Of a stretch of DNA of 64,000 nt, positions 1 to 64,000 are shown one piece after another. This stretch comes from Desulfuromonadales bacterium (lineage in GTDB: Bacteria > Desulfobacterota > Desulfuromonadia > Desulfuromonadales > BM103). Location of the stretch: positions 1 through 64,000 of the forward strand of contig JAQYVZ010000007.1 in the NCBI GenBank assembly GCA_030145205.1. Direction: 5' to 3'. Every line of letters begins with the position of its first letter. The first letter of the stretch is position 1. Both the position numbers and the translations under genes were made by a program. The notes beneath the pieces are model-generated. The model saw nothing but the letters and a program-made list of their open reading frames with translations. It did not search any database and had not been told where the DNA came from.

Positions 1-137
1 AGGAACGCTTTCGGGCGGGTTGGGATGTTCTTGTGAACGACCGTCTCTCCGGAAGCATCGAGGATACAGACATACATGGCATCGGCATGCAGGTCGATAC
101 CGCAATAAAAATCGTGCTGTTTCGTGTAAAATCTCAT
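1..137 (-). CDS. IS110-family transposase, N-terminal part (cut by window edge)
   Basis: Reading leftward from the ATG at 137 gives 45 residues that begin MRFYTKQHDFYCGIDLHADA and continue with MYVCILDASGETVVHKNIP. The CGIDLHAD-MYVCI stretch is the first conserved block of IS110-family DEDD transposases, and its Asp is one of the catalytic acids. The gene runs off the left edge, so the C-terminal serine domain cannot be checked. The non-coding stretch upstream of the start is only about 75 bp. That fits the IS1111 subgroup, whose long structured end lies on the other side of the gene, better than IS110 proper. The element directly abuts an attC-like repeat, and an IS1111 subgroup is known to target integron attC sites. 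Confidence 0.85.
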   Translation of the reverse strand, partial: MRFYTKQHDFYCGIDLHADAMYVCILDASGETVVHKNIPTRPKAF

Positions 138-138
138 G

Positions 139-215
139 GTGCAGTCTCCTTTCTTTGAGGTTTTCCGATTCTCAAAGGATACCGGATGGTCCGGTATCTG
201 GGAGGGGGCCTGCAC
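139..215. mobile_element. Terminal region of the IS110-family element
   Basis: GTGCAGTCTCC at 139 and its imperfect reverse complement near 201-215 (ending CTGCAC) form a short inverted repeat. Between them is a perfect 8-bp hairpin, ATACCGGA-TGG-TCCGGTAT, at 179-197. The stretch lies between the transposase start and the beginning of the attC-like repeat, so it is probably the end of the insertion sequence. The exact junction cannot be fixed without the uninterrupted site. Confidence 0.5.
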
Positions 216-219
216 TAGT

Positions 220-336
220 ATCAAACTAATCAACGCGGACGGGAAATACGTCTGTGCAAAATTGAAAAACAAACTCTAAAATTGCGGTTGTGGCCGAAAT
301 GTCGCTTCGCCGCTGCTCAGGTCAAAACCGTTAGCT
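220..336 (+). other. attC-like recombination site 1 (5' part possibly interrupted by the IS)
   Basis: From 228 to about 300 this region aligns base for base, with few gaps, to site 2 at 3449-3520. Shared blocks include ATCAAC, GGACGG, AAATACGTCTG, ATTGAAAA and AATTGCGGTTG. It ends GCTCAGGTC-AAAACC-GTTAGCT (330-336), which resembles the L'/R' end of attC sites. The outer R'' box is poor (ATCAAAC at 220-226), which would fit disruption by the adjacent IS110-family element. A racemase fragment begins 24 bp downstream. Confidence 0.6.
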
Positions 337-359
337 GCAGCTGACATTTTGAGGCAACA

Positions 360-515
360 ATGGGCAAATTGGTTAAATTTCCAGATGATATTTTCTTCCT
401 TGGCTGCACAGAAATTCCTTTACTGGTTAAGCTGGAAGATGTCCACGTTCCCTTGCTTGACACTACAGCCATTCACGCTGAAGCAGCACTGCAACATTCG
501 ACCGGTCGAACATAA
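360..515 (+). pseudogene. C-terminal fragment of an aspartate/glutamate racemase
   Basis: An ATG preceded by TGAGGCAACA opens a 51-residue frame containing FLGCTEIPLLVKLEDV, then PLLDTTAIHAEAALQ. This matches the C-terminal end of the intact racemase encoded at 5974-6675 (LGCTEIPLLINQEDC ... FDTAVIHAEAALK), including the second catalytic cysteine. The first roughly 180 residues are absent, so it cannot be a working racemase of this type. The nucleotide sequences are well diverged, so it is not a recent copy of the intact gene. It begins just after attC-like site 1, in cassette position. Confidence 0.75.
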
Positions 516-620
516 GCAGGCCGGACACAACCCCACGACCTAACCATTGCCTCAACTCGCCGGACCCGTGGCAATAATTCGCAACCCATCCATTAAACAC
601 TTCAGCTACGGACAGAGCAG
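516..620. other. Intergenic stretch, nothing recognised
   Basis: About 105 bp between the racemase fragment and the ATP-grasp gene. It contains TAACC and short GC-rich segments but no clear CCGTTA-type attC end, promoter or terminator. Confidence 0.4.
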
Positions 621-1793
621 ATGTTTTTCGTCGACAAGCCTTATCTATCAGACTTCTTCAAAAACACACTTAAAGAAAACGCCATTCCGGTCGTTGCCAC
701 AGAGAGTGCGCAAACGTTGGGCCTCCCTCCGGGAACGCACCTCATCAGTGAAGAGGAGGCCATCGAGATGGCCCGTAGCAACGCGGACCTGGCCATCTAC
801 ACGACCTCTGAAAATGCCATCGGCTGGATCGCTCGGCATTTGCCGTTCAGCTCTCTTCCCGAAAAAATCGAACTCTTTAAAGACAAGTCGAAATTTCGAA
901 CGCTTATCAAGCCGCTCTTCCCCGATTTTTATTTTCGAGAGGTTCGCGCAGAAGAGTTGCAGAACCTCTTCTTCAACGACATCCCGTTGCCGTTCATCAT
1001 CAAACCAACGGTAGGTTTTTTCAGCATGGGCGTTTACAAGGTCACCAGCCACCAGGGATGGCTTGAGGTTGTCGAAGCGATCCAGATCGAGATGGAGCAG
1101 ATCAAGGATCTCTACCCGACAGAGGTTCTGGATGCTGGGTCATTTATCATTGAACAGTGTATTGATGGCGAAGAGTTCGCGGTTGATGCCTATTACGATG
1201 CGACAGGCGAACCAGTGATTGTCGGTATCCATAAGCACGCATTCTCTTCCGAAAACGACGTCAGTGACCGGGTTTATCTATCGTCAAAAGAGATCATCGC
1301 AAACAACCTTGAGGACTTTACTGCATTCGCCAGAGAGCTTGGCCGTTTGGCCGGGGTGAAGAACTTTCCTGTCCATATTGAACTCAGACGGGAAACCGAT
1401 GGCCGCCTGTTGCCGATCGAAGTTAACCCGATGCGTTTTGGCGGCTGGTGCTCTACAGCGGACATGACCAGCTTGGCCTATGGTTTCAACCCCTACCTGT
1501 GTTACTACACCCAAACCAAACCGGACTGGCCCGAGATCCTCAAAGGGAAAGACGATAAACTGTATAGCATCGTCGTGCTGGACAACTCGTCCGGCGTCTC
1601 TGGAGAAAAGATCACTTCCTTCGACTATCAGAAACTTCTCGCCGATTTCGAAAAACCGCTTGAGTTGAGGAAAATCGATTACAAGACATATCCCGTGTTC
1701 GCTTTTTTGTTTACAGAAACCAGAAAAGACAATTTCGCGGAACTTGAACATATTCTCGATTCAGATTTACGAGAGTATGTCTCTGTTCGATAG
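621..1793 (+). CDS. ATP-grasp domain protein
   Basis: A 390-residue protein with an ATP-grasp fold: a central FIIKPTVGFFSMGV (about 135-148) that should bind the nucleotide, FIIEQCIDGEEFAVDAYY (about 174-191), and HIELRRETDGRLLPIEVNPM followed by RFGG (about 253-276), where the Glu and Asn normally bind metal. Relatives ligate a carboxylate to an amine or thiol through an acyl phosphate; the substrate here cannot be read from sequence. The CGGC-domain gene starts 22 bp after its stop, suggesting a two-gene unit. The start follows GGACAGAGCAG, a weak ribosome site. It sits in the integron-like region without its own attC at the 3' end. Confidence 0.8.
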   Translation: MFFVDKPYLSDFFKNTLKENAIPVVATESAQTLGLPPGTHLISEEEAIEMARSNADLAIYTTSENAIGWIARHLPFSSLPEKIELFKDKSKFRTLIKPLFPDFYFREVRAEELQNLFFNDIPLPFIIKPTVGFFSMGVYKVTSHQGWLEVVEAIQIEMEQIKDLYPTEVLDAGSFIIEQCIDGEEFAVDAYYDATGEPVIVGIHKHAFSSENDVSDRVYLSSKEIIANNLEDFTAFARELGRLAGVKNFPVHIELRRETDGRLLPIEVNPMRFGGWCSTADMTSLAYGFNPYLCYYTQTKPDWPEILKGKDDKLYSIVVLDNSSGVSGEKITSFDYQKLLADFEKPLELRKIDYKTYPVFAFLFTETRKDNFAELEHILDSDLREYVSVR

Positions 1794-1815
1794 TCACGCA
1801 TTGAAAGGATTCGTC

Positions 1816-2262
1816 ATGAATGCAAAGACAAAGATTGGCATCATCATCTGTGATCGCTATCGCCGCTGTGCCGGTGGAAAATGTTTTCGGGCGATGAAGA
1901 ACAAGGCCGGAGCTTTCAGCGTCTACACCGACACCGAGCTCGAGCTGGTGGGCTACACAAGCTGTGATGGCTGCCCAGGCGGCAACATCGAATATGCCGG
2001 TGAAGAGATGGTCAAGAATGGCGCAGAAGTCATTCATCTGGCGACTGGTCTGGTGGTCGGCTATCCGCCTTGCCCCCATATCGAATCTTTCCACGCCTTC
2101 ATTGAGGCACGCTTCAACGTCAAGGTTGTGGTCGGGACCCACCCGATCCCTCAAAAGTACCTGGACACGCACACAACTCTCGGAACCTGGTCGGACACCA
2201 AATGGGAACCACTGGTCGCGCCGACAATGAGCGATGCAGCAGCACGGCTGGATTATAACTGA
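1816..2262 (+). CDS. CGGC-domain protein (putative metal-binding)
   Basis: A 148-residue protein with paired cysteine motifs CAGGKC (about 17-22) and CDGCPGG (about 54-60), then GYPPCPHIESF. This is the pattern of the CGGC domain family, thought to bind metal through the cysteines; no function is established. The ATG at 1816 was chosen because GAAAGGA lies just upstream; the open frame extends further 5' into the ATP-grasp gene without good reason. The stop is directly followed by IS3-family debris, so any attC that once followed has been lost or displaced. Confidence 0.75.
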   Translation: MNAKTKIGIIICDRYRRCAGGKCFRAMKNKAGAFSVYTDTELELVGYTSCDGCPGGNIEYAGEEMVKNGAEVIHLATGLVVGYPPCPHIESFHAFIEARFNVKVVVGTHPIPQKYLDTHTTLGTWSDTKWEPLVAPTMSDAAARLDYN

Positions 2263-2284
2263 GAGCAGAAGCTTGGCAGGAGAA

Positions 2285-2614
2285 ATGACTGTTTCGCAAC
2301 GAGAACCAAAAGGCAACACCTTGATCCATTCGGATCATGGTGTACAGTACAGGGGCAATGAATACCAGGAAACACTCAGGAACTGCGATATCGATTGCAG
2401 TATGAGCCGCAAGGGGAATTGCTGAGACAATGCAGTGATGAAATCATTCTTCAGCCGTCTGAAAGTGGAACTGATTTACGCTGAGGATTACAAGACCGTC
2501 GATGAAGTAAGGTCCGGGGTGTTTGAGTCTATCGAAATGTTCTATAAACGGATGCGGCGTCATTACTCGCTTGATTATGTCAGCCCGCATAAGTTTGAAC
2601 AGCAGCTTGCTTAA
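2285..2614 (+). pseudogene. IS3-family transposase (OrfB) C-terminal remnant
   Basis: The reading frame gives LIHSDHGVQYRGNEYQ, SMSRKGNC-stop-DNAVMKSFFSRLKVEL and RRHYSLDYVSPHKFEQQLA. These are the second and third catalytic blocks of the IS3-family DDE integrase. The TGA at 2423-2425 replaces the Trp codon of the usual NCWDN motif; otherwise the frame is intact to TAA at 2612-2614. The N-terminal part and OrfA are missing, so this is a 3' remnant of an element. Confidence 0.9.
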
Positions 2615-2620
2615 TTAAAC

Positions 2621-2646
2621 GTGTCCACGATTCGTGGGTCAGGCCA
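2621..2646. repeat. Probable right terminal inverted repeat of the IS3-family remnant
   Basis: Read on the minus strand this is TGGCCTGACCCACGAATCG then TGGACAC. That is the TGnnCTGACCC...TGGACAC layout common at IS3-family ends, and it lies 6 bp after the transposase stop. Just beyond it, GCGTTTTATG resembles the right end of an attC site, so the element may have replaced most of one. Confidence 0.55.
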
Positions 2647-2667
2647 GCGTTTTATGATGGAGGCAAA

Positions 2668-3435
2668 ATGAAAGATATAGAGTCTGAGAAAAAAATAGCT
2701 GTTTTGATTGATGCCGAGAATGCACAATATTCCGTATTGGGAGCTGTCTTGTCAGAGTTGTCCAAGCATGGACACATCATTACAAAAAGAGCTTATGGCG
2801 ATTGGAGCAGCAATCATCTTAAAAATTGGAAGCAGCCTTTAAATGAACTGGCTATTAATCCAGTTCAACAATTCTCCTACACTCAGGGAAAAAATTCTTC
2901 TGATGCAGCAATGATAATAGATGCCATGGATCTATTGTATTCTGGAAAATTTGATTCATTTGCACTTGTCTCAAGTGATAGTGATTTCACAAAACTAGCT
3001 TCCAGACTGAAAGAATCTCAGATTTACGTTTTTGGCGTTGGCGAGAAAAAAACCCCTACTGCCTTCAGAAACGCCTGTGACGATTTTATCTCTACAGAGG
3101 TCATTAAACCCCCTGATTCAGACAAGCAAGATTCACCGAATGGAACGAGTGCAAGCAAAGGTCAGAAAAAAACAAAGAATGACCTAAGGGGCGATACAAA
3201 GCTTGTCAATATTTTAAGAAATGCGATTAGTGAATATGAAAATGACGATGGCTGGGCTCATCTCGCAAGCTGTGGTCAACTTATTAAAAAGCAATTTCCA
3301 GACTTCGACCCAAGGAATTATGGCTATCGAACACTTACTTTATTGATAGAGGAAACTGACTTGTTTGAAATTGAACGGCGTCAATCTGGCAGCGGAACTG
3401 TTCACGATATTTACGTAAGAGATAAAAGAAAATGA
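2668..3435 (+). CDS. NYN-domain (PIN-like) protein with C-terminal OST-HTH domain
   Basis: 255 residues. The N-terminal half is an NYN/LabA-like PIN nuclease fold: AVLIDAENAQ (11-20, acidic Asp15), KNSSDAAMIIDAMDLL (75-90) and SSDSDF (102-107). These supply the acidic cluster expected for a metal-dependent RNase. A lysine-rich linker of about 50 residues leads to a C-terminal OST-HTH/LOTUS-like domain (about 178-250: LVNILRNAISEYENDDGWAH, then LFEIERR) that in relatives binds RNA. Start chosen for GGAGG 5 bp upstream. It is followed immediately by attC-like site 2, as expected for a cassette gene. The RNA target is unknown. Confidence 0.85.
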   Translation: MKDIESEKKIAVLIDAENAQYSVLGAVLSELSKHGHIITKRAYGDWSSNHLKNWKQPLNELAINPVQQFSYTQGKNSSDAAMIIDAMDLLYSGKFDSFALVSSDSDFTKLASRLKESQIYVFGVGEKKTPTAFRNACDDFISTEVIKPPDSDKQDSPNGTSASKGQKKTKNDLRGDTKLVNILRNAISEYENDDGWAHLASCGQLIKKQFPDFDPRNYGYRTLTLLIEETDLFEIERRQSGSGTVHDIYVRDKRK

Positions 3436-3436
3436 C

Positions 3437-3553
3437 GCATAACCGGCCAATCAACCGGACGGAAAATACGTCTGCGCGACATTGAAAAGCAAAACCTAAA
3501 TTGCGGTTGGGCATGCAAGTTTGCGTCGTCACCGCTTATCACTACCGTTATAT
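3437..3553 (+). other. attC-like recombination site 2
   Basis: Starts GCATAAC (3437-3443, R''-like) two bases after the NYN stop and ends ACC-GTTATAT (3547-3553, R'-like), 11 bp before the next start codon. Its first 85 bp share extended similarity with site 1. The arms pair imperfectly: the ATCAACCGG side lies opposite CCGCTTATC, and the CG-rich inner part lies opposite GCGTCGTC. This 117-bp layout is that of a gene-cassette attC. Confidence 0.65.
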
Positions 3554-3564
3554 GGATGTAAACT

Positions 3565-4002
3565 ATGGATATTTTTTTAGAAGCAGCAATAGCAGAGGCG
3601 AGAAAAGGGATGGCTGCTGGCGGTATCCCTATCGGATCGGTATTAGTTATTGATGGTCAAATCGTTGGGCGTGGTCACAACCAGCGCGTACAAAAAGGGA
3701 GCGCTGTATTGCACGCAGAGATGGACTGCTTAGAAAATGCGGGACGAATTAAAGCCTCAGATTATCGTCGAGCAACCCTGTACTCGACGTTATCCCCCTG
3801 CGATATGTGTAGCGGTGCAGTGCTGCTCTATGGAATCCCCAAGGTCGTTATAGGAGAAAATCGTACCTTTCGCGGGCCGGAGGATTATGTAAGGTCTCGA
3901 GGTGTAGAAGTTGTCGTTATCGATAGCCAGGAATGTTATGAGATTATGGAAACATTCATTGTATGCAATCCGAATTTGTGGAATGAAGACATTGGCGTGT
4001 AG
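3565..4002 (+). CDS. Cytosine deaminase of the yeast Fcy1 type
   Basis: 145 residues of the cytidine/deoxycytidylate deaminase superfamily with zinc ligands HAE (50-52) and PCDMC (78-82). It resembles yeast cytosine deaminase more than TadA or bacterial CodA: QKGSAVLHAEMDCLENAGR, TLYSTLSPCDMCSGAVLLYG, the GENRTF loop and a C-terminal NLWNEDIG that matches the Fcy1 tail closing the active site. It probably deaminates cytosine to uracil in the cytoplasm for pyrimidine salvage; a related base is possible. No Shine-Dalgarno is visible, and the start lies 11 bp from the attC end. Confidence 0.85.
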   Translation: MDIFLEAAIAEARKGMAAGGIPIGSVLVIDGQIVGRGHNQRVQKGSAVLHAEMDCLENAGRIKASDYRRATLYSTLSPCDMCSGAVLLYGIPKVVIGENRTFRGPEDYVRSRGVEVVVIDSQECYEIMETFIVCNPNLWNEDIGV

Positions 4003-4008
4003 AATTCC

Positions 4009-4114
4009 ACATGACAATGTGCTCAAGACAGACTGAAATTACGCGACTGCTCCCCGAAAATAATTGTTTATGTCGATTCGGGAGACCGCAGCCCGCTTAG
4101 CTAGACCGTTAGGT
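4009..4114 (+). other. attC-like recombination site 3
   Basis: Ends GCTTAGCTAGACC-GTTAGGT, a full match to the GTTRRRY core. A degenerate R'' (ACATGAC) starts at 4009. The arms fold back: CTCAAGACAG opposite GCTTAGC with one unpaired base, and inside them CTCCCCGAA opposite TTCGGGAG. The single extra base in the left arm is a recognised asymmetry of attC sites. Confidence 0.65.
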
Positions 4115-4131
4115 AAAACAGGAGGGACATC

Positions 4132-4686
4132 ATGGATTTTGAGTTTCAAGAGGAGTCCACACCGCCACAACACTCCAATTTTGTAAATGTCCTTGCATGG
4201 ATCTTTATTATCCTTGGTGGTTTTGCAACATTTATGAGTATTCTGCAAAATATTATGATCCAAACGATGTTCCCGAAAGAGCAGATGGATCAAGCAATCC
4301 AGCAGGCAGAAAAAACAGACCAGATACCTGCTTTCGCTAACTATATGTTTAACCACTTTGACCTCTTCTTCCTGTTTTTTCTCGTCGTATCAGCAACCAG
4401 CTTGATTGCTGCGATAGCTCTGCTAAAGAGAAAGAATTGGGCCAGAATTACCTTTATTGTTTTAATGGCTCTGGGAATTTGCTGGAATGTCGGTGGGCTG
4501 GTTTTACAGTTCACCATGTTTGGCAGTATGCCTGAAATGGCCAGCAAAGGCGCACCTCCCGAATTTGAAAGAATGATGCTCATTATGAAAATCGCGAGTG
4601 TAATAATGGTTGTAGCTATCTCCTCTCTGTTTGGCTGGGTCATTAAGAAACTTACTTCAGCGCCGATAAAAGCTGAATTTGTCTAA
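4132..4686 (+). CDS. Four-helix membrane protein of unknown function
   Basis: 184 residues; no family recognised. Four hydrophobic segments: about 18-40 (VNVLAWIFIILGGFATFM), 75-97 (FDLFFLFFLVVSATSLIA), 103-125 (ARITFIVLMALGICWNVGG) and 147-168 (IASVIMVVAISSLFGWVI), so an inner-membrane protein. A polar, Met- and Gln-rich loop lies between helices 1 and 2. The start is set by AGGAGGGACATC immediately upstream, a strong ribosome site, which is unusual for the cassette genes here. Its TAA stop lies inside the R'' box of attC-like site 4. Function cannot be inferred. Confidence 0.75.
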   Translation: MDFEFQEESTPPQHSNFVNVLAWIFIILGGFATFMSILQNIMIQTMFPKEQMDQAIQQAEKTDQIPAFANYMFNHFDLFFLFFLVVSATSLIAAIALLKRKNWARITFIVLMALGICWNVGGLVLQFTMFGSMPEMASKGAPPEFERMMLIMKIASVIMVVAISSLFGWVIKKLTSAPIKAEFV

Positions 4687-4742
4687 CCACGTCCACGAGA
4701 CCGGACCGGTGTACGCCACGGCTCAGGTCTAAACCGTTATGT
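4681..4742 (+). other. attC-like recombination site 4 (short, best-formed)
   Basis: 62 bp. R''-like GTCTAAC at 4681-4687 fits RYYYAAC and overlaps the preceding stop codon; R'-like GTTATGT is at 4736-4742. The inner boxes are GAGACCG (left) and CGGCTC (right), which pair with one extrahelical A in the left box, as in classical 59-base elements. The next start codon follows after 6 bp. This is the clearest attC in the window. Confidence 0.75.
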
Positions 4743-4748
4743 GCGAAA

Positions 4749-5378
4749 ATGAAACCCGATAAACACCTCATCTTCCCCATTGTTTTAGCTTTACTGCTAC
4801 TTTTAACAAGTTGTGGGGGAGTAGAGGAAACTCGCATTGCTGACTGCGTTGATCAAGCAAGTATTTACTCGACAGAAGACTTGCAATTCTACGCCGTCAG
4901 CGACAATAGTCGTAACAAGTCATATGCTTCACTTGATATTCCCGACGACGAATTCTATTTGTGCTTCAATGACAAAAAAAGCAACATCACGGATCAATGC
5001 GCTGATTATGATTATTTAGGATTCAATGCAAAGAAGTTGACAGCAGGCACGAAAATCAGCTTTGACGGTTACGTAGTAAAAACTGTCAAATGGGGCATTA
5101 CAACCATAGACTCAGGCCCTTCCCCAACGACGTGGTTAAGAGCCAAACTTGATTCTGGGGAGATTATTTGGGTTTCTGGTCACGAGCTAATGTGGTTTTT
5201 CGAGAGAAACCGGGATATCACGCCAACAAACAAAAAAGCTTACGAGCAACTTCGGATAGAAGAAAGACTCCCGTCGCCAATTCAATATAACGCGCAAAAC
5301 AGACCAACCGAGGAGTCAATGGAAAAAAACTATCGAGAACAATCCAGAATCGAAAACTGGGACTGTTCTATAAGATAA
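4749..5378 (+). CDS. Lipoprotein of unknown function
   Basis: 209 residues with a lipoprotein signal peptide: basic N-terminus MKPDKH, a hydrophobic stretch IVLALLLLL, then lipobox TSCGG with the acylated Cys at about residue 22. The mature part has several cysteines and a central segment (TKISFDGYVVKTVKWG ... WLRAKLDSGEIIWVSGHELM) that may be a small beta-barrel of the SH3-like kind; this is only an impression. It is probably anchored to the outer or inner membrane facing the periplasm. It starts 6 bp after attC-like site 4 and lacks a Shine-Dalgarno, as is frequent for cassette genes. Confidence 0.7.
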   Translation: MKPDKHLIFPIVLALLLLLTSCGGVEETRIADCVDQASIYSTEDLQFYAVSDNSRNKSYASLDIPDDEFYLCFNDKKSNITDQCADYDYLGFNAKKLTAGTKISFDGYVVKTVKWGITTIDSGPSPTTWLRAKLDSGEIIWVSGHELMWFFERNRDITPTNKKAYEQLRIEERLPSPIQYNAQNRPTEESMEKNYREQSRIENWDCSIR

Positions 5379-5481
5379 CCAACCGTTCGAGTAATGACGA
5401 GTGACGCGGGTGGGGGATTCGCGCAGGCAGGAGACATCACTGCCCTGAGTGCACCCGCCACCCAATTCAGAACCGCGATAC
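5373..5481 (+). other. Degenerate attC-like palindrome 5
   Basis: Begins AGATAAC over the lipoprotein stop and ends AGAACC-GCGATAC where GTTATAC-like sequence is expected. Inside is a strong fold: GCGGGTG opposite CACCCGC with GGCAG...CTGCC nested in it. The position between two cassette-like genes fits an attC, but the right core is not canonical. Confidence 0.35.
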
Positions 5482-5491
5482 GGCAAGACCA

Positions 5492-5833
5492 ATGATCAAG
5501 CTTTTCACTCCTGAAAATGATGTGCAGACTGCAATGCTCAAAGGAATATTTGAGTCAGAGGGGATACATTTCTTCATTCATAACGACAATTTCGGGTCAA
5601 TGAGGCCCGGAATCCGCATTGCGCTTTTCAACAAGAAAACCATCATGGTTCACGAGCAAGATTTTGAAAGAGCGCAAGAGCTTTTAAGGAACTTCCTCAG
5701 CAATCTCGAAGAAACCGAACCGGAACAAGAAACGGGATCATCGGACTACTCATTCCTGGATAAATGCCGACTGGTAATTGAGGCGTTACTGTTCGGGTGG
5801 ATCATGCCGGGGAAACGGTGGCGGAACAAATAG
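5492..5833 (+). CDS. DUF2007-domain protein
   Basis: 113 residues. The N-terminal 70 residues (MIKLFTPENDVQTAMLKGIF, then FFIHNDNFGS and TIMVHEQDFERAQELLRNFL) match the small DUF2007 domain, a ferredoxin-like fold often annotated as a putative signal-transducing protein. The C-terminal 35 residues (SFLDKCRLVIEALLFGWIMPGK) contain a hydrophobic segment that may touch the membrane. Biochemical role unknown. Flanked by attC-like sites 5 and 6, so probably a single-gene cassette. No convincing ribosome site precedes the ATG. Confidence 0.75.
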   Translation: MIKLFTPENDVQTAMLKGIFESEGIHFFIHNDNFGSMRPGIRIALFNKKTIMVHEQDFERAQELLRNFLSNLEETEPEQETGSSDYSFLDKCRLVIEALLFGWIMPGKRWRNK

Positions 5834-5835
5834 CA

Positions 5836-5941
5836 ATATAACCAATAGCCGAAAATCGACGCGTGAAACTTCGGTGGTTCACGTAGACAAACTACACGCT
5901 GGGCGGTAACTGCTACGCGTCTCATCTCAAAACCGTCAGCG
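5836..5941 (+). other. attC-like recombination site 6
   Basis: Starts ATATAAC (5836-5842) three bases after the DUF2007 stop and ends CTCATCTCAAAACC-GTCAGCG (5935-5941), one base off the GTT core. GACGCGT and ACGCGTC in the two arms pair perfectly, with one extra base in the left arm (AATCG against TGAG). The end sequence closely resembles the ends of sites 1 and 4. Confidence 0.65.
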
Positions 5942-5973
5942 ACCCAAAAACACCAGCGGTATCGGGGCCCAAA

Positions 5974-6675
5974 ATGCATAAAAAAATAGGGATTATCGGA
6001 GGCCTAAGCCCTGAGTCAACGGCAAGTTACTACCTTCATATCACTCGTTCTTTCGTGGAAAAATTTGGTAATTACAGTTACCCAGAGATTATTATCTACA
6101 GTGTAAATCTCGAAAACTACCATCTGTGGCGTGCAGCAAACCGGTGGGACCTCATCACAAATGACCTGATACGTGTTGCGAAAAACCTTAAAACTGCTGG
6201 GGCTGATTTTGGGTTGATCGCAACCAATACAATGCACAAGGTATTTGACGACGTCCAACGGTCTATTGATCTCCCATTGATCCATTTAATTGATGCAACA
6301 GTCGACACAATAAGAACGAAAAACATCTCTACGGTTGGCCTGCTTGGCACCAAATATACAATGACAGACGGTTTCTACACCGACAGACTCAACAGAAACA
6401 ATTTGTCCACAGTTGTCCCGTCAATTGATGATCAAGAAATCATCCACAGGATCATTGTTGAAGAACTTGTGAGAGGGAAGCTTTCAGAAAGCTCTAAGCA
6501 GCACTACTTATCAATAATCGAAAAAATGAAAAGGAATGGGGCAGAAGGGATAATTCTCGGGTGTACCGAAATCCCACTGCTCATAAATCAAGAGGATTGC
6601 GATATCCCTGTCTTTGATACCGCCGTCATACATGCTGAAGCCGCTTTAAAAGCAGTCCTGAGTGACGAGGCATAA
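5974..6675 (+). CDS. Aspartate/glutamate racemase-family protein
   Basis: 233 residues, typical for the family. N-terminal GIIGGLSPESTASYY (6-20) forms the substrate pocket. The two catalytic positions are Thr84 in ATNTMHKV and Cys197 in LGCTEIPLL. A Thr/Cys pair rather than Cys/Cys is known from broad-specificity racemases such as E. coli YgeA, so this enzyme probably racemises several amino acids in the cytoplasm without PLP. It lies between attC-like sites 6 and 7. A truncated relative is at 360-515, so racemase genes have entered this array at least twice. Confidence 0.85.
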   Translation: MHKKIGIIGGLSPESTASYYLHITRSFVEKFGNYSYPEIIIYSVNLENYHLWRAANRWDLITNDLIRVAKNLKTAGADFGLIATNTMHKVFDDVQRSIDLPLIHLIDATVDTIRTKNISTVGLLGTKYTMTDGFYTDRLNRNNLSTVVPSIDDQEIIHRIIVEELVRGKLSESSKQHYLSIIEKMKRNGAEGIILGCTEIPLLINQEDCDIPVFDTAVIHAEAALKAVLSDEA

Positions 6676-6681
6676 AGTCCA

Positions 6682-6784
6682 GATAAACATGTAATCAACA
6701 CGGGCGAGATATGCTTCTGCTTTGAACAGAAAGAATTCGGAGGGTCGAGAGGAGTTTGTCGCCGGCTACCATAAACTGCTAGAA
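6682..6784 (+). other. Degenerate attC-like site 7
   Basis: GATAAAC at 6682-6688 begins 7 bp after the racemase stop. AATCAACACGGGCG with following ATATG-TTCTGC resembles the left arm of sites 1 and 2. The right arm GTCGCCGGCTACCATAAACT-GCTAGAA pairs with it (one unpaired A) and keeps the usual 10-bp spacing to the core, but the core is GCTAGAA rather than GTTAGAA. It is probably a decayed attC. Confidence 0.5.
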
Positions 6785-6880
6785 AAATCATGACTTTTCT
6801 TATAAATTCTTAAAGGCTCACACAGCGATGGCATGCAGCGCATCTATAATCGGTAGAATTCTGAAGAAGAAACAAGACAA

Positions 6881-7186
6881 ATGAAAATTTCAGACTGGCT
6901 GGATAAAAAAGTCGCCGAGCAGGCAGATGTCTCTCACATTGAGCTCCCGATAGAGCTTTCTTACGATGAAGGCCCGGATGAAACGGTTTTCTTCAAAGAG
7001 ATCAAGCCTTGCGGAATTCTTTGTGATGAAAACCATCCCTTTGCGACTGTCGAACGCTATGGACACTGGTATTACAGCCGAGGTCAAGACAAGCAAGCAG
7101 GCATCCATTCACCAAACATGAAATGGAGCCTGTTCACAAAGGATAAAAAGCTTGCTCTCAAAACAGCCAAAGAACACATAGAATAA
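6881..7186 (+). CDS. Small protein of unknown function
   Basis: 101 residues, acidic N-terminal half (IELPIELSYDEGPDETVFF) and basic C-terminus (FTKDKKLALKTAKEHIE); no signal peptide or membrane segment. Central CGILCDENHPFATVERYGHW contains two Cys and two His but no recognised zinc motif. It is preceded by GAAGAAGAAACAAGACAA, a purine-rich weak ribosome site. It stands about 100 bp after attC-like site 7 and could be a cassette gene of its own. I recognise no family. Confidence 0.6.
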   Translation: MKISDWLDKKVAEQADVSHIELPIELSYDEGPDETVFFKEIKPCGILCDENHPFATVERYGHWYYSRGQDKQAGIHSPNMKWSLFTKDKKLALKTAKEHIE

Positions 7187-7294
7187 CGACCCTGACAAAC
7201 CAACCAGGCAGACAGGGTGACACAAGGGGTTTTCAGAAACGGCTCGACATATCCGATTTTTTCGCCGCAACCAGCATTTCACCAACGGTTTAGC
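7181..7294 (+). other. Possible attC-like site 8
   Basis: GAATAAC overlaps the stop of the preceding gene and GTTTAGC lies at 7288-7294, which suits the outer boxes, but the inner arms pair poorly. The CCCTG...CAGGG hairpin near 7190-7217 is the only firm structure. This may be the last, decayed site of the array or chance. Confidence 0.25.
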
Positions 7295-7312
7295 GCCAAA
7301 GAGGAGCTTCAA

Positions 7313-7732
7313 ATGTCCGAGTATCCTTCAGGTTACAGCTCTCACACTTCTCCTGCGTCGCCCTTCAATTTCACTGCGCCTGTCAACCGTGAAACATCAT
7401 CACCTGATCATTCGCAGGCGAATCTTGCAAAATGGACGTATCTGAAATTCACTGAGTGCGTTTTTCACTTCGAGAACAGCCTGGATGATGACCATGAGGT
7501 TGGCGCACGGCTGACCTCCTTTGCGTCAGAGGTCATCTTTTATCTCCAGGATGTCGGCTATTATGATCCCCACATGATCACCTTCTCCGGAGAGTCCAAA
7601 GACGGCAAGAAGCTGCAGCTGGTTCAACATGTGTCGCAATTGAGTGTTTGTCTGGTTGCTCTGGAAAGGCGCTGCGAGGAGCCGGTCAGGATAGGGTTTG
7701 AACTTAAGCGCGCCGCAGAGGCCACAGGCTGA
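7313..7732 (+). CDS. DUF6173-like hypothetical protein
   Basis: 139 residues starting MSEYPSGYSS. The ATG at 7313 follows AGAGGAGCTTCAA and is preferred over an upstream in-frame start. After a low-complexity N-terminus comes a conserved-looking core: WTYLKFTECVFHFENSLDDD, ARLTSFASEVIFYLQDVGYY, ITFSGESKDGKKLQLVQH and LVALERRCEEPVRIGFEL. The pattern recalls the DUF6173 family, whose function is unknown. Soluble and cytoplasmic by sequence. It marks the right border of the accessory region; GC content rises immediately downstream. Confidence 0.7.
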   Translation: MSEYPSGYSSHTSPASPFNFTAPVNRETSSPDHSQANLAKWTYLKFTECVFHFENSLDDDHEVGARLTSFASEVIFYLQDVGYYDPHMITFSGESKDGKKLQLVQHVSQLSVCLVALERRCEEPVRIGFELKRAAEATG

Positions 7733-7924
7733 CCAACGCCTTGGCTAAGGGGAAGATCCGTCGCCAGTCGCCCCTGAAATGCCCCCAGATTTCTGCCCGG
7801 CCCATCTGGAAAAAAACTTACAAAAAAGGTATCTTGTCTATTCGACAAAACTCGGGCATACAAAACCAGCAACAATTCACTGCATCCGCAGATATTAACG
7901 AAGAGAAGGAGAGGGACTGACACC

Positions 7925-9148
7925 ATGAAAGCCGTAAAAATCACTGAAGGAATTTTCTGCCTGCCGGTCAACCTGGAGAGCTACCAGCTGTTCGAGGGGA
8001 TGTGGCCCATGCCGAATGGCATTTCGCTCAATTCTTATATCGTCAAGGGCGAGAAAACTGCGCTGATTGACCTGATCGAAGACGTTGAAGGCAAGCCGGC
8101 CGACTTTCTGGCAGAGCTGCAGTCAATCTCGACCCAGATCGCCGACATCGACTACCTGGTCCTCAACCACATGGAACCGGACCACACCAGCTGGCTGCCG
8201 GCCTTCCACGCACAGAACCCTGGCCTGGCGATCTACACCACAGCCAAGTCCGCCAACCTGCTCAAATCTTTCTACGACATCGAGCAGAACGTCCATGTGG
8301 TCAAGGATGGCGATTCTCTCGACTTGGGCGGCGGCAAGGTCCTGCGCTTCTTCGAGACCCCCAACATTCACTGGCCGGAAACCATGATGACCTTCGAGGA
8401 GAGCAGCGGCACCCTCTTCTCCTGCGACGCCTTTGGCTCCTACGGCACCCTGAACGGCATCTACTTCGACGACCAGCTCTCCACCGAGCAGCATGACTTC
8501 TTCCACAACGAGGCGCTGCGCTACTACGCCAACATCGTGTCGAGCTTTTCGACCTTTGTCACCCGCGGCATCAAGCACCTGGCCGGCCTCGACATCAAGG
8601 CGATCGCCCCGTCACACGGCATCATCTGGCGGGAGAATCCCGGGGCGATCATCAAATCATATGAGCGTCTGGCCAGTTATATGGTCGGCCCGGCAGAACC
8701 GGAAGTCACGGTGATCTGGTCGAGCATGTATGGCAACACGGAACGCCTGGTCAACAGCATCGTCCAGGGTGTGCGCAGTGAAGGCATTCCAGTGCACGTT
8801 CACCGAGTCCCGGACGAGCATGTCGGCGCGATTTTGGCCTCCGCCTGGAAGTCGACCGGCCTGGTGCTCGGCATGCCGACCTACGAGTACGAAATGTTCC
8901 CGCCGATGGCCTGGACCCTCGACATGTTCCGACGCAAGAAGATCCTCAACAAGAAAGTCCTGCGCTTCGGCTCTAAAGGCTGGTCGGGCGGCGCCCAAAA
9001 GGAATTGACCGCGATTACGGAAAAGCTGAAGTGGGAATTCCTTGAGCCGATCGAGTGGTTCGGTGCGCCGACCGAGAAGGAATTGCAGCTGGCGCTGGAG
9101 AGCGGTAAAGCACTGGCGCGACAGGTCAAGGAAGCCTGCGCGGGCTAG
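7925..9148 (+). CDS. Flavodiiron protein (FprA-type, O2/NO reductase)
   Basis: 407 residues. The N-terminal metallo-beta-lactamase-like half holds the diiron site with NHMEPDHTS (81-89; His82, Glu84, Asp86, His87) and later His and Asp ligands. The C-terminal flavodoxin domain starts near 258 (VTVIWSSMYGNTERL) and binds FMN. These cytoplasmic enzymes reduce O2 to water or NO to N2O with electrons from rubredoxin or similar donors and protect anaerobes; no rubredoxin domain is attached. AGAAGGAGAGGGACTGACACC precedes the ATG. It stands alone, followed by a strong terminator. Confidence 0.95.
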   Translation: MKAVKITEGIFCLPVNLESYQLFEGMWPMPNGISLNSYIVKGEKTALIDLIEDVEGKPADFLAELQSISTQIADIDYLVLNHMEPDHTSWLPAFHAQNPGLAIYTTAKSANLLKSFYDIEQNVHVVKDGDSLDLGGGKVLRFFETPNIHWPETMMTFEESSGTLFSCDAFGSYGTLNGIYFDDQLSTEQHDFFHNEALRYYANIVSSFSTFVTRGIKHLAGLDIKAIAPSHGIIWRENPGAIIKSYERLASYMVGPAEPEVTVIWSSMYGNTERLVNSIVQGVRSEGIPVHVHRVPDEHVGAILASAWKSTGLVLGMPTYEYEMFPPMAWTLDMFRRKKILNKKVLRFGSKGWSGGAQKELTAITEKLKWEFLEPIEWFGAPTEKELQLALESGKALARQVKEACAG

Positions 9149-9174
9149 TCCGACTCCGCGGACAAAAACAGACA

Positions 9175-9215
9175 GGGCCGGGTGCGACAATCGTCACACC
9201 CGGCCCGTTTATTTT
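9175..9215 (+). terminator. Rho-independent terminator of the flavodiiron gene
   Basis: GGGCCGGGTG pairs perfectly with CACCCGGCCC (10 bp, 12-nt loop), followed by GTTTATTTT. It lies 26 bp after the stop codon and may also serve the small convergent gene next to it. Confidence 0.9.
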
Positions 9216-9231
9216 GATGCACCAGAGCGGC

Positions 9232-9408
9232 TCAGGAAAGGTTTTGAAGCAAAACGCCCGTCCCGTAGCCCATCAAAGCCGCCGACCCCCAAAAGAAAGC
9301 TGTTAACACAACACACACCAGCGCGTGTTTTTTCCGACCGACCCGCAATGCCAGCACGGAGAGGATCAGGCACAAAAGTCCAAGAGGGATAAACAGCAGC
9401 AAAAACAT
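9232..9408 (-). CDS. Small two-helix membrane protein
   Basis: 58 residues: MFLLLFIPLGLLCLILSVLA then LRVGRKKHALVCVVLTAFFW and GSAALMGYGTGVLLQNLS. Two hydrophobic helices are joined by a basic loop (RVGRKK), so the loop should face the cytoplasm. No family recognised. No strong ribosome site precedes the ATG (TTTCCCCTC), so expression is uncertain. The alternative minus-strand frame over the same DNA looks non-coding. Confidence 0.6.
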   Translation of the reverse strand: MFLLLFIPLGLLCLILSVLALRVGRKKHALVCVVLTAFFWGSAALMGYGTGVLLQNLS

Positions 9409-9498
9409 GAGGGGAAACCATTTCAGGGTTGAAACTTTAATTCGAACGTCTTCTTACCATTAATTCCAGACGGATGCAATTCCGCCTTGGAACGTCGG

Positions 9499-9819
9499 TT
9501 ACCCCTCGACTCGGCCCCGCCCCTTCTTCTTCTCTGCCCGCTGCCGTTTCTTCGTGAGGCGCCGTTCGACTGACCCCCTGCTCGGACGGGTGGAAATCCG
9601 CGGCCGCTTTTTACATTTGCGAGCCGCCAGCTTCTCTTCAAGCCGAAGCATGGCACGCTGCAGATTCTGATGGCGGGAGCGCGATTCAGTGGCTGTCACC
9701 ACCACGCCGGTCGGCAGATGCGTGATACGCACCCCGGTTTCGCTGGTGTTGCGATGCTGCCCACCAGGACCTGAGCCCCGGAAGTAATCGATTCTGATAT
9801 CCTGCTCTCGCCAGTTCAT
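9499..9819 (-). CDS. RF-1 domain peptide-release protein (ArfB/PrfH-like)
   Basis: 106 residues with the catalytic GGQ motif at 19-21 in [19 protein letters not shown], followed by [20 protein letters not shown]. It is the size of a stand-alone RF-1 domain and lacks codon-recognition domains. The C-terminal tail is very basic ([28 protein letters not shown]), as in ArfB, where the tail enters the empty mRNA channel. It probably hydrolyses peptidyl-tRNA on stalled ribosomes, although the exact subfamily is uncertain. Single gene; start is the first ATG. Confidence 0.85.
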
Positions 9820-9900
9820 GATCTTTTGATTTTGAAAAAATGCCGCAAGTTGTGTTAGAACCTACAGGGAATACTCCTCGCTGTCAAAAACGGAGGTCTT

Positions 9901-10440
9901 ATGCAGCATTTCGCCCTGACCATCATCGGCCGGGACCGGACCGGTATCGTCTCGCAGGTCACAGAAATCCTTTATGAGCTTGGCTGCAACATCGCCGACT
10001 CAAGTTGTTCGATTCTTGGCGGCCAGTTTGCCATGATCCTGATCCTGGACCACCCCGAGTACGTGGACCGCGACAGCTTCGGCGACGCTTTTCTGCCGCT
10101 CGAAGAGAGCGGCCTTTCGGTTTTCCTGCGGGTTTTGAAACCGGGTGGCGAGATTCGTCCGGAGATCGAAGGTGAGATCTGCATGATCTCGGTGTACGGC
10201 TCCGACAAGCCGGGCATCGTTTACCGGGTTGCGCAGGTCCTGGGCGAGAATCAGGTCAACATCACCGACCTGAATACCAAGCTGGTCGGCAGCGCCGACA
10301 ACCCCGTCTATGTCCTGATGCTTGAAGCCGTCCTACCGGAGAACATGACCGAACAGGATATTGACACCTGGGTGGCCCCGCTGCGTGACGAGTTGCAGGT
10401 TGACATCACGGTCCGAACCATCCACACTGCGGAACTCTGA
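9901..10440 (+). CDS. Tandem ACT-domain protein (GcvR-like regulator)
   Basis: 179 residues made of two ACT domains: HFALTIIGRDRTGIVSQVTE (3-22) and ICMISVYGSDKPGIVYRVAQ (about 96-115). Both carry the GxDxxGIV turn that binds small amino-acid ligands. Size and layout match GcvR, which modulates glycine-cleavage gene control, and related glycine-responsive regulators. There is no DNA-binding domain, so it should act through a partner or an enzyme. ACGGAGG precedes the start. The deformylase gene begins 2 bp after its stop, so the two are co-translated. Confidence 0.85.
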   Translation: MQHFALTIIGRDRTGIVSQVTEILYELGCNIADSSCSILGGQFAMILILDHPEYVDRDSFGDAFLPLEESGLSVFLRVLKPGGEIRPEIEGEICMISVYGSDKPGIVYRVAQVLGENQVNITDLNTKLVGSADNPVYVLMLEAVLPENMTEQDIDTWVAPLRDELQVDITVRTIHTAEL

Positions 10441-10442
10441 TC

Positions 10443-10946
10443 ATGCCAGTATGCCCCATTATTCTCTATCCGGACCCCGTTCTGAAACAGGCGACCGAAC
10501 CGATTGGTGCGCTCGACAGCGAGGTCGATGCACTGATTCAGGACCTGGTTGACACCATGTACGATGCCGGCCACTCGGTTGGTGTCGCCGCGCCGCAGAT
10601 CGGTGTGTCGCGCCGCGCCGTGGTGGTCGATGTCTCCCACAGCAAGCTGGGAAAAGACAACAACCATGGCCTGCTGACCATGATCAATCCCCGCGTCATC
10701 GAAAAGTCAGGCAGCAAGACGATGCGCGAAGGCTGCATGAGCGTACCGGACTACACCGGCAACGTCACCCGAGCCGAAACGATCGTGGTCGAGTTTACCG
10801 ACCGGGCCGGCCGGTCCCGGGTCATCGAGTGCAGCGGCTTTGAAGCGGTGGCGATTCAGCATGAGATTGACCATCTGGACGGCATGCTGTTCCTTGACCG
10901 CGTCTCCAGCCTGAAAACCGACCTCTTCCGGCGCAAAAATAGCTGA
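10443..10946 (+). CDS. def: Peptide deformylase
   Basis: 167 residues, normal length. The three deformylase motifs are present: GVAAPQIG (47-54), EGCMSVP (96-102, with Met for the usual Leu; Cys98 is a metal ligand) and QHEIDHLDG (139-147; His140, His144 and catalytic Glu141). It removes the formyl group from nascent proteins with Fe2+ or Zn2+. Overlapping or near-zero spacing with the ACT-domain gene upstream and the YgjP-like gene 2 bp downstream indicates a three-gene operon. Confidence 0.95.
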   Translation: MPVCPIILYPDPVLKQATEPIGALDSEVDALIQDLVDTMYDAGHSVGVAAPQIGVSRRAVVVDVSHSKLGKDNNHGLLTMINPRVIEKSGSKTMREGCMSVPDYTGNVTRAETIVVEFTDRAGRSRVIECSGFEAVAIQHEIDHLDGMLFLDRVSSLKTDLFRRKNS

Positions 10947-10947
10947 C

Positions 10948-11445
10948 ATGGAGACCCGCATCATCCGCAGCCGCCGACGTACTAAAACCATCCAAGCCCG
11001 CGAAGTGGACGGCGTGTTTGAAGTACGCGCGCCGGCGGCGATGTCTGACGCCGAGCTCGAACCGGTCGTGCTGCGCCTCCGCCAGAAGCTTGAGCGCCGC
11101 AAAAGCCGCCAAAATCTGGACAATGCCGATCTCGAACGTCGCGCTGCGGAGTTGAACCACCGCTACTTCGAAGGTCGCCTGACCTGGCAGTCGATCTGCT
11201 GGTCCAGCCGCCAGAATCGTCGGCACGGAAGCTGTTCTCCGGCACAAGGCTCCATCCGCATCTCACACAATCTTGTCAAAGTGCCACACTTTGTCCTCGA
11301 CTACGTGCTCGTCCATGAGCTGGCTCACCTGCTTGAACCGAATCATGGCCGCGCCTTCTGGGCGCTGGTTAACCGCTACCCGAAGACAGAGCGCGCTCGT
11401 GGGTATCTGATGGCGTTGGATGAAAGGGCCGGGGACTGTCCCTGA
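10948..11445 (+). CDS. YgjP-like metallopeptidase-domain protein
   Basis: 165 residues. The zincin motif VHELAHLLEPNHGRAFW (about 126-142) supplies HExxH and a third His further on, the pattern of the YgjP/DUF45 and WLM-type metallopeptidases. Upstream is the usual SRRQNRRHGSC / GSIRISHNLVKVP segment. Cytoplasmic, substrate unknown; E. coli YgjP is only loosely characterised. It starts 2 bp after def and is probably co-transcribed. N-terminal 50 residues are rich in Arg and Glu. Confidence 0.85.
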   Translation: METRIIRSRRRTKTIQAREVDGVFEVRAPAAMSDAELEPVVLRLRQKLERRKSRQNLDNADLERRAAELNHRYFEGRLTWQSICWSSRQNRRHGSCSPAQGSIRISHNLVKVPHFVLDYVLVHELAHLLEPNHGRAFWALVNRYPKTERARGYLMALDERAGDCP

Positions 11446-11458
11446 TTTCAGGAACGGT

Positions 11459-11506
11459 TCCCCCTCACCCCAACCCTCTCCGCCAGAGGAGAGGGAGTAT
11501 CCCGGC
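11459..11506. repeat. Intergenic GAGAGGG-type hairpin repeat
   Basis: CCCCTCACCCCAACCCTCTCC followed by GCCAGAGGAGAGGG forms a CCTCTCC/GGAGAGG-type hairpin. The same kind of sequence recurs at 63637-63722 and, less well, at 25683-25728. Such repeats are scattered between genes in many bacterial chromosomes. Confidence 0.6.
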
Positions 11507-11591
11507 AGGGTACCTTTCCCGGTTTAGGGAACGCGTCTCGCTCATGCTATAATGTCTCCTTGCGACGAAAGCCCTCAACAGCTAAAGAGCC

Positions 11592-12884
11592 ATGAAAGCA
11601 ACCACCATGACCCTTTTGAAAATCATCCTGAAGAACGAAGTTTTTCCGGCGCTCGGTTGCACAGAACCGACCGCGGTGGCCTACGCCGCCAGCATCGCCG
11701 CCGAGAAACTGGACGGCCCTGTCGAAGAATTGCGCATTACCGTCGACCCGGGTGTTTTCAAAAACGGTATGGCTGTCACCGTACCGAACACGGGTGGCGA
11801 ACATGGCAACCTGATTGCCGGTGTAATCGGCGCCCTTATCGGCCAACCGGAACGCCGGATGAAAATTCTTGAGGGAGCAACCCCGGACATCATCGCCCGG
11901 GCCAAAACCTTGATTACGACGGGACACGCCTCGGTCGAGTGCGACAGCACGCAACTCGGTCTGCGCATTGACGTCACCGTCCGCAACAGCCAGGAAGCGG
12001 TCCGCGCCGTGATGCAGCAGAATCACACCAACCTGGTCCTGCTGGAGAAAAACGGAGAGACTCTGTTCTCCAAGCAGGAGGAGGACCCGACCCGCCTGCC
12101 GGACTACAAGGACGCCCTGCGTGAGATGAGCATCGCCGAACTGGTGGATGCCGCCGAGCAGATGGATGCCGAGGATGAAGCCTATATCCGTGAGGGTCTC
12201 GCGATGAACCAGAAAATCGCGGCGGAGGGTTTGCAGCTGCACAAGGTCGGCTACTACCTGGCCGACCTCAAGCAGAAAAAGTTTCTGCAGGATGATGTCT
12301 GCTCCTCCAGCAAGATCATGACCGCAGCAGCAGCCGACGGCCGCATGGGCGGCTTGAGCTTCCCGGTGATGTCAAGTGGCGGCAGCGGCAACCAGGGGAT
12401 CGTGGCGATTCTGGTTCCCTACAACGTCGGCAAGTGGTTCGAGATCGACGAACCGACCATCATGCGCAGCATCGCCCTCTCCCACCTGATCAACAGCTAC
12501 ATCAAGTGCTACACCGGCAGCCTGTCACCGATCTGCGGCTGTGCCATCGCCGCCGGGGTCGGCGCGGCGGCGGCGATCGTCTACCAGCAGGAAGGCAAGG
12601 ATATGGCCAAGATCGCCCTGGCGATCAACAACCTGATCAGCGACCTGGGCGGCATGCTCTGTGACGGCGCCAAGGGCGGCTGCTCACTCAAGGTGGCCAG
12701 CTCCACCGACTCCGCGATCCGCTCCGCCTACATGGCCCTCAACGACCACGGTATCACCTCGGTGGAGGGGTTCGTCGGCAAGACCCCCGAGGAGACCATT
12801 CAGAACCTGAGCCGGATCAGCGACATTGGCATGTCGAAGGTCGATGAGACCATGATCAAGATCATGATGGACAAAGGGAAATAA
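11592..12884 (+). CDS. L-cysteine desulfidase family protein (CyuA/YhaM, UPF0597)
   Basis: 430 residues, usual length. Conserved blocks: EVFPALGCTEPTAVAYAA near the N-terminus, GGEHGNLIAGVIGALIG, and the C-terminal half with SGGSGNQGIVAILVPYNVG, ICGCAIAAGVGAAAAIV and GMLCDGAKGGCSLKVASS. Its cysteines are those proposed to hold an Fe-S cluster. Relatives split cysteine to pyruvate, sulfide and ammonia, and are homologous to serine dehydratase alpha chains. Start uncertain between 11592 and 11607. It faces a LysR gene tail to tail. Confidence 0.85.
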   Translation: MKATTMTLLKIILKNEVFPALGCTEPTAVAYAASIAAEKLDGPVEELRITVDPGVFKNGMAVTVPNTGGEHGNLIAGVIGALIGQPERRMKILEGATPDIIARAKTLITTGHASVECDSTQLGLRIDVTVRNSQEAVRAVMQQNHTNLVLLEKNGETLFSKQEEDPTRLPDYKDALREMSIAELVDAAEQMDAEDEAYIREGLAMNQKIAAEGLQLHKVGYYLADLKQKKFLQDDVCSSSKIMTAAAADGRMGGLSFPVMSSGGSGNQGIVAILVPYNVGKWFEIDEPTIMRSIALSHLINSYIKCYTGSLSPICGCAIAAGVGAAAAIVYQQEGKDMAKIALAINNLISDLGGMLCDGAKGGCSLKVASSTDSAIRSAYMALNDHGITSVEGFVGKTPEETIQNLSRISDIGMSKVDETMIKIMMDKGK

Positions 12885-12898
12885 AACGGGGAGCGGCT

Positions 12899-13855
12899 TC
12901 AGGCAGAGACCCTGGCAAACCGCTGGACAATCTCGGGCTGCTGCGTCCCCTCTTTCAGGTGAGCGATAAAACTTTTTTCGGTGAGGGTCGGCACCTTGTC
13001 GAGCAGCTGCACCAGGGAGATCCAGCAGAGCGCATTCTTCTTCGTGGTCGCGACCGGCACCACCGTTCCTGCGCTCAACTCCTCGAACACCAGGTGGGCA
13101 GACGTCAGCCCCAGCCCCATACCGAGCCGGATGCCGGAGATCAACGACTCATGGCTGTTGGTGGTCATGACGATATTCAACCTGGCCGGAATTTTCCCGA
13201 AATGGTGTCTGAACCACTGGTTCAGAATGACCTGTTCATCTTCATCGCAAACAAACGCCTTGGTGACCAGATGTCCGAAGGAGTGGTCTCCGGCAACTTC
13301 CTCCCGGTAATAAGCCTCTGAGCACGCCAGGATCAACTCCTCGGAAATCAGCGGCTCGATGCTAAACAAGTGCGGCGTCTCCAGTGCCTGTCCTTCCGGC
13401 AGAAACACATCCGCCAGGGCAAAGTCGATCTCCCCCTCCCGCAGCAGCGCCAACAGCGGCGCGGTCTCGTCAAAGTGGAAAGTAAACTGCACGTCAGGAT
13501 ACTTCTGCCGAAACGAGTGGCTCAACAGCGGCAGGTATTCTTTACCAAACTCCCGTGGTGCACCAATCCGCAGCAACCCGGCGGGCCGGTCAATCGGCTG
13601 GCGAATCGTCGACATCCCCTCCTGCAGGTTTTCCATGAAGGGCTGCACCATGGCGAACAGCCGCTTGGCTGCGTCGGTCGGCACCAGCTTTTTGTGCAGC
13701 CGAATAAAGAGGGCCGCCTCAATCTCCGCCTCGAGCTTTTGCAGCTGCTGGCTCACTGCCGGCTGGGAGATATGCAGCGCCCGTGCTGCAGCCACAACGC
13801 TGTTCAGCGAATAGATATAGTAGAAGACCTTGAGGCGATTGAAGTCTGGCAACAT
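12899..13855 (-). CDS. LysR-family transcriptional regulator
   Basis: 318 residues from the ATG at 13855, chosen because MLPDFNRLKVFYYIYSLNSV is the typical LysR start; the frame extends 10 codons further. The helix-turn-helix is AAARALHISQPAVSQQLQKL (about 23-42), followed by the effector domain from about 90. The gene is convergent with the cysteine desulfidase gene and divergent from a 54-codon membrane-protein gene, the more likely target. The 107-bp spacer holds TTATACT at 13896-13902, a possible minus 10 box without a good minus 35, as expected for an activated promoter. Confidence 0.9.
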   Translation of the reverse strand: MLPDFNRLKVFYYIYSLNSVVAAARALHISQPAVSQQLQKLEAEIEAALFIRLHKKLVPTDAAKRLFAMVQPFMENLQEGMSTIRQPIDRPAGLLRIGAPREFGKEYLPLLSHSFRQKYPDVQFTFHFDETAPLLALLREGEIDFALADVFLPEGQALETPHLFSIEPLISEELILACSEAYYREEVAGDHSFGHLVTKAFVCDEDEQVILNQWFRHHFGKIPARLNIVMTTNSHESLISGIRLGMGLGLTSAHLVFEELSAGTVVPVATTKKNALCWISLVQLLDKVPTLTEKSFIAHLKEGTQQPEIVQRFARVSA

Positions 13856-13962
13856 AATCAATGCTTTCGCTAAACATAAGAACAATCGATTTTACTTATA
13901 CTAAGTTCTACCCTATGCTGACCCCAAGTGCAACAGTGAGCAAACAATTTCAGGAGGCGATT

Positions 13963-14127
13963 ATGACAATTTTGCTGTTTTTAAGCATGTCCGCTCTTGC
14001 GGTGACCGTTGTGATCAACTGTCTGAGCATGCAGAACCGACAGGGTGGCGCGCGCATGATCAACGCCGACTGGCTCGATCCTGCTGACAAATTCCACCTG
14101 ATCGCCCGCTGGGGCGCACGCAACTAA
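13963..14127 (+). CDS. Small membrane protein next to LysR gene
   Basis: 54 residues: MTILLFLSMSALAVTVVINC, then LSMQNRQGGARMINADWLDP and ADKFHLIARWGARN. One N-terminal membrane helix, then a polar tail; no family recognised. TCAGGAGGCGATT gives an excellent ribosome site, which fixes the start and argues for real translation. It is transcribed away from the LysR gene and could be its regulatory target. The hydrophobic start could also be a signal anchor. Confidence 0.65.
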   Translation: MTILLFLSMSALAVTVVINCLSMQNRQGGARMINADWLDPADKFHLIARWGARN

Positions 14128-14243
14128 AGAAAAAACACCGCTGCTTTTTTATTGACCGGTTCCTGTCCGAGTGATACTCATCACATCAATCCAAAGCGTC
14201 CACGATCAGCCCTCCAGGGCTGATTTTTTGTTCATGGAACCGT

Positions 14244-15614
14244 ATGACTCACCTCCAGCACCGACATGTCCAGCGCTTCACAACCGAGGCACGCCTGCTG
14301 CTCATTCTGGCGGCACCGATCCTGACGGCGCAACTGGCACAGCAGGCGCTCGCGTTTGTCGACACGGTGATGGCCGGGCGGGTCAGCGCCACGGACCTTG
14401 CGGGGGTTGCCGTCGGCGGCAGTCTCTGGGGTCCAACATTCTTGTTCCTCTACGGTGTTCTCCTCTCCATTACCCCGATGGTTGCACAACTCTACGGGGC
14501 CGGCAAAATTGACGAGACAGGTCCTTTAGCACGACGCGGCATCCTGGTCGCCGCTCCGCTGGTCCTGATTGTCTTCCTGCTGCTGCGCCACGCTGAATTT
14601 GTCTTTATCAGGATGGATGTGGCCCCCCATGTCGCAGCAATTGCAGCTGACTACCTCAAGGCAATTTCCTGGGGTCTGCCGGCCATGGCCCTGTTTTTCC
14701 TGCTGCGCAACCTGAGTGAAGGTCTTGGTCTGGTTCGGCCGAGCATGTTGATCGGACTGGCGAGTATTCCGGTGAATGTCGCCGGCAACTACGTCTTCAT
14801 CTACGGCAAGCTAGGTCTGCCCGCCATGGGCGGCGTCGGCTGCGGCTGGGCTTCGTCACTCACCCTCTGGTTCATGTGCGGTTGCATGCTGATAACCATT
14901 TGGCGCATCAGGCGTTACAGCATGACCCACTTCTTCGACCTGGCCAAACGCCACGGCAGTGAGGGAGCCACGCAAATCCTCCGCCTGGGGATGCCGATCG
15001 GCTTCGCACTCCTGGTTGAGGCGAGTATCTTTGCACTGATCGCACTGTTCCTGGCTCCGTTGGGCGCACTGGCAGTCGCTTCGCACCAGATCACCCTGAA
15101 CTACTCTTCCCTGATCTTCATGATCCCTTTAAGCATCTCCAGCGCCATTACCATTCGCGTCGGACATGCGATCGGCAAACAACGCAATGACCGGGCGCAG
15201 CTCGTGAGTCGAGTGGGGCTGACCATCAACTCCGGGATTGCATTAGCAACGGCACTCTTGACCCTGGCCTTTGCTGAAACCATTGCCGGCATCTACACCC
15301 ACGACGTCCAGCTCATTACTCTCGCCACCGGGCTCCTCTACCTGAATGCCCTCTACCAGGTCCCTGACGCTTTTCAGATCGGTGCGGCCGCCGCACTGCG
15401 AGGATACAAAGACACCCGCGTCCCCCTGATAATGGTGATCGTCGCCTATTGGGTGATCGGCCTGCCACTCGGCTACAGCCTGGGACTAACTGAATTCTTC
15501 GGTGCACCGATGGGCGCCAAAGGCTTCTGGATCAGCCTGATTGTTGGGTTGAGTGTGGCGGCTGTGTTGCTTGGCCTCAGGCTGCGGAGGGTCGGGCGCA
15601 AGCGCGCCCACTAA
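14244..15614 (+). CDS. MATE-family multidrug/cation antiporter
   Basis: 456 residues, usual length, with about 12 hydrophobic helices. Characteristic stretches: ILTAQLAQQALAFVDTVMAG (helix 1, with the MATE VDTVMAGR signature), SLWGPTFLFLYGVLLSITPM (helix 2) and the second-half repeat PIGFALLVEASIFALIALFL. It sits in the inner membrane and exports organic cations or drugs in exchange for Na+ or H+; the substrate is not predictable. It looks monocistronic, without a strong ribosome site (GGAACCGT). Confidence 0.92.
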   Translation: MTHLQHRHVQRFTTEARLLLILAAPILTAQLAQQALAFVDTVMAGRVSATDLAGVAVGGSLWGPTFLFLYGVLLSITPMVAQLYGAGKIDETGPLARRGILVAAPLVLIVFLLLRHAEFVFIRMDVAPHVAAIAADYLKAISWGLPAMALFFLLRNLSEGLGLVRPSMLIGLASIPVNVAGNYVFIYGKLGLPAMGGVGCGWASSLTLWFMCGCMLITIWRIRRYSMTHFFDLAKRHGSEGATQILRLGMPIGFALLVEASIFALIALFLAPLGALAVASHQITLNYSSLIFMIPLSISSAITIRVGHAIGKQRNDRAQLVSRVGLTINSGIALATALLTLAFAETIAGIYTHDVQLITLATGLLYLNALYQVPDAFQIGAAAALRGYKDTRVPLIMVIVAYWVIGLPLGYSLGLTEFFGAPMGAKGFWISLIVGLSVAAVLLGLRLRRVGRKRAH

Positions 15615-15710
15615 GCAACACACCCCAATCAATCCTCCTTCACCCTGGCCTGCTTCAGTGCAGGGTGGGGTTTTGTTTTTTTCTGTTCATCATACAGACC
15701 AAAATCAACA

Positions 15711-15779
15711 CCGGCGGGTCGCGTCCCGCCAGCCGCCATCCTCTTTTGCTGGCCCAAAAGAGGATGCAGAAAAGGGCCT
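15711..15779 (+). repeat. Double-hairpin intergenic element, copy A
   Basis: Hairpin 1 at 15713-15730 is GGCGGG-TCGCGT-CCCGCC. Hairpin 2 at 15737-15766 is CATCCTCTTTTG, a 6-nt loop CTGGCC, and CAAAAGAGGATG (12 bp perfect). CAGAAAAGGGCC follows. Copy B at 16107-16168 is the same element in opposite orientation, and copy C is at 54734-54801. Stem bases differ between copies yet stay paired, while the spacing, hairpin loops and the CAGAAAA tail are kept. Confidence 0.8.
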
Positions 15780-16106
15780 TTTTGAACTCTCTGTACAAGG
15801 GTAGCATGTACTGTCTGTGAGCAGCGCATCATTGGATCTCGAACAGCAGTGATGCTGCCACCATTGGGGGGGCCTTTCTCCTTCAAGGCCCCCTTCTTGC
15901 TGCGTTGCTGTTTGAAATAAATGAGAGCGGTGGTCATTATCCGAAGAGGGCGTTAAAAGCAGCGGCAGCAAGAATAAGTGGGCCCAAGGGATGGCCCACG
16001 CTCGTCTTTGGTTGCGGAGCAGCATTCAAAATCGAGCCAGCAACATCGGTTGAGATCATTACCACCGTACAATCCACGCATGCCCCCTGCCGGGGATTTT
16101 AGGCTC

Positions 16107-16168
16107 TTTTCTGCTTACTCTTTTGAGCAAGCAAAAGAGTAAGGCGGCTGGCGGGACGCTACCCGCCA
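16107..16168 (-). repeat. Double-hairpin intergenic element, copy B
   Basis: Inverted relative to copy A. CTTACTCTTTTG, loop AGCAAG, CAAAAGAGTAAG (16114-16143) corresponds to hairpin 2 of copy A; TGGCGGG, loop ACGCTA, CCCGCCA (16149-16168) corresponds to hairpin 1. The flanking TTTTCTG (16107-16113) is the complement of the CAGAAAA tail. The whole arm matches copy A for about 70 bp with paired changes in both stems. Confidence 0.8.
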
Positions 16169-16315
16169 ACTCTCCCTTTCTTAAAAGATTAATAAAGAAT
16201 TAATCTTAAAAAAAGCGGATATTTTTCTACTCCCCCATCTTATTATTTACTAAACTACTAAAGATTACAAATACTTGTACTACTTTTGTTTTATTTAGAA
16301 TATTTAATTTTATTG

Positions 16316-16344
16316 TTGACATGAATACTGACTAATGTTAGAGT
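16316..16344 (+). promoter_or_regulatory. Sigma-70 type promoter for the 48-codon gene
   Basis: Perfect minus 35 TTGACA at 16316-16321, 17-bp spacer, minus 10 TAGAGT at 16339-16344, in very AT-rich DNA. Predicted transcript begins near 16351, about 60 bp before the start codon. Confidence 0.7.
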
Positions 16345-16409
16345 CTATTTAACTTAAACGAAAAAACAAACTCACATAGACGAAACACAAGCCAAAAAGG
16401 AGACACACC

Positions 16410-16556
16410 ATGAATAACAACAGCGCCATGATGGAAACCGTTAAGTCCAGTTACCTCACAGTCGTCCTCTCGATCCTTGGTGTCTTCGCAGTTGTCTCCG
16501 CCGTCCTGATCGCATGGCCTGCCCTCTCCTACCTGGGCGCCAAGATGTTCAACTAA
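16410..16556 (+). CDS. 48-residue single-helix membrane peptide
   Basis: MNNNSAMMETVKSSYLTVVL then SILGVFAVVSAVLIAWPALS and YLGAKMFN. A polar N-terminus is followed by one membrane helix (about 16-38) and a short basic tail. AAAAAGGAGACACACC is an excellent ribosome site, and the gene has its own consensus promoter and terminator, so it is very probably expressed strongly as a single-gene transcript. No family recognised. It could be a small subunit of a membrane complex, a stress peptide or a toxin-like peptide; nothing in the sequence decides this. Confidence 0.75.
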   Translation: MNNNSAMMETVKSSYLTVVLSILGVFAVVSAVLIAWPALSYLGAKMFN

Positions 16557-16580
16557 ACGATCACGACAAACACAGAATCA

Positions 16581-16616
16581 AAAAGGCCGCTTCCCAATCA
16601 TGGGGAGCGGCCTTTT
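16581..16616 (+). terminator. Rho-independent terminator of the 48-codon gene
   Basis: AAAAGGCCGCT-TCCCA and TGGGGAGCGGCCTTTT form a stem of GGCCGCT(C)CCC type with A-tract and T-tract on both sides, 25 bp after the stop. It could work in both directions. Confidence 0.9.
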
Positions 16617-16718
16617 ACTTATCCCTTGAACGACACAACATATCTTACATACACGACTGCAGATCTCCGAAGATATTGTCTCCATCCTCTTAAATGAAAC
16701 ATGCGTTTTTCAGAAAGA

Positions 16719-16754
16719 AAAACGGCCCACTCAAGCAATCGAGAGGGCCGTTTT
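16719..16754 (-). terminator. Rho-independent terminator of the efflux operon
   Basis: AAAACGGCCC at 16719 pairs with GGGCCGTTTT at 16745 (minus-strand transcript ends in a T-run). It lies 38 bp past the TolC-like gene stop, at the end of the tetR-RND operon. Confidence 0.88.
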
Positions 16755-16791
16755 GACTGCAGTGGTTTTGCAGGCGACGAGCGGTTGCTGC

Positions 16792-18059
16792 TTACTCGCC
16801 TTTAACCTGTGGTTTTTCCAGCACCCGCTCCAGTTGTGCCACGCTCAGGTAAAGATCGTAGTTGGCATCAATCTCGAGATTGCGTGAGCGGGTCAGCAGA
16901 AACTGGGCGTCGAGCAGGTCGACCGTGGTTGCCTGCTGCTGCTTGAAGCGGTTCTCAGTCACCCGGTAATTCTCTTCGGCCGAAACCACCCCGGTGCGCG
17001 CTTCCTGCTGACGGCCGCTGGCAATCCTGGCGTTTTGCAGAGCCGTCTCCAATTGCAGCACCAGCGCTGCTTCGGTGTCACGCAGTTCGGCGGCAATGGC
17101 GCGGGTACGAGCACCGGCGGCCGCAATCGATTGCTCACGAGCCAGACCGTCAAACAGGGTCCAACTGGCATTCAGAGTCAACAAGTCATCCTCCGCACTG
17201 CTAGTGGAGAGGAGGTCGTCGCCATACTCTTCGTGGCTCACAGCCAGGTCCACCCGCGGCAGGTAGTCGCCCTGATTGGCCCGCCGGCTCTGTTTGGCCG
17301 CCTGTAGTTCGCTGCGCAGATAGTGCAATTCACTGCGGTTGTCGAGCACCTGCTGGCGATAACTGTCGGCCAGAGCAGGTTTAAACGGCAGTACGTCAGC
17401 CACCGTCATCTCTTCCAGGGTTTCCTCAGCCGGCAGAGTCGTGCCAATGGCCCTTTCCAGCTGCCGTCTGGCAATCTGCTGCTGCCCCTCGGCCTGCAGC
17501 AGGTCCTGCCTGGCACTGGACAACTCCACCTCAACCCGCAGCAGGTCGTTGCGAGCGATCAGGCCATATTCAAACTGCAGCTTGGCATCCCGTTTCTGTC
17601 TTTCCAGCAGATCGACCCCTTCCGCAGCCGTCGCCACGGAACGAGCCGCGCGTAGCACCTCGATGTAGGCCTGCCGGGTCTCCAGCACGATATCGGCGCG
17701 GACGCCCCGCAGGCGATAATCGGCGCCCTGGGCGCGCTGTCGGGCAGCGCGGAAGCTGTAATAATCGCTCAATCCATTAAACAGGTTGATGGAGGCCCCG
17801 ATTGACAGGGTGGAATTCTTGTCGCCAAACGATCGGGGGTCTTCATCCCGTTCCACGTAGCTGTAATCGAGAGCAACGCTCGGCAGAAATGCGGCGCGGG
17901 CGCTGCCGACAGCTGCTTTAGACTGATCGGCGTTGGCGCTGAACTGCGCAATCCGCTGATGGTTCTGCAACGCGGCCTCGATCGCTGCCTCGAGGGTCAG
18001 AGCAAAGGCTTGCGGCGCAGCCACCACAAGCAGCAGGATGATTGTCCCTAATATTCTCA

Positions 18060-18060
<1 letters not shown>
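16792..18060 (-). CDS. TolC-like outer membrane efflux protein
   Basis: 422 residues with a signal peptide (MRILGTIILLLVVAAPQAFA) and two repeats of the outer-membrane efflux (TolC/OEP) fold: long coiled-coil stretches such as VALDYSYVERDEDPRSFG and the second-half LPRVDLAVSHEEYGDD. It should form the trimeric exit duct for the RND pump encoded just upstream. The ATG overlaps the RND stop (TGATG), so the two are translationally coupled. Last gene of the operon before the terminator. Confidence 0.92.
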
Positions 18061-21185
<3,125 letters not shown>

Positions 21186-21210
21186 ATTGTTAACCTGTTG
21201 AAAGCAGTGA

Positions 21211-21277
21211 CGAGTAACGAGTGACGTGTGACAAGTTAAACCCGAAATCCACGTTGCTTGTCACTCGTCACTTGTCA
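21211..21277. repeat. Inverted repeat between adaptor and pump genes
   Basis: CGAGTGACGTGTGACAAG (21218-21235) and CTTGTCACTCGTCACTTG (21257-21274) are reverse complements at 16 of 18 positions. The right arm overlaps the last codons of the adaptor gene. GTGACGAGTGAC-type repeats are common intergenic elements; here the hairpin may stabilise or attenuate the operon message. Confidence 0.6.
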
Positions 21278-22341
21278 TTGAATCGAATCGCCTGGCCATC
21301 ACGAATCCGCTCGTTACCCTTCACCACCACTTGGGCACCAGCCTCAATACCCGAACCTTCGATGGCGACCTGCATCCCCTGGTAACCACGGACCTGAACC
21401 GGAATCATCTTAGCAGTCCCTTCGACAGCCAGGAAGATCACGTCGCGGCCGAACTGTTTGATGACGGCATCACGCGACACCAGCAAGCCTTCCAGCTTCG
21501 GCCCATTGGGAAGTTCGGCATGTGCCTCCATCCCCTCGATCAGCCCTTTGGCATCATGCAGTTTCAGCTTGACGGTGAAGGTTCGGGTTGCGATATCGCC
21601 ACGGGGGATGAAGTGGACAAAGCTGGCCGTGTAGCTTTTGTCGGCGCAACGGACCCGCAGCTGCTTGCCGCTCTGCAAGTATCCGAGCAGATGTTGCGGA
21701 ACATCAATGTGAACTTCGATGACGCTGTCGTCGGCAATCACCGCGACTTTGCCGCCAGCCGCCACCCACTCCCCTTTTTCGGTCAGCTTGCCCTGTACCA
21801 GCCCGTTGAACGGGGCGGGGATGGTCGTTTTCTGCAGTTCCAGCTGCTGATGATCGAGATTGGCCTTTAATGCCACCGCCCGCTTTTCGAGCGCCTGAAC
21901 CCCATAGTAGCTTTCATCGTAGAGGGCTTCCGCGACTGACTTTTCCTGATAGAGTGCCGTGATCCGCTGCAGGTCCTTACGAGCCAATTCCAGCTCGACC
22001 AGCACCTGTTCATAGCTGGCACGGGTTCCCGCCAGGGTCGTTTGCAGCAGATCGCTGCGTAGCTTGACCAGCGGCTGGCCCGCCCGGACCCGGGCGCCCT
22101 CCTTGAAATTGACCTGGTCGACAATTCCGCCGACTTCGGCGGCGACTTGTGAAACGCGGGCATACTGCACGCTGCCAACCAACTCAACCATTGGTTCCGC
22201 GGCCCCCTGATCAACAGGAGCCACCTCAACCAACATCGGCGGCGGACCCTGCGGTTTTTTCTGCTCTTCCGCGTGCACGACGCATGCGCCGCACAGGAAC
22301 ATCACCAGGAACGGCATGATCTTTAATTTTTTGAATTGCAT
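21268..22341 (-). CDS. RND efflux periplasmic adaptor (membrane fusion protein)
   Basis: 357 residues with an N-terminal signal (MPFLVMFLCGACVVHA). The lipoyl/barrel-sandwich half is seen in QVAAEVGGIVDQVNFKEGAR and TIPAPFNGLVQGKLTEKGEW, with an alpha-helical hairpin between (about 110-170), then the beta-barrel domain. It bridges the RND pump and the TolC-like duct in the periplasm. The start overlaps the end of tetR by 19 bp. The signal peptide has GAC, so lipid anchoring cannot be excluded. Confidence 0.92.
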   Translation of the reverse strand: MQFKKLKIMPFLVMFLCGACVVHAEEQKKPQGPPPMLVEVAPVDQGAAEPMVELVGSVQYARVSQVAAEVGGIVDQVNFKEGARVRAGQPLVKLRSDLLQTTLAGTRASYEQVLVELELARKDLQRITALYQEKSVAEALYDESYYGVQALEKRAVALKANLDHQQLELQKTTIPAPFNGLVQGKLTEKGEWVAAGGKVAVIADDSVIEVHIDVPQHLLGYLQSGKQLRVRCADKSYTASFVHFIPRGDIATRTFTVKLKLHDAKGLIEGMEAHAELPNGPKLEGLLVSRDAVIKQFGRDVIFLAVEGTAKMIPVQVRGYQGMQVAIEGSGIEAGAQVVVKGNERIRDGQAIRFNDK

Positions 22342-22979
22342 ATGCTCTCCTCAGCAATCCCCTTCAGGGAGAATTCAATAATATGTTGGACCATTGCTTC
22401 TCTCAGGCTCGTTCCTTCCGGCAGATTGACCAGAGAATTGAACGCATGCGGGAAGCGTAGATAGTGAAAAATCTGGCCGGTCATACTGCCAATGCAAAGA
22501 GACAATTTTCCCTGATCCAGTCCCGGACAAATCTGCCCAAGAGTTTTTCGCATCTGCAAATGGATCGGGGCGATCAGTTCCTCAAACAGCAACTCCATTG
22601 CATCGTCATCATCTGCCAGATGGCGCGAGATCAACTTCAGGAATTTCTGCACGGCCAAGGCGTTTTCGTCGCTGCCAAGATAAAGCGTCACGTAAGCAGC
22701 GATCACCTGATGCAGGCTCAGCTCCTTCAGGCCGGCAAGCTGTTGCTCCAAAAGCGCGCATTTCTGCTCTGAAACCACTGAGAATTTGTGCCGCAGAACC
22801 TCCATGTAAAGGTTGCGCTTGCCGCCGAAATGATAATTGACCAGGGCGACATTCACCCCGGCAGCGTCAGTCAGTTCACGGATACTGACACCGTCAAATC
22901 CGTCAACCAGAAAGGCTTCTTCAGCGACAGCCAAAATCCGTTCGCGGGCCGGCAGTTTGTCATGTAATTCAGAAATCAT
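22323..22979 (-). CDS. TetR-family repressor of the efflux operon
   Basis: 218 residues from the ATG at 22979, chosen because the TetR DNA-binding domain begins immediately after (ARERILAVAEEAFLVDGFDG, helix-turn-helix VSIRELTDAAGVNVALVNYH, FGGKRNLYMEVL); an upstream extension would pass through the operator. The C-terminal ligand domain has the CecR/YbiH-like look (AVQKFLKLISRHLADDDDAM). It is the first gene of the operon and probably represses it and itself. Confidence 0.9.
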   Translation of the reverse strand: MISELHDKLPARERILAVAEEAFLVDGFDGVSIRELTDAAGVNVALVNYHFGGKRNLYMEVLRHKFSVVSEQKCALLEQQLAGLKELSLHQVIAAYVTLYLGSDENALAVQKFLKLISRHLADDDDAMELLFEELIAPIHLQMRKTLGQICPGLDQGKLSLCIGSMTGQIFHYLRFPHAFNSLVNLPEGTSLREAMVQHIIEFSLKGIAEESICNSKN

Positions 22980-22990
22980 AGACGGGTATT

Positions 22991-23005
22991 TTAAACGGTG
23001 TTTAA
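22991..23005. promoter_or_regulatory. Palindromic operator upstream of tetR
   Basis: TTAAAC-GGT-GTTTAA is a perfect 6-3-6 inverted repeat 12 bp upstream of the tetR start. TetR proteins bind such palindromes, so this is the likely autoregulatory operator of the efflux operon. Confidence 0.7.
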
Positions 23006-23142
23006 TGAATGTCAAGAGGGAAAGAATTATCAGAAATGGTCGGAATAATCGTTTGTATCGTCGGGTCTCGGAAAAGTGAGCGACAGAAGATGTCATAGGC
23101 ATGTATTTATGGTTATATCCCCCTCACAAACCCAGAACAAAC

Positions 23143-23171
23143 AAAAAAGCCCCCGATTGCTCAGGGGCTTT
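23143..23171 (-). terminator. Rho-independent terminator of the oxidoreductase operon
   Basis: AAAAAAGCCCC and GGGGCTTT form a GC stem that on the minus strand ends in a run of six T. It lies 23 bp beyond the stop of the beta/gamma subunit gene. Confidence 0.9.
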
Positions 23172-23193
23172 AGATCAAACAAAAAGACAAAAC

Positions 23194-24603
23194 TTATTCC
23201 GCCGCATCCCACCCGGCACGCACCGCCTTCACATTAACTTCCCGCAGCGTCGGCTTCTTGAACGTCTCTCCCAAGAAAGTTTCCAAGTCACTCAGGTCGA
23301 ACATCCCGGTCTTCCGGGCGACAAACCCGAGCACCACCACGTTAGCAGCCTTGGCCGTACCTGCTTCGGAAGCCAGATCAGTGGCCGGCAGGGCAAAGAC
23401 GTGACCCTTAACGTCTGCAGGAACCTGGTCGATCAGCGAACTATTGTAGACGACCAAGCCTTCCTCAGGCATCAGCGGTCCAAATTTTTCAAGCGAGGGA
23501 CGGTTCAGGGCAACCAGCACATTCGGGTTGTCGACCACGGGCGAACCGATGGCGTTCTTGCTGACCACCACCGAGCAGTTGGCGACACCGCCGCGCATCT
23601 CCGGACCGTAGGAGGGCAGCCAGGTGACCTCCATGTTCCGCTCCATCGACAGCTGCGAAAGCATCATGCCAAGGGAAAGAATCCCTTGGCCGCCGAAACC
23701 GGCAAACTTGAAGCGCATTTCATCCTGCGCCATCTCAACCTGCTGAGAGCTGTCCCCGTCTGCTTCAGACAGCCCAAGCTGCTTGGCTATTGCCGCAAAC
23801 CCCACCCGCTTGAATTGGCGCTTCTGGGGATCACGCTCATCGACAACATCCTTGAAGATACCGAGGGGGTACTGTTCGCAGACCACGTCGTCGATCCATT
23901 CGCACGCCTCTTTCGGGTCCTTCTTCCAGTTGGTCGGGCACTGGGACAGGACTTCGATAAAGGCGTAGCCCTTCTTGTCGCGCTGAACCTCAAGGCCACG
24001 TTTGATCACCTTGACCGCTTGGCGAATATTGCGCGGGTTGTTGACCGCCACCCGGGCCGAAAGGACCGGCGCCTCCAGCCCGGCCATCATCTCCGCCATG
24101 CGGAGCGGGTAGCCGTCATTGAGAACACTGCGGCCGTCCGGCGAGGTCATCGAGGTCTGATCGATCAGCGTCGTCGGCGCCAGCTGGCCACCAGTCATGC
24201 CGTAGATGTTGTTGTTAACGAAAAATACGATCATGTTCTCGCCGCGGTTGGCGGCATGAATCGCGTTGCTGGTCCCGATCGCCGCCAGGTCGCCATCCCC
24301 CTGGTAGGAGATGGTGACCGAGTCCGGATTGGCACGGCTGACACCGGTTGCCACCGCCGAAGCGCGGCCATGTGCAGCAGAGACACTGGCACATTCGAAG
24401 TAGTAGTAGATAAAAACGCCGCAGCCGACCGGTCCGACAATAATCGTCTGATCCTGCAGACCCAGCTCGGCGATCTGATCGGCCATGATCTTGTTGAGGG
24501 TACCGTGTCCGCAGCCGGGGCAGTAGTGAGTGGTCTTCTGCATGCTCGGCTTACGCGTAAAAGTGTCGAAGAAGGCCGGTGATTTTTCAAATACTTTCGT
24601 CAT
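23194..24603 (-). CDS. 2-oxoacid:ferredoxin oxidoreductase, fused beta and gamma subunits
   Basis: 469 residues. The first 270 are the thiamine-pyrophosphate (beta) subunit, with YCPGCGHGT near 28-36 and the TPP-binding motif QGDGDLAAIGTSNAIHAANR. From about 290 there is a complete gamma domain, FKFAGFGGQGILSLGMMLSQ, then LPSYGPEMRGGVANCSVVVS. Separate genes are usual in Vor/Kor clusters, so this is a fusion. With the alpha subunit and ferredoxin upstream it should oxidise a 2-oxoacid (probably branched-chain or aromatic) to acyl-CoA and reduce ferredoxin. The ATG overlaps the alpha stop by one base. Confidence 0.88.
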   Translation of the reverse strand: MTKVFEKSPAFFDTFTRKPSMQKTTHYCPGCGHGTLNKIMADQIAELGLQDQTIIVGPVGCGVFIYYYFECASVSAAHGRASAVATGVSRANPDSVTISYQGDGDLAAIGTSNAIHAANRGENMIVFFVNNNIYGMTGGQLAPTTLIDQTSMTSPDGRSVLNDGYPLRMAEMMAGLEAPVLSARVAVNNPRNIRQAVKVIKRGLEVQRDKKGYAFIEVLSQCPTNWKKDPKEACEWIDDVVCEQYPLGIFKDVVDERDPQKRQFKRVGFAAIAKQLGLSEADGDSSQQVEMAQDEMRFKFAGFGGQGILSLGMMLSQLSMERNMEVTWLPSYGPEMRGGVANCSVVVSKNAIGSPVVDNPNVLVALNRPSLEKFGPLMPEEGLVVYNSSLIDQVPADVKGHVFALPATDLASEAGTAKAANVVVLGFVARKTGMFDLSDLETFLGETFKKPTLREVNVKAVRAGWDAAE

Positions 24604-25652
24604 TAGTTCGCCCCCTTCAGACAGGCTTCAGCCTGTTCTACCAACTCATCCAGTTGCGGCAGGTTGCCGCCGACCCGACCATAATGGGTCACCTGATGGC
24701 TCGGTAGCGCCAAGCGGACATCTTCGACAAACTGGCCACAGCTCAACTCAACGGACAAGACCGGCACGCCCGGCTTGACGATCTCCTGATAGATCTTGCT
24801 CGGGAAAGGCCAGAGCGTCTTGGGACGAACCAGGGCCGCTGCAATCCCCTTGGCGGCCAGGTCATCAACGACGCTGCGCAACATCCGTCCGGTGATTCCG
24901 TAGCCGGTCAACACGATCTGAGGATCGTCCGAGCCGTAGACCTCAGCCTGCGTCTCCTGCTCGGTAATTTCCGCGTATTTCGCATGCAGTCGGTTGATAT
25001 GGGCTTCCATGTCATCAAAATCGAGGTAGATGGAGGTCACCAGATTGTCATTACTCTCCGGGTCGGTGTCGAGCGCCCAGGGTTTATCAACCCGGTTGGT
25101 CTCAACCTCGCGGACGTCGATCGGCTCCATCATCTGTCCGAGAGTGGCATCGGTCAGCAGAAAGACCGGCGTGCGCCACTTGTCGGCCAGGTCGAACGCC
25201 TCGATGGTCATACGGTAGGTCTCCTCGACCGAGGCCGGAGCCAGGACGATCGTGCGATAGTCGCCATGGCCACCCCCTTTAACAACCTGGAAGTAGTCAC
25301 TCTGCTCCGGGCCGATGTTGCCCAGGCCCGGGCCGACCCGCTGCACGTCAACGATCACGCAAGGCAGCTGGGCGCCGGCCAGGTAGGAGATACCTTCCAT
25401 CTTCAGGCTGATGCCGGGGCCGGAGCTGGCGGTCAAGGTCCGCAGACCAGACGACGCCGAGCCGAACACCATGTTGATGGCGCCGATTTCACACTCTGCC
25501 TGGACAAACACCTTGCCGAGCGGCAGAAAATATTCGCTGGCGGCATGAGCGATCTCACTCGCCGGCGTGATCGGATAGCCGTAGTAGGCGTCGCAGCCAG
25601 CGACCAGCGCGCCGATCACCACCGCCTCGTTTCCTTTAACCAGTTTTTTCAA
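24603..25652 (-). CDS. 2-oxoacid:ferredoxin oxidoreductase alpha subunit (VorB/KorA type)
   Basis: 349 residues of the pyruvate-ferredoxin oxidoreductase alpha family: KGNEAVVIGALVAGCDAYYG, YPITPASEIAHAASEY, TLTASSGPGISLKMEGISY and AQLPCVIVDVQRVGPGLGNI. Closest in character to the 3-methyl-2-oxobutanoate (VorB) type. The start codon is TTG, preceded by CAGGAGCAACTG; no ATG lies close by. Together with the fused beta/gamma subunit and the separate ferredoxin it makes the whole complex in the cytoplasm. Confidence 0.88.
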   Translation of the reverse strand: MKKLVKGNEAVVIGALVAGCDAYYGYPITPASEIAHAASEYFLPLGKVFVQAECEIGAINMVFGSASSGLRTLTASSGPGISLKMEGISYLAGAQLPCVIVDVQRVGPGLGNIGPEQSDYFQVVKGGGHGDYRTIVLAPASVEETYRMTIEAFDLADKWRTPVFLLTDATLGQMMEPIDVREVETNRVDKPWALDTDPESNDNLVTSIYLDFDDMEAHINRLHAKYAEITEQETQAEVYGSDDPQIVLTGYGITGRMLRSVVDDLAAKGIAAALVRPKTLWPFPSKIYQEIVKPGVPVLSVELSCGQFVEDVRLALPSHQVTHYGRVGGNLPQLDELVEQAEACLKGAN

Positions 25653-25682
25653 AACAGTTGCTCCTGTTTATTGATAGTTCCT

Positions 25683-25728
25683 TCTCCCTCTCCTTTAGGC
25701 CCTGTGGGTCCGCCAGGGGAGAGGAAGT
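25683..25728. repeat. GAGAGG-type hairpin repeat between ferredoxin and alpha-subunit genes
   Basis: CCCTCTCC and GGGGAGAGG flank a GC-rich loop, recalling the repeats at 11459 and 63637. It lies within the operon between ferredoxin and alpha-subunit genes and may affect message stability. Confidence 0.4.
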
Positions 25729-25738
25729 TTTTAAAAAC

Positions 25739-25954
25739 TCAAGGCCGTTTCACCGTCACCGCCCCCGGCTCGGGGCAAACCAGGTAACAGTTGGCGCACC
25801 CGATGCAGCCTTCCTTGGCGACCACGGTGATCGGGTAACCGAGCTCGTTGATCTTGTCGGAAGCCTCCAGGATGCCTTTCGGGCAGTGGATAATGCAGAG
25901 GCCGCATGCCTTGCAGAGCTCTCCATGGATAATGACTGTCGGTTTATCAGGCAT
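25739..25954 (-). CDS. 2x[4Fe-4S] ferredoxin subunit of the oxidoreductase
   Basis: 71 residues with two cluster motifs: [16 protein letters not shown] (about 15-30) and [17 protein letters not shown] (about 50-66). It matches the delta/ferredoxin subunit of Vor/Kor-type enzymes and should pass electrons from the TPP site to free ferredoxin. The gene overlaps the end of the upstream ligase gene by 8 bp, so it is co-translated. Confidence 0.92.
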
Positions 25955-27620
25955 TCTCTTCTTCCTTATCGGCGAACATGGACTCTTCGGCGCCGATCTG
26001 TTCGGCGGCCATCTCGCGCAGTTTGTATTTCTGGATCTTGCCGCTGGCCGTCATCGGGTAGGCCTCGATGAAGAAGACGTGCTTCGGCTTCTTGTAAGAC
26101 GCGATCCGGCTACGAGTGAAGTCGATGACATCCGCTTCGGTGATGTCTGAGCCTTCCTTCTTGATGATGAAGGCGCCAATCACCTCGCCATATTTTTCAT
26201 CAGGGATACCGACCACCTGTACATCGAGGACACCCTCCATGGTATAGAGGAATTCTTCGATCTCACGCGGGTAGATGTTCTCGCCGCCGCGGATGATCAT
26301 GTCCTTGATCCGACCGGTAATTTTATAATAGCCATCAGCATCGACTTCGGCCTGGTCACCGGAGTGCAGCCAGCCGTCAGCGTCGATAGCCGCATCAGTC
26401 TGCTCCGGCAGATTGTAGTATCCCTTCATGACGTTGTAGCCGCGACAGCACAGCTCGCCAGGTTCACCGACGCCGCACTCGGCACCCGTCTCGGGGTCGA
26501 CCAGCTTGACCTCGATTTCGGGCAGCGCCGCACCGACGGTGCCGGTACGCTGGACGACGGTGTCATCAGTGCGGGTCTGGGTAATAACGGGCGACGCCTC
26601 AGTCAGACCATAGGCGATGGTGATATCGGTGCAGTGCATTTTATCCATCACCTCACGCATCGTCGCCTCCGGGCAGGGGGAACCAGCCATGATACCGGTG
26701 CGCAGGGTGCTGAGGTCGAACATGTCGAACATCGGATGATCGAGTTCGGCGATGAACATGGTCGGCACGCCGTACAGGGCCGTACATTTCGCTTTCTGGA
26801 CCGCAGCCAGCACATGCAGCGGCTCGAAGATCTCCAACGGCACCAAGGTCGCACCATGGGCCAACGCTGCCATGACGCCGAGGACACAGCCGAAGCAGTG
26901 AAACAACGGTACCGGAAGACAGATCCGATCGTCAGAGGAGAACTTCTGGCGTTCGCCGATGTAATAGCCGTTGTTGAGAATATTGTAGTGGCTGAGCATC
27001 ACACCCTTAGGAAAGCCAGTGGTCCCCGAGGTGTACTGCATGTTGACCACCTCGTGGCAATCCAGAGAGGCCTTGACCTTCTGGTAGCGCTCGTCGCCGC
27101 AGTGGCTGCCAAGCTGCAGTAATTCGCGCGAGCTGTACATGCCGCGATGCTTTTCCTGGCCGATGTAGATCACCGAACGCAGGTTGGGGAACTTCTCGCT
27201 GCGCAGGTGGCCACGCTGGCAGGTACGCAGCTCCGGGATCAGCTCATAGACGGTGTCCAGGTAGTTGTGGTCACGGAAGCTGTCGATGATCACCAAGGCG
27301 GCAAGGTCGGCCTGCTTGACCACGTACTCGAGCTCGAAGCTGCGATACAGCGTATTGATGGTTACCAGCACCGCACCGATCTTGGCGGTGGCGAACATGA
27401 AGGTGATCCAGTCCGGCACGTTGCGCGCCCAGATACCGACGTGATCTCCCTTGCCGATGCCGGTGGCCAGCAGTCCCTTTGCCAGGTGGTCGACCCGTTC
27501 GTTAAACTCACTGTAGGTCCAGCTCAGGTCACGGTCAGGGTAGACGATAAAATCCTGGTCGGGCAGTCGCTTGACCTGCTCCTCGAAATAGGCACCGATC
27601 GTCTTCTTTGTGTAGGGCAT
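25947..27620 (-). CDS. AMP-forming acyl-CoA synthetase
   Basis: 557 residues. ANL-superfamily motifs are all present: [18 protein letters not shown] (A3, about 190-207), [35 protein letters not shown] (A7-A8) and the final catalytic Lys in [13 protein letters not shown]. It activates a carboxylic acid with ATP and CoA. It resembles medium/long-chain FadD-like enzymes; the operon suggests a branched or aromatic acid. It is followed by the ferredoxin and oxidoreductase genes with overlap. Confidence 0.9.
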
Positions 27621-27633
27621 GTGCTTCCTCCCT

Positions 27634-28209
27634 TTAGAACGGCGCGTAGACTACCGCGAGAATCCGCGCCGAACTGCCGGTGGCATGCACGTTGTGCGGA
27701 ACGATTGAGTCGTAGTAGATGCTGTCACCTGCCTCGAGTTGATACACATTCTGCCCATAGTTGATTTCGATGTGACCATCAAGGACATAAATAAACTCTT
27801 CGCCCTCGTGAGTCGACAAGCTGGGCGTCTCTGTGGTGCTGGGTTCGACATCAATCACAAACGGCTCCATATGCCTGTCCTGCTTGCCGGCGCCGAGAGA
27901 ATGAAAGGCGAGGTTGCTCTTCTCGGTTTGAGGGGTTTGCCCGCTGAAGCGGATCACATCCTCTGATTGGCCACCCCGGATGACCAGCGCGCCCTCGTGC
28001 GGCTCATCGTCAAGCAGGGTCCCAAGGCGCATGCCGAGAGCCCGGGCGATGTTCATCAAAGGTGCAAGCGACGGAATCAGTTCGCCGGCTTCGATGCGGT
28101 TCAACAGGTCTGCATGGCAGCCACTCTGTTCAGCCAACTGCTCAGGGGTCATCTCACGCATTTCGCGGAGTTGGCGGATTTTCAATCCGAGTTTATTTGT
28201 TTCAGGCAT
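27634..28209 (-). CDS. XRE-family regulator with C-terminal cupin domain
   Basis: 191 residues. N-terminal XRE helix-turn-helix: [20 protein letters not shown] and [20 protein letters not shown] (about 9-48). C-terminal cupin from about 110: [40 protein letters not shown], with the His ligands of a small-molecule pocket. Such regulators sense a metabolite, often CoA esters or amino-acid derivatives. It is encoded 13 bp upstream of the ligase and probably controls this operon. AGGAGGACTGCC precedes the ATG. Confidence 0.88.
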
Positions 28210-28332
28210 GGCAGTCCTCCTATAAAAAGTCGTATTTTTTTACAGTGTTACTCATTTCAATACAAGCAAAAATTCTCATGATGCCCGCTGCTTACCAACA
28301 GCAGGCTACTTTGCGCCAATATTGAATCAAGG

Positions 28333-29577
28333 TCAAGTTTCGATCGGTCGCTTGTCATCAATTACCTTGCCGTCGTTGGCCAAAGAGCCCGGCTGGCACA
28401 GGGAAACCTCGGCACGCAGTTTGGTGACGTCCTGAAAGCTGTCGGCCAACGCTTGCAGTAAGGCGGCATCTTCTGTTATTTCAGCCTCAACCTGCAGGCA
28501 GACTTCGTCTAGCCCCCTGGGGTCACGGTTCAGGAGCAGCCTGCCCTTGAGAGCAGCATCATGTCGCGACAGCACCTCGGCAACCTGGCTGGGGTGGACA
28601 AACATCCCCCGGACCTTGGCCGACTGGTCGGCGCGTCCCAACCATCCCTTGATGCGACGGTTGGTCCGACCGCAGGGGCTGGGACCGGGCAGAATCGCTG
28701 AAAGGTCGCCGGTCGCAAAACGGATCAGCGGGTAGTCCGGGTTCAGGCAGGTCACCACCACCTCACCGACCTCACCATCAGGAACCGGGTCGCCTGTGCC
28801 GGGCCGCACGATTTCGACAATCACACCTTCATCGAGAATCATGCCATGACCTTCAGCTGTTTCGTAGGCGATCAGACCAAGATCGGCGGTCGCGTAGCAT
28901 TGCAGGGCGTCGATCCCACGGGCCGCGAATTCACTGCGCAGTTCCGGAGAGAAGTACTCACCGGAGACCAGCCCCTTTTGCAGCGAGCCGAGATCGAGGC
29001 CGAGCTCATCCCCCTTGTCGAGAATGATCTTTAAAAAAGAGGGTGTGCCGACGTAGGCTCGGGGCCGCAGGTCGGCAATGGTGCGGGCCTGCAATTCGGT
29101 CTGGCCTGTTCCGGCCGGGAAGACCGCACACTCCAGGGCAAACGCTCCGCTTTCAACCATGGCCCCGGCCGGGGTGAAATGGTAAGAAAAGCAGTTATGC
29201 AGCAAGTCCCCCGCACGAACGCCGGCAGCATAGAGAGCGCGGGCGAAGCGCCAGCCATCCGGACGACGGGTCTCCGGCTCGTAGATTGGGCCCGGCGAGG
29301 CAAACAGGCGTGTCAGGATCGGTGGCGACAACTCGGCCAGCTTGCCAAACGGCGGCTGCTCCTGTTGCAGGGCCTGCAGGTCGGACTTGCGGGTCAGCGG
29401 CATCTTGGACAGCGTGGCCGCGTCAATCTTTTCGAGGCGGGCAAACTCGGCCAGCAGCTCCCCGTAGTATGGGGACTGCTTTAAGACCTGGCCAAGCATA
29501 TCGCTCAATAGTGCGAATTGATGTTCCACTCTCTCCTGCGTGCTGCGAAGCTCCATTGCGTCGTAAAATGTGGACAT
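28333..29577 (-). CDS. Phenylacetate-CoA ligase family protein
   Basis: 414 residues from the ATG at 29577, chosen over one six codons earlier because AAGGA lies 8 bp upstream. PaaK-like layout: SPYYGELLAEFARLEKIDAA at the start, LTRLFASPGPIYEPETRRP in place of the usual Ser/Thr/Gly-rich P-loop, YATADLGLIAYETAEGHG, and a C-terminal domain after LGRADQSAKVRGMFVHPSQV. The P-loop reads SPGPIYEP rather than SSGTTG, yet activity is not excluded since this variant recurs in PaaK relatives of anaerobes. It likely activates an aryl or branched acid. A 120-bp gap separates it from the regulator gene. Confidence 0.8.
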   Translation of the reverse strand: MSTFYDAMELRSTQERVEHQFALLSDMLGQVLKQSPYYGELLAEFARLEKIDAATLSKMPLTRKSDLQALQQEQPPFGKLAELSPPILTRLFASPGPIYEPETRRPDGWRFARALYAAGVRAGDLLHNCFSYHFTPAGAMVESGAFALECAVFPAGTGQTELQARTIADLRPRAYVGTPSFLKIILDKGDELGLDLGSLQKGLVSGEYFSPELRSEFAARGIDALQCYATADLGLIAYETAEGHGMILDEGVIVEIVRPGTGDPVPDGEVGEVVVTCLNPDYPLIRFATGDLSAILPGPSPCGRTNRRIKGWLGRADQSAKVRGMFVHPSQVAEVLSRHDAALKGRLLLNRDPRGLDEVCLQVEAEITEDAALLQALADSFQDVTKLRAEVSLCQPGSLANDGKVIDDKRPIET

Positions 29578-29628
29578 GGAAAATCCTTGTGTCAAAGTTT
29601 CAAACCTGTCCCCAAAACCGTTTGGTCA

Positions 29629-29805
29629 CCAAGTCTCCGAGGCACCAGGAAAGGCATTTTAACGCTGAGGCGCAGAGACGCGGAGTTCGCGGGGAAAACC
29701 AGGAAAAGCTTTTGTTTTTAGGGTTAAACAAAAAAACAGATTTTGACTTTCTCTGCGCCTCAGCGTTAATACCTTCCGGAGTTCCTTGGTGCCTTGAAGT
29801 CTTGG
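29629..29805. repeat. 177-bp element with long inverted-repeat arms
   Basis: The ends CCAAG...GGCACCAGGAA and TTCCTTGGTGCC...CTTGG pair. Inside, TTAACGCTGAGGCGCAGAG (29659-29677) pairs perfectly with CTCTGCGCCTCAGCGTTAA; AGGGTTAAAC lies in the loop. No gene is present. It resembles the CTCTGCGTCTCTGCGTTAA-type dispersed repeats and miniature inverted-repeat elements of many bacterial genomes. Located between the livF-like gene and the ligase gene of the same operon. Confidence 0.75.
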
Positions 29806-29819
29806 AGGACAATCGGCCT

Positions 29820-30638
29820 TTACAGCCAACGCTTCCGACGTTTGTAGGATTTGAGGTTTTTGAAGGAACGTCGCTCCTCGCCGCCGCCAAGGTAGAACTG
29901 TTTGATATCCTCGTTGTTGAGCAGCTCGTCACGGGTGCCGTCGAGCACGATCTTGCCCGACTCCATGACATAGCCGTAGGTCGCGTGTTTGAGGGCGATG
30001 TTGGCGTTCTGCTCAACCAGCAGCATGGTGATCCCCTGCTCACGGTTGATGGTCTTGATGATATTGAAGACTTCTTTGACCAGCAGCGGGGAGAGCCCCA
30101 TGGAGGGTTCGTCGAGCAGGATCATCTTGGGGCGAGCCATCATGGATCGACCGATGGCGAGCATCTGCTGTTCCCCGCCGGAGAGATAGCCGGCCAGGCC
30201 AGTGCGCTCCTTGAGCCGCGGGAAGTAATGGTAGACCATGTCGATGTCATTGTTGACTTCTTTATCCTTGCGGGTATAGGCCCCCAGGCGCAGGTTTTCG
30301 TGCACCGTCATGTCACCGATGATACGCCGTCCCTCCATCACCTGGAAAATGCCCCGGCGCACGATCTGCTCCGGCGCACTGTTGGCGATATCTTCGCCCA
30401 TGTACTGAATACTGCCACGGGTGACCTTGCCATCCTCAGTGCCCAGTAATCCGGAGATCGCCTTGAGCGTGGTCGACTTGCCGGCGCCGTTCGGCCCGAG
30501 CAGGGTGACGATCTCTCCTTTCGGCACCTCGAGACTGACGCCACGCAGCACCAGGATGACTTCGTCGTAAACCACCTCGATGTTGTTGAGGATCAGTAGC
30601 GGTTCTGCAACCGCAGATTGTTCAGCAACCTGACTCAC
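29820..30638 (-). CDS. livF: Branched-chain amino acid type ABC transporter ATPase (LivF)
   Basis: 272 residues. Walker A GPNGAGKSTTLKAISGL (about 48-64), signature LSGGEQQMLAIGRSMM, Walker B KMILLDEPSMGLSP. It has the short LivF form, plus a basic C-terminal tail. It powers the transporter with the LivG ATPase encoded at the start of the operon. The 81-bp spacer to the binding-protein gene holds a 9-bp hairpin. Confidence 0.9.
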   Translation of the reverse strand: MSQVAEQSAVAEPLLILNNIEVVYDEVILVLRGVSLEVPKGEIVTLLGPNGAGKSTTLKAISGLLGTEDGKVTRGSIQYMGEDIANSAPEQIVRRGIFQVMEGRRIIGDMTVHENLRLGAYTRKDKEVNNDIDMVYHYFPRLKERTGLAGYLSGGEQQMLAIGRSMMARPKMILLDEPSMGLSPLLVKEVFNIIKTINREQGITMLLVEQNANIALKHATYGYVMESGKIVLDGTRDELLNNEDIKQFYLGGGEERRSFKNLKSYKRRKRWL

Positions 30639-30667
30639 GTAATACTCCGGTCAATCTTTTGATAGGC

Positions 30668-30691
30668 GGGGCGGTGGCTAGGCACCGCCCC
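30668..30691 (-). terminator. Intra-operon hairpin after the binding-protein gene
   Basis: GGGGCGGTG and CACCGCCCC form a perfect 9-bp stem with a 6-nt loop, 24 bp past the livK-like stop. No T-run follows on the minus strand, so it is more likely a message-stabilising or partial attenuating structure that raises binding-protein dose than a full terminator. Confidence 0.6.
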
Positions 30692-30714
30692 GAGAATTAC
30701 ACAGTTCATGCGTG

Positions 30715-31962
30715 CTACCACCCCAACCATTCGTCGCGGCGTGGGACTTCTACTGTCGCCTGCTTGTTCATCTTAAAATCGCCGCCGTTGAACTCGCTCT
30801 TGTAGACCGAAACCAGAGTGGTACCACGATGGTCTTCGTTGGTCCAGGTTGAGGGCAGGCAGACGCCTTCGAGCCCTTCGGGGACATAACCCTGCATGCT
30901 CTCCATGGCGGCCTTGATGCCGGTGCCGTTGAGCTCGCCCTTTTTGTCTGCCAATTTCATGGCGTCGGCCATAAACATGGCCGAACAGGCACCACGGATA
31001 TAATGCAGGGCACGATACTCGTCGTCGCTCTTGGCTGAGGTCGCTGAAACCGCCTTCATCACAGAGTTTTCACTGGCGCCGGCCTTCCAGGGCGTGCCAC
31101 CGACCACCCAGGCAACGCCGTCACCGGTCTCCTGAGCGGCCTTGATGCCATTCTCGTCCCAACCCCAGATGTTGGCGAGGAACTGGGTTTCGACGCCGAC
31201 GGTGTCACATGACTTGATCAGCGAGATGTTCGAACCAGAGGTGTTGCCGAGATAGGCATAGTCAGCCCCGGAGTCTTTGAGTGACAGGCACTGGGCCTTG
31301 GTGTCCGCGGGCTTCATCGAGTAGACGATCGAGGGCAGGATTTCGAAGCCAAGCTCCTCGGCATAGTCCCCGCAAGCGTCCTTGGGTGCGTTCGGGTAGG
31401 GATGGTTGTCCCCCATGTGGGCGAACTTCGGCGTCCCGTTGCCCCCCTTCGCCTTCCAGTCGTCCATTGCCCACTGCACCAGGCCGCGACAGCCATCAGA
31501 GTAGGAGGGGCCATAGAAGAAGTTGTAGGGAGCCTTGCCCTTGGTGCGCGGCGATTTGCCGGTCGGGTCGGTCAGGTGCCCGGAGTATGAGGCTGAGATA
31601 TAGGTGATCTTGTCACGGGCGATAAATTTGACCAACGCCTCGGTATCTGCGGTACCCCAACCCTGAATGACGACAGGCTTGAGCCCCGACTTCCATTTCT
31701 TGTAGGTTGCGACGGCACGGTCTGCCTTGTAGGAGTAGTCGACGGTCTCGAATTCGATCTGCTTGCCGTTGATGCCGCCATTGGCGTTGACATAGTTCAT
31801 TGCGTCGATGACCCCCGGGCCATAGTGGGCACCAACCCCCCCGGTCGGGCCGGTAAAGTCAGTCAGGTGACCAACAGCGACAGTTTCACCCCAGGCACTG
31901 CCGGAGACAAACGCGCCCAGCATGAACAACACGGCAATGCTTTTGAACGATTTACCGATCAT
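30715..31962 (-). CDS. livK: ABC transporter periplasmic binding protein (LivK family)
   Basis: 415 residues with a signal peptide (SIAVLFMLGAFVSGSAWG, cleavage near 25) and a type I periplasmic-binding fold: VAVGHLTDFTGPTGGVGAHY, then YVNANGGINGKQIEFETVDY. Several Cys occur in the mature part. The subfamily is the one that pairs with aromatic/branched-chain acid clusters in anaerobes, so amino-acid uptake is not proven. The ligand is unknown. Genes for permeases and ATPases flank it. Confidence 0.9.
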   Translation of the reverse strand: MIGKSFKSIAVLFMLGAFVSGSAWGETVAVGHLTDFTGPTGGVGAHYGPGVIDAMNYVNANGGINGKQIEFETVDYSYKADRAVATYKKWKSGLKPVVIQGWGTADTEALVKFIARDKITYISASYSGHLTDPTGKSPRTKGKAPYNFFYGPSYSDGCRGLVQWAMDDWKAKGGNGTPKFAHMGDNHPYPNAPKDACGDYAEELGFEILPSIVYSMKPADTKAQCLSLKDSGADYAYLGNTSGSNISLIKSCDTVGVETQFLANIWGWDENGIKAAQETGDGVAWVVGGTPWKAGASENSVMKAVSATSAKSDDEYRALHYIRGACSAMFMADAMKLADKKGELNGTGIKAAMESMQGYVPEGLEGVCLPSTWTNEDHRGTTLVSVYKSEFNGGDFKMNKQATVEVPRRDEWLGW

Positions 31963-32054
31963 GATTCTCCTCCTCTGTAGTTGGCGAAAACATTATCGTT
32001 CCCCAAACAGGAACCGTACTCTTTAATGTGTCACAACGTCACTTGCTCTTTGCG

Positions 32055-33119
32055 TCAATACGAGAACGGATAAAGCTTCCAGTAGGTCTTGATCCGCTGC
32101 CAGCGGTGCGCAAGCCCTTCTGGCTCAAAAATCAGGAACAGGATGATCGCCAATCCGATTGCCATCTCCTTGATATACGCCAGCGACTGGATCAGTTCGG
32201 GCATCGAAGCGCTGAACAAGTGGACGCTCCACTCCATCACTTCGGGAAGCAGCACCATGAAGATGACCCCCAGGATGGTGCCGTAAATCGAACCGAGTCC
32301 GCCGATGATGATCATCGCCAGGAACTGGATCGAGAGGATAATCGTGAAGCCCTCGACGGAGACAAAGCCGAGATAATGTCCAAACAGGGCTCCGCCGATT
32401 CCAGCATAGAGTGCCGACAACCCAAACGACATCACTCGGTACCAGGTCAGGTTGATCCCCATGATTTCCGCGGAGAGGTAGTGGTCGCGCACCGCAATCA
32501 GCGCCCGCCCGTCGCGGGAACGGATCAAGTTCGAGGTAAAGGTAAACATCAGCACCACGTAGAAGAGCACCACGTAAAAATAGGACTGGTCGGTGTCGAA
32601 GGTGTAGCCAAAAATGGTCAGGTATTCAGCCATGGCGCCGGCCGAACCGCCGGTAAACCAATTGGCGCGCGCAAAAAAATCCTCGAGGATGAACTGCGAG
32701 GCGAGGGTCGCAATCGCCAGGTAGAGCCCCTTGATTCGACCGGCCGGAATGCCGACAAACAAACCGATCAGCATGGTCAAGCACCCGGCGAGAGGAATGG
32801 CGAAAAAGACCGGTACCCCGAACGCGTTGTTCAACCATGCCGAAGCAAACGCGCCGAAACCGAAAAAGGCAGAGTGCCCCAGCGAGATCTGTCCGGTAAA
32901 ACCGACCACCAGGTTAAGGCCGAGCGCCGCGATGCCATAGTAGCCGATCTGGATCATCAGGTTGAGCATATACGGACTGCCGAACAACGGGACAAACAGC
33001 AGAGCAATGATAAAGGCGATCGCCAGGTAACGGGTCACCGGCGTCGCGAAAATCGTCATATCAGAAGCGTAAGTGGTGCGGAAATCACCACACGGACGCA
33101 TGGAACTGCCGAGAGACAT
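32055..33119 (-). CDS. livM: Branched-chain type ABC transporter permease (LivM)
   Basis: 354 residues, about ten hydrophobic helices. Typical LivM signature LGLNLVVGFTGQISLGHSAFFGFGA is split here as ALGLNLVVGF, TGQISLGHSAFFGFG. The C-terminus has MIIIGGLGSIYGTILGVIFM, the EAA-like coupling region. The N-terminus is about 20 residues longer than usual; a start at the Met of MTIFATPVTRYLAIAF is possible. Forms the channel with LivH. Confidence 0.9.
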   Translation of the reverse strand: MSLGSSMRPCGDFRTTYASDMTIFATPVTRYLAIAFIIALLFVPLFGSPYMLNLMIQIGYYGIAALGLNLVVGFTGQISLGHSAFFGFGAFASAWLNNAFGVPVFFAIPLAGCLTMLIGLFVGIPAGRIKGLYLAIATLASQFILEDFFARANWFTGGSAGAMAEYLTIFGYTFDTDQSYFYVVLFYVVLMFTFTSNLIRSRDGRALIAVRDHYLSAEIMGINLTWYRVMSFGLSALYAGIGGALFGHYLGFVSVEGFTIILSIQFLAMIIIGGLGSIYGTILGVIFMVLLPEVMEWSVHLFSASMPELIQSLAYIKEMAIGLAIILFLIFEPEGLAHRWQRIKTYWKLYPFSY

Positions 33120-33125
33120 GAAGCG

Positions 33126-34019
33126 TTAAATCCTTTCGATATCCTTGGTGCCGAACAGCCCGTACGGCTTCACCATCAGAATAATAACCAGCGCATAAAA
33201 CGGCGCGATCACATAAAGATTACCAATATGCAACCACTGACTGTCGGCAAATTCGGCCACATTCTCCAGAACCCCGATGATCAGCCCGCCGACCACCGCG
33301 CCGACAATCGAGTCGAGCCCTCCCAGGATCACCACCGGGAAGACCTTGATGCCGAAGAACGACAGCGCCGATGAAACCCCGTTGACCATACCGATGACGA
33401 TTCCAGCCAAGGCAGAGACTACTGCAGAGATCGCCCACGAGGCTGCAAACACCGACTTGACCGAAATGCCGAGGCTCTGGGCGACCTGCTGATCGAAGGC
33501 GGTCGCACGCATCGCCAGGCCCATTTTCGAGTATTTGAAAAAGTAGTAAAAGGCGATCATCACCAATAGCGAGATAACCATGCTCAGAATATAGGCCGAC
33601 TCAACCTGCATCCCCAGGATGTTGACGCTGGAGGTTTCAAATACCTGGGGATAGGTCTTGGTCTCATGGCCGAACAGCAGCCCCATCAATGCCTGGAAAA
33701 AGATCGACAGACCGATGGTGACCATGATCACCGAGATAATCGGCTCCCCGATCATCGGCCGCAACACGATCACCTGCAGGGCGATCCCGAAGATGACCAT
33801 GAACGCCAGGGTCAGCGGAAAGCCGAACCAGAACGGCAGCTCGAATTTCATCAGCAGCCACCAGCAGGTCCAGGCGCCGATCAGCAGGAATTCACCCTGG
33901 GCGAAATTGACCACCCGTGTCGACTTGTAGATCAACACGAAGCACATCGCCACCACCCCGTAGAGGGTGCCGACGATCAGGCCGTTGACAATCAGTTGCA
34001 ACAAAAGTTCGGTGTTCAT
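33126..34019 (-). CDS. livH: Branched-chain type ABC transporter permease (LivH)
   Basis: 297 residues, eight or so helices. NGLIVGTLYGVVAMCFVLIY, STRVVNFAQGEFLLIGAWTC and VVILGGLDSIVGAVVGGLI are typical LivH features. It sits 6 bp from livM and 22 bp after the ligase gene, all in one operon on the minus strand. Confidence 0.92.
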   Translation of the reverse strand: MNTELLLQLIVNGLIVGTLYGVVAMCFVLIYKSTRVVNFAQGEFLLIGAWTCWWLLMKFELPFWFGFPLTLAFMVIFGIALQVIVLRPMIGEPIISVIMVTIGLSIFFQALMGLLFGHETKTYPQVFETSSVNILGMQVESAYILSMVISLLVMIAFYYFFKYSKMGLAMRATAFDQQVAQSLGISVKSVFAASWAISAVVSALAGIVIGMVNGVSSALSFFGIKVFPVVILGGLDSIVGAVVGGLIIGVLENVAEFADSQWLHIGNLYVIAPFYALVIILMVKPYGLFGTKDIERI

Positions 34020-34041
34020 CCAGCGTCTCCAACGTCAGCCG

Positions 34042-35973
34042 TCAAGCCACGTCCTTGTCTTTGTCACCATCCAGGTGAACCACCCGCAGCGATGTCTGCA
34101 CCCGCGAAGTGGTGCCGTCCTGGAAGGTGATCACGGTATCGACCGGGATCGATGCGATGTCACTGTAGAGCCCGGTGATGATGTCGCTGTAGACCTCGCG
34201 GATCACGCCGCGGCGCACCTTGCGCGTGCGGGTCAACTCGCCATCGTCGGCATCGAGCTGCTTGTAGAGCAGCAGGAACTTCTTGATACGATGTGCCTCT
34301 GGAAGGGTTTCGTTAACCGCCTCAACTTCACGCTGGATGCGCTCGTAGACCGCTTCCTGCGCCGAGAGGTTGATGTAGTTCGTGAACGCGATCCCGCGTT
34401 TCTCGGCCCACTTGGCGACAATGTCAAAACGGATACAGATCATCGCGGTCAAAAACGAGCGCTCGTGCCCAAGCACCACGACCTCGGCGATAAAGGGCGA
34501 AAACTTGAGCTTGTTTTCGATAAACTGCGGCGAGAAACGGGCACCGCACTCCGTCACAGCGATGTCGCTGATGCGGTCGATCACCACCAGGTGACCGTTC
34601 TCTTTTTTGAAGTAGCCGGCATCACCGGTGCTCATCCAGCCATCTTCGTCAATTGATTCGCGGGTTGCTTCTTCGTTCTTGTAGTAGCCGCTGAACATCC
34701 CCGGATTGCGGGCGATGATTTCGCCGACGCCGTTCTCATCGGGGTTGTCGATGCGGATATCGCTCCCCGCGAAGGGCACCCCGACGCTATCGTAGTCGAC
34801 ATCATCGGCGGCGTGGATGGTGTAGGCCCCCGCCAACTCGGTCTGGCCGTAAATCTGGCGCAACGGCACCCCCATAGAGAGGAAAAACTTGAACGTGTCC
34901 GGCCCGAGGGCGGCCCCCCCGGTGGCAGCTGAACAGAGGCGGCTGAACCCGAGACGGTCCTTGAGCGGCTTAAAGATCAACCAATAGGCGAGCTTCGAGG
35001 GTTTGCCGGTCTGTTTGAAACTGGTGATGGCGCGGCGGATGCAGAACTGGTAGATCCAGCGTTTGAACCGCGAGGCATCCATCATGCGCGCCTGCACGTC
35101 GGCAGCCAGTGTTTCCCAAACCCGCGGCGCCAGCAGCACGAAGTGAGGTCCGATCTCGCGCAGATCCTCCATCTGGGTTTCCGGTTCCTCGACGAAGTTG
35201 ACGGTCAAGCGCACCATCAGCGCCTGGCAGACCGCGTAGACCTGCTCCATGATCCACGGCAGCGGCAGCACCGAGACGTAGTTATCGCCCGGCTGACGTG
35301 GATCGGCCTGCAGGTAGTCCTCGCAATGCTTGAGCATCGGACCGGCCTGCAGCATCGCCAGCTTCGGCTTGCTGGTCGTGCCGGAGGTCGGACACAAGAT
35401 CGCGGTATCCTCGCCTTTACCGGAGGCGACTGACTGATGGTAAGCCTCGGGATTGGCCTCGTGACGAGCCGCTCCTCGCTGCAGCAGCTCTTCGAGGCTC
35501 ATCAGGCGCGGATCGTCGTACTTACGCATGCCGCGCGGGTCGCTGTAGATGACGTGCTCGACACAGGGACACTGCTCGGTGATCTCGAGCACCTTGTCAA
35601 CCTGCTCCTCGTCTTCAGCGAGGATGACCCGAGCCCCAGCGTAATTGATCAGGTAGGCGACCTCATCGTTGAGGGAATCCTGGTAGATGCCGAAGATCAT
35701 GCCGCCGACAGCATGCACGGCAATCTCCCCGGCGACCCACTCGGGACGGTTGTCGCCGATCAGGCCGACCGCGTCACCGCGACCGAAGCCAAGGTCTTTG
35801 AGTCCAAGAGCCAGGTTACGCACCAACTCCTGATAGTCACTCCAGGTGAACTGCTTCCAGATGCCGAAGTCCTTCTCGCGCAGAGCGACCTCATTGGGCC
35901 AATGCTCAGCGTTATAGGCGAGCAGCTTGGGAAAGGTATCGTAGATGCTTATATCGGGATGCAGGTTTGCCAT
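34042..35973 (-). CDS. Long-chain-type AMP-forming acyl-CoA synthetase
   Basis: 643 residues from the ATG at 35973; a TTG one codon earlier is less likely. ANL motifs: ILCPTSGTTSKPKLAMLQ (about 189-206; Ser/Thr/Gly P-loop), YGQTELAGAYTIH and GWMSTGDAGYFKKENGHLVV. It is of the long-chain (FadD15/ACSVL) type. The start overlaps the LivG stop (TGATG), so this ligase is made together with the transporter and may activate the imported acid. The usual C-terminal Lys lies in the TRKVRRGVIREVY stretch. Confidence 0.88.
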   Translation of the reverse strand: MANLHPDISIYDTFPKLLAYNAEHWPNEVALREKDFGIWKQFTWSDYQELVRNLALGLKDLGFGRGDAVGLIGDNRPEWVAGEIAVHAVGGMIFGIYQDSLNDEVAYLINYAGARVILAEDEEQVDKVLEITEQCPCVEHVIYSDPRGMRKYDDPRLMSLEELLQRGAARHEANPEAYHQSVASGKGEDTAILCPTSGTTSKPKLAMLQAGPMLKHCEDYLQADPRQPGDNYVSVLPLPWIMEQVYAVCQALMVRLTVNFVEEPETQMEDLREIGPHFVLLAPRVWETLAADVQARMMDASRFKRWIYQFCIRRAITSFKQTGKPSKLAYWLIFKPLKDRLGFSRLCSAATGGAALGPDTFKFFLSMGVPLRQIYGQTELAGAYTIHAADDVDYDSVGVPFAGSDIRIDNPDENGVGEIIARNPGMFSGYYKNEEATRESIDEDGWMSTGDAGYFKKENGHLVVIDRISDIAVTECGARFSPQFIENKLKFSPFIAEVVVLGHERSFLTAMICIRFDIVAKWAEKRGIAFTNYINLSAQEAVYERIQREVEAVNETLPEAHRIKKFLLLYKQLDADDGELTRTRKVRRGVIREVYSDIITGLYSDIASIPVDTVITFQDGTTSRVQTSLRVVHLDGDKDKDVA

Positions 35974-36791
35974 CAAGCCACCTCACCTGCCGCGACATCT
36001 TCGGCAAGAGCGTCATCCTCTTCGCCGAGGTAGGCCTTCTTGACCAGTTCGTTATCGAGAATTTCATCAGGGAGACCCTCGGCAATCCGCTTGCCGAAAT
36101 CAAGCACCATCACGCGGTGGGAGAGATCCATGACCACACCCATATCGTGCTCAATCATCACCACCGTCATGCCCCACTCCTCGTTGAGGTCAATGATGTA
36201 GCGTGCCATGTCTTCCTTTTCCTCATGGTTCATACCAGCCATCGGTTCGTCGAGAAGGATCAGGTCAGGCTTGAGCGCGACGGCGCGGGCCAGTTCAACC
36301 CGTTTGCGTAGACCATAGGAAAGCGTGCCAGCCTGGGCTTTGCGGATATGTGTGATCTCCAGGAAGTCGATGATCTCCTCAACCTGGCGACGGTGTTCAA
36401 GTTCTTCGCGGCGAGCGCCGGTCAACCAGTAAAGGCCACCGGTCAGGAAGTTGTTTTTCAGTAGATGATGGCGGCCGACCATGATGTTGTCGAGTACCGA
36501 CATGTGATTAAACAAGGCCAGGTTCTGGAAGGTTCGGCCGATACCCAGGTTGCAGCGCTGGTTCGGTTTCAGCTGGGTAATCTCGCCGCCGCGAAAACGA
36601 ATTTCACCGACCTGGGGATGGTAGCGTCCGGAAATACAGTTGAGCATCGAAGTTTTACCAGCCCCGTTCGGACCGATAATCGAAAACAGCTCGCCAGCTT
36701 CGACATTGAAACTGACCCCCTGCAGGGCCTTGACCCCACCGAAGGCAAGGGAAAGGTTCTCTACCTGTAAAAGCGCAGCGTGATCGCTCAT
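35973..36791 (-). CDS. livG: Branched-chain type ABC transporter ATPase (LivG)
   Basis: 272 residues. Walker A GPNGAGKTSMLNCISG (about 39-54), signature LSYGLRKRVELARAVAL, Walker B LILLDEPMAGMNHEEKEDM. It has the LivG-specific insert (TGGLYWLTGARREELEHR). First gene of the operon, preceded by a candidate promoter and palindrome. The C-terminal extension (about 20 residues, acidic) is unusual. Confidence 0.92.
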   Translation of the reverse strand: MSDHAALLQVENLSLAFGGVKALQGVSFNVEAGELFSIIGPNGAGKTSMLNCISGRYHPQVGEIRFRGGEITQLKPNQRCNLGIGRTFQNLALFNHMSVLDNIMVGRHHLLKNNFLTGGLYWLTGARREELEHRRQVEEIIDFLEITHIRKAQAGTLSYGLRKRVELARAVALKPDLILLDEPMAGMNHEEKEDMARYIIDLNEEWGMTVVMIEHDMGVVMDLSHRVMVLDFGKRIAEGLPDEILDNELVKKAYLGEEDDALAEDVAAGEVA

Positions 36792-36860
36792 GCAACGTTC
36801 CTCTGAAATCAGCCATGTCCGAGGGGAGAATCTTGCAGTTTCATCCCGGCAAGAAATGAA

Positions 36861-36877
36861 GGCTGATATTATCAGCC
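36861..36877. promoter_or_regulatory. Perfect 17-bp palindrome upstream of livG operon
   Basis: GGCTGATA-T-TATCAGCC is an 8-1-8 palindrome lying 70-86 bp upstream of the livG start and overlapping its candidate minus 10 box. A repressor binding here would block the whole transport and degradation operon. The cupin-XRE protein encoded in the operon is one candidate; FadR/TetR-type acyl-CoA regulators are others. Confidence 0.65.
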
Positions 36878-36894
36878 TGCCGGTCAGACTTCAA
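36866..36894 (-). promoter_or_regulatory. Candidate promoter of the livG operon
   Basis: On the minus strand TTGAAG (36894-36889), 17-bp spacer and TAATAT (36871-36866) match sigma-70 boxes at 4 of 6 each. The palindrome covers the minus 10. Confidence 0.4.
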
Positions 36895-37162
36895 GAGTTT
36901 TATAACGCCGTTTTGTTTGATGAATGTATAACCAAAGCGGAAAACAGGCTATTTGCACTCTATTTGATGCGAGAGGTGGTTTTCGTTCGGCTTTCTTTAT
37001 CAAACTCAACGTCGCCTAGGCCCGGAGGAAGCCCTTCGTAAAATGAGTTCATGTGGACTTGGGGACGTTTCGAAGCATGACACAGTGTCTGCTCAATGAC
37101 GCATCATCAAAGCTGACATTGGCCAGGGGGGAGCGGCCATTCTTTTGTGTTAAACACAGGCG
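36895..37162. other. Intergenic region, no gene recognised
   Basis: Together with 36792-36894 this is a 371-bp gap. No frame has a plausible ribosome site. A GGCC-AGGGGGGAGC-GGCC hairpin near 37120-37137 could end the HEAT-repeat gene transcript weakly. Confidence 0.4.
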
Positions 37163-39172
37163 TTATTGATCAGCGAACAGGTTGGAGGCCTCCAGTAGGT
37201 CGCGGGCAGCCCGCGCCAAAACGGCGTCCGGTTCGCGGCTCAGGCGCTGCAGGGCTTTCCTGGAACGACGCGTACCGAGACTGCCGAGCACCTTGATGGT
37301 CCCCAGCTTCAGATCACGCCCCGGTGTCCCTTTCTGCCCGCTGAGGCCAAACAGCCGGTTGCTGCCCAGCAACTTGATAAGGGCTTTTTCAAGGGCCGGG
37401 TCGGTGAGAGGAGCGGGCCTCAATCGGGCCAGCGTCGCCACAACTTGGACGGCGAGGTCCACACCCTGCCGGCTACCAAGCAGGTCGGCCAGACGGCGAT
37501 AGACCTGTTCGTCACGAATACCGGTCAGCCCCAGGCAGACAATCGCGCGACGCCGGACTTCGAGATCACTGTCGGCCAGAGACGCAACCACCTGGTCCTC
37601 CGCATCGCTGCGCAGCAACCGTGCCAGGCCATGCACCGCTTCGCGACGGATATGAGGCTCATCATGCTCCAGAGAGGCTCGAAAAAAAGCCTCGATTTTC
37701 GGTCCACCGACGCCGATCTTGGTCAAAAGCACCAGCATGTTGCGCAGATAATGCCATCCAGGCTTGTGCTCCAGCTGCTCGAACAGCAAGGGGACGACCG
37801 TCTGCCCCATCCCCGCCAGACCGTCCAGGGCAGCACGCCGCACGGAACGCTCGCGATGGTCTGCCAGTTCGATCAGCAACCGCCCTCCCGTCGCCCCCAT
37901 CTGCGGAAGGGTGGTCAGCAGTTCCTTCTGCTTCTCCCTTGAGCTGTTCATCAGCGTTTCGGCGGCAACCTGCTGGATTTCGCCAAGCAGCTCCGGACGA
38001 TGCGTCAAATCAAAGCTGTGACCGAACCGCTGGGCGAACGCGAGAACTTCCCGCACGACATCGTAACGACCGACCCGCAACAGATGTGGCAACATCTCCA
38101 GAAGACGCCACAGGCGCGCGGCGAGGGTCTCGGGGGAGCTGCTGGTTTCAATCTCGTTGAGGTATTTCAGGGGGTTTTCGAGAAAACTGGTCAGGATCTG
38201 GAAGCTGGCGACCTGCTCACGAATTTCGGATGGAATCTCTTCGTAGACGTAAACCTTGCGCAAGACCAGGTTGTGGTAAAGCTCGGCAGACTGCGCGCCG
38301 CGCTCCAGCAGCAGCTCAGCGACCCGGCGGGTCATCCAGTTTACCTGGCTGATCTGCTCTGCAACGGCTCCATCAGAGTGCTGCGCCGCCCGCTTGTGCA
38401 ACCGGCCCAGCAAGGCACACAGGGCATGACAGATCGGCGCTAAATCAGTGGGAGCAAATTGGTCCAACACCAGGAACGCCAGATCATCACTCGTGAACGA
38501 ATCCACCCGGTCCGCAATCAAATCGAGATTTGCCAGAAAATCGGACTGTTCCTGAACATCTTGCGGCAACCGCAACACCGCCGGCACCAAGCTCTTCCGC
38601 CAAACGGATTGGGCGGCAATATCGAGAGATTGACAGCGCGACAACAGGTTCAGGTCTTTTTGCAGCCAGCCGAGCGCACACAACACCGGCCAGGCGACGC
38701 TGCGCTCCGGGTCTGGCAATTCCTCATAGAACAGCAGCCCGACATGCTGCAGCCGGCCACGGGCCTGCAGCTCAATCACGCGTTGGCGCAGGGCTTCGCC
38801 CCGCTGCGGCAATTCCGTCAACAGATGGATCAGGGTCTCGCATTCGACAGGAGGCAGGCCCGAGCGGAAAGAAAGTAGAGCCAGGCCGCGGTCTCGCCAG
38901 AAGCCGGCCAGCAAGGGAAGGAGCTCAGCCCGAGCCTCACCCTGAAGCAGTTCGGCAAGGTCCATCCGGTCGGTCGTCCGGTCCCATACCCTGAATTCCT
39001 GGTATTTCTCCGGCTGGCCGCCGGTCAGGCAGAGGAACTCCTCGGCGCCGAGACGTCCGGCAAGGGTCTCAAGGGCACGACGTCTGGTCGGCTTCCCCGG
39101 AGTAAACTCACCACTCCCGAGCAGCGCTTCACAGAGGGACACCAGAAGCGTGGAAGAGACCTTGCGTGCCAT
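37163..39172 (-). CDS. HEAT-repeat protein
   Basis: 669 residues, mostly helical, no signal peptide. The C-terminal third has repeats of about 31 residues with HEAT character: ERSVRRAALDGLAGMGQTVV, EPHIRREAVHGLARLLRSDA and DLEVRRRAIVCLGLTGIRDE. The N-terminal two thirds (CEALLGSGEFTPGKPTRRRA, LIHLLTELPQRGEALRQRVI) are not recognised. HEAT proteins are scaffolds or modify phycobilin and other targets; this one has no catalytic motif I can see. It ends the minus-strand run that starts with pyruvate kinase. Confidence 0.8.
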   Translation of the reverse strand: MARKVSSTLLVSLCEALLGSGEFTPGKPTRRRALETLAGRLGAEEFLCLTGGQPEKYQEFRVWDRTTDRMDLAELLQGEARAELLPLLAGFWRDRGLALLSFRSGLPPVECETLIHLLTELPQRGEALRQRVIELQARGRLQHVGLLFYEELPDPERSVAWPVLCALGWLQKDLNLLSRCQSLDIAAQSVWRKSLVPAVLRLPQDVQEQSDFLANLDLIADRVDSFTSDDLAFLVLDQFAPTDLAPICHALCALLGRLHKRAAQHSDGAVAEQISQVNWMTRRVAELLLERGAQSAELYHNLVLRKVYVYEEIPSEIREQVASFQILTSFLENPLKYLNEIETSSSPETLAARLWRLLEMLPHLLRVGRYDVVREVLAFAQRFGHSFDLTHRPELLGEIQQVAAETLMNSSREKQKELLTTLPQMGATGGRLLIELADHRERSVRRAALDGLAGMGQTVVPLLFEQLEHKPGWHYLRNMLVLLTKIGVGGPKIEAFFRASLEHDEPHIRREAVHGLARLLRSDAEDQVVASLADSDLEVRRRAIVCLGLTGIRDEQVYRRLADLLGSRQGVDLAVQVVATLARLRPAPLTDPALEKALIKLLGSNRLFGLSGQKGTPGRDLKLGTIKVLGSLGTRRSRKALQRLSREPDAVLARAARDLLEASNLFADQ

Positions 39173-39188
39173 CGCGAAGCAGCCTTTT

Positions 39189-40598
39189 TCAGAGGTTCTG
39201 CTGCAGAGCAGCGATCACTTTGTCGGCAACCTGGTTGGAGGCGTTGACGCAATCATTCAGGCCGACCCCGAAAAAGGCATTGCCGGTCACAAACAAGCCG
39301 TTCAATTCCTCCAGGCGTTCGGTAATCGCCTCAACACGGCGTGCATGACCTGGCGTGTACTGGGGGATCGCCCGGGCGTGCCGGAAAATCCGGACAAACC
39401 GCGGCTGTGCCGTAACCCCCATAATCCGCTTCAGGTCGGTCAGGGTCCGCTGTAACACCTCTTCGTCCGACAGGTCGATCGCCCCCGCATTGGTCGCGCC
39501 ACCCATCATGGAGCGCAGCAAGACATGACCTTCGGGAGCCCGTTGCGGGAAGATGCTGGAGTCCCAGAGCGTGCCGAGGACATGGCAGCCCTCCTTGCGT
39601 GGAATCAGGTAGCCGAAGCCATCCAGGTCGTGTCCGACTTCACCTTGCTCGAAGCCGCAGCAGATCACGTTCATCGGCGAATAGAGGATCTCTGCGAAAA
39701 GGTCAGACAGTTGCGTGTCAAACGGGCGAACCAGCTGTTTCAGGACATGCGCCGGAGCCGCGGACACAACGATATCGGCCTCGAGCGACGTATCATCCGC
39801 CAGGCGCAGCTGCCAGCCGTCAGCGCCGGGTTTCAGCTCGGTCACGGCGGCACCGGTTCGCACCTGTCCCTGCAAGGCGCGACCGGTGGCATCGGTCAGC
39901 ATCTGGATACCAGGCACAAACGAGGTCAGGACACCACCTGGCCCGGCGGCGCTCGCCACCTGCTTGCCTGCCTTCACCTCGGCCTTCTTCTGCCTGGCTA
40001 GCCGGATCATCGCCTTGAGCAGCCCGCCATATTCCTGCTCGAGCTCATGAATACGCGGAAAGCAGCTCTGCAGGCTCATCTGCTCGGGGTTCCCGGCGAA
40101 GATACCGGAGACCATCGGACCAATCAGCTTGTCCAGCGCTTCAGCGCCCAGACGACGGCGAGCGAAATCCGCCAGAGTCTCATCCGCGCCGTCGGTACGC
40201 TTCGGAATGACCATCTCACCGGCCAGACGCAGCTTGCCCGGCCAGCTGATCAGCTTCGATTGCAGGAACATCGGGCCATTCTCCGGCAGACGATGCAGCA
40301 TCCCCTCGCTGTAGATAAACCGCTTGCGGGCGTTGTCATTGGAACGCTCCAGGTCATCCTTGATGCCCAGCTGGTCACACAGTTCAAGCGTCATCGGCTT
40401 GCTGTCGAGAAAACCGTTCGGGCCCCACTCGCAGAGATACCCCTCATCCTTGATACTCCAGATCTTGCCGCCAGTCCGTTCATCACGCTCCAGGACTTCA
40501 ACAGAGACCTCCAGGCCGGCCGCGGCCGCCTGCTGTTCAATCGCATATGCTGTTGACAAACCGGAAATTCCGGCACCGATTATCGCTATACGGGTCAT
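39189..40598 (-). CDS. hemG: Protoporphyrinogen oxidase (HemY/HemG family)
   Basis: 469 residues. N-terminal FAD motif IAIIGAGISGLSTAYAIEQQ (4-23), then EVLERDERTGGKIWSIKDEG and WGPNGFLDSK. The C-terminal FAD contact VEAITERLEELNGLFVTGNA, then GVGLNDCVNASNQVADKVIA, is typical. It oxidises protoporphyrinogen IX to protoporphyrin IX in haem synthesis; the relative uses O2 in other bacteria, so an anaerobe may use another acceptor. Sequence alone does not tell it from a relative such as coproporphyrinogen III oxidase (HemY of Firmicutes). Confidence 0.85.
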   Translation of the reverse strand: MTRIAIIGAGISGLSTAYAIEQQAAAAGLEVSVEVLERDERTGGKIWSIKDEGYLCEWGPNGFLDSKPMTLELCDQLGIKDDLERSNDNARKRFIYSEGMLHRLPENGPMFLQSKLISWPGKLRLAGEMVIPKRTDGADETLADFARRRLGAEALDKLIGPMVSGIFAGNPEQMSLQSCFPRIHELEQEYGGLLKAMIRLARQKKAEVKAGKQVASAAGPGGVLTSFVPGIQMLTDATGRALQGQVRTGAAVTELKPGADGWQLRLADDTSLEADIVVSAAPAHVLKQLVRPFDTQLSDLFAEILYSPMNVICCGFEQGEVGHDLDGFGYLIPRKEGCHVLGTLWDSSIFPQRAPEGHVLLRSMMGGATNAGAIDLSDEEVLQRTLTDLKRIMGVTAQPRFVRIFRHARAIPQYTPGHARRVEAITERLEELNGLFVTGNAFFGVGLNDCVNASNQVADKVIAALQQNL

Positions 40599-40627
40599 AT
40601 TTTTCTCCGAAAGTCAGGGGCGCGGAC

Positions 40628-41563
40628 TCAATGGCCGACTGAGCCCAGGTATCCCATATTGGGGGCATCAAGTTGTGCCGCGATGTTCTGCAGGCCTTTT
40701 TCTAGATCAGGATACTGCAAAACCGTACCCAACTGTTCCATCATTTTACGGTTGTCCATCCGCCGCGACTCAGAGAGGTAGGACAACATCATCGGGTTCA
40801 TCACCTGGCGGGCTTCCTCCATGCTGACCTGTTGTGGCCGCGGCAGTTCAAGCAGATCGGCAATCGCGTTGAAATACTGGGTCATCGTCCCCGGCTGGCC
40901 GTCGCTGACGTTGAAGACCGCGCCGGCCGCGCCCCGTTCCAGGGCCGTCAGACAGATTTGTGCCAGATCGTCAGCGTGAATGCGATTGGTGGGCGGCGAT
41001 TCCGCTTCGGCCAAGACAGGGTGCCCCTGCTTGAGGCGCGCAATCGGCAAGCGTCCCGGACCGTAGATGCCGGTGACCCGCAAAATCACCACGGGAACAC
41101 CTTGTTCATGCCCCCACTCGGTCAGACAGTTTTCCGCATCAACCCGTCTTTTGGCGCGGCTGGTCTGTGGATTGACCGGCGTCTGCTCATCGACCAGGGC
41201 GCCGCCGCAATCGCCGTACACGCCGCTGGTGCTCACATAGACCACCTTGGACGGCACCCGCGCACCGGTCAGGCTCTTGCAGAAATTGCGCATCCGACTG
41301 TCGATCGGCCCACCGCCGGGCGGCGGCGCCAGGTAGACGAGCGGTGTGCCGGCAACCGGCAGACCGGCCAGGCTCTCCGCCCGGTCCAGGTCCCCGTTCA
41401 GCGGCGTAATTCCGTACCCTTCCAGGCGCTCCGCACCGCCTCGGGAGCGGGTCAGAGCACTGATGGTGCCACCCTGTTCCAGCATCAGCCGCGCCAGCCG
41501 CACACCGACATCACCGCAGCCGACAATCATCAGACCATTTTCAGGCTTCAACTCTGCGTTCAT
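40628..41563 (-). CDS. NAD-dependent epimerase/dehydratase-like (SDR) protein
   Basis: 311 residues from the ATG at 41563; a GTG one codon upstream is possible. Rossmann start GLMIVGCGDVGVRLARLMLE (about 10-29), VVYVSTSGVYGDCGGALVDE and RVTGIYGPGRLPIARLKQGH, the YeeZ/YbjT-like extended SDR pattern. The Tyr and Lys of the SDR site are not clearly in YxxxK form. The start lies just after pepN (TAG-TG-ATG). Substrate unknown. Confidence 0.8.
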   Translation of the reverse strand: MNAELKPENGLMIVGCGDVGVRLARLMLEQGGTISALTRSRGGAERLEGYGITPLNGDLDRAESLAGLPVAGTPLVYLAPPPGGGPIDSRMRNFCKSLTGARVPSKVVYVSTSGVYGDCGGALVDEQTPVNPQTSRAKRRVDAENCLTEWGHEQGVPVVILRVTGIYGPGRLPIARLKQGHPVLAEAESPPTNRIHADDLAQICLTALERGAAGAVFNVSDGQPGTMTQYFNAIADLLELPRPQQVSMEEARQVMNPMMLSYLSESRRMDNRKMMEQLGTVLQYPDLEKGLQNIAAQLDAPNMGYLGSVGH

Positions 41564-41565
41564 CA

Positions 41566-44211
41566 CTACCCCAAAGATTTCCCGACAATTTCTCCCACAT
41601 CCCGCGACAGGCCTTCCCGCTCCCGGATCCGCGTCAACTGCTCTCGCAACAACGCCTGACGCTTGTCGTCATAACGGCGCCAGCGGATCAGGGTCCCGAC
41701 CAGGCGCGCTGCCACCTGCGGGTTGAAGGCATCGAGGGCGATCACCTGATCGGCCACAAACCGATAGCCGGCACCGGAGGCATCATGGAAACAGGCTGGA
41801 TTGGCGTGGGCGAAGGCACTCACCAGCGATCGCATGCGGTTCGGGCTCTTGAGGGTAAATGCCGGATGTTGCATCAAGCCCTGCACCTGCGTCAGGGTCT
41901 CTGCACCGGGCGCAGTCGCCTGCAAGGTGAACCACTTATCCACCACCAACGGCTCATCCTGGTACTGGTGATAAAAGGCGTCCAGCGATTCTTCCCAACG
42001 CGGCAAACGGTTGTGAACCAGGCAGGTCAAGGCGGCCAGGCGGTCAGTCATGTTATCGGTGTCCGTGTACTGGCGGAAACAACGATCGGCAAGCTCTGCG
42101 TCCGGCAACAGCGCCAGATAGGCAAGACAGAGGTTCTTCAAGCTGCGACGACCGATTTGCGCCGAAGTGACGGCATACTGTTCCCGATCGGTCATGGCCA
42201 GCATGACTTTCTGAAACTCGCTTTTCAGGGAGCTTGCCAGCGTTTGCCGCAACTGATGTCGGGCCGCGTGAATCGCTCCCGGGTCGGCCACCGGCATCGC
42301 TTCGGCCAGTTCGATTTCACTGGGCAGAGTCAGGGCCAGGCTCAGCAGGGCCGGGTCGACGCTTGCATCGGTGAGAGCCTGCCGGAATGCGGCCAGGAAC
42401 CCTTCGCTCTGGCGCATCGGCCGCCCTGTCTGAACATCACTGACCATATCCAGCAGCAGACGACCCGCCAACCGCTGGCCCGCCTCCCAACGATTGAATG
42501 CGTCGCTGTCATGGGCGAACAAAAAGGCCAGTTCTTCTTCTGTGGCCGCATGCTGCAGGTGCACTGGCGCCGAGAAACCACGCAACAGCGAGAGCACCGG
42601 CTGCTGTTCCACACCTTTGATGACAAACGTCTGCTCCTGCTCAGTGACTTGCAGGACCAGTGTTTCGGCGAATTCTCCGGCCTCATCTTCCAGACAGATT
42701 CGCTGGTCGGCACCATCCGGGCCGAGCAAGCCGACGGCCAGGGGGATCAGGAACGGTTGTTTGTCCGTTTGGCCAGGGCTCTCCCCACAACTCTGCCGCA
42801 CGGTCAGATGGTAGGCCCGGGCTGAGGCATCATATGTTCCTTCGACCTCGAGCGTGGGCGTGCCCGCCTGACTGTACCAGCGACTGAACTGCGTCAGATC
42901 AAGCCGCCCGGCTTCCGCCATGCAGGCCAGAAAATCATCGGTGGTCACGGCCTGTCCGTCGAATCGCTCCAGGTAGAGCTGCACCCCACGAATGAACGCT
43001 TCGCGGCCGAGCAGCGTCTGGTACATGCGGATGACTTCCGCACCCTTGTTGTAGACAGTGGCCGTGTAGAAATTGTTGATCTCAACGTAGCTGGCAGGGC
43101 GAACCGGATGCGCCATCGGCCCGGCATCTTCAGGGAACTGGGCGTTGCGCAGCAGACGCACCTCGCTGATCCGCTTGACGGGGCGCGACCCCATATCGCT
43201 GGAAAACTCCTGGTCCCGAAACACCGTCAAGCCTTCCTTCAGGCTCAGCTGGAACCAGTCGCGGCAAGTCACCCGGTTGCCGGTCCAGTTATGGAAATAT
43301 TCATGGCCGATCACGCCTTCAATCCCCTGGAAATCGGCATCGGTGGCCGTCTCCGGCTTGGCCAGGACATACTTCGAGTTGAAAACGTTCAGCCCCTTGT
43401 TCTCCATCGCCCCCATGTTGAAGTGGTCAACGGCGACAATCTTGTATTCATCCAGGTCATATTCCAGGCCGAAAACCTCTTCATCCCAGCGCATCGATTC
43501 CTTGAGCGACTGCATGGCGTGGTCGCACATGTAACGGTTGCGCTCCTCGACGAAAATCTTCAACGCCACCGGGTTCCTTGAAGCGGTCGTGAAAGAATCC
43601 TCAATGGCAACCAGGTCGCCGGCCACCAGCGCAAACAGGTAGCTCGGCTTCGGGAAAGGGTCTTCAAATGTCGCAAAATGCCGCCCCGGTTCCGTTTCGC
43701 CGGAGGCCACGCAGTTACCGTTCGACTGCAGCACCGGACAGGTCTCCCGGTCTGCTTCCAAGGTGACTGTGAACCGCGCCATCACATCCGGGCGATCAGG
43801 ATAGAAGGTGATTTTCCGAAAGCCCTGCGCCTCGCATTGGGTGCAGTACATGCCATTGGAACGGTAAAGCCCCTCAAGGGCCTCATTGGCCTCCGGGTTG
43901 ATCAGGACTGTCGTCTCCAGGCGAAACCGCTCAGGGACAACGGCGATAGTCAGGCCTTCGTCATCGAGGGTATAGGCGGTTTCTGCCAACGTTTGGCCAT
44001 CCAGCGCAATCTCGACCAGCTCAAGCTGCCGTCCGTCCAGGTGCAGGGGTGCATCTGCGGCCGGGCTGGCGGGGTTTTTGTAAACCTCGAGAAGGGCGCG
44101 GACTTGAGTCTGTCCAGACCTCAGGCTGAAATGCAGGTCAACCTGGTCCACCAGGTAACCGGGAGGGCAGTAGTCTTTCAGAAAGCGTGTGGTTAATTGC
44201 TGCGGCATCAT
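41566..44211 (-). CDS. pepN: Aminopeptidase N (M1 family)
   Basis: 881 residues, usual for bacterial PepN. Exopeptidase motif GAMENKGLNVF, zinc site VIGHEYFHNWTGNRVTCRDW (HExxH) and KEGLTVFRDQEF with the third ligand Glu 18 residues on. It releases N-terminal residues from peptides in the cytoplasm. The C-terminal ARM-repeat region is complete. The start MMPQQLTTRFLKDYCPPGYL is normal for the family. Confidence 0.95.
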   Translation of the reverse strand: MMPQQLTTRFLKDYCPPGYLVDQVDLHFSLRSGQTQVRALLEVYKNPASPAADAPLHLDGRQLELVEIALDGQTLAETAYTLDDEGLTIAVVPERFRLETTVLINPEANEALEGLYRSNGMYCTQCEAQGFRKITFYPDRPDVMARFTVTLEADRETCPVLQSNGNCVASGETEPGRHFATFEDPFPKPSYLFALVAGDLVAIEDSFTTASRNPVALKIFVEERNRYMCDHAMQSLKESMRWDEEVFGLEYDLDEYKIVAVDHFNMGAMENKGLNVFNSKYVLAKPETATDADFQGIEGVIGHEYFHNWTGNRVTCRDWFQLSLKEGLTVFRDQEFSSDMGSRPVKRISEVRLLRNAQFPEDAGPMAHPVRPASYVEINNFYTATVYNKGAEVIRMYQTLLGREAFIRGVQLYLERFDGQAVTTDDFLACMAEAGRLDLTQFSRWYSQAGTPTLEVEGTYDASARAYHLTVRQSCGESPGQTDKQPFLIPLAVGLLGPDGADQRICLEDEAGEFAETLVLQVTEQEQTFVIKGVEQQPVLSLLRGFSAPVHLQHAATEEELAFLFAHDSDAFNRWEAGQRLAGRLLLDMVSDVQTGRPMRQSEGFLAAFRQALTDASVDPALLSLALTLPSEIELAEAMPVADPGAIHAARHQLRQTLASSLKSEFQKVMLAMTDREQYAVTSAQIGRRSLKNLCLAYLALLPDAELADRCFRQYTDTDNMTDRLAALTCLVHNRLPRWEESLDAFYHQYQDEPLVVDKWFTLQATAPGAETLTQVQGLMQHPAFTLKSPNRMRSLVSAFAHANPACFHDASGAGYRFVADQVIALDAFNPQVAARLVGTLIRWRRYDDKRQALLREQLTRIREREGLSRDVGEIVGKSLG

Positions 44212-44307
44212 ATCCTCTTACAAAAAGATTTACTCAATAGTTTCACCAAAGTATCGCAAATTGCCACACATGGTAAAGGGGGGATGAACATCCTGCAAAG
44301 GTTTTTC

Positions 44308-45651
44308 TCAGACGACCAGCAGAACCCGCACATCCATCACATTGGTTCCGGTCGCCCCGGGTTGGAACAAGTCACCGAGTTGCGCAAAGAAATGATAGGA
44401 ATCGTTCTCTGCCAGGAACGCCTCCGGATCAAGGGCACAGGCTTCTGCCCGCGCACAGGTCGAATGATCCGCAAAAGCACCAGCGGCATCGGTAGGGCCG
44501 TCGGTGCCGTCCGTGCCGGCACTCAGCAACAGAACTTGTCCGCCAACCGGCATCTGTCTGGCCGCGACCAGGGCAAATTCCTGGTTGCGCCCTCCCAGGC
44601 CGGCGCCACGCAGGGTCACCGTCGTTTCACCGCCCGACAACAGGCAGGCCGGGCGCGCGACCGGATGGCCACGTTCAAGGATGTCCCGCGCCATCGCCAT
44701 GTGCTCGCCAGCCACGACAGCAGTCTCCCCCTCCATGGAGGAGGAAAGAACCCGGGCATTGTAACCGAGCGCAACCGCTGCAGCACGCGCTTGAGTCAAG
44801 GCAACGACGTTGTTGCCAACGATCAGGCTAACGGTCTTCTCAAAGACTTCATCCCCCGGCTTGGGCGTCTCCGGGATCTCCCCGGCATCGCCTCTGCGCA
44901 AATGAGAGATGACAGCCGCCGGCAGTTTGTCAGCCAAACCATAGCGATCGACAATTGCGAGGCAGTCGCCATAGGTTCGCCGATCCGGCACGCAAGGACC
45001 GGACGCGATGGTGTCGAGATCGTCGCCGACCACGTCAGACAGGACAAGAGACACCAGGGTCGCCGGAAAAACTGCCCGAGCCAGCTGTCCCCCCTTGATC
45101 GACGAGAGATGCTTGCGTAGCGTATTGATTTCGTGGATCGTAGCGCCGCAGCCGAGCAGGACCTGGGTCGTTGCCTGCTTGTCGGATAGAGAGATCCCTG
45201 CGGCAGGTAGCGGCAGCAGAGCGGAGCCACCGCCAGAGACCAGGTAGATGACCAGGGTTGATGCATCCGCCGCTCTGGCTAAAGCAAGCAGTTGACCAGC
45301 GGCCTCCAGTCCGTTCTGATCGGGAATCGGGTGTCCGGCCTCCAGCAGGGTAACTTTCTCTACCGGCCCAAGATGGCCATACTTGACCACCACAAGGCCC
45401 CGTTCGAGGTGATCCCCGAGCAACTCTTCAACGGCGCGTGCCATGGCGGCCCCGGCTTTGCCGGCACCCAACACAAGGACCCTATGGTAACGGGCCAGGG
45501 GATACGTCTGCTCGCCAACCACCAGGCTGTCGCCTTCCCGGCGGCAGCAACGCCGCACGGCCGTTGCCGGATCAACTGCGGCGAGGCCGGCCCGAAAAAT
45601 CTGCTCCGCATCGCGGCGCATGTCAGCGAGGGTTTTGGACGGTTGCGACAT
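44308..45651 (-). CDS. Glycerate 2-kinase (GckA/TtuD-type, DUF4147)
   Basis: 447 residues. N-terminal DUF4147 fold: YHRVLVLGAGKAGAAMARAV (about 49-68), IYLVSGGGSALLPLPAAGIS; C-terminal CLLSGGETTVTLRGAGLGGR and LLSAGTDGTDGPTDAAGAFA. It phosphorylates glycerate to 2-phosphoglycerate, feeding glycolysis; the pyruvate kinase gene is directly upstream, 18 bp away, which fits. Function could be hydroxypyruvate reductase by older annotation. Confidence 0.88.
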   Translation of the reverse strand: MSQPSKTLADMRRDAEQIFRAGLAAVDPATAVRRCCRREGDSLVVGEQTYPLARYHRVLVLGAGKAGAAMARAVEELLGDHLERGLVVVKYGHLGPVEKVTLLEAGHPIPDQNGLEAAGQLLALARAADASTLVIYLVSGGGSALLPLPAAGISLSDKQATTQVLLGCGATIHEINTLRKHLSSIKGGQLARAVFPATLVSLVLSDVVGDDLDTIASGPCVPDRRTYGDCLAIVDRYGLADKLPAAVISHLRRGDAGEIPETPKPGDEVFEKTVSLIVGNNVVALTQARAAAVALGYNARVLSSSMEGETAVVAGEHMAMARDILERGHPVARPACLLSGGETTVTLRGAGLGGRNQEFALVAARQMPVGGQVLLLSAGTDGTDGPTDAAGAFADHSTCARAEACALDPEAFLAENDSYHFFAQLGDLFQPGATGTNVMDVRVLLVV

Positions 45652-45668
45652 AGAAACGCTCTGCGGTT

Positions 45669-47135
45669 TCAGTGCACCTCAAAGAAATGCCCGGTGCCGA
45701 CCCTGTGGATTTTGATCAGGTTGGTCGTGCCGGGGTCGGAGACCGGGCTGCCCATGGTGATCACCACGATATCCCCCTTCTTGACCACGCCGGCGGCCAG
45801 AACAGCCGTTTCGACAGACTTGATCTGAGCTTCGGTGTCGCCCTTGATATCGACCCGGATGGAACGGACTCCCGCATACAGCGCCATGCGCCGCCGCACG
45901 TCCTGACTCGGCGTCACCGCATACACCGGGATGCGCGGCCGGAACTTTGAGACGAGGCCGGCGGTGCTGCCGGTCTGGGTGAAGGCCAGTATGGCGGACG
46001 CGCCGACGTTCTTCGCCAGGTGACAGGCCGCCAGGCCGATCGCCTCCGGCAGATGCCGGTAGCCGCGGTCTTCAAGCACGGGCTGAAACACCTGCTTGCC
46101 CAACTCCGGATCAGCTTCGACATCCTGGGCCACACGCACCATCATGGCCACGGCTTCGCGCGGATAAGCTCCGGAGGCGGTTTCCGCCGACAGCATCACC
46201 GCATCGGAGCCGTCGAGGATCGCGTTGGCGACATCCGATGTCTCGGCACGGGTCGGCCTCGGGCTGGTGACCATGCTCTCCAACATCTGCGTCGCCGTGA
46301 TCACCGGCTTGCCCGCCTGGTTGCATTGACGAATGATACTTTTCTGAATCAACGGAACCTTCTCCGGATCGATTTCAACGCCCAGGTCGCCGCGAGCCAC
46401 CATGATACCGTCAGAGGCCTCAAGAATCGCAGCAAAAGCATCAACCGCCTCCGGCTTCTCGATCTTGGCGATCACTTTCAGGTCCGCATGCCTTTCCAGC
46501 AGCAGGGTTTTCAGACCGTGCACATCGTCTGCAGAGCGCACGAAGGAAAGAGCGACATAATCGAGCGCATGCTCCAGGCAGAAATCGAGGTCGAGACGGT
46601 CCTTGTCAGTCATGGAGGGCGCCGAGACCGCAACGCCCGGCAGGTTGATACCCTTGCGGTCCCGAAGCAGGCCACCGACCAGAACCTGGCAGTGAACCCG
46701 GCCCACGTTGATCTGCTCTACTTGCATCTCCAGCAGGCCATCATCGAGCAGGATACGCGCGCCGGGGTGGACATCCTGCGGCAACAACCGGTAGGTGGTC
46801 GGGATCAGACCGTCTTCGCCAAGGATCTCATCGGTAGTAATGGTTACCTGGTCCCCAGCTGCCAGAATCATCTGGCCGCCTGCCAACTGGCCAACCCGAA
46901 TCTTCGGCCCCTGCAGGTCGCCGAGGATAGCCACCGCCCGCCGACGATTGGCCGACAGGTCGCGAATGTCTGCGACGATTTGAGACAGCTCCTCATGCCG
47001 ACCATGTGAAAAATTCAACCGGAAAACATCCGTGCCGATATCCATCAAATCATTGAGGACGTCTCGATCGGCACTGGCCGGACCGATGGTAGCAACAATC
47101 TTGCTGCGACGAAAAATGCGCTCATAATCTGGCAT
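45669..47135 (-). CDS. pyk: Pyruvate kinase
   Basis: 488 residues from the ATG at 47135, preceded by GGGAGAA; the open frame runs 45 codons further upstream without similarity. Pyruvate-kinase marks: RRSKIVATIGPASADRDVLN, VFRLNFSHG, the catalytic LKVIAKIEKPEAVDAF, VARGDLGVEIDPEKVP and TATQMLESMV. It converts phosphoenolpyruvate and ADP to pyruvate and ATP. First gene of the minus-strand block; divergent from the MFS gene. Confidence 0.95.
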   Translation of the reverse strand: MPDYERIFRRSKIVATIGPASADRDVLNDLMDIGTDVFRLNFSHGRHEELSQIVADIRDLSANRRRAVAILGDLQGPKIRVGQLAGGQMILAAGDQVTITTDEILGEDGLIPTTYRLLPQDVHPGARILLDDGLLEMQVEQINVGRVHCQVLVGGLLRDRKGINLPGVAVSAPSMTDKDRLDLDFCLEHALDYVALSFVRSADDVHGLKTLLLERHADLKVIAKIEKPEAVDAFAAILEASDGIMVARGDLGVEIDPEKVPLIQKSIIRQCNQAGKPVITATQMLESMVTSPRPTRAETSDVANAILDGSDAVMLSAETASGAYPREAVAMMVRVAQDVEADPELGKQVFQPVLEDRGYRHLPEAIGLAACHLAKNVGASAILAFTQTGSTAGLVSKFRPRIPVYAVTPSQDVRRRMALYAGVRSIRVDIKGDTEAQIKSVETAVLAAGVVKKGDIVVITMGSPVSDPGTTNLIKIHRVGTGHFFEVH

Positions 47136-47268
47136 GAAAAAAATTCTCCCGGAAAGCATCAATTTGAAAAAATAGTGTAGCATACAAATGTGAGGTTCGT
47201 GGCAAAAGCCGACTTGACTCACCCACACCGCCACGTCAGAATGCCGCATTAACCTACTGGCAAAAAAC

Positions 47269-48420
47269 ATGATCTACTCCTCTTCCTTTTGGGCTCTGGC
47301 CCTCGCCAACCTGGCCCATACAGCCAGCTTCATGGCCTTCACCCTGCTCCCCCTCTATGTCCTGGCGCATGCTGGCACCCGGGGTGATATCGGAGTGGTC
47401 ATGGGCCTTTTTGCTTTAGCCTCGGCCCTGTGTCGCCCCTGGATTTCCGACATGATCGACCGGCTCGGTCGCAAGCGCAGTTACACAATCGGTCTCCTGA
47501 TCATGACTGGCATCCCCTGTCTGCACCTCCTGTTGGCAGAACCGCTGGGCAAAGCCTACCCACTGTTCCTGCTGCTTCGCCTGGTGCACGGCGTTGGACT
47601 GGCTCTCTGTTTTACCGCAGTTTTCACCTTTGTTGCTGATCTGCTCCCTGCCGGACGACTCAATGAGGGAATCGGCATTTTCGGCATCTCCGGGTTGATC
47701 GGCGTGGCCCTCGGTCCCGTCCTGACGGAAATCGCCATGAAACGCTTCGGCTTCGACGGCCTGTTTTTGACCGCCGCAGGCCTGGCAGCGATCGCCCTGT
47801 TGGCGCACCTGCCGGTTAAGGACAGCTTTCGGCGGTTGGCTCAGAGTGCCGGTCCGGGCTTTTTTACCTTGCTGAAACGAGGTAAGCTGCTCATGGTCGG
47901 TTTGATGTCTGCCCTGTTCGGTATCGGCATTGCCGCCACAAGCAACTTCGTCGCGCCTTTCGCCGAGCAGCGCGGTTTCGAGCTGATTTCAGCTTTTTAT
48001 ATCAGTTATTCAGCCGGTGCGATTGCAACCCGGATCCTGGGCGGACGTCTGGCGGACCACTACGGTGAGAACCGCATTCTGCCTTACGGCATCCTCTTCT
48101 TTGCAGCAGGTTTACTGCTCTTGCCGTTCACATGCACCCAACTGGCATTGATCGGCACCGGCGCCTGTGCCGGGATCGGCCACGGTTTGCTGTTTCCTTC
48201 GCTGAACAGTTTGGCCATCCGCAACGAACCGGCTGAAATCCGCGGCAAGGTAACTGGAATATTTACCGGGGGGATTGATGCGGGAAGCTTTGCAGGTTCT
48301 CTGATATTAGGCTATATTGGTCAGTGGTTCGGCCTGAACGCCCTGTTTCTTTTTGCCGGGGCCATCATGACAGCCGGGCTGTTTCTGTTCGGCTTTCGTC
48401 CCAGGAATAAACCCGTATAA
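47269..48420 (+). CDS. MFS transporter
   Basis: 383 residues, 12 helices. The loop 2-3 signature is SDMIDRLGRKRSYTIGLLIM, with the second-half equivalent GGRLADHYGENRILPYGILF. Members export drugs or metabolites or import sugars; the substrate cannot be read. It is followed by the acyltransferase gene after 13 bp, so the pair may be co-transcribed. Confidence 0.9.
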   Translation: MIYSSSFWALALANLAHTASFMAFTLLPLYVLAHAGTRGDIGVVMGLFALASALCRPWISDMIDRLGRKRSYTIGLLIMTGIPCLHLLLAEPLGKAYPLFLLLRLVHGVGLALCFTAVFTFVADLLPAGRLNEGIGIFGISGLIGVALGPVLTEIAMKRFGFDGLFLTAAGLAAIALLAHLPVKDSFRRLAQSAGPGFFTLLKRGKLLMVGLMSALFGIGIAATSNFVAPFAEQRGFELISAFYISYSAGAIATRILGGRLADHYGENRILPYGILFFAAGLLLLPFTCTQLALIGTGACAGIGHGLLFPSLNSLAIRNEPAEIRGKVTGIFTGGIDAGSFAGSLILGYIGQWFGLNALFLFAGAIMTAGLFLFGFRPRNKPV

Positions 48421-48433
48421 CGGACGTTTTACA

Positions 48434-49219
48434 ATGCACATCGCCCCCTACTTTCAAGAAAACAGTTATCACACGCAACCGCGACCAGTCAGCTGGCTTG
48501 CCCGAACCTTTCCAAGTCTGAGTTTCTACCGGCAGGTTATCGGCTTGGTTATGCGCAATGGGCGACTCGCCCTCAAGGGTCAGTATGATCTTGCAGCCTG
48601 GCGAACCGGCAGCATTGAGACCGTGGAAATCCTGGAACGGGTCGGTTGTGAGTGCCACATCACCGGCCTGGAGCACCTGCAGGACCTGAACGAGCCCTGC
48701 ATCTTCATCGGCAATCATATGAGCAGCCTCGAGGCCTTCGTGCTGCCGTCCATTTTACTGACAGGCAAAACCGACCTGACCTACGTGATCAAGCGCAGTT
48801 TGACGGAATATCCCGTGTTCAAGCACATCATGAACAGCCGCAACCCGATCGTGATCGACCGGGTCAACCCCCGCGACGATCTAAAAACCGTCATGACGGA
48901 AGGGGCTCAAAGACTCAAGGACGGTTACTCGGTGATCATCTTCCCACAACATACCCGGGCGGTTGAATTCGATTCGGAATCATTCAACAGCATTGGCATC
49001 AAGCTGGCGCGCAAGGCCGGCGTCAAAGTTGTCCCCGTCGCCCTGAAAACCTGGGCCTGGTCTCAAGGAACCTTTCTCAAAGACTTCGGTCCAATAATCC
49101 CCTCCCGGCCCGTCCACTTTGCCATCGGCGCGCCGATCGAAATTCATGGCAAGGGACAGGAGGAACATGAACAGGTGGTCCAGTTTATCCAGAGCCACCT
49201 GAATGAATGGAAAGGTTAA
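48434..49219 (+). CDS. PlsC-like lysophospholipid acyltransferase
   Basis: 261 residues. Acyltransferase motif I reads NHMSSLEAF, i.e. H-x4-E in place of the usual H-x4-D, and the motif III position reads FPQHTRAVEF instead of FPEGTRS. The rest, IVIDRVNPRDDLKTVMTEGA and GIKLARKAGVKVVPVALKTW, is normal. It probably transfers an acyl chain to a lysophospholipid or similar acceptor at the inner membrane, but the variant residues suggest a different acceptor or donor. There is no long membrane helix. Confidence 0.8.
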   Translation: MHIAPYFQENSYHTQPRPVSWLARTFPSLSFYRQVIGLVMRNGRLALKGQYDLAAWRTGSIETVEILERVGCECHITGLEHLQDLNEPCIFIGNHMSSLEAFVLPSILLTGKTDLTYVIKRSLTEYPVFKHIMNSRNPIVIDRVNPRDDLKTVMTEGAQRLKDGYSVIIFPQHTRAVEFDSESFNSIGIKLARKAGVKVVPVALKTWAWSQGTFLKDFGPIIPSRPVHFAIGAPIEIHGKGQEEHEQVVQFIQSHLNEWKG

Positions 49220-49385
49220 TCTTGTGAAATGACACAGAAGAGTTAACCCGCTTCTGGTTTTTTCTCATTTCTCATCGTCCAGAAATCAGAACTCCCCTTG
49301 ACCCTGCCCCTTGCCATCACTATATTGACCGTGCCTCGCGACAACCGTGTCAAAAAACCTCTGAGAGATGGCCTAAAAAGGATTC

Positions 49386-50279
49386 ATGATGGGCAAAGAT
49401 TACTACGCCGTGCTCGGCCTCGAAAAATCGGCCAGCGCCGACCAGATCAAAAAGGCCTACCGAAAGCTGGCCATCAAATATCACCCGGACAAAAACCCTG
49501 ACGACAAACAAGCCGAAGAACGTTTCAAATCGGTCAGCGAAGCCTACGCGGTCTTGTCCGACCCTGACAAGAAGCGGCAATACGATCAGTTTGGTGCGGA
49601 CGGATTCCAGCAGCGCTTCAGCCAGGAAGATATTTTCAGGAACGCCGATTTCGGCGACATTTTCAAGGAGTTCGGTTTCGGCGGGGACGATCTCTTCAGC
49701 CAACTGTTCGGCGGCAGGAGCCACGGGGCCGGTTGTCGCCACTCGCGACCGCAGCCAGTCAAGGGACAAGATTTCCTGATGCGCCTGACCATCCCGTTCC
49801 GGCAGGCAATTCTGGGCGGTGAACGGCAGATCACCCTTGACAGTCACGGCACGAACGAACAGCTCAAGGTGCGAATTCCCGTTGGTGTCGAACCGGGCCA
49901 AAAACTGCGGATTGCCGGCAAAGGAGGCGCCAGCCCATCCGGCGGACCACCTGGCGACCTGCTCCTGGAGATCCTGGTGACACCGGACGCCCGGTTTCGT
50001 CGCGAAGGCCGGGATCTTTACCATACAATCAAGATTCCATTGAGCGGCGCCTGCCTGGGGACCTCTGTCGAAGTTTCAACTCTGGATGATGTCAAACGGG
50101 TAAAGGTGAAAGCTGGCACACAAAACGGCAGCAAAATCCGTCTGCGCGGCTTTGGCGTTCCGGGCCGCGCCGGCCAGCCGGCCGGAGACCTTTATGCCAT
50201 AATCGACATCATGGTCCCGGAACAGCTGGACGAAAAGCAGCAGAAACTGTTTGAAGAGTTGCGGGAAACAGGTCTTTAA
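49386..50279 (+). CDS. DnaJ-family co-chaperone, CbpA type
   Basis: 297 residues. J domain YYAVLGLEKSASADQIKKAY with HPD in IKYHPDKNPDD (HPD near 34-36), then a Gly/Phe-rich linker (FGDIFKEFGFGGDDLFSQLF) and the two C-terminal beta domains, without the Cys-rich zinc finger of DnaJ itself. It stimulates DnaK ATPase. Two Met codons (49386, 49389) are possible starts. No cbpM gene is next to it, although the MerR-like gene downstream is convergent. Confidence 0.9.
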   Translation: MMGKDYYAVLGLEKSASADQIKKAYRKLAIKYHPDKNPDDKQAEERFKSVSEAYAVLSDPDKKRQYDQFGADGFQQRFSQEDIFRNADFGDIFKEFGFGGDDLFSQLFGGRSHGAGCRHSRPQPVKGQDFLMRLTIPFRQAILGGERQITLDSHGTNEQLKVRIPVGVEPGQKLRIAGKGGASPSGGPPGDLLLEILVTPDARFRREGRDLYHTIKIPLSGACLGTSVEVSTLDDVKRVKVKAGTQNGSKIRLRGFGVPGRAGQPAGDLYAIIDIMVPEQLDEKQQKLFEELRETGL

Positions 50280-50285
50280 ATCCGT

Positions 50286-50474
50286 TCACTCCGCATTTTT
50301 GACCATTGCATCGACTTCAAGCCGCACATCATCAATGTTCACTTGAGTGACCAAGTCGCCCTCTTGTTCCACCCGGACCAAACCATCCTCAACCCATTGT
50401 TTGATCTGGGCGAGATCCAGACCGTACTTGGCAGCAGCCGCTTCTGGCGTATACCAGGTTTTGACCAGAGACAT
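50286..50474 (-). CDS. Small MerR-like helix-turn-helix protein
   Basis: 62 residues from the ATG at 50474, preceded by AAAGGAG. KTWYTPEAAAAKYGLDLAQI, then KQWVEDGLVRVEQEGDLVTQ is a winged-helix MerR N-terminal fold without a sensor domain; the remainder is a short acidic tail. It stands tail to tail with dnaJ and divergent from the diguanylate cyclase gene. It could be a helper resembling CbpM (which also has a MerR-like fold) or a small regulator. Confidence 0.75.
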   Translation of the reverse strand: MSLVKTWYTPEAAAAKYGLDLAQIKQWVEDGLVRVEQEGDLVTQVNIDDVRLEVDAMVKNAE

Positions 50475-50611
50475 AAACGCTCCTTTGGAAAGCAATCAGG
50501 TGGAAGACCACAGCATTGGCATGATGCTTTAAGTATAGCGGAAAAACCGGGAAGTTGTTTCTTTACAAAATACCTAAAAAATATTACAACTTCCCGACGG
50601 AGAACCGAACC

Positions 50612-51535
50612 ATGCAACCCACCCTTCTTATTATTGATGATTCCACGGTCCTGCGCCAACAGGTAGTGGAAATTCTCAAGGAAACCGGCGGCTTCAGCTC
50701 TTTCCTGGAAGCCAGCAACGGCATCGAAGGCTTCAAGATGCTGATCGACCATGATGTCGATGTGGTGCTGTGCGACCTCGAGATGCCAGGCATGGACGGC
50801 CTGAAATTTCTGGACATGCGCAACGCCCGGGCCGAAGCACGAGACATCCCGGTCATCCTTCTGACTGGTCGGGAGGGACAGTCTCAGAAGATCAGAGGCT
50901 TGGAACGTGGCGCCAGTGATTATGTCACCAAGCCGTTCGATCCCGGCGAGTTGATCGCCCGGGTCAGGGTGCAGGTGAAAATCAAGCACCTTCAGGACGA
51001 CCTCAGGGAGCAAAACCAGCGCCTCGAGGAACTGTCGAACACCGACCCTCTTACCCAACTGGCCAACCGCCGCTTCCTGATGAAAACTCTTGATAGAGAG
51101 TTTCAGCGCAGCGTGCGCAACAATGACCCCCTGTCGATGGTCATGGCGGACATCGATCACTTCAAGCGAATCAACGACACCTACGGACATCAGCAGGGAG
51201 ACGTGGTCCTCAAGGCCGTCTCCGAAGCCTTGCTTGACGAACTGCGTGAATACGATTTGGCGGCGCGCTTTGGTGGTGAGGAGTTTGCCCTGATCCTCCC
51301 CGGCACGGAACTTCCCCAAGCAACCGCAGCGGCCGAGCGCATCCGTAAACGCGTGTCCCGACTCAAATTTGAAGGGGCTCTCAAACCGCTGGTCCTGACA
51401 ATCAGCTTGGGGGTCGCGACCGGACCGAGAAAAGACGTGACGGTCTTCGACGACTTGGTCAGGCTGTCTGATGACGCGCTCTATGCTGCAAAACGCGAAG
51501 GGCGCAACCGCGTCGTCATTGCCGATCCGCCCTAG
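50612..51535 (+). CDS. PleD-like response regulator with diguanylate cyclase (GGEEF) domain
   Basis: 307 residues from the ATG at 50612, preceded by GGAGAA. The receiver domain has the phosphoacceptor Asp55 (VVLCDLEMPGMDGL) and Lys in SDYVTKPFDPGE; a short coiled coil (DDLREQNQRLEELSN) links it to GGEEF (about 214-222, ARFGGEEFALILPG). The product inhibition site RxxD is present as REYD five residues before GGEEF. It makes cyclic di-GMP when phosphorylated. No histidine kinase gene is adjacent. Confidence 0.95.
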   Translation: MQPTLLIIDDSTVLRQQVVEILKETGGFSSFLEASNGIEGFKMLIDHDVDVVLCDLEMPGMDGLKFLDMRNARAEARDIPVILLTGREGQSQKIRGLERGASDYVTKPFDPGELIARVRVQVKIKHLQDDLREQNQRLEELSNTDPLTQLANRRFLMKTLDREFQRSVRNNDPLSMVMADIDHFKRINDTYGHQQGDVVLKAVSEALLDELREYDLAARFGGEEFALILPGTELPQATAAAERIRKRVSRLKFEGALKPLVLTISLGVATGPRKDVTVFDDLVRLSDDALYAAKREGRNRVVIADPP

Positions 51536-51689
51536 CCTGATTCGTTTGCCGCTTTTCTTCTGGAATGCCCCCTATGGATTTCTGGCAAGGGCTTGCCATT
51601 TTGGAACAAGTTCACCTGCTGGCAACAGCCTCACCAGCGTCTGATTTCACTCCGTTTACGACCACCAGGAAACCTTTGGAGAAGACTGT

Positions 51690-52889
51690 ATGACCAATCG
51701 ATTTCTTGAAATGCCTGACACCAATGGCTACTTCGGCGAATATGGTGGCCAGATCATCCCTCCTGAGCTGAAAACCATCATGGACGAGATCAGCGCTGCC
51801 TACGAAACTGTCCGCCAGACGGAAACGTTTCAACAGGAGTTGCAAGAACTCTATGCCGACTATGTCGGCCGCCCCAGCCCGATCTACCATGCCAGCCGCC
51901 TGAGTAAAAAGCTGGGCGGTGCCGGCATCTACCTCAAGCGCGAGGATCTGAACCACACCGGCGCCCACAAGATCAACCACTGCCTCGGTGAAGCCTTGCT
52001 TGCCAAGTACATGGGCAAGACCAAGGTCCTGGCCGAAACCGGCGCCGGTCAACATGGCGTCGCCCTGGCGACAGCCTGTGCCCTGGTCGGTATCGACTGT
52101 GAAATTCACATGGGCGAGATCGACATCGCCAAGGAGCATCCGAACGTCACTAAGATGAAAATCCTCGGCTGCGACCTGATTCCCGTCACCCGCGGCACAC
52201 GCACCCTCAAGGACGCCGTCGACAGCGCCTTTGACGAGTACCTGAAAGACCCCGTTAACTTTCTCTACGCGATCGGCTCGGTGGTCGGGCCGCACCCCTT
52301 CCCGAAGATGGTGCGGGACTTCCAGCAGATCGTCGGCCATGAAGCCCGTGAGCAGTTTCTGACGAAATTCGGGGCGCTTCCCGATGTGGTCACCGCCTGT
52401 GTCGGCGGCGGTTCCAACGCGATCGGCATTTTTACAGCGTTTCTGGAAGATGACGCGGTGGAACTGGTCGGGGTTGAACCGGCAGGCAAAGGACTCGACA
52501 CCCCGGACCATGCCGCCACCCTGACCCTGGGCAGCAAAGGTTCCCTGCATGGCTTCAAGTGTTACAACCTGCAGGATGACCAGGGGGAACCGCTGCCGGT
52601 CTACTCGATTGCTTCCGGCCTTGATTACCCGGGCGTCGGCCCGCAGCACTGTTACCTCAAGGATATCGGCCGAGTCCGTTACGAATCGATTAACGACCAG
52701 GAGTGCCTGGATGCTTTCATGACCCTCTCCCGCATGGAAGGCATTATCCCGGCCCTGGAAAGCGCCCACGCAGTGGCCTACGCGATGAAGCTGGCGCCGA
52801 GCCTGCCGAAGGATCAGCGCATCCTGATCAATCTATCGGGACGCGGCGACAAGGACGCCGATTTTGTCGCAGATCGGCTGAACCTCTAA
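51690..52889 (+). CDS. trpB: Tryptophan synthase beta chain (stand-alone copy)
   Basis: 399 residues. Lysine for PLP in [20 protein letters not shown] (about 85-104), the Glu in [13 protein letters not shown], and the phosphate loop [15 protein letters not shown] (about 232-246). It condenses indole and serine. There is no trpA or other trp gene nearby. Around residues 130-175 it departs from the usual sequence ([20 protein letters not shown]), the region that meets TrpA, so it may work alone or in salvage. TTTGGAGAAGACTGT precedes the ATG. Confidence 0.92.
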
Positions 52890-52904
52890 GCACTCATAAA
52901 ACTA

Positions 52905-52932
52905 AAAAGCGGGCCAAAACTGGCCCGCTTTT
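52905..52932 (+). terminator. Rho-independent terminator of trpB
   Basis: AAAAGCGGGCCA and TGGCCCGCTTTT make a perfect 12-bp stem with a 4-nt loop (AAAC), 15 bp after the stop. Symmetric, so it can also stop the minus-strand gene ending at 52970. Confidence 0.93.
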
Positions 52933-52969
52933 CACATTCATCCCACCATTTGTGATTTGCCGCCCGCGA

Positions 52970-53791
52970 CTACTCCTCCTCTAACCCTTCCCTGATCATG
53001 TCGTAAAGAGTCAGAGCATCCTTGCCGGCAGCTTCCGCGATCTCTTTCAGGCTTTTCTCCTCGCTGGCCGGAATGCCATGCACGGCAAGGATCTGCAACA
53101 CTGTCTTGCTGCTGACCGAATATTCCTGGCACAGATCGATCAGGGGTCTTTTGCCCATTCCGGCAGGAGGCTCACCGGGGAAAGTGCTACGCACCCGTTC
53201 GTCCAATGGCGAAATAATCAGATGGACCTGCTTCGGGGAAGACTCATTGCCCTTGGCGATATCAAGCAGGGACTGGTCACTGTTCTCGACGACAAACCCT
53301 GCGTCCTCAAGTCGCTGCATGCTGAGGCCCAGGTCAAGTTCCATTTTCTTGGCAAAGGTTTTCAGAGAGGAGAGTTCCGCGTGCCCATAGGGCGGTTCTC
53401 CATAGAATTTCTCCGCCTTGGCGCTGATCGCTTCACCGACGGTGATAATACCGTGAAATGGCTGCACTTCAAAATAGGTTCCGAAGGAGAACAGGGCGAC
53501 GATCAGCAGGGCGACATTGAATTCGCGGGTAAAGAGTTTGAACTCTTTCGCCTTGTTCTTCAGGTATGCCGTAATGGCATTCCAGTTGTAGTAGGTGTGC
53601 AGGAGAATGGCGAGCAGGAAAAGCACGCCGAGATTGATATGCAGGCTCCCCCATTCGCCCTTGGTCAGGCCCCAGAGTCGATAATCAGCCCAGTAAGCGA
53701 CCCGCCCCGCCGGAACGATATAGAGAATGACACTGGTCAGTGCCAATAGGATGAAACTCAAAAATGCTGTCAATGAGGTAACTTTGCGCAT
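52970..53791 (-). CDS. DUF4405-like membrane protein with C-terminal helical domains
   Basis: 273 residues. Three membrane helices near 5-30 (LTAFLSFILLALTSVILYIV), 48-66 (LHINLGVLFLLAILLHTYYN) and about 92-110 (NVALLIVALFSFGTYFEV). His in helix 2 (HINLG...LLHTYYNW) could bind haem, as in related DUF4405 proteins. The C-terminal half has two repeats of a short domain, ELDLGLSMQRLEDAGFVVEN and LIDLCQEYSVSSKTVLQIL, of the kind seen in multihelical redox-associated proteins. Convergent with trpB; function unknown. Confidence 0.7.
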   Translation of the reverse strand: MRKVTSLTAFLSFILLALTSVILYIVPAGRVAYWADYRLWGLTKGEWGSLHINLGVLFLLAILLHTYYNWNAITAYLKNKAKEFKLFTREFNVALLIVALFSFGTYFEVQPFHGIITVGEAISAKAEKFYGEPPYGHAELSSLKTFAKKMELDLGLSMQRLEDAGFVVENSDQSLLDIAKGNESSPKQVHLIISPLDERVRSTFPGEPPAGMGKRPLIDLCQEYSVSSKTVLQILAVHGIPASEEKSLKEIAEAAGKDALTLYDMIREGLEEE

Positions 53792-53885
53792 TGTCTGCCT
53801 CGCAGATGATTAACCTGTAAAAAGATAGTTTTAGTCTCATCCTTAAATTACATTCAATATATCGTATATACAGATACCGTCAAGC

Positions 53886-54539
53886 CTAATCGCCCGCTCG
53901 ACTGATCGAAATATCATCATACCAGGCTCTTGCCGTCTCTCCAGTGTTGTCGGTATCGGTCATGATTGCTATCGCCCCCGCTTCCGGAGGGTCCTCGCCG
54001 AACGCCCTCCGAAAATCTTCGACGATGTTGCGGCGCACCTCGACCCATTGCCCCGCCTTATCGGGACCACTGGCTGCAGCGAACATCATCGCGTTACCGG
54101 TGTAGGCGTTTGGAAGGATGTCGTTCACGGGGAGATGGTTGGCCCAGATGTAATTGAGCGTCCTGGTTTTCGGGAAGAACCAGTGCGGGAAAATCACATA
54201 GACGCGGGCAGCGTAATCGTCCCCCACCTTGGTGCGTTCATTCCCCTTGTCAACCGTCTTGGCGATTTTCCAGCGCCAGGAGAGAACCGGTGTCTCGGAC
54301 GGATCGAATTTGATTTTGTAGACCAAGCCAGATGCGGAGGCATCGCTCTCTGCCTGCAGGACGTGCTCGTCACCGTCAGCTACCACGCTGTAGCGAGTTT
54401 CCCCTTCAAAGCTTTTGGTTGTCCAATGAGCACTCAGCCCTTTCTCGAAATCGTCGATGACAATCAGGTCGGGTGCGGCAGACGCTGGACCAGCGATGAA
54501 CATTGCAAACATGATCAGCATTACGGGCATACGCTTCAT
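53886..54539 (-). CDS. DUF3047 exported protein
   Basis: 217 residues from the ATG at 54539, chosen for AAAGG 8 bp upstream. Signal peptide MKRMPVMLIMFAMFIAGPAS, then a beta-rich DUF3047 domain: IVIDDFEKGLSAHWTTKSFE, VLSWRWKIAKTVDKGNERTK, ARVYVIFPHWFFPKTRTLNY and DNTGETARAWYDDISIS. Periplasmic, of unknown function. It precedes the AT-rich region at 53800-53885. Confidence 0.8.
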   Translation of the reverse strand: MKRMPVMLIMFAMFIAGPASAAPDLIVIDDFEKGLSAHWTTKSFEGETRYSVVADGDEHVLQAESDASASGLVYKIKFDPSETPVLSWRWKIAKTVDKGNERTKVGDDYAARVYVIFPHWFFPKTRTLNYIWANHLPVNDILPNAYTGNAMMFAAASGPDKAGQWVEVRRNIVEDFRRAFGEDPPEAGAIAIMTDTDNTGETARAWYDDISISRAGD

Positions 54540-54852
54540 AGTTGGACCTTTGCGAGAAATGTTGTCCATATGGATTCAGTCTAGCACGTTCCATGCTGTA
54601 CATGTTTGTTGTCAAATCTGACTCAATCCATACTCGCAACACAGTTATTCTATTCATTCGCCGGGTGAGCCCGGCAGGCGCCCTACAAGTCGCCCACCTC
54701 CGCCAGGGCTCCGGTGGGTGGGTTCGTTGGGTGTTTTTTTCTGCATACTCTTTTTTGCACAAGCAAAAAGAGTATGACGCCGTCAGGGGGCGCGACCCCT
54801 GCGAAAAGAGATCGAGAGGGAGACAAGAATCCCTCGCATTGACCACCCGAGA
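54540..54852. other. Non-coding region with structured repeats
   Basis: No gene. GCCGGG-TGAG-CCCGGC hairpin at 54660-54673, then a CCACC...GGTGG fold, and double-hairpin element C. Nothing else is recognised. Confidence 0.6.
54734..54801 (-). repeat. Double-hairpin intergenic element, copy C
   Basis: Same orientation as copy B. CATACTCTTTTTT-GC, loop and GC-AAAAAGAGTATG (54744-54776, one bulged T) is hairpin 2; CAGGGG-GCGCGA-CCCCTG (54784-54801) is hairpin 1. The flank TTTTTCTG matches the CAGAAAA tail. Both stems differ in sequence from copies A and B yet remain paired; the loops keep TCGCGT-like and CTTG-like bases. Confidence 0.75.
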
Positions 54853-56412
54853 CTATCCGTAAGGACCAGCGACGAGACCAGACCTTTCCCGTCGACTCTC
54901 CCCCTCATTAATCACCCGGATCGCACTCACTCCCTCAACTGGACATTTCGTCTCACAAATCCCGCAGCCGATACACAACCGATCCACCACCTTCGGCAAC
55001 TTCAACCGCCGCAGTTCACCATCCACCAACAGACCCTTTTCCTCGAACACGATCGCCTTATCGCCGGTCGGGCAGTGCTCTTCACACACCAAACATTCGA
55101 TCCCTTTGGCAAACGGCAGGCAACGGTCCTTGTCGAACACGGCGATGCCGATCACGACCTGTTTTTTCTGCGGCAAGTCGAGCCTCCTGATCGCGCCAGT
55201 GGGACAAACCTGGCCACACAGAGTGCAGTTGTACTCGCAGTAACCGATGCGCGGCACAACCAGCGGCGTCCAGAGGCCAACCGGTCCAGCTTCCAGCAGC
55301 GCGGGTTGAACGGCTCGACCGATACAGACTTTCATGCACTCGCCGCAACGCACACAACGCTGCAGGAACTCCGTCTCAGGCACCGCTCCGGGAGGACGAA
55401 TCAAATAAGGATTCTGCCGATAGCTCTCCGGGCCGATTTTGACAACGGGACCGACCAGCAGGCCGGCGGCGACCGACGTTATAATGCCACGACGTTGCAG
55501 ATCGACACCCGGCCCACTCCGTGAAAGTGACTTAAAATTGAAACTGACCCGGTCTTCCGGGCAGTAGCCGGTGCAGTCCATGCAGAGCAGGCATTCGCTG
55601 CGATGGTGCCCCTCCGCTCGGACGGCTCCGGAACGACACCCTGCACGACAGACCTGGCAGTCCGCGCAGAGGTGGTCAGGCGTGCGCTGCAGCAAGGCGT
55701 GGCGGGAACAGAGTCCGAACAAAGCACCCAGCGGGCAGAGATTCTTGCACCAGAAACGGTGCTCCACCCGCTCCAGCAACAGGATCAGCAGGAACACCAC
55801 CAGTGTGAACAAGCCGAGGCTGAATATCGGTTGATGAAACGCCATCAGGTTGTCCCGGAACAGCGGATAGGCCTGATTGACTACAGGTGAAATCAGCGGC
55901 ACCGGATGCTCATAGAACCAGTCGAACACCTCATTGAGGCCCAGGTTGTAAACCGGGTAAAAGGCTAGGGTCAGAGAGCGCAGGAAGATCGCCAGAGGAT
56001 CGAACAGGCCGAGCAATTGAACACCCGTCAGAGCGGCAGCGCTGAAGCCGATCAGCAGCAGGTATTTAACCCGACGCCAAGCTGGCGCAAAAGCGCGGTG
56101 ACCACGCCCGACCAGCAGGCCGCAGCCATCCAGAGTAGCTCCCAGTGGACAAACCCAGCCGCAGAAAAACCGCCCAAAAATCACCGTCAGGCACAGCACC
56201 AACAGGGACGGCCAGAGCAGTTGCCAATGGAAAGAACCGGGAGCGAAAAAGTCGGCCAAGGCGGCCAAGGGGTCGATACGAAACAGCAGGCTGACCGGGT
56301 ATGGCAGCTCGTCAACACCCCGGTATTCGGTCTGCAGGAACAGCCAGAGGAAACCCGTCAGACAGAGGGTCTGACTGGCCTTGCGGGCGTATAGCCAGGG
56401 GGACGCTTTCAA
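54853..56412 (-). CDS. NapH-like membrane polyferredoxin
   Basis: 519 residues. N-terminal half: four or five helices of the NapH/NosR type with CGWVCPLGATLDGC and CKNLCPLGALFGLC. The middle and C-terminus carry at least five more cluster motifs: CADCQVCRAGC, CLLCMDCTGYCP, CVRCGECMKVC, CEYNCTLCGQVCPTGAI, CLVCEEHCP and CIGCGICETKCP. It is likely a quinol-linked electron conduit facing the periplasm or cytoplasm. The start is TTG, overlapping the DUF362 stop (TTGA). The partner electron donor or acceptor is not present in the window. Confidence 0.85.
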   Translation of the reverse strand: MKASPWLYARKASQTLCLTGFLWLFLQTEYRGVDELPYPVSLLFRIDPLAALADFFAPGSFHWQLLWPSLLVLCLTVIFGRFFCGWVCPLGATLDGCGLLVGRGHRAFAPAWRRVKYLLLIGFSAAALTGVQLLGLFDPLAIFLRSLTLAFYPVYNLGLNEVFDWFYEHPVPLISPVVNQAYPLFRDNLMAFHQPIFSLGLFTLVVFLLILLLERVEHRFWCKNLCPLGALFGLCSRHALLQRTPDHLCADCQVCRAGCRSGAVRAEGHHRSECLLCMDCTGYCPEDRVSFNFKSLSRSGPGVDLQRRGIITSVAAGLLVGPVVKIGPESYRQNPYLIRPPGAVPETEFLQRCVRCGECMKVCIGRAVQPALLEAGPVGLWTPLVVPRIGYCEYNCTLCGQVCPTGAIRRLDLPQKKQVVIGIAVFDKDRCLPFAKGIECLVCEEHCPTGDKAIVFEEKGLLVDGELRRLKLPKVVDRLCIGCGICETKCPVEGVSAIRVINEGESRRERSGLVAGPYG

Positions 56413-57320
56413 ACCCGCCGCACCTGTGCCAGGTCCATAGTGCCCAGCCCACGCCTGGCGCCGGCCACAACCGACGAGATCTCGTCTGGCTGCAGGCCGA
56501 ACAGGGTCGCGGCAAAGGCATCAGCGGCGACGATATCAGGCGTGGCAATCAGAGTTTCGGTCGTACGCACATCCTTGAGACGTCCGCCCTGTGGTCCATT
56601 GGCCACCAAAATCCGGGTGGCATCGACCACCGTCAGGGTCGAGTGGATGACGCTGTTGATGTCGGCCAAAGCTTCGGCAATGTCATGGTGCAGCCGGCCA
56701 CGGTTGCCGCCGATCACCCCCATGGTGTTCTTCATGGCCATGGTCAACCGGGAGATGGAGTGGTGCTTGGCCACCGGCACATTGATATAACGATCAGCCT
56801 CCAAGGCCGGGAGATAGAACTCCCAGCGCTCGAAGGCCTTTCCGCCACGAATGACCATCGACTGATAGGCGCGGCGATCCATGTAGTCGAGCCGGACCCG
56901 ATCGGAGCCAAGACTATCGATAGCAGCACGGATGCCGCTCTGGGTATAGCAGCGGCGGGCATCGTTGCAGGTGCGATCGAACAGCAGCACGCGGCGCGCC
57001 CCCGCCTCCAGACAGAGCTCAACCAGGGTCCGCACCACTTCGGGATGGGTGTTGGCTGCCAGATCAGCGGTGCGATCCCAGCCGATATTCGGCTTGATCA
57101 CCACTGTTTCACCCGGCAGCACGAACGACTCCATGCCATTCAGGGCGGCGATGGTTTCGCGCACCAGCGCGGGAATGTCACGACCCTGGCGTACCGCCAG
57201 CGGCGGCGCCCCGGCTGCCAGCGCGGGCAGAGCCAGCAGGTCAAGGATGGGCAGTGCACCCAGAGAGGATGCGGCCAACGTCCCTGTCAGACTTTTTCGG
57301 ATAAAACTGCGACGGTCCAT
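56409..57320 (-). CDS. DUF362 protein with Tat-type signal
   Basis: 303 residues. Twin-arginine signal MDRRSFIRKSLTGTLAASSL (RRSFIRK), then the DUF362 fold: VVIKPNIGWDRTADLAANTH, VVRTLVELCLEAGARRVLLF, MAMKNTMGVIGGNRGRLHHD and DVRTTETLIATPDIVAADAF. Tat export implies it folds with cofactor before leaving the cytoplasm. Overlap with the NapH-like gene shows the two act together, probably in an Fe-S redox chain. Exact function unknown. Confidence 0.82.
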   Translation of the reverse strand: MDRRSFIRKSLTGTLAASSLGALPILDLLALPALAAGAPPLAVRQGRDIPALVRETIAALNGMESFVLPGETVVIKPNIGWDRTADLAANTHPEVVRTLVELCLEAGARRVLLFDRTCNDARRCYTQSGIRAAIDSLGSDRVRLDYMDRRAYQSMVIRGGKAFERWEFYLPALEADRYINVPVAKHHSISRLTMAMKNTMGVIGGNRGRLHHDIAEALADINSVIHSTLTVVDATRILVANGPQGGRLKDVRTTETLIATPDIVAADAFAATLFGLQPDEISSVVAGARRGLGTMDLAQVRRV

Positions 57321-57435
57321 ACTTGTCTCCAGAATTGATACTCCGCATCATCCGGAAGGATCTCTTTCTCAGAAAGACAACCCTGCACAGCCGACCGGCA
57401 ACATCTGTCCGCGATGGAAACCATGCATCGGCAAG

Positions 57436-57738
57436 TCAGTGATTGGTTCCCTGGTTCTTTCCGGACACGGCGACCGGCCGGTCAATCGGGCCGAACACCT
57501 CTTCGTAGCGCGCCAGGCTATCCTGCAGCGCCTGCATGAAGCGTTTGGCCTGGCGCGGTGAGGCCACAATCCGCGAGCTCACCTTGGCCCGTGGCGCATG
57601 CGGTTGAACAAACACGAAGTCGAGCAGAATCTCGCTTTCGGAATGATTAACAACCATCAGGTTGGCGTAGGTCCCCTGAGCAACAGCATCATCCAGTTGG
57701 ATTTCCAGACTGGCTTCTTTCTTCTTGGTCTCACTCAT
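57436..57738 (-). CDS. DUF3467 protein
   Basis: 100 residues with the DUF3467 core: QLDDAVAQGTYANLMVVNHS, ESEILLDFVFVQPHAPRAKV and SSRIVASPRQAKRFMQALQD. It is a small cytoplasmic protein of unknown function, common in deltaproteobacteria. C-terminus LARYEEVFGPIDRPVAVSGK. AAGGAGAACGAA precedes the ATG. 115 bp from the DUF362 gene; co-transcription is possible. Confidence 0.82.
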   Translation of the reverse strand: MSETKKKEASLEIQLDDAVAQGTYANLMVVNHSESEILLDFVFVQPHAPRAKVSSRIVASPRQAKRFMQALQDSLARYEEVFGPIDRPVAVSGKNQGTNH

Positions 57739-57962
57739 TTCGTTCTCCTTGAATAACCTTTAATTTCAAGCATACATCAGTCCCCCCAGACCACAGCACA
57801 AGAGCAGCAGTCAAAACCATTTTACCCATCTATTTTAATCGACCACATCGATTCGAACAACCGGAACCTCTCCGCCCTGGATCAACACCAGCGACTTGAC
57901 TGCTGTGACAGTCCTCCTATACTGGTTTGAGTTGTCTCTGCCCTCGCACCCAGGAGTACGCG

Positions 57963-59441
57963 ATGCCTGACTACATCCTCGCCATCGACCAGGGAACCAC
58001 CGGGAGCACGGCGCTCCTGGTCGGTCACGACTTGGCCGTTCTCGGCCGCTGCACGGTCGATTTCCCGCAGCATTACCCGCAACCCGGCTGGGTTGAACAT
58101 GATCCGGAAGAGATCTGGAGTTCGGTTCGCAAAGCCGTCCTCGGCCTGCTACAGACCACCGGTGTTCAAACGAAGCGGATTGCCGCGATCGGCATCACCA
58201 ACCAGCGTGAGACGACCCTGCTCTGGGAGCGATCAGATGGGCGCCCGATGGCCAACGCCATCGTCTGGCAATGCCGCCGGACCCAGCCGCTTTGCGACCA
58301 GCTCAAGGCTGAAGGTCTTGAGCCGATATTCCGCCAGCAGACCGGCCTGGTGCTCGACCCCTACTTTTCAGGGACCAAACTGGCCTGGTTGCTGGACAAC
58401 ATTCCCAACTTGCGACCGATGGCTGAAGCAGGTCAACTCGCCTTCGGCACCATCGACACCTTCCTGGTCTGGCGGCTCAGCGGCGGTCAGTGCCACATCA
58501 CCGATGTTTCGAACGCGTCTCGCACCCTGATGATGGGGTTAACCTCCTGCGCCTGGGAGAAGGAATTAATCGAAGCGCTTGACATTCCGTCAGCCGTTCT
58601 GCCTGAAATCCGGCCCTCATCCCAGATCTACGCAACCACTCAAGGTCTCGACTTTTTACCCGACGGTATACCGATTGCCGGTGTCGCTGGCGACCAGCAG
58701 GCAGCCCTGTTTGGCCAAGCCTGCTTCGAAGCGGGACAGTCGAAATGTACCTATGGCACCGGTGCTTTTCTGCTGGAAAATACCGGCAATCAGCCGGTCG
58801 CCAGCCGCCACAATCTGCTGACTACGGTCGCCTGGCAAATCGATGGAGTCACGACTTATGCCCTGGAAGGCAGCGCCTTCATCGCCGGGGCCGCCGTCCA
58901 ATGGCTGCGTGATGGCCTCGGCCTGATCAACGACGCCGCCGCGATCGAGAGCCTGGCCCGGCAGGTCCCGGATACCGGCGGCGTTGTGTTCATCCCGGCC
59001 TTGACCGGCCTGGGCGCACCACACTGGCGAAGTGAATCCCGTGGTCAGATCTCCGGGTTGACCCGGGGAACCACCGCCGCTCACCTGGCCCGGGCCACCC
59101 TGGAGGGCATCGCCCTGCAGGTGTACGATCTGATCATGGCCATGGCCGAGGACCGCGGCGAGCCGCTCAGCCTGCTCAAGGTGGATGGCGGCGCGGCCCA
59201 GAACAATCTGCTGATGCAGATACAGGCTGATCTGATCGAACGGCCGGTGTCACGGCCGCACATCGTCGAGACAACGGCCTTGGGGGCTGCCATGCTGGCT
59301 GGTCTGGCGATCGGTTTCTGGAAAGATCTTGAGGAATTAAGTCGCAGTTGGCAGGAGGACCAAGTATTTCAACCCAGCAAAGACGATGTCCACCGCGACA
59401 GTATGTTGCGTCTCTGGCAGGACGCCATCCGTAAGCTTTAA
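57963..59441 (+). CDS. glpK: Glycerol kinase
   Basis: 492 residues from the ATG at 57963 (CAGGAGTACGCG upstream). FGGY-type sugar kinase: MPDYILAIDQGTTGSTALLV, then GWVEHDPEEIWSSVRKAVLG, GITNQRETTLLWERSDGRP, GVAGDQQAALFGQACFEAG and TYGTGAFLLENTG. It phosphorylates glycerol to glycerol-3-phosphate. No glpF or glpD gene lies nearby. Convergent with argP. Confidence 0.95.
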   Translation: MPDYILAIDQGTTGSTALLVGHDLAVLGRCTVDFPQHYPQPGWVEHDPEEIWSSVRKAVLGLLQTTGVQTKRIAAIGITNQRETTLLWERSDGRPMANAIVWQCRRTQPLCDQLKAEGLEPIFRQQTGLVLDPYFSGTKLAWLLDNIPNLRPMAEAGQLAFGTIDTFLVWRLSGGQCHITDVSNASRTLMMGLTSCAWEKELIEALDIPSAVLPEIRPSSQIYATTQGLDFLPDGIPIAGVAGDQQAALFGQACFEAGQSKCTYGTGAFLLENTGNQPVASRHNLLTTVAWQIDGVTTYALEGSAFIAGAAVQWLRDGLGLINDAAAIESLARQVPDTGGVVFIPALTGLGAPHWRSESRGQISGLTRGTTAAHLARATLEGIALQVYDLIMAMAEDRGEPLSLLKVDGGAAQNNLLMQIQADLIERPVSRPHIVETTALGAAMLAGLAIGFWKDLEELSRSWQEDQVFQPSKDDVHRDSMLRLWQDAIRKL

Positions 59442-59458
59442 GCCCGGGATTCGGTGGG

Positions 59459-60343
59459 CTACTGCAAAAAACGCCTGGCCCCGCTCCGGATACAGTCAGT
59501 CAGGGCCTGCAACAGTTCGGATTCAAGATTCCAACAGTGCCAGAACAGCCGCACACTGACACTTTGGTCTGACATGAGCTCGACCAGTCGTCCCGACGCG
59601 ACAGCTTCACGGCTCTGCAGTTCAGGCAGCATGCCGTAGGCGAAGCCGTTCAAAATCATTCGCAGGAACTGTTCTGAAGAAGGGACATAGTGTGCCGTGA
59701 GCTGCGCAGGCGTCTTGCCGAACTGTTGGCGCAGCTGCCGGTGGTGTAATTGGTCGTCGCGACTGAAGATGACCGCTGGCGCGCGCAGCGCGCTGTTCCA
59801 GTCAAACTCCTCGGGGAACCACCGTTCAACAAATTCCGGGGTCGCCATCATGCGGTAGCTCATCTCGCCAAGTTCATACGAGGCACACCCCTGCATCGGT
59901 TTGGCTTCAGTACTGACACAACCGACAACCTCTCCCTTCTTCAGGTAACGATGCGTCTGATCCTGGTCATCAACCCGCAAATCCAGCAAGGCATCGTGAT
60001 CCCGCAGGAACTGCTCGACAGAGCCCAGGAACCATGTATCCAGACTGTCGGCGTTCAACCCGACAGGGACTGACACAAACGCATCCGCAGAAGGAGCCTG
60101 CAAACGCTCAAGATCCCCTTCAAGCAGTCTGACCCGGTTGTAATGCTTCAGATAAACCTCACCGACTTCGGTGGGGCTGGGCGGCGTACCGCGCGACAGA
60201 AGCACTTGGCCGACACGCTCCTCAAGCTGGCGGACCCGCTGCGATACAGCTGACTGGGTCAGGCACAAGACGTTGGCCGCCTTCTCAAACCCGCCCTCCT
60301 GAATCACCATCGCCAGAGCCTCTAAGAGTTTATAATCGAGCAT
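59459..60343 (-). CDS. argP: LysR-family regulator, ArgP (IciA) type
   Basis: 294 residues. HTH GGFEKAANVLCLTQSAVSQR (about 17-36), normal LysR start MLDYKLLEALAMVIQEG. The effector domain has the ArgP look (SVPVGLNADSLDTWFLGSVE). Divergent from the argO-like exporter, the usual ArgP-ArgO pair. It probably activates the exporter when lysine or arginine is high, as ArgP does in E. coli. Confidence 0.9.
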   Translation of the reverse strand: MLDYKLLEALAMVIQEGGFEKAANVLCLTQSAVSQRVRQLEERVGQVLLSRGTPPSPTEVGEVYLKHYNRVRLLEGDLERLQAPSADAFVSVPVGLNADSLDTWFLGSVEQFLRDHDALLDLRVDDQDQTHRYLKKGEVVGCVSTEAKPMQGCASYELGEMSYRMMATPEFVERWFPEEFDWNSALRAPAVIFSRDDQLHHRQLRQQFGKTPAQLTAHYVPSSEQFLRMILNGFAYGMLPELQSREAVASGRLVELMSDQSVSVRLFWHCWNLESELLQALTDCIRSGARRFLQ

Positions 60344-60443
60344 TCCCCATTATTAGCACAATTAATTTAATCATAAAAATATTAATTTTACTTTCCTGGC
60401 AAACTCCCCTATCTTGCCTGCAAACAGCAAGGAGACCAGGTTT

Positions 60444-61046
60444 ATGTTTCTTCCATTTTTTCAAGGGGTGGGCATTGGCGGCGGGCTGATCATGGCAATC
60501 GGCGCGCAGAATGCCTTTGTCCTGTCACACGGCATCCGCCGCAGCCATCCACTGACCATCGCCATGATCTGTTGTGCGGGGGATATCCTGCTGATCGGAA
60601 TCGGGGTCGCAGGAGTCGGCACACTGGTCACCTCCAGCCCCCTGCTTTCGCAGTTGGCCACTTGGGGCGGAGCACTTTTTCTGATCTGCTACGGGGTGGG
60701 TGCGATGCGCTCGGCCCTGCAAGGCAACAGCCTCGAAACGTGCGAGCAGACCGTAAAGTCTTTGTCACACGTCATTGCCGCTACCTGCGCGGTGACATTC
60801 CTGAACCCACACGCCTATCTCGACACGGTGGTGCTGGTGGGTAGCATAAGCAGCCAGTTTCAGGGAGAGAGCCGCTATGCCTTTGGCCTGGGCGCCTGCA
60901 CAGCTTCGGTCATCTGGTTTTTTTCGTTGAGTTTCGGGGCCGTGCTGCTGGCACCCCTGTTCCGGAAGCCACAAGCATGGCGCGTTCTGGATGGATGTGT
61001 TTGTCTGGTAATGTGGGGAATCGCCGCATCACTGCTTTATCCGTGA
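60444..61046 (+). CDS. argO: LysE/ArgO-family amino acid exporter
   Basis: 200 residues from the ATG at 60444, with AAGGAGACCAGG upstream. Six hydrophobic helices; MFLPFFQGVGIGGGLIMAIG then AQNAFVLSHGIRRSHPLTIA is the family signature; AVTFLNPHAYLDTVVLVGSI is the second conserved block. Exports arginine or lysine across the inner membrane. The 100-bp divergent spacer to argP is AT-rich (TTAATTTAATCATAAAAATA). Confidence 0.92.
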   Translation: MFLPFFQGVGIGGGLIMAIGAQNAFVLSHGIRRSHPLTIAMICCAGDILLIGIGVAGVGTLVTSSPLLSQLATWGGALFLICYGVGAMRSALQGNSLETCEQTVKSLSHVIAATCAVTFLNPHAYLDTVVLVGSISSQFQGESRYAFGLGACTASVIWFFSLSFGAVLLAPLFRKPQAWRVLDGCVCLVMWGIAASLLYP

Positions 61047-61079
61047 TGTTCGACGAACCGGCGCCAACGGTCTGGAGGA

Positions 61080-61397
61080 TCAGAGATCGTTCAGAAGACG
61101 ATAGACTTTCTGTTCCAATTCCCAGACCGCTGCAGCGCGAGGCTGTTCGCCGTTTTCTTCGAAAAGAAGCCGCGCCCAGTCAAGTTGTTTATGCGCAGAA
61201 ATCAGAACCGGCGTCAACTCCGCCTCAAGCCGCATCCGCGGAATTTCCCCAACGCGTTCATACAACTCCTGAAGAACCTTCACCGCTCTATCGATCTTGC
61301 GAGGGCCCTTGATTTCATCCACGCCCTGCCGCCGTAGATCTGCAAGATAAGCTTCAATATCCTTGGTGACTTCCCGGTAACGGTCAGAAATTGTCAT
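61080..61397 (-). CDS. Helical protein of unknown function
   Basis: 105 residues, strongly alpha-helical, charged; no signal or membrane segment. MTISDRYREVTKDIEAYLAD, KGPRKIDRAVKVLQELYERV, EAELTPVLISAHKQLDWARL and WELEQKVYRLLNDL. Probably a coiled-coil or helical bundle; no family recognised. Upstream is AAGAGGAGAGACGGCTACC, a usable ribosome site. Tail to tail with argO. Confidence 0.7.
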   Translation of the reverse strand: MTISDRYREVTKDIEAYLADLRRQGVDEIKGPRKIDRAVKVLQELYERVGEIPRMRLEAELTPVLISAHKQLDWARLLFEENGEQPRAAAVWELEQKVYRLLNDL

Positions 61398-61562
61398 AAT
61401 GGTAGCCGTCTCTCCTCTTCAAAAGTGTTCACACTTTAGTCAATCAATCACCTTATGACAACCGCAAAAAACAGATAACCTTTGCCAAAAGGGTCATTTT
61501 GGGTCGCCAGACGGCTCACATTCCACCGGGCTGCGCTTACAGAGGTGCTTATTGTTATTCAG

Positions 61563-61590
61563 TTGACTCCCGCCCGGCTCGCCTGATAAT
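61563..61590 (+). promoter_or_regulatory. Candidate promoter of the thiamine operon
   Basis: TTGACT at 61563-61568, 16-bp spacer, GATAAT at 61585-61590. Five of six bases match in each box. It starts the transcript just upstream of the riboswitch. Confidence 0.65.
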
Positions 61591-61613
61591 CTTTCACAAC
61601 ATTCAAAGCAACA

Positions 61614-61703
61614 AGCCCTGGGGGAGTAGACCTACTGAGAGTTCCGCGTCGGGCGGAACGACCCCTTGAACCTGATCCGGATTATACCGGCGTAGGGAAG
61701 TGG
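61614..61703 (+). ncRNA. TPP riboswitch (THI box)
   Basis: The hallmarks of the thiamine pyrophosphate aptamer are present: CTGAGA (61635-61640), a variable GC hairpin (GTTCCGC..GCGGAAC), ACCCCTTGAACCTGATC (61661-61677) and GCGTAGGGAAG (61690-61700). It precedes the ThiF gene by about 60 bp and should reduce expression of the thiazole genes when TPP is plentiful. Confidence 0.95.
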
Positions 61704-61727
61704 TCATTCAACCGGATCGCAGGATTC

Positions 61728-61753
61728 GGAGGAGAGCCGCGTTTCGCGGCTCT
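61728..61753 (+). promoter_or_regulatory. Shine-Dalgarno and hairpin of the riboswitch expression platform
   Basis: GGAGG at 61728-61732 is followed at once by a perfect 9-bp hairpin, AGAGCCGCG-TTT-CGCGGCTCT (61733-61753), then TTGGCGTTTATG. There is no T-run, so it is not an ordinary terminator. If the hairpin forms, the GGAGG sits about 8 nt from ATG 61762; unfolded it is 29 nt away. This could be the translational switch or simply a structured leader. Confidence 0.55.
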
Positions 61754-61761
61754 TGGCGTTT

Positions 61762-62565
61762 ATGCAGGTCAAAATCAACGAACAAGACATCACGCTGGCG
61801 GATGGGGCAACCTTGGAACAGGTACGCCTTGAGGTGAAACCGGACGCCGATCTGCTGATTATCAATGGCTACCCGGCAGAGCCGGGCACCCGCCTGTATG
61901 AAGGCGACCGGATTGTTCTGATTCGCCGCGGCGAAGTGCCCGCCGAAGAGGAACTGGACGCGCTGCTGTCAGCCCGCCACACTCCCGGCGTGCATGAGAA
62001 AATCAAGGGGGCCTGTGTCGGCATTGCCGGTGTCGGCGGGCTCGGCTCCGCGATCGCCGTCGCCTTGACCCGGATCGGGGTCGGGCAGCTGATCATTGCC
62101 GATTTTGACACGGTTGAAGCCTCCAACCTGAACCGACAGCACTATTTCATTGACCAGATCGGCTTGCCCAAGGTGTATGCCTTGCGCGACACCCTGGCCC
62201 GGATCAATCCGCACGTCCATATCACAGCCTGTCACCTGAAGCTGACACCCGACAACCTCGGTGAGCTCTTTGCTTCAACCCAGGTCCTGGTGGAAGCCTT
62301 CGACCGTGCGGACCAGAAAGTCATGCTGATCGAAGCATTCACCTCCCGCTGTCCCGACACACCGATCGTGGCCGGCTCCGGGATGGCTGGCTATGGGCCC
62401 TCGAACAGCATCAGAACAGAGCAATGCGGCAAAAGACTGATTGTCTGCGGCGATGGCGAGACAGCTGCCGGGCCGGGCGTCGGCCTGATGGCCCCGCGAG
62501 TCGGCGTCGCCGCCCATCACCAGGCCAATGCCGTTCTAAGACTTTTGCTCGGGCTGGAGTCCTGA
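61762..62565 (+). CDS. thiF: ThiF-family adenylyltransferase with N-terminal ThiS-like domain
   Basis: 267 residues from ATG 61762 (TTG 61753 is possible). The first 60 residues resemble ThiS (VKINEQDITLADGATLEQVR, LIINGYPAEPG) but do not end in GG. A Rossmann E1-like domain follows: CVGIAGVGGLGSAIAVALTR, IADFDTVEASNLNRQHY, CGDGETAAGPGVGLMAPR. It activates the C-terminus of ThiS by adenylation. It lacks the C-terminal part of E. coli ThiF, as in the short ThiF family of anaerobes. First gene of the operon. Confidence 0.88.
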   Translation: MQVKINEQDITLADGATLEQVRLEVKPDADLLIINGYPAEPGTRLYEGDRIVLIRRGEVPAEEELDALLSARHTPGVHEKIKGACVGIAGVGGLGSAIAVALTRIGVGQLIIADFDTVEASNLNRQHYFIDQIGLPKVYALRDTLARINPHVHITACHLKLTPDNLGELFASTQVLVEAFDRADQKVMLIEAFTSRCPDTPIVAGSGMAGYGPSNSIRTEQCGKRLIVCGDGETAAGPGVGLMAPRVGVAAHHQANAVLRLLLGLES

Positions 62566-62584
62566 GCACCACGGAGGGAAAGAG

Positions 62585-62785
62585 ATGTTGATCCAGGTCA
62601 ACGGCAAACCGAAGGAGGTCGCCTCAGGCACAACGATTGAGGCGTTGCTGCAGCAACTGCAACTGAACGTTCATCAGGTTGTCGTCGAGCGCAACACCAT
62701 GATTGTCAACAAACAGTGCTATGCTGACGACCTTCTCGTCGAGGGCGACATTCTCGAAATTGTACATTTTGTCGGTGGAGGGTAA
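62585..62785 (+). CDS. thiS: Sulfur carrier protein ThiS
   Basis: 66 residues with the ubiquitin-like fold: MLIQVNGKPKEVASGTTIEA, ALLQQLQLNVHQVVVERNTM and the end EIVHFVGGG, whose terminal Gly-Gly receives the thiocarboxylate for thiazole synthesis. CGGAGGGAAAGAG precedes the ATG. 19 bp after thiF. Confidence 0.93.
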   Translation: MLIQVNGKPKEVASGTTIEALLQQLQLNVHQVVVERNTMIVNKQCYADDLLVEGDILEIVHFVGGG

Positions 62786-62840
62786 TGTCAGGGCTGAGAA
62801 CTGAGAGCTGAACGAATATTACTTTTTCTAAGGGAAGAAC

Positions 62841-63614
62841 ATGGATAAGTTGGTCATAGCCGGTCGGGAATTCAATTCACGACTGATGGTTGGTACAGGG
62901 AAATTTTCCTCGAATGCTGCCATGGTTGCCGCCATGGAGGCCTCCGGGGCCGACATCGTTACCGTGGCCTTGCGCCGGGTGGACATCGACAACCCGGCAG
63001 ATGACATGCTGGCGCACATCGATCGAGAACGCTATCTACTGCTGCCGAACACCAGCGGTGCCCGCGACGCCGAAGAGGCAATCCGCCTGGCCCGCCTGGC
63101 CCGTGCCGCCGGCTGCGAGCCCTGGGTCAAACTGGAGGTCACACCCGACCCCTACTACCTGCTGCCGGATCCGATTGAGACCCTCAAGGCGGCAGAAGTT
63201 TTGGTCAAGGAAGGCTTTATTGTGCTGCCTTATATCAATGCCGACCCGGTTCTGGCCAAGCACCTCCAGGAGGCCGGCACGGCAACAGTGATGCCGCTGG
63301 GTGCACCAATTGGAACCAACAAAGGGGTTCGCACCCGGGATTCCATCGCCATCATCATCGAACAGGCGATCGTACCGGTAGTGGTCGACGCCGGCCTCGG
63401 TGCTCCGTCGCATGCCGCCGAAGCGATGGAGATGGGTGCAGATGCAGTTCTGGTCAACACCGCCCTGGCGGTCGCCGAGAATCCCGGCAAAATGGGTGCG
63501 GCCTTCAAAAAAGGGGTTGAAGCGGGCCGGGAGGCTTATCTGGCCGGACTCGGTGCGCAAAGCGACCGTGCCGAAGCAAGCAGTCCGTTAACCGGCTTTC
63601 TTCACAATGACTAA
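62841..63614 (+). CDS. thiG: Thiazole synthase ThiG
   Basis: 257 residues. Barrel enzyme; the Schiff-base Lys is in [20 protein letters not shown] and the phosphate site is [14 protein letters not shown] followed by [20 protein letters not shown]. It builds the thiazole phosphate from DXP, dehydroglycine and ThiS thiocarboxylate. The start [20 protein letters not shown] is typical. It is preceded by CTAAGGGAAGAAC, a moderate ribosome site. Confidence 0.95.
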
Positions 63615-63636
63615 AACTTTTCTTCAATAAACCTCC

Positions 63637-63722
63637 TCTCCCCTGGCGGGAGAGGATTGAGGTGAGGGGGATTCACAATCGGGCCACCCTCACCCTGGCC
63701 CTCTCCCGTCAAGGGAGAGGGG
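63637..63722. repeat. Paired GAGAGGG-type hairpin repeats
   Basis: CTCTCCC-CTGGC-GGGAGAG (about 63637-63655) and CCCTCTCCC-GTCAA-GGGAGAGGG (63700-63722) are two hairpins of the same repeat, inverted around GGTGAGGG...CCCTCACC. It separates thiG from thiH without an evident terminator T-run. Confidence 0.65.
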
Positions 63723-63753
63723 AAACCTACAAGAATAAAGAAATTTCAAAACC

Positions 63754-64000
63754 ATGAGCTTCCTGGACATCATCAACCAATACGACCCACAACAAGTCCT
63801 GGCAGAGATTGAAGCCTGTACTTCCGCCGATGTCGAACGCGCCCTAAACAGCGACCGACTGGGACCCAAAGGCCTGCAGGCCCTGCTCTCGCCGGCAGCA
63901 GAACCTTTTCTGGAGCAGATGGCACAAAAGGCCCACGCAATTACGCAGCGGCGTTTCGGCAAAACCATCCTGCTCTACGCCCCGCTTTACGTCTCCAACG
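63754..64000 (+). CDS. thiH: ThiH N-terminus (2-iminoacetate synthase, partial)
   Basis: The ATG at 63754 opens MSFLDIINQYDPQQVLAEIE, then ACTSADVERALNSDRLGPKG and LQALLSPAAEPFLEQMAQKA, and continues off the right edge (82 codons visible). This matches the N-terminal domain of ThiH, the radical-SAM enzyme that makes dehydroglycine from tyrosine; the CxxxCxxC cluster site would be further right. It follows thiG, the expected order. No clear ribosome site is visible (AAAGAAATTTC). Confidence 0.85.
   Translation, partial: MSFLDIINQYDPQQVLAEIEACTSADVERALNSDRLGPKGLQALLSPAAEPFLEQMAQKAHAITQRRFGKTILLYAPLYVSN

Follow-up and report, generated by a model that had tools for sequence, protein, structure and literature searches.

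The double hairpins found in the 64,000-nucleotide stretch of Desulfuromonadales DNA analyzed here (contig JAQYVZ010000007.1, positions 1 to 64,000; hereafter, the window) represent a widely dispersed family, and comparison of its copies shows that the predicted folded shape of the element, rather than its sequence, is kept across many bacteria by compensatory change. We consider it reasonably probable that these hairpins are the ends of a non-autonomous, structure-defined, chromosomally dispersed DNA element of the MITE or mobile insertion cassette (MIC) type. An intact element would consist of two inverted structured halves, each bounded on its outside by the two hairpins H1 and H2, and its cargo would be optional, with none in the window (455 bp) and one unrelated gene in the relatives from Thiobacillus.

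The element of the window and its family in the same genome

A scan of the window with a structure scanner, for which H1, H2 and an A-rich tail are all mandatory, gave exactly three matches, which coincide in position, stems and loops with the three copies (A, B and C) described in the initial annotation. Copy A, the left end of the element, is a double hairpin at positions 15710-15778 of the plus strand in which H1 (15713-15718/15725-15730, loop TCGCGT) is followed by a spacer (15731-15736), H2 (15737-15748/15755-15766, loop CTGGCC at 15749-15754) and a tail (15767-15778) containing a GGCC complementary to the H2 loop. Copy B, the right end, is inverted relative to A (16102-16170, minus strand; H1 TGGCGGG/CCCGCCA, H2 CTTACTCTTTTG/CAAAAGAGTAAG), and copy C (54732-54804, minus strand; H1 CAGGGG/CCCCTG with the loop TCGCGC, H2 CATACTCTTTTT..) is a solitary, diverged end flanked by a DUF3047 gene and a gene for an iron-sulfur protein, both on the minus strand. 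Single-strand DNA folding yielded z-scores of -2.8, -5.5 and -4.9 for A, B and C, respectively. Over 67 nt, copies A and B are 88% complementary; the 323 bp between them agree with the earlier proposal of a single MITE-like unit with about 330 bp between its ends, and the further hairpins noted in this interval are indeed present: one in the left half (GGGGGCCTT/AAGGCCCCC, 15868-15893, plus strand), one in the right half (GTGGGCC/GGCCCAC, 15978-15999, plus strand), and a long-range inverted pair spanning 15894-15974 (TTCTTGCTGC at 15894-15903 and GCAGCAAGAA at 15965-15974) that joins both halves. The whole cargo-less element, to which no strand applies, occupies 15713-16167 (455 bp) between a matE-type gene and the next gene, and lies about 100 bp past the stop codon of the former, which encodes a MatE-family transporter, beyond a terminator-like hairpin. 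This matE-type gene is present in 15 other genomes; the element is absent downstream of it in the 11 closest homologues, where synteny is too poor to define the exact junction.

The covariance model R1, built from 20 copies, matches A, B and C with E-values of 1.8e-20, 1.2e-19 and 2.6e-12, values that are partly circular given that all three sequences helped to build the model; unlike these, the many further copies are independent evidence. In the 3.72-Mb draft genome to which the window belongs, the model detects about 30 places at E<=0.01, and a BLAST search with a 66-nt query from copy A returns 35, which bears out the proposed dispersal. Fourteen of these 35 places make up seven inverted pairs of 428-462 bp, found in both chromosomal orientations, that is, the element of the window and six others of the same design, none of the seven carrying a gene. 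The same genome contains solitary ends (C51, C169, C42, C69 and C52:54732) and solitary H1 hairpins with A/T-rich arms (C313 and C96). When the seven elements are aligned in one orientation, the ends and the internal hairpins are common to them (the left internal hairpin is found in six of the seven and is deleted from the C217 element) while the linkers vary freely, a pattern that is not that of decaying inert copies.

Other repeats occur nearby. The window contains a perfect 20-nt inverted repeat, TTAACGCTGAGGCGCAGAGA (29659-29678/29750-29769), which is probably another dispersed palindromic family because a similar string, TTAACGCAAAGACGCGAAGTCGCAGAGA, is intergenic in the locus L193. Beside elements in L038 and L039 (C169 and C42 of the same genome) and in L358, there is a repeat CCCTCTCCC..GGGAGAGGG(T)TGGGGTGAGGGTGA that may correspond to the class-4 multicopy sequence (CCYTC) described in the paper on the Geobacter metallireducens genome.

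Compensatory changes and interlocked palindromes

Among 123 distinct copies, 98.5% of the stem cells are paired, compared to 79.0% +/- 0.5 in shuffles, and pairing drops to 42-46% when the partner column is slid by one. Two-sided changes are seen in 18 of the 18 pairs and amount to 342 cells in the same set, counts that do not represent independent events, the copies being related by descent. The compensatory stem changes initially noted in the window, and the selection on structure to which they were taken to point, hold across this larger set. The structure scanner is also specific, with 81 real matches and none in a 738-kb reversed (uncomplemented) control. In the ends of the Thiobacillus type, paired cells reach 99.4% for H1, 99.7% for H2, 100% for Y1 and 90.7% for Y2.

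The loops of the hairpins are coupled to their flanks. The H2 loop is complementary, over at least 4 bp, to the tail 3′ of H2 in 96 of the 123 copies (mean of 21 and maximum of 33 in 1000 shuffles), and the H1 loop is complementary, over at least 5 bp, to the H1-H2 spacer in 79 of them (29.8 +/- 3.7 when shuffled). The coupling between the H1 loop and the spacer recurs in a second set, drawn from beta-, gamma- and deltaproteobacterial contigs (36 of 100 vs 6.3 +/- 2.3), and in an alignment of 30 sequences all cells of the Y1 helix (100%) are paired, with the alternatives UA/CG and AU/UA/GC/CG. Because the loops covary with the bases immediately 3′ of each hairpin, comparison of the copies shows each end to be, in its predicted fold, two interlocked palindromes in tandem (X-Y-X'-Y', twice). 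Loop-flank coupling is a property of the family and not a feature of every copy: in the copies of the window it is weak to moderate, with GGCC/GGCC for H2 and 3 bp for H1 in copy A.

The X-Y-X'-Y' arrangement is also the topology of an H-type RNA pseudoknot, and the copies are intergenic, some of them closely following a stop codon, as could be expected if the ends were transcribed cis-elements, such as a stability element, a terminator or a pseudoknotted regulatory RNA. However, G-U cells do not outnumber A-C cells (10 vs 14 of approximately 2190 cells in the 123-copy set; 9 vs 12 of 1729 in the second set), as expected under a constraint on DNA and not under one on RNA. Furthermore, both orientations occur within the same element, a U-tract is absent after either hairpin, and no Rfam family matches the ends, a result on which a riboswitch or a known ncRNA was rejected for them. 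A classical RNA pseudoknot of H1 and the spacer was judged geometrically strained: its connecting loop of 1-3 nt is too short to span the 6-bp stem comfortably, so that alternative overlapping hairpins are as likely as an H1 pseudoknot. A structured RNA is therefore a very improbable explanation, and the constraint probably acts on a DNA hairpin, either single-stranded or in a cruciform, as the balance of G-U and A-C cells suggests. Elsewhere in the window, a TPP riboswitch (61610-61715, plus strand, 72.3 bits) is the sole Rfam match.

Altered states and differing central genes at orthologous loci

Within the order, 54 of 58 genomes contain the end according to the covariance model, with up to 68 ends per genome. 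A pattern scan of genome contigs detected the two-hairpin layout in Thiobacillus, Gallionella, Burkholderiales and Collimonas, as well as in Thioalkalivibrio, Kangiella, Desulfobacterales and Desulfuromonadales. According to the structure scanner, the distances within inverted pairs peak at 456-461 bp. In back-to-back pairs, the H1 hairpins are separated by 41-65 bp, mostly 43-49 bp, and the spacers are of similar length in several unrelated genomes and of unrelated sequence. One genome (G025) contains tandem arrays of up to five units of about 460 bp with a period of about 506 bp and mosaic interiors; in one of these arrays (L157, G025:C7:134900-138700), five such elements are joined by 43-bp linkers that carry a small hairpin, GACCGCAAGGTC. 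The plasmids yielded a single weak match, on a Variovorax replicon, and the phages searched yielded none; this near absence argues against active horizontal carriage.

Comparison of orthologous places shows three altered states of the element: its orientation is reversed, its central genes differ, or all that is left of it is a single H1 and the outer arms. The inversion comes from a single locus, in G021 and G006, where the flanks are 88-90% identical and the element is about 89% identical but reversed, the H1 hairpins included. In G039 and G053, half an element is located directly after a stop codon, at the same place in both genomes, and no 100-nt window of a 3-kb orthologous stretch is better conserved than the one with the double hairpin (97%). 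In G044, two elements (L177 and L171) carry an insertion at the same site, about 25 bp inside the H2 tail, which we take from a reading of its protein to belong to the IS481 family, a name with no family search behind it. The two insertion copies are 99.8% identical whereas the cores of the elements are 88% identical, which implies that the insertion sequence entered the element twice, independently. A role of the IS481-like sequence as mobilizer, or of the ends as part of it, was rejected; the insertion sequence parasitizes the element, and in G044 it is a site-specific hitchhiker.

Several inverted pairs in Thiobacillus and related genomes measure 0.76-1.9 kb and enclose one gene each, in the form of inverted halves of approximately 250-310 bp with an unrelated gene between them. 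The halves of the eleven Thiobacillus-type elements compared are 77-95% alike over 200-315 bp, and their central DNA shows no similarity between any two. These relatives are tied to the family of the window by shared architecture and by weak-to-moderate matches to the model (E from 1e-4 to 5e-9), with no long sequence similarity between the two groups. Central genes differ downstream of mpl, where six related genomes have an element, five of them with different genes: an AbiU2-HEPN gene (PF18734, 1.3e-28) in Thiobacillus sp. 0-1251, a 150-aa membrane protein in T. thioparus DSM 505, a 428-aa protein in Hydrogenophilales 16-64-40, a 177-aa protein in Thiobacillus W21, and a TIR protein (PF10137, 1.1e-40; PADLOC PDC-S35, 4e-75) in G067; the element in G070 has no clear gene. 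Between 0-1251 and DSM 505, the flanks match on both sides (85-88%) and the middle does not. At the same locus, T. denitrificans RG has a scar, a single H1 with outer arms that forms a 22-bp stem (z -10.6), and G062 has a remnant of about 100 bp. Other central genes encode a BRCT-like protein, a DUF2971 protein and small membrane proteins; one pair on another contig, 2.3 kb long and less certain, encloses HigB-HigA, and some long inverted pairs elsewhere enclose apparent host genes (RluA-like, PdxA-like and a TPR protein). The outer arms of Thiobacillus elements (L354, L357 and L362) have two further palindromic repeats nested against them, GTCATTGCGAGG..GCGAAGCAATCCAG and CCCTGAGC(T/C)TGTCGAAGGG, so that palindromic families pile up at the same spots.

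Inversion, deletion to a scar and cargo exchange could all result from ordinary homologous recombination and replication slippage between inverted repeats. The H1 palindromes would be the points of flipping or collapse, since a pair of palindromic sites allows recombination or slippage in both orientations, and central genes would be exchanged between copies via the repeated halves. A rival explanation is that of purely passive repeats, once spread, with palindromes maintained by template-switch correction of quasi-palindromes, with inversion, scar, cargo exchange and arrays as by-products of RecA recombination and slippage, and with neither a dedicated enzyme nor a function. Such repeats would fit the near lack of mismatched intermediates of either kind in the stems, the halves long enough for homologous recombination, the mosaic arrays in G025 and the scar, which is the expected product of slippage between two H1 palindromes. 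Nevertheless, stem correction alone leaves unexplained the covariation of the loops with bases outside the hairpins, seen in two sets, the fixed spacing of about 45 bp with unrelated spacers in unrelated genomes, and the double hairpin being the best conserved part of the orthologous stretch in G039 and G053. We regard passive repeats as a minority possibility, although everything after the first insertion could be ascribed to RecA recombination and replication slippage.

First insertion and relationship to known systems

For a mobile element of the MITE or MIC type, the first insertion would require a trans-acting enzyme. Against such an insertion, no transposase or recombinase was found in the element or tied to it, no target-site duplication was seen in the flanks, and no clean pre-insertion site was seen. 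An autonomous transposon with matching ends was sought among the long inverted pairs examined and none was found, these pairs holding the IS481-like insertion, host-like genes or single accessory genes.

The initial annotation had likened the element to a REP- or MITE-type unit and suggested a test for a RAYT-type or other transposase. Mobilization of REP-like double hairpins in trans by a Y1 HUH transposase (RAYT), or an origin as the double-palindromic TIRs described for some TIRtrons (PMC3733652), would agree with the short intergenic palindromes, often in head-to-head pairs and clusters as in BIMEs and REPINs, with the occurrence of Y1 genes in 50 of the 58 genomes, and with a weak positive rank correlation between Y1 gene number and copy number (rho 0.28, p 0.03, uncorrected for phylogeny). 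In contrast to these systems, the element has a unit of about 69 nt with two interlocked hairpins, a composite of 400-600 bp and passenger genes, and it lacks the constant GTAG/CGTC tag: the sequence at the tag position covaries with the loop, the bases flanking H1 being GACGC, GGCGA, GCCGC, GGCTA, GGCAA or GGCCA. The only Y1/RAYT gene of the same genome (L044 1310-2140, C124) is bordered on each side by a different hairpin, GGGACACTT..AAGTGTCCC; double-hairpin ends are absent from the 11 Y1 loci examined, and in the three genomes with full double-hairpin lists the nearest double hairpin is at least 15 kb from any listed Y1 gene. A Y1 gene between double-palindromic TIRs, the arrangement of a TIRtron, was likewise found in 0 of the 11 loci, in a test of gene arrangement. 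Furthermore, G008 has 47 copies and no Y1 gene, whereas G038 has 8 Y1 genes and no copy. Mobilization of this kind was accordingly rejected, with little probability left to it: the MITE-like part of the initial comparison stands, with its seven inverted pairs, and the tie to REP and RAYT does not.

The element resembles MITEs in being short and multicopy, with terminal inverted repeats and no coding capacity, as is the case for the seven elements of 428-462 bp with their 67-nt ends, and it resembles MICs in the passenger gene between inverted ends without a transposase, a feature of the Thiobacillus-type relatives and not of the genome of the window. No parental IS with matching ends was found and no target-site duplication was seen. 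The element differs from both classes in its ends, which are, by their predicted fold, two interlocked palindromes whose structure is conserved while their sequence is not. Rhizobium intergenic mosaic elements (RIMEs), which are alphaproteobacterial, also have two adjacent palindromes per unit. RIMEs are not known to carry cargo, and the likeness is one of description. Multicopy intergenic sequences that are palindromic or end in inverted repeats, in some cases with insertion sequences at a set distance, have been described in the genomes of Geobacter and Pelobacter (PMC2700814, PMC2996986, PMC3543383); their alignments sit in supplements, and they are compared here by description. The motif sequences of the element do not appear in the accessible parts of the relevant papers, the supplements of the Geobacter and Pelobacter genome papers lying outside this comparison. 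As far as the accessible literature shows, supplements and subscription papers aside, the structural signature and the swap of cargo at a fixed locus are undescribed.

With integrons, the element shares exchangeable single-gene cargo, including defense-like genes, and the definition of a recombination site by folded DNA; it differs from them in having two inverted structured halves instead of one attC, in its scattered loci and small arrays, and in the R and L boxes, which were not recognized in it by inspection. An unlikely reading is that of an integron-like cassette system. The interlocked palindromes would then be structure-specific recombination sites of a putative recombinase, of the host or acting in trans, and this enzyme would insert, invert, excise and stack single-gene cassettes in the chromosomes of beta-, gamma- and deltaproteobacterial lineages. 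The cassettes would carry defense-like genes, toxin-antitoxin genes or genes for small membrane proteins, and the repeats of the window would be empty cassettes.

Elements of this kind fill intergenic space in many proteobacterial genomes, where they are left unannotated or read as spurious small ORFs. The covariation between loop and flank provides a precise, testable structural signature of them, and the mpl locus in Thiobacillus is a natural experiment on cargo exchange. If these are exchangeable cassettes with ends recognized by DNA shape, they would constitute a route for moving single defense-like genes, one overlooked by current searches for mobile elements since the elements are not marked by a transposase, an integrase or a conserved terminal sequence. 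Such 'intergenic repeats' may belong to a type of gene cassette that has drawn little notice.
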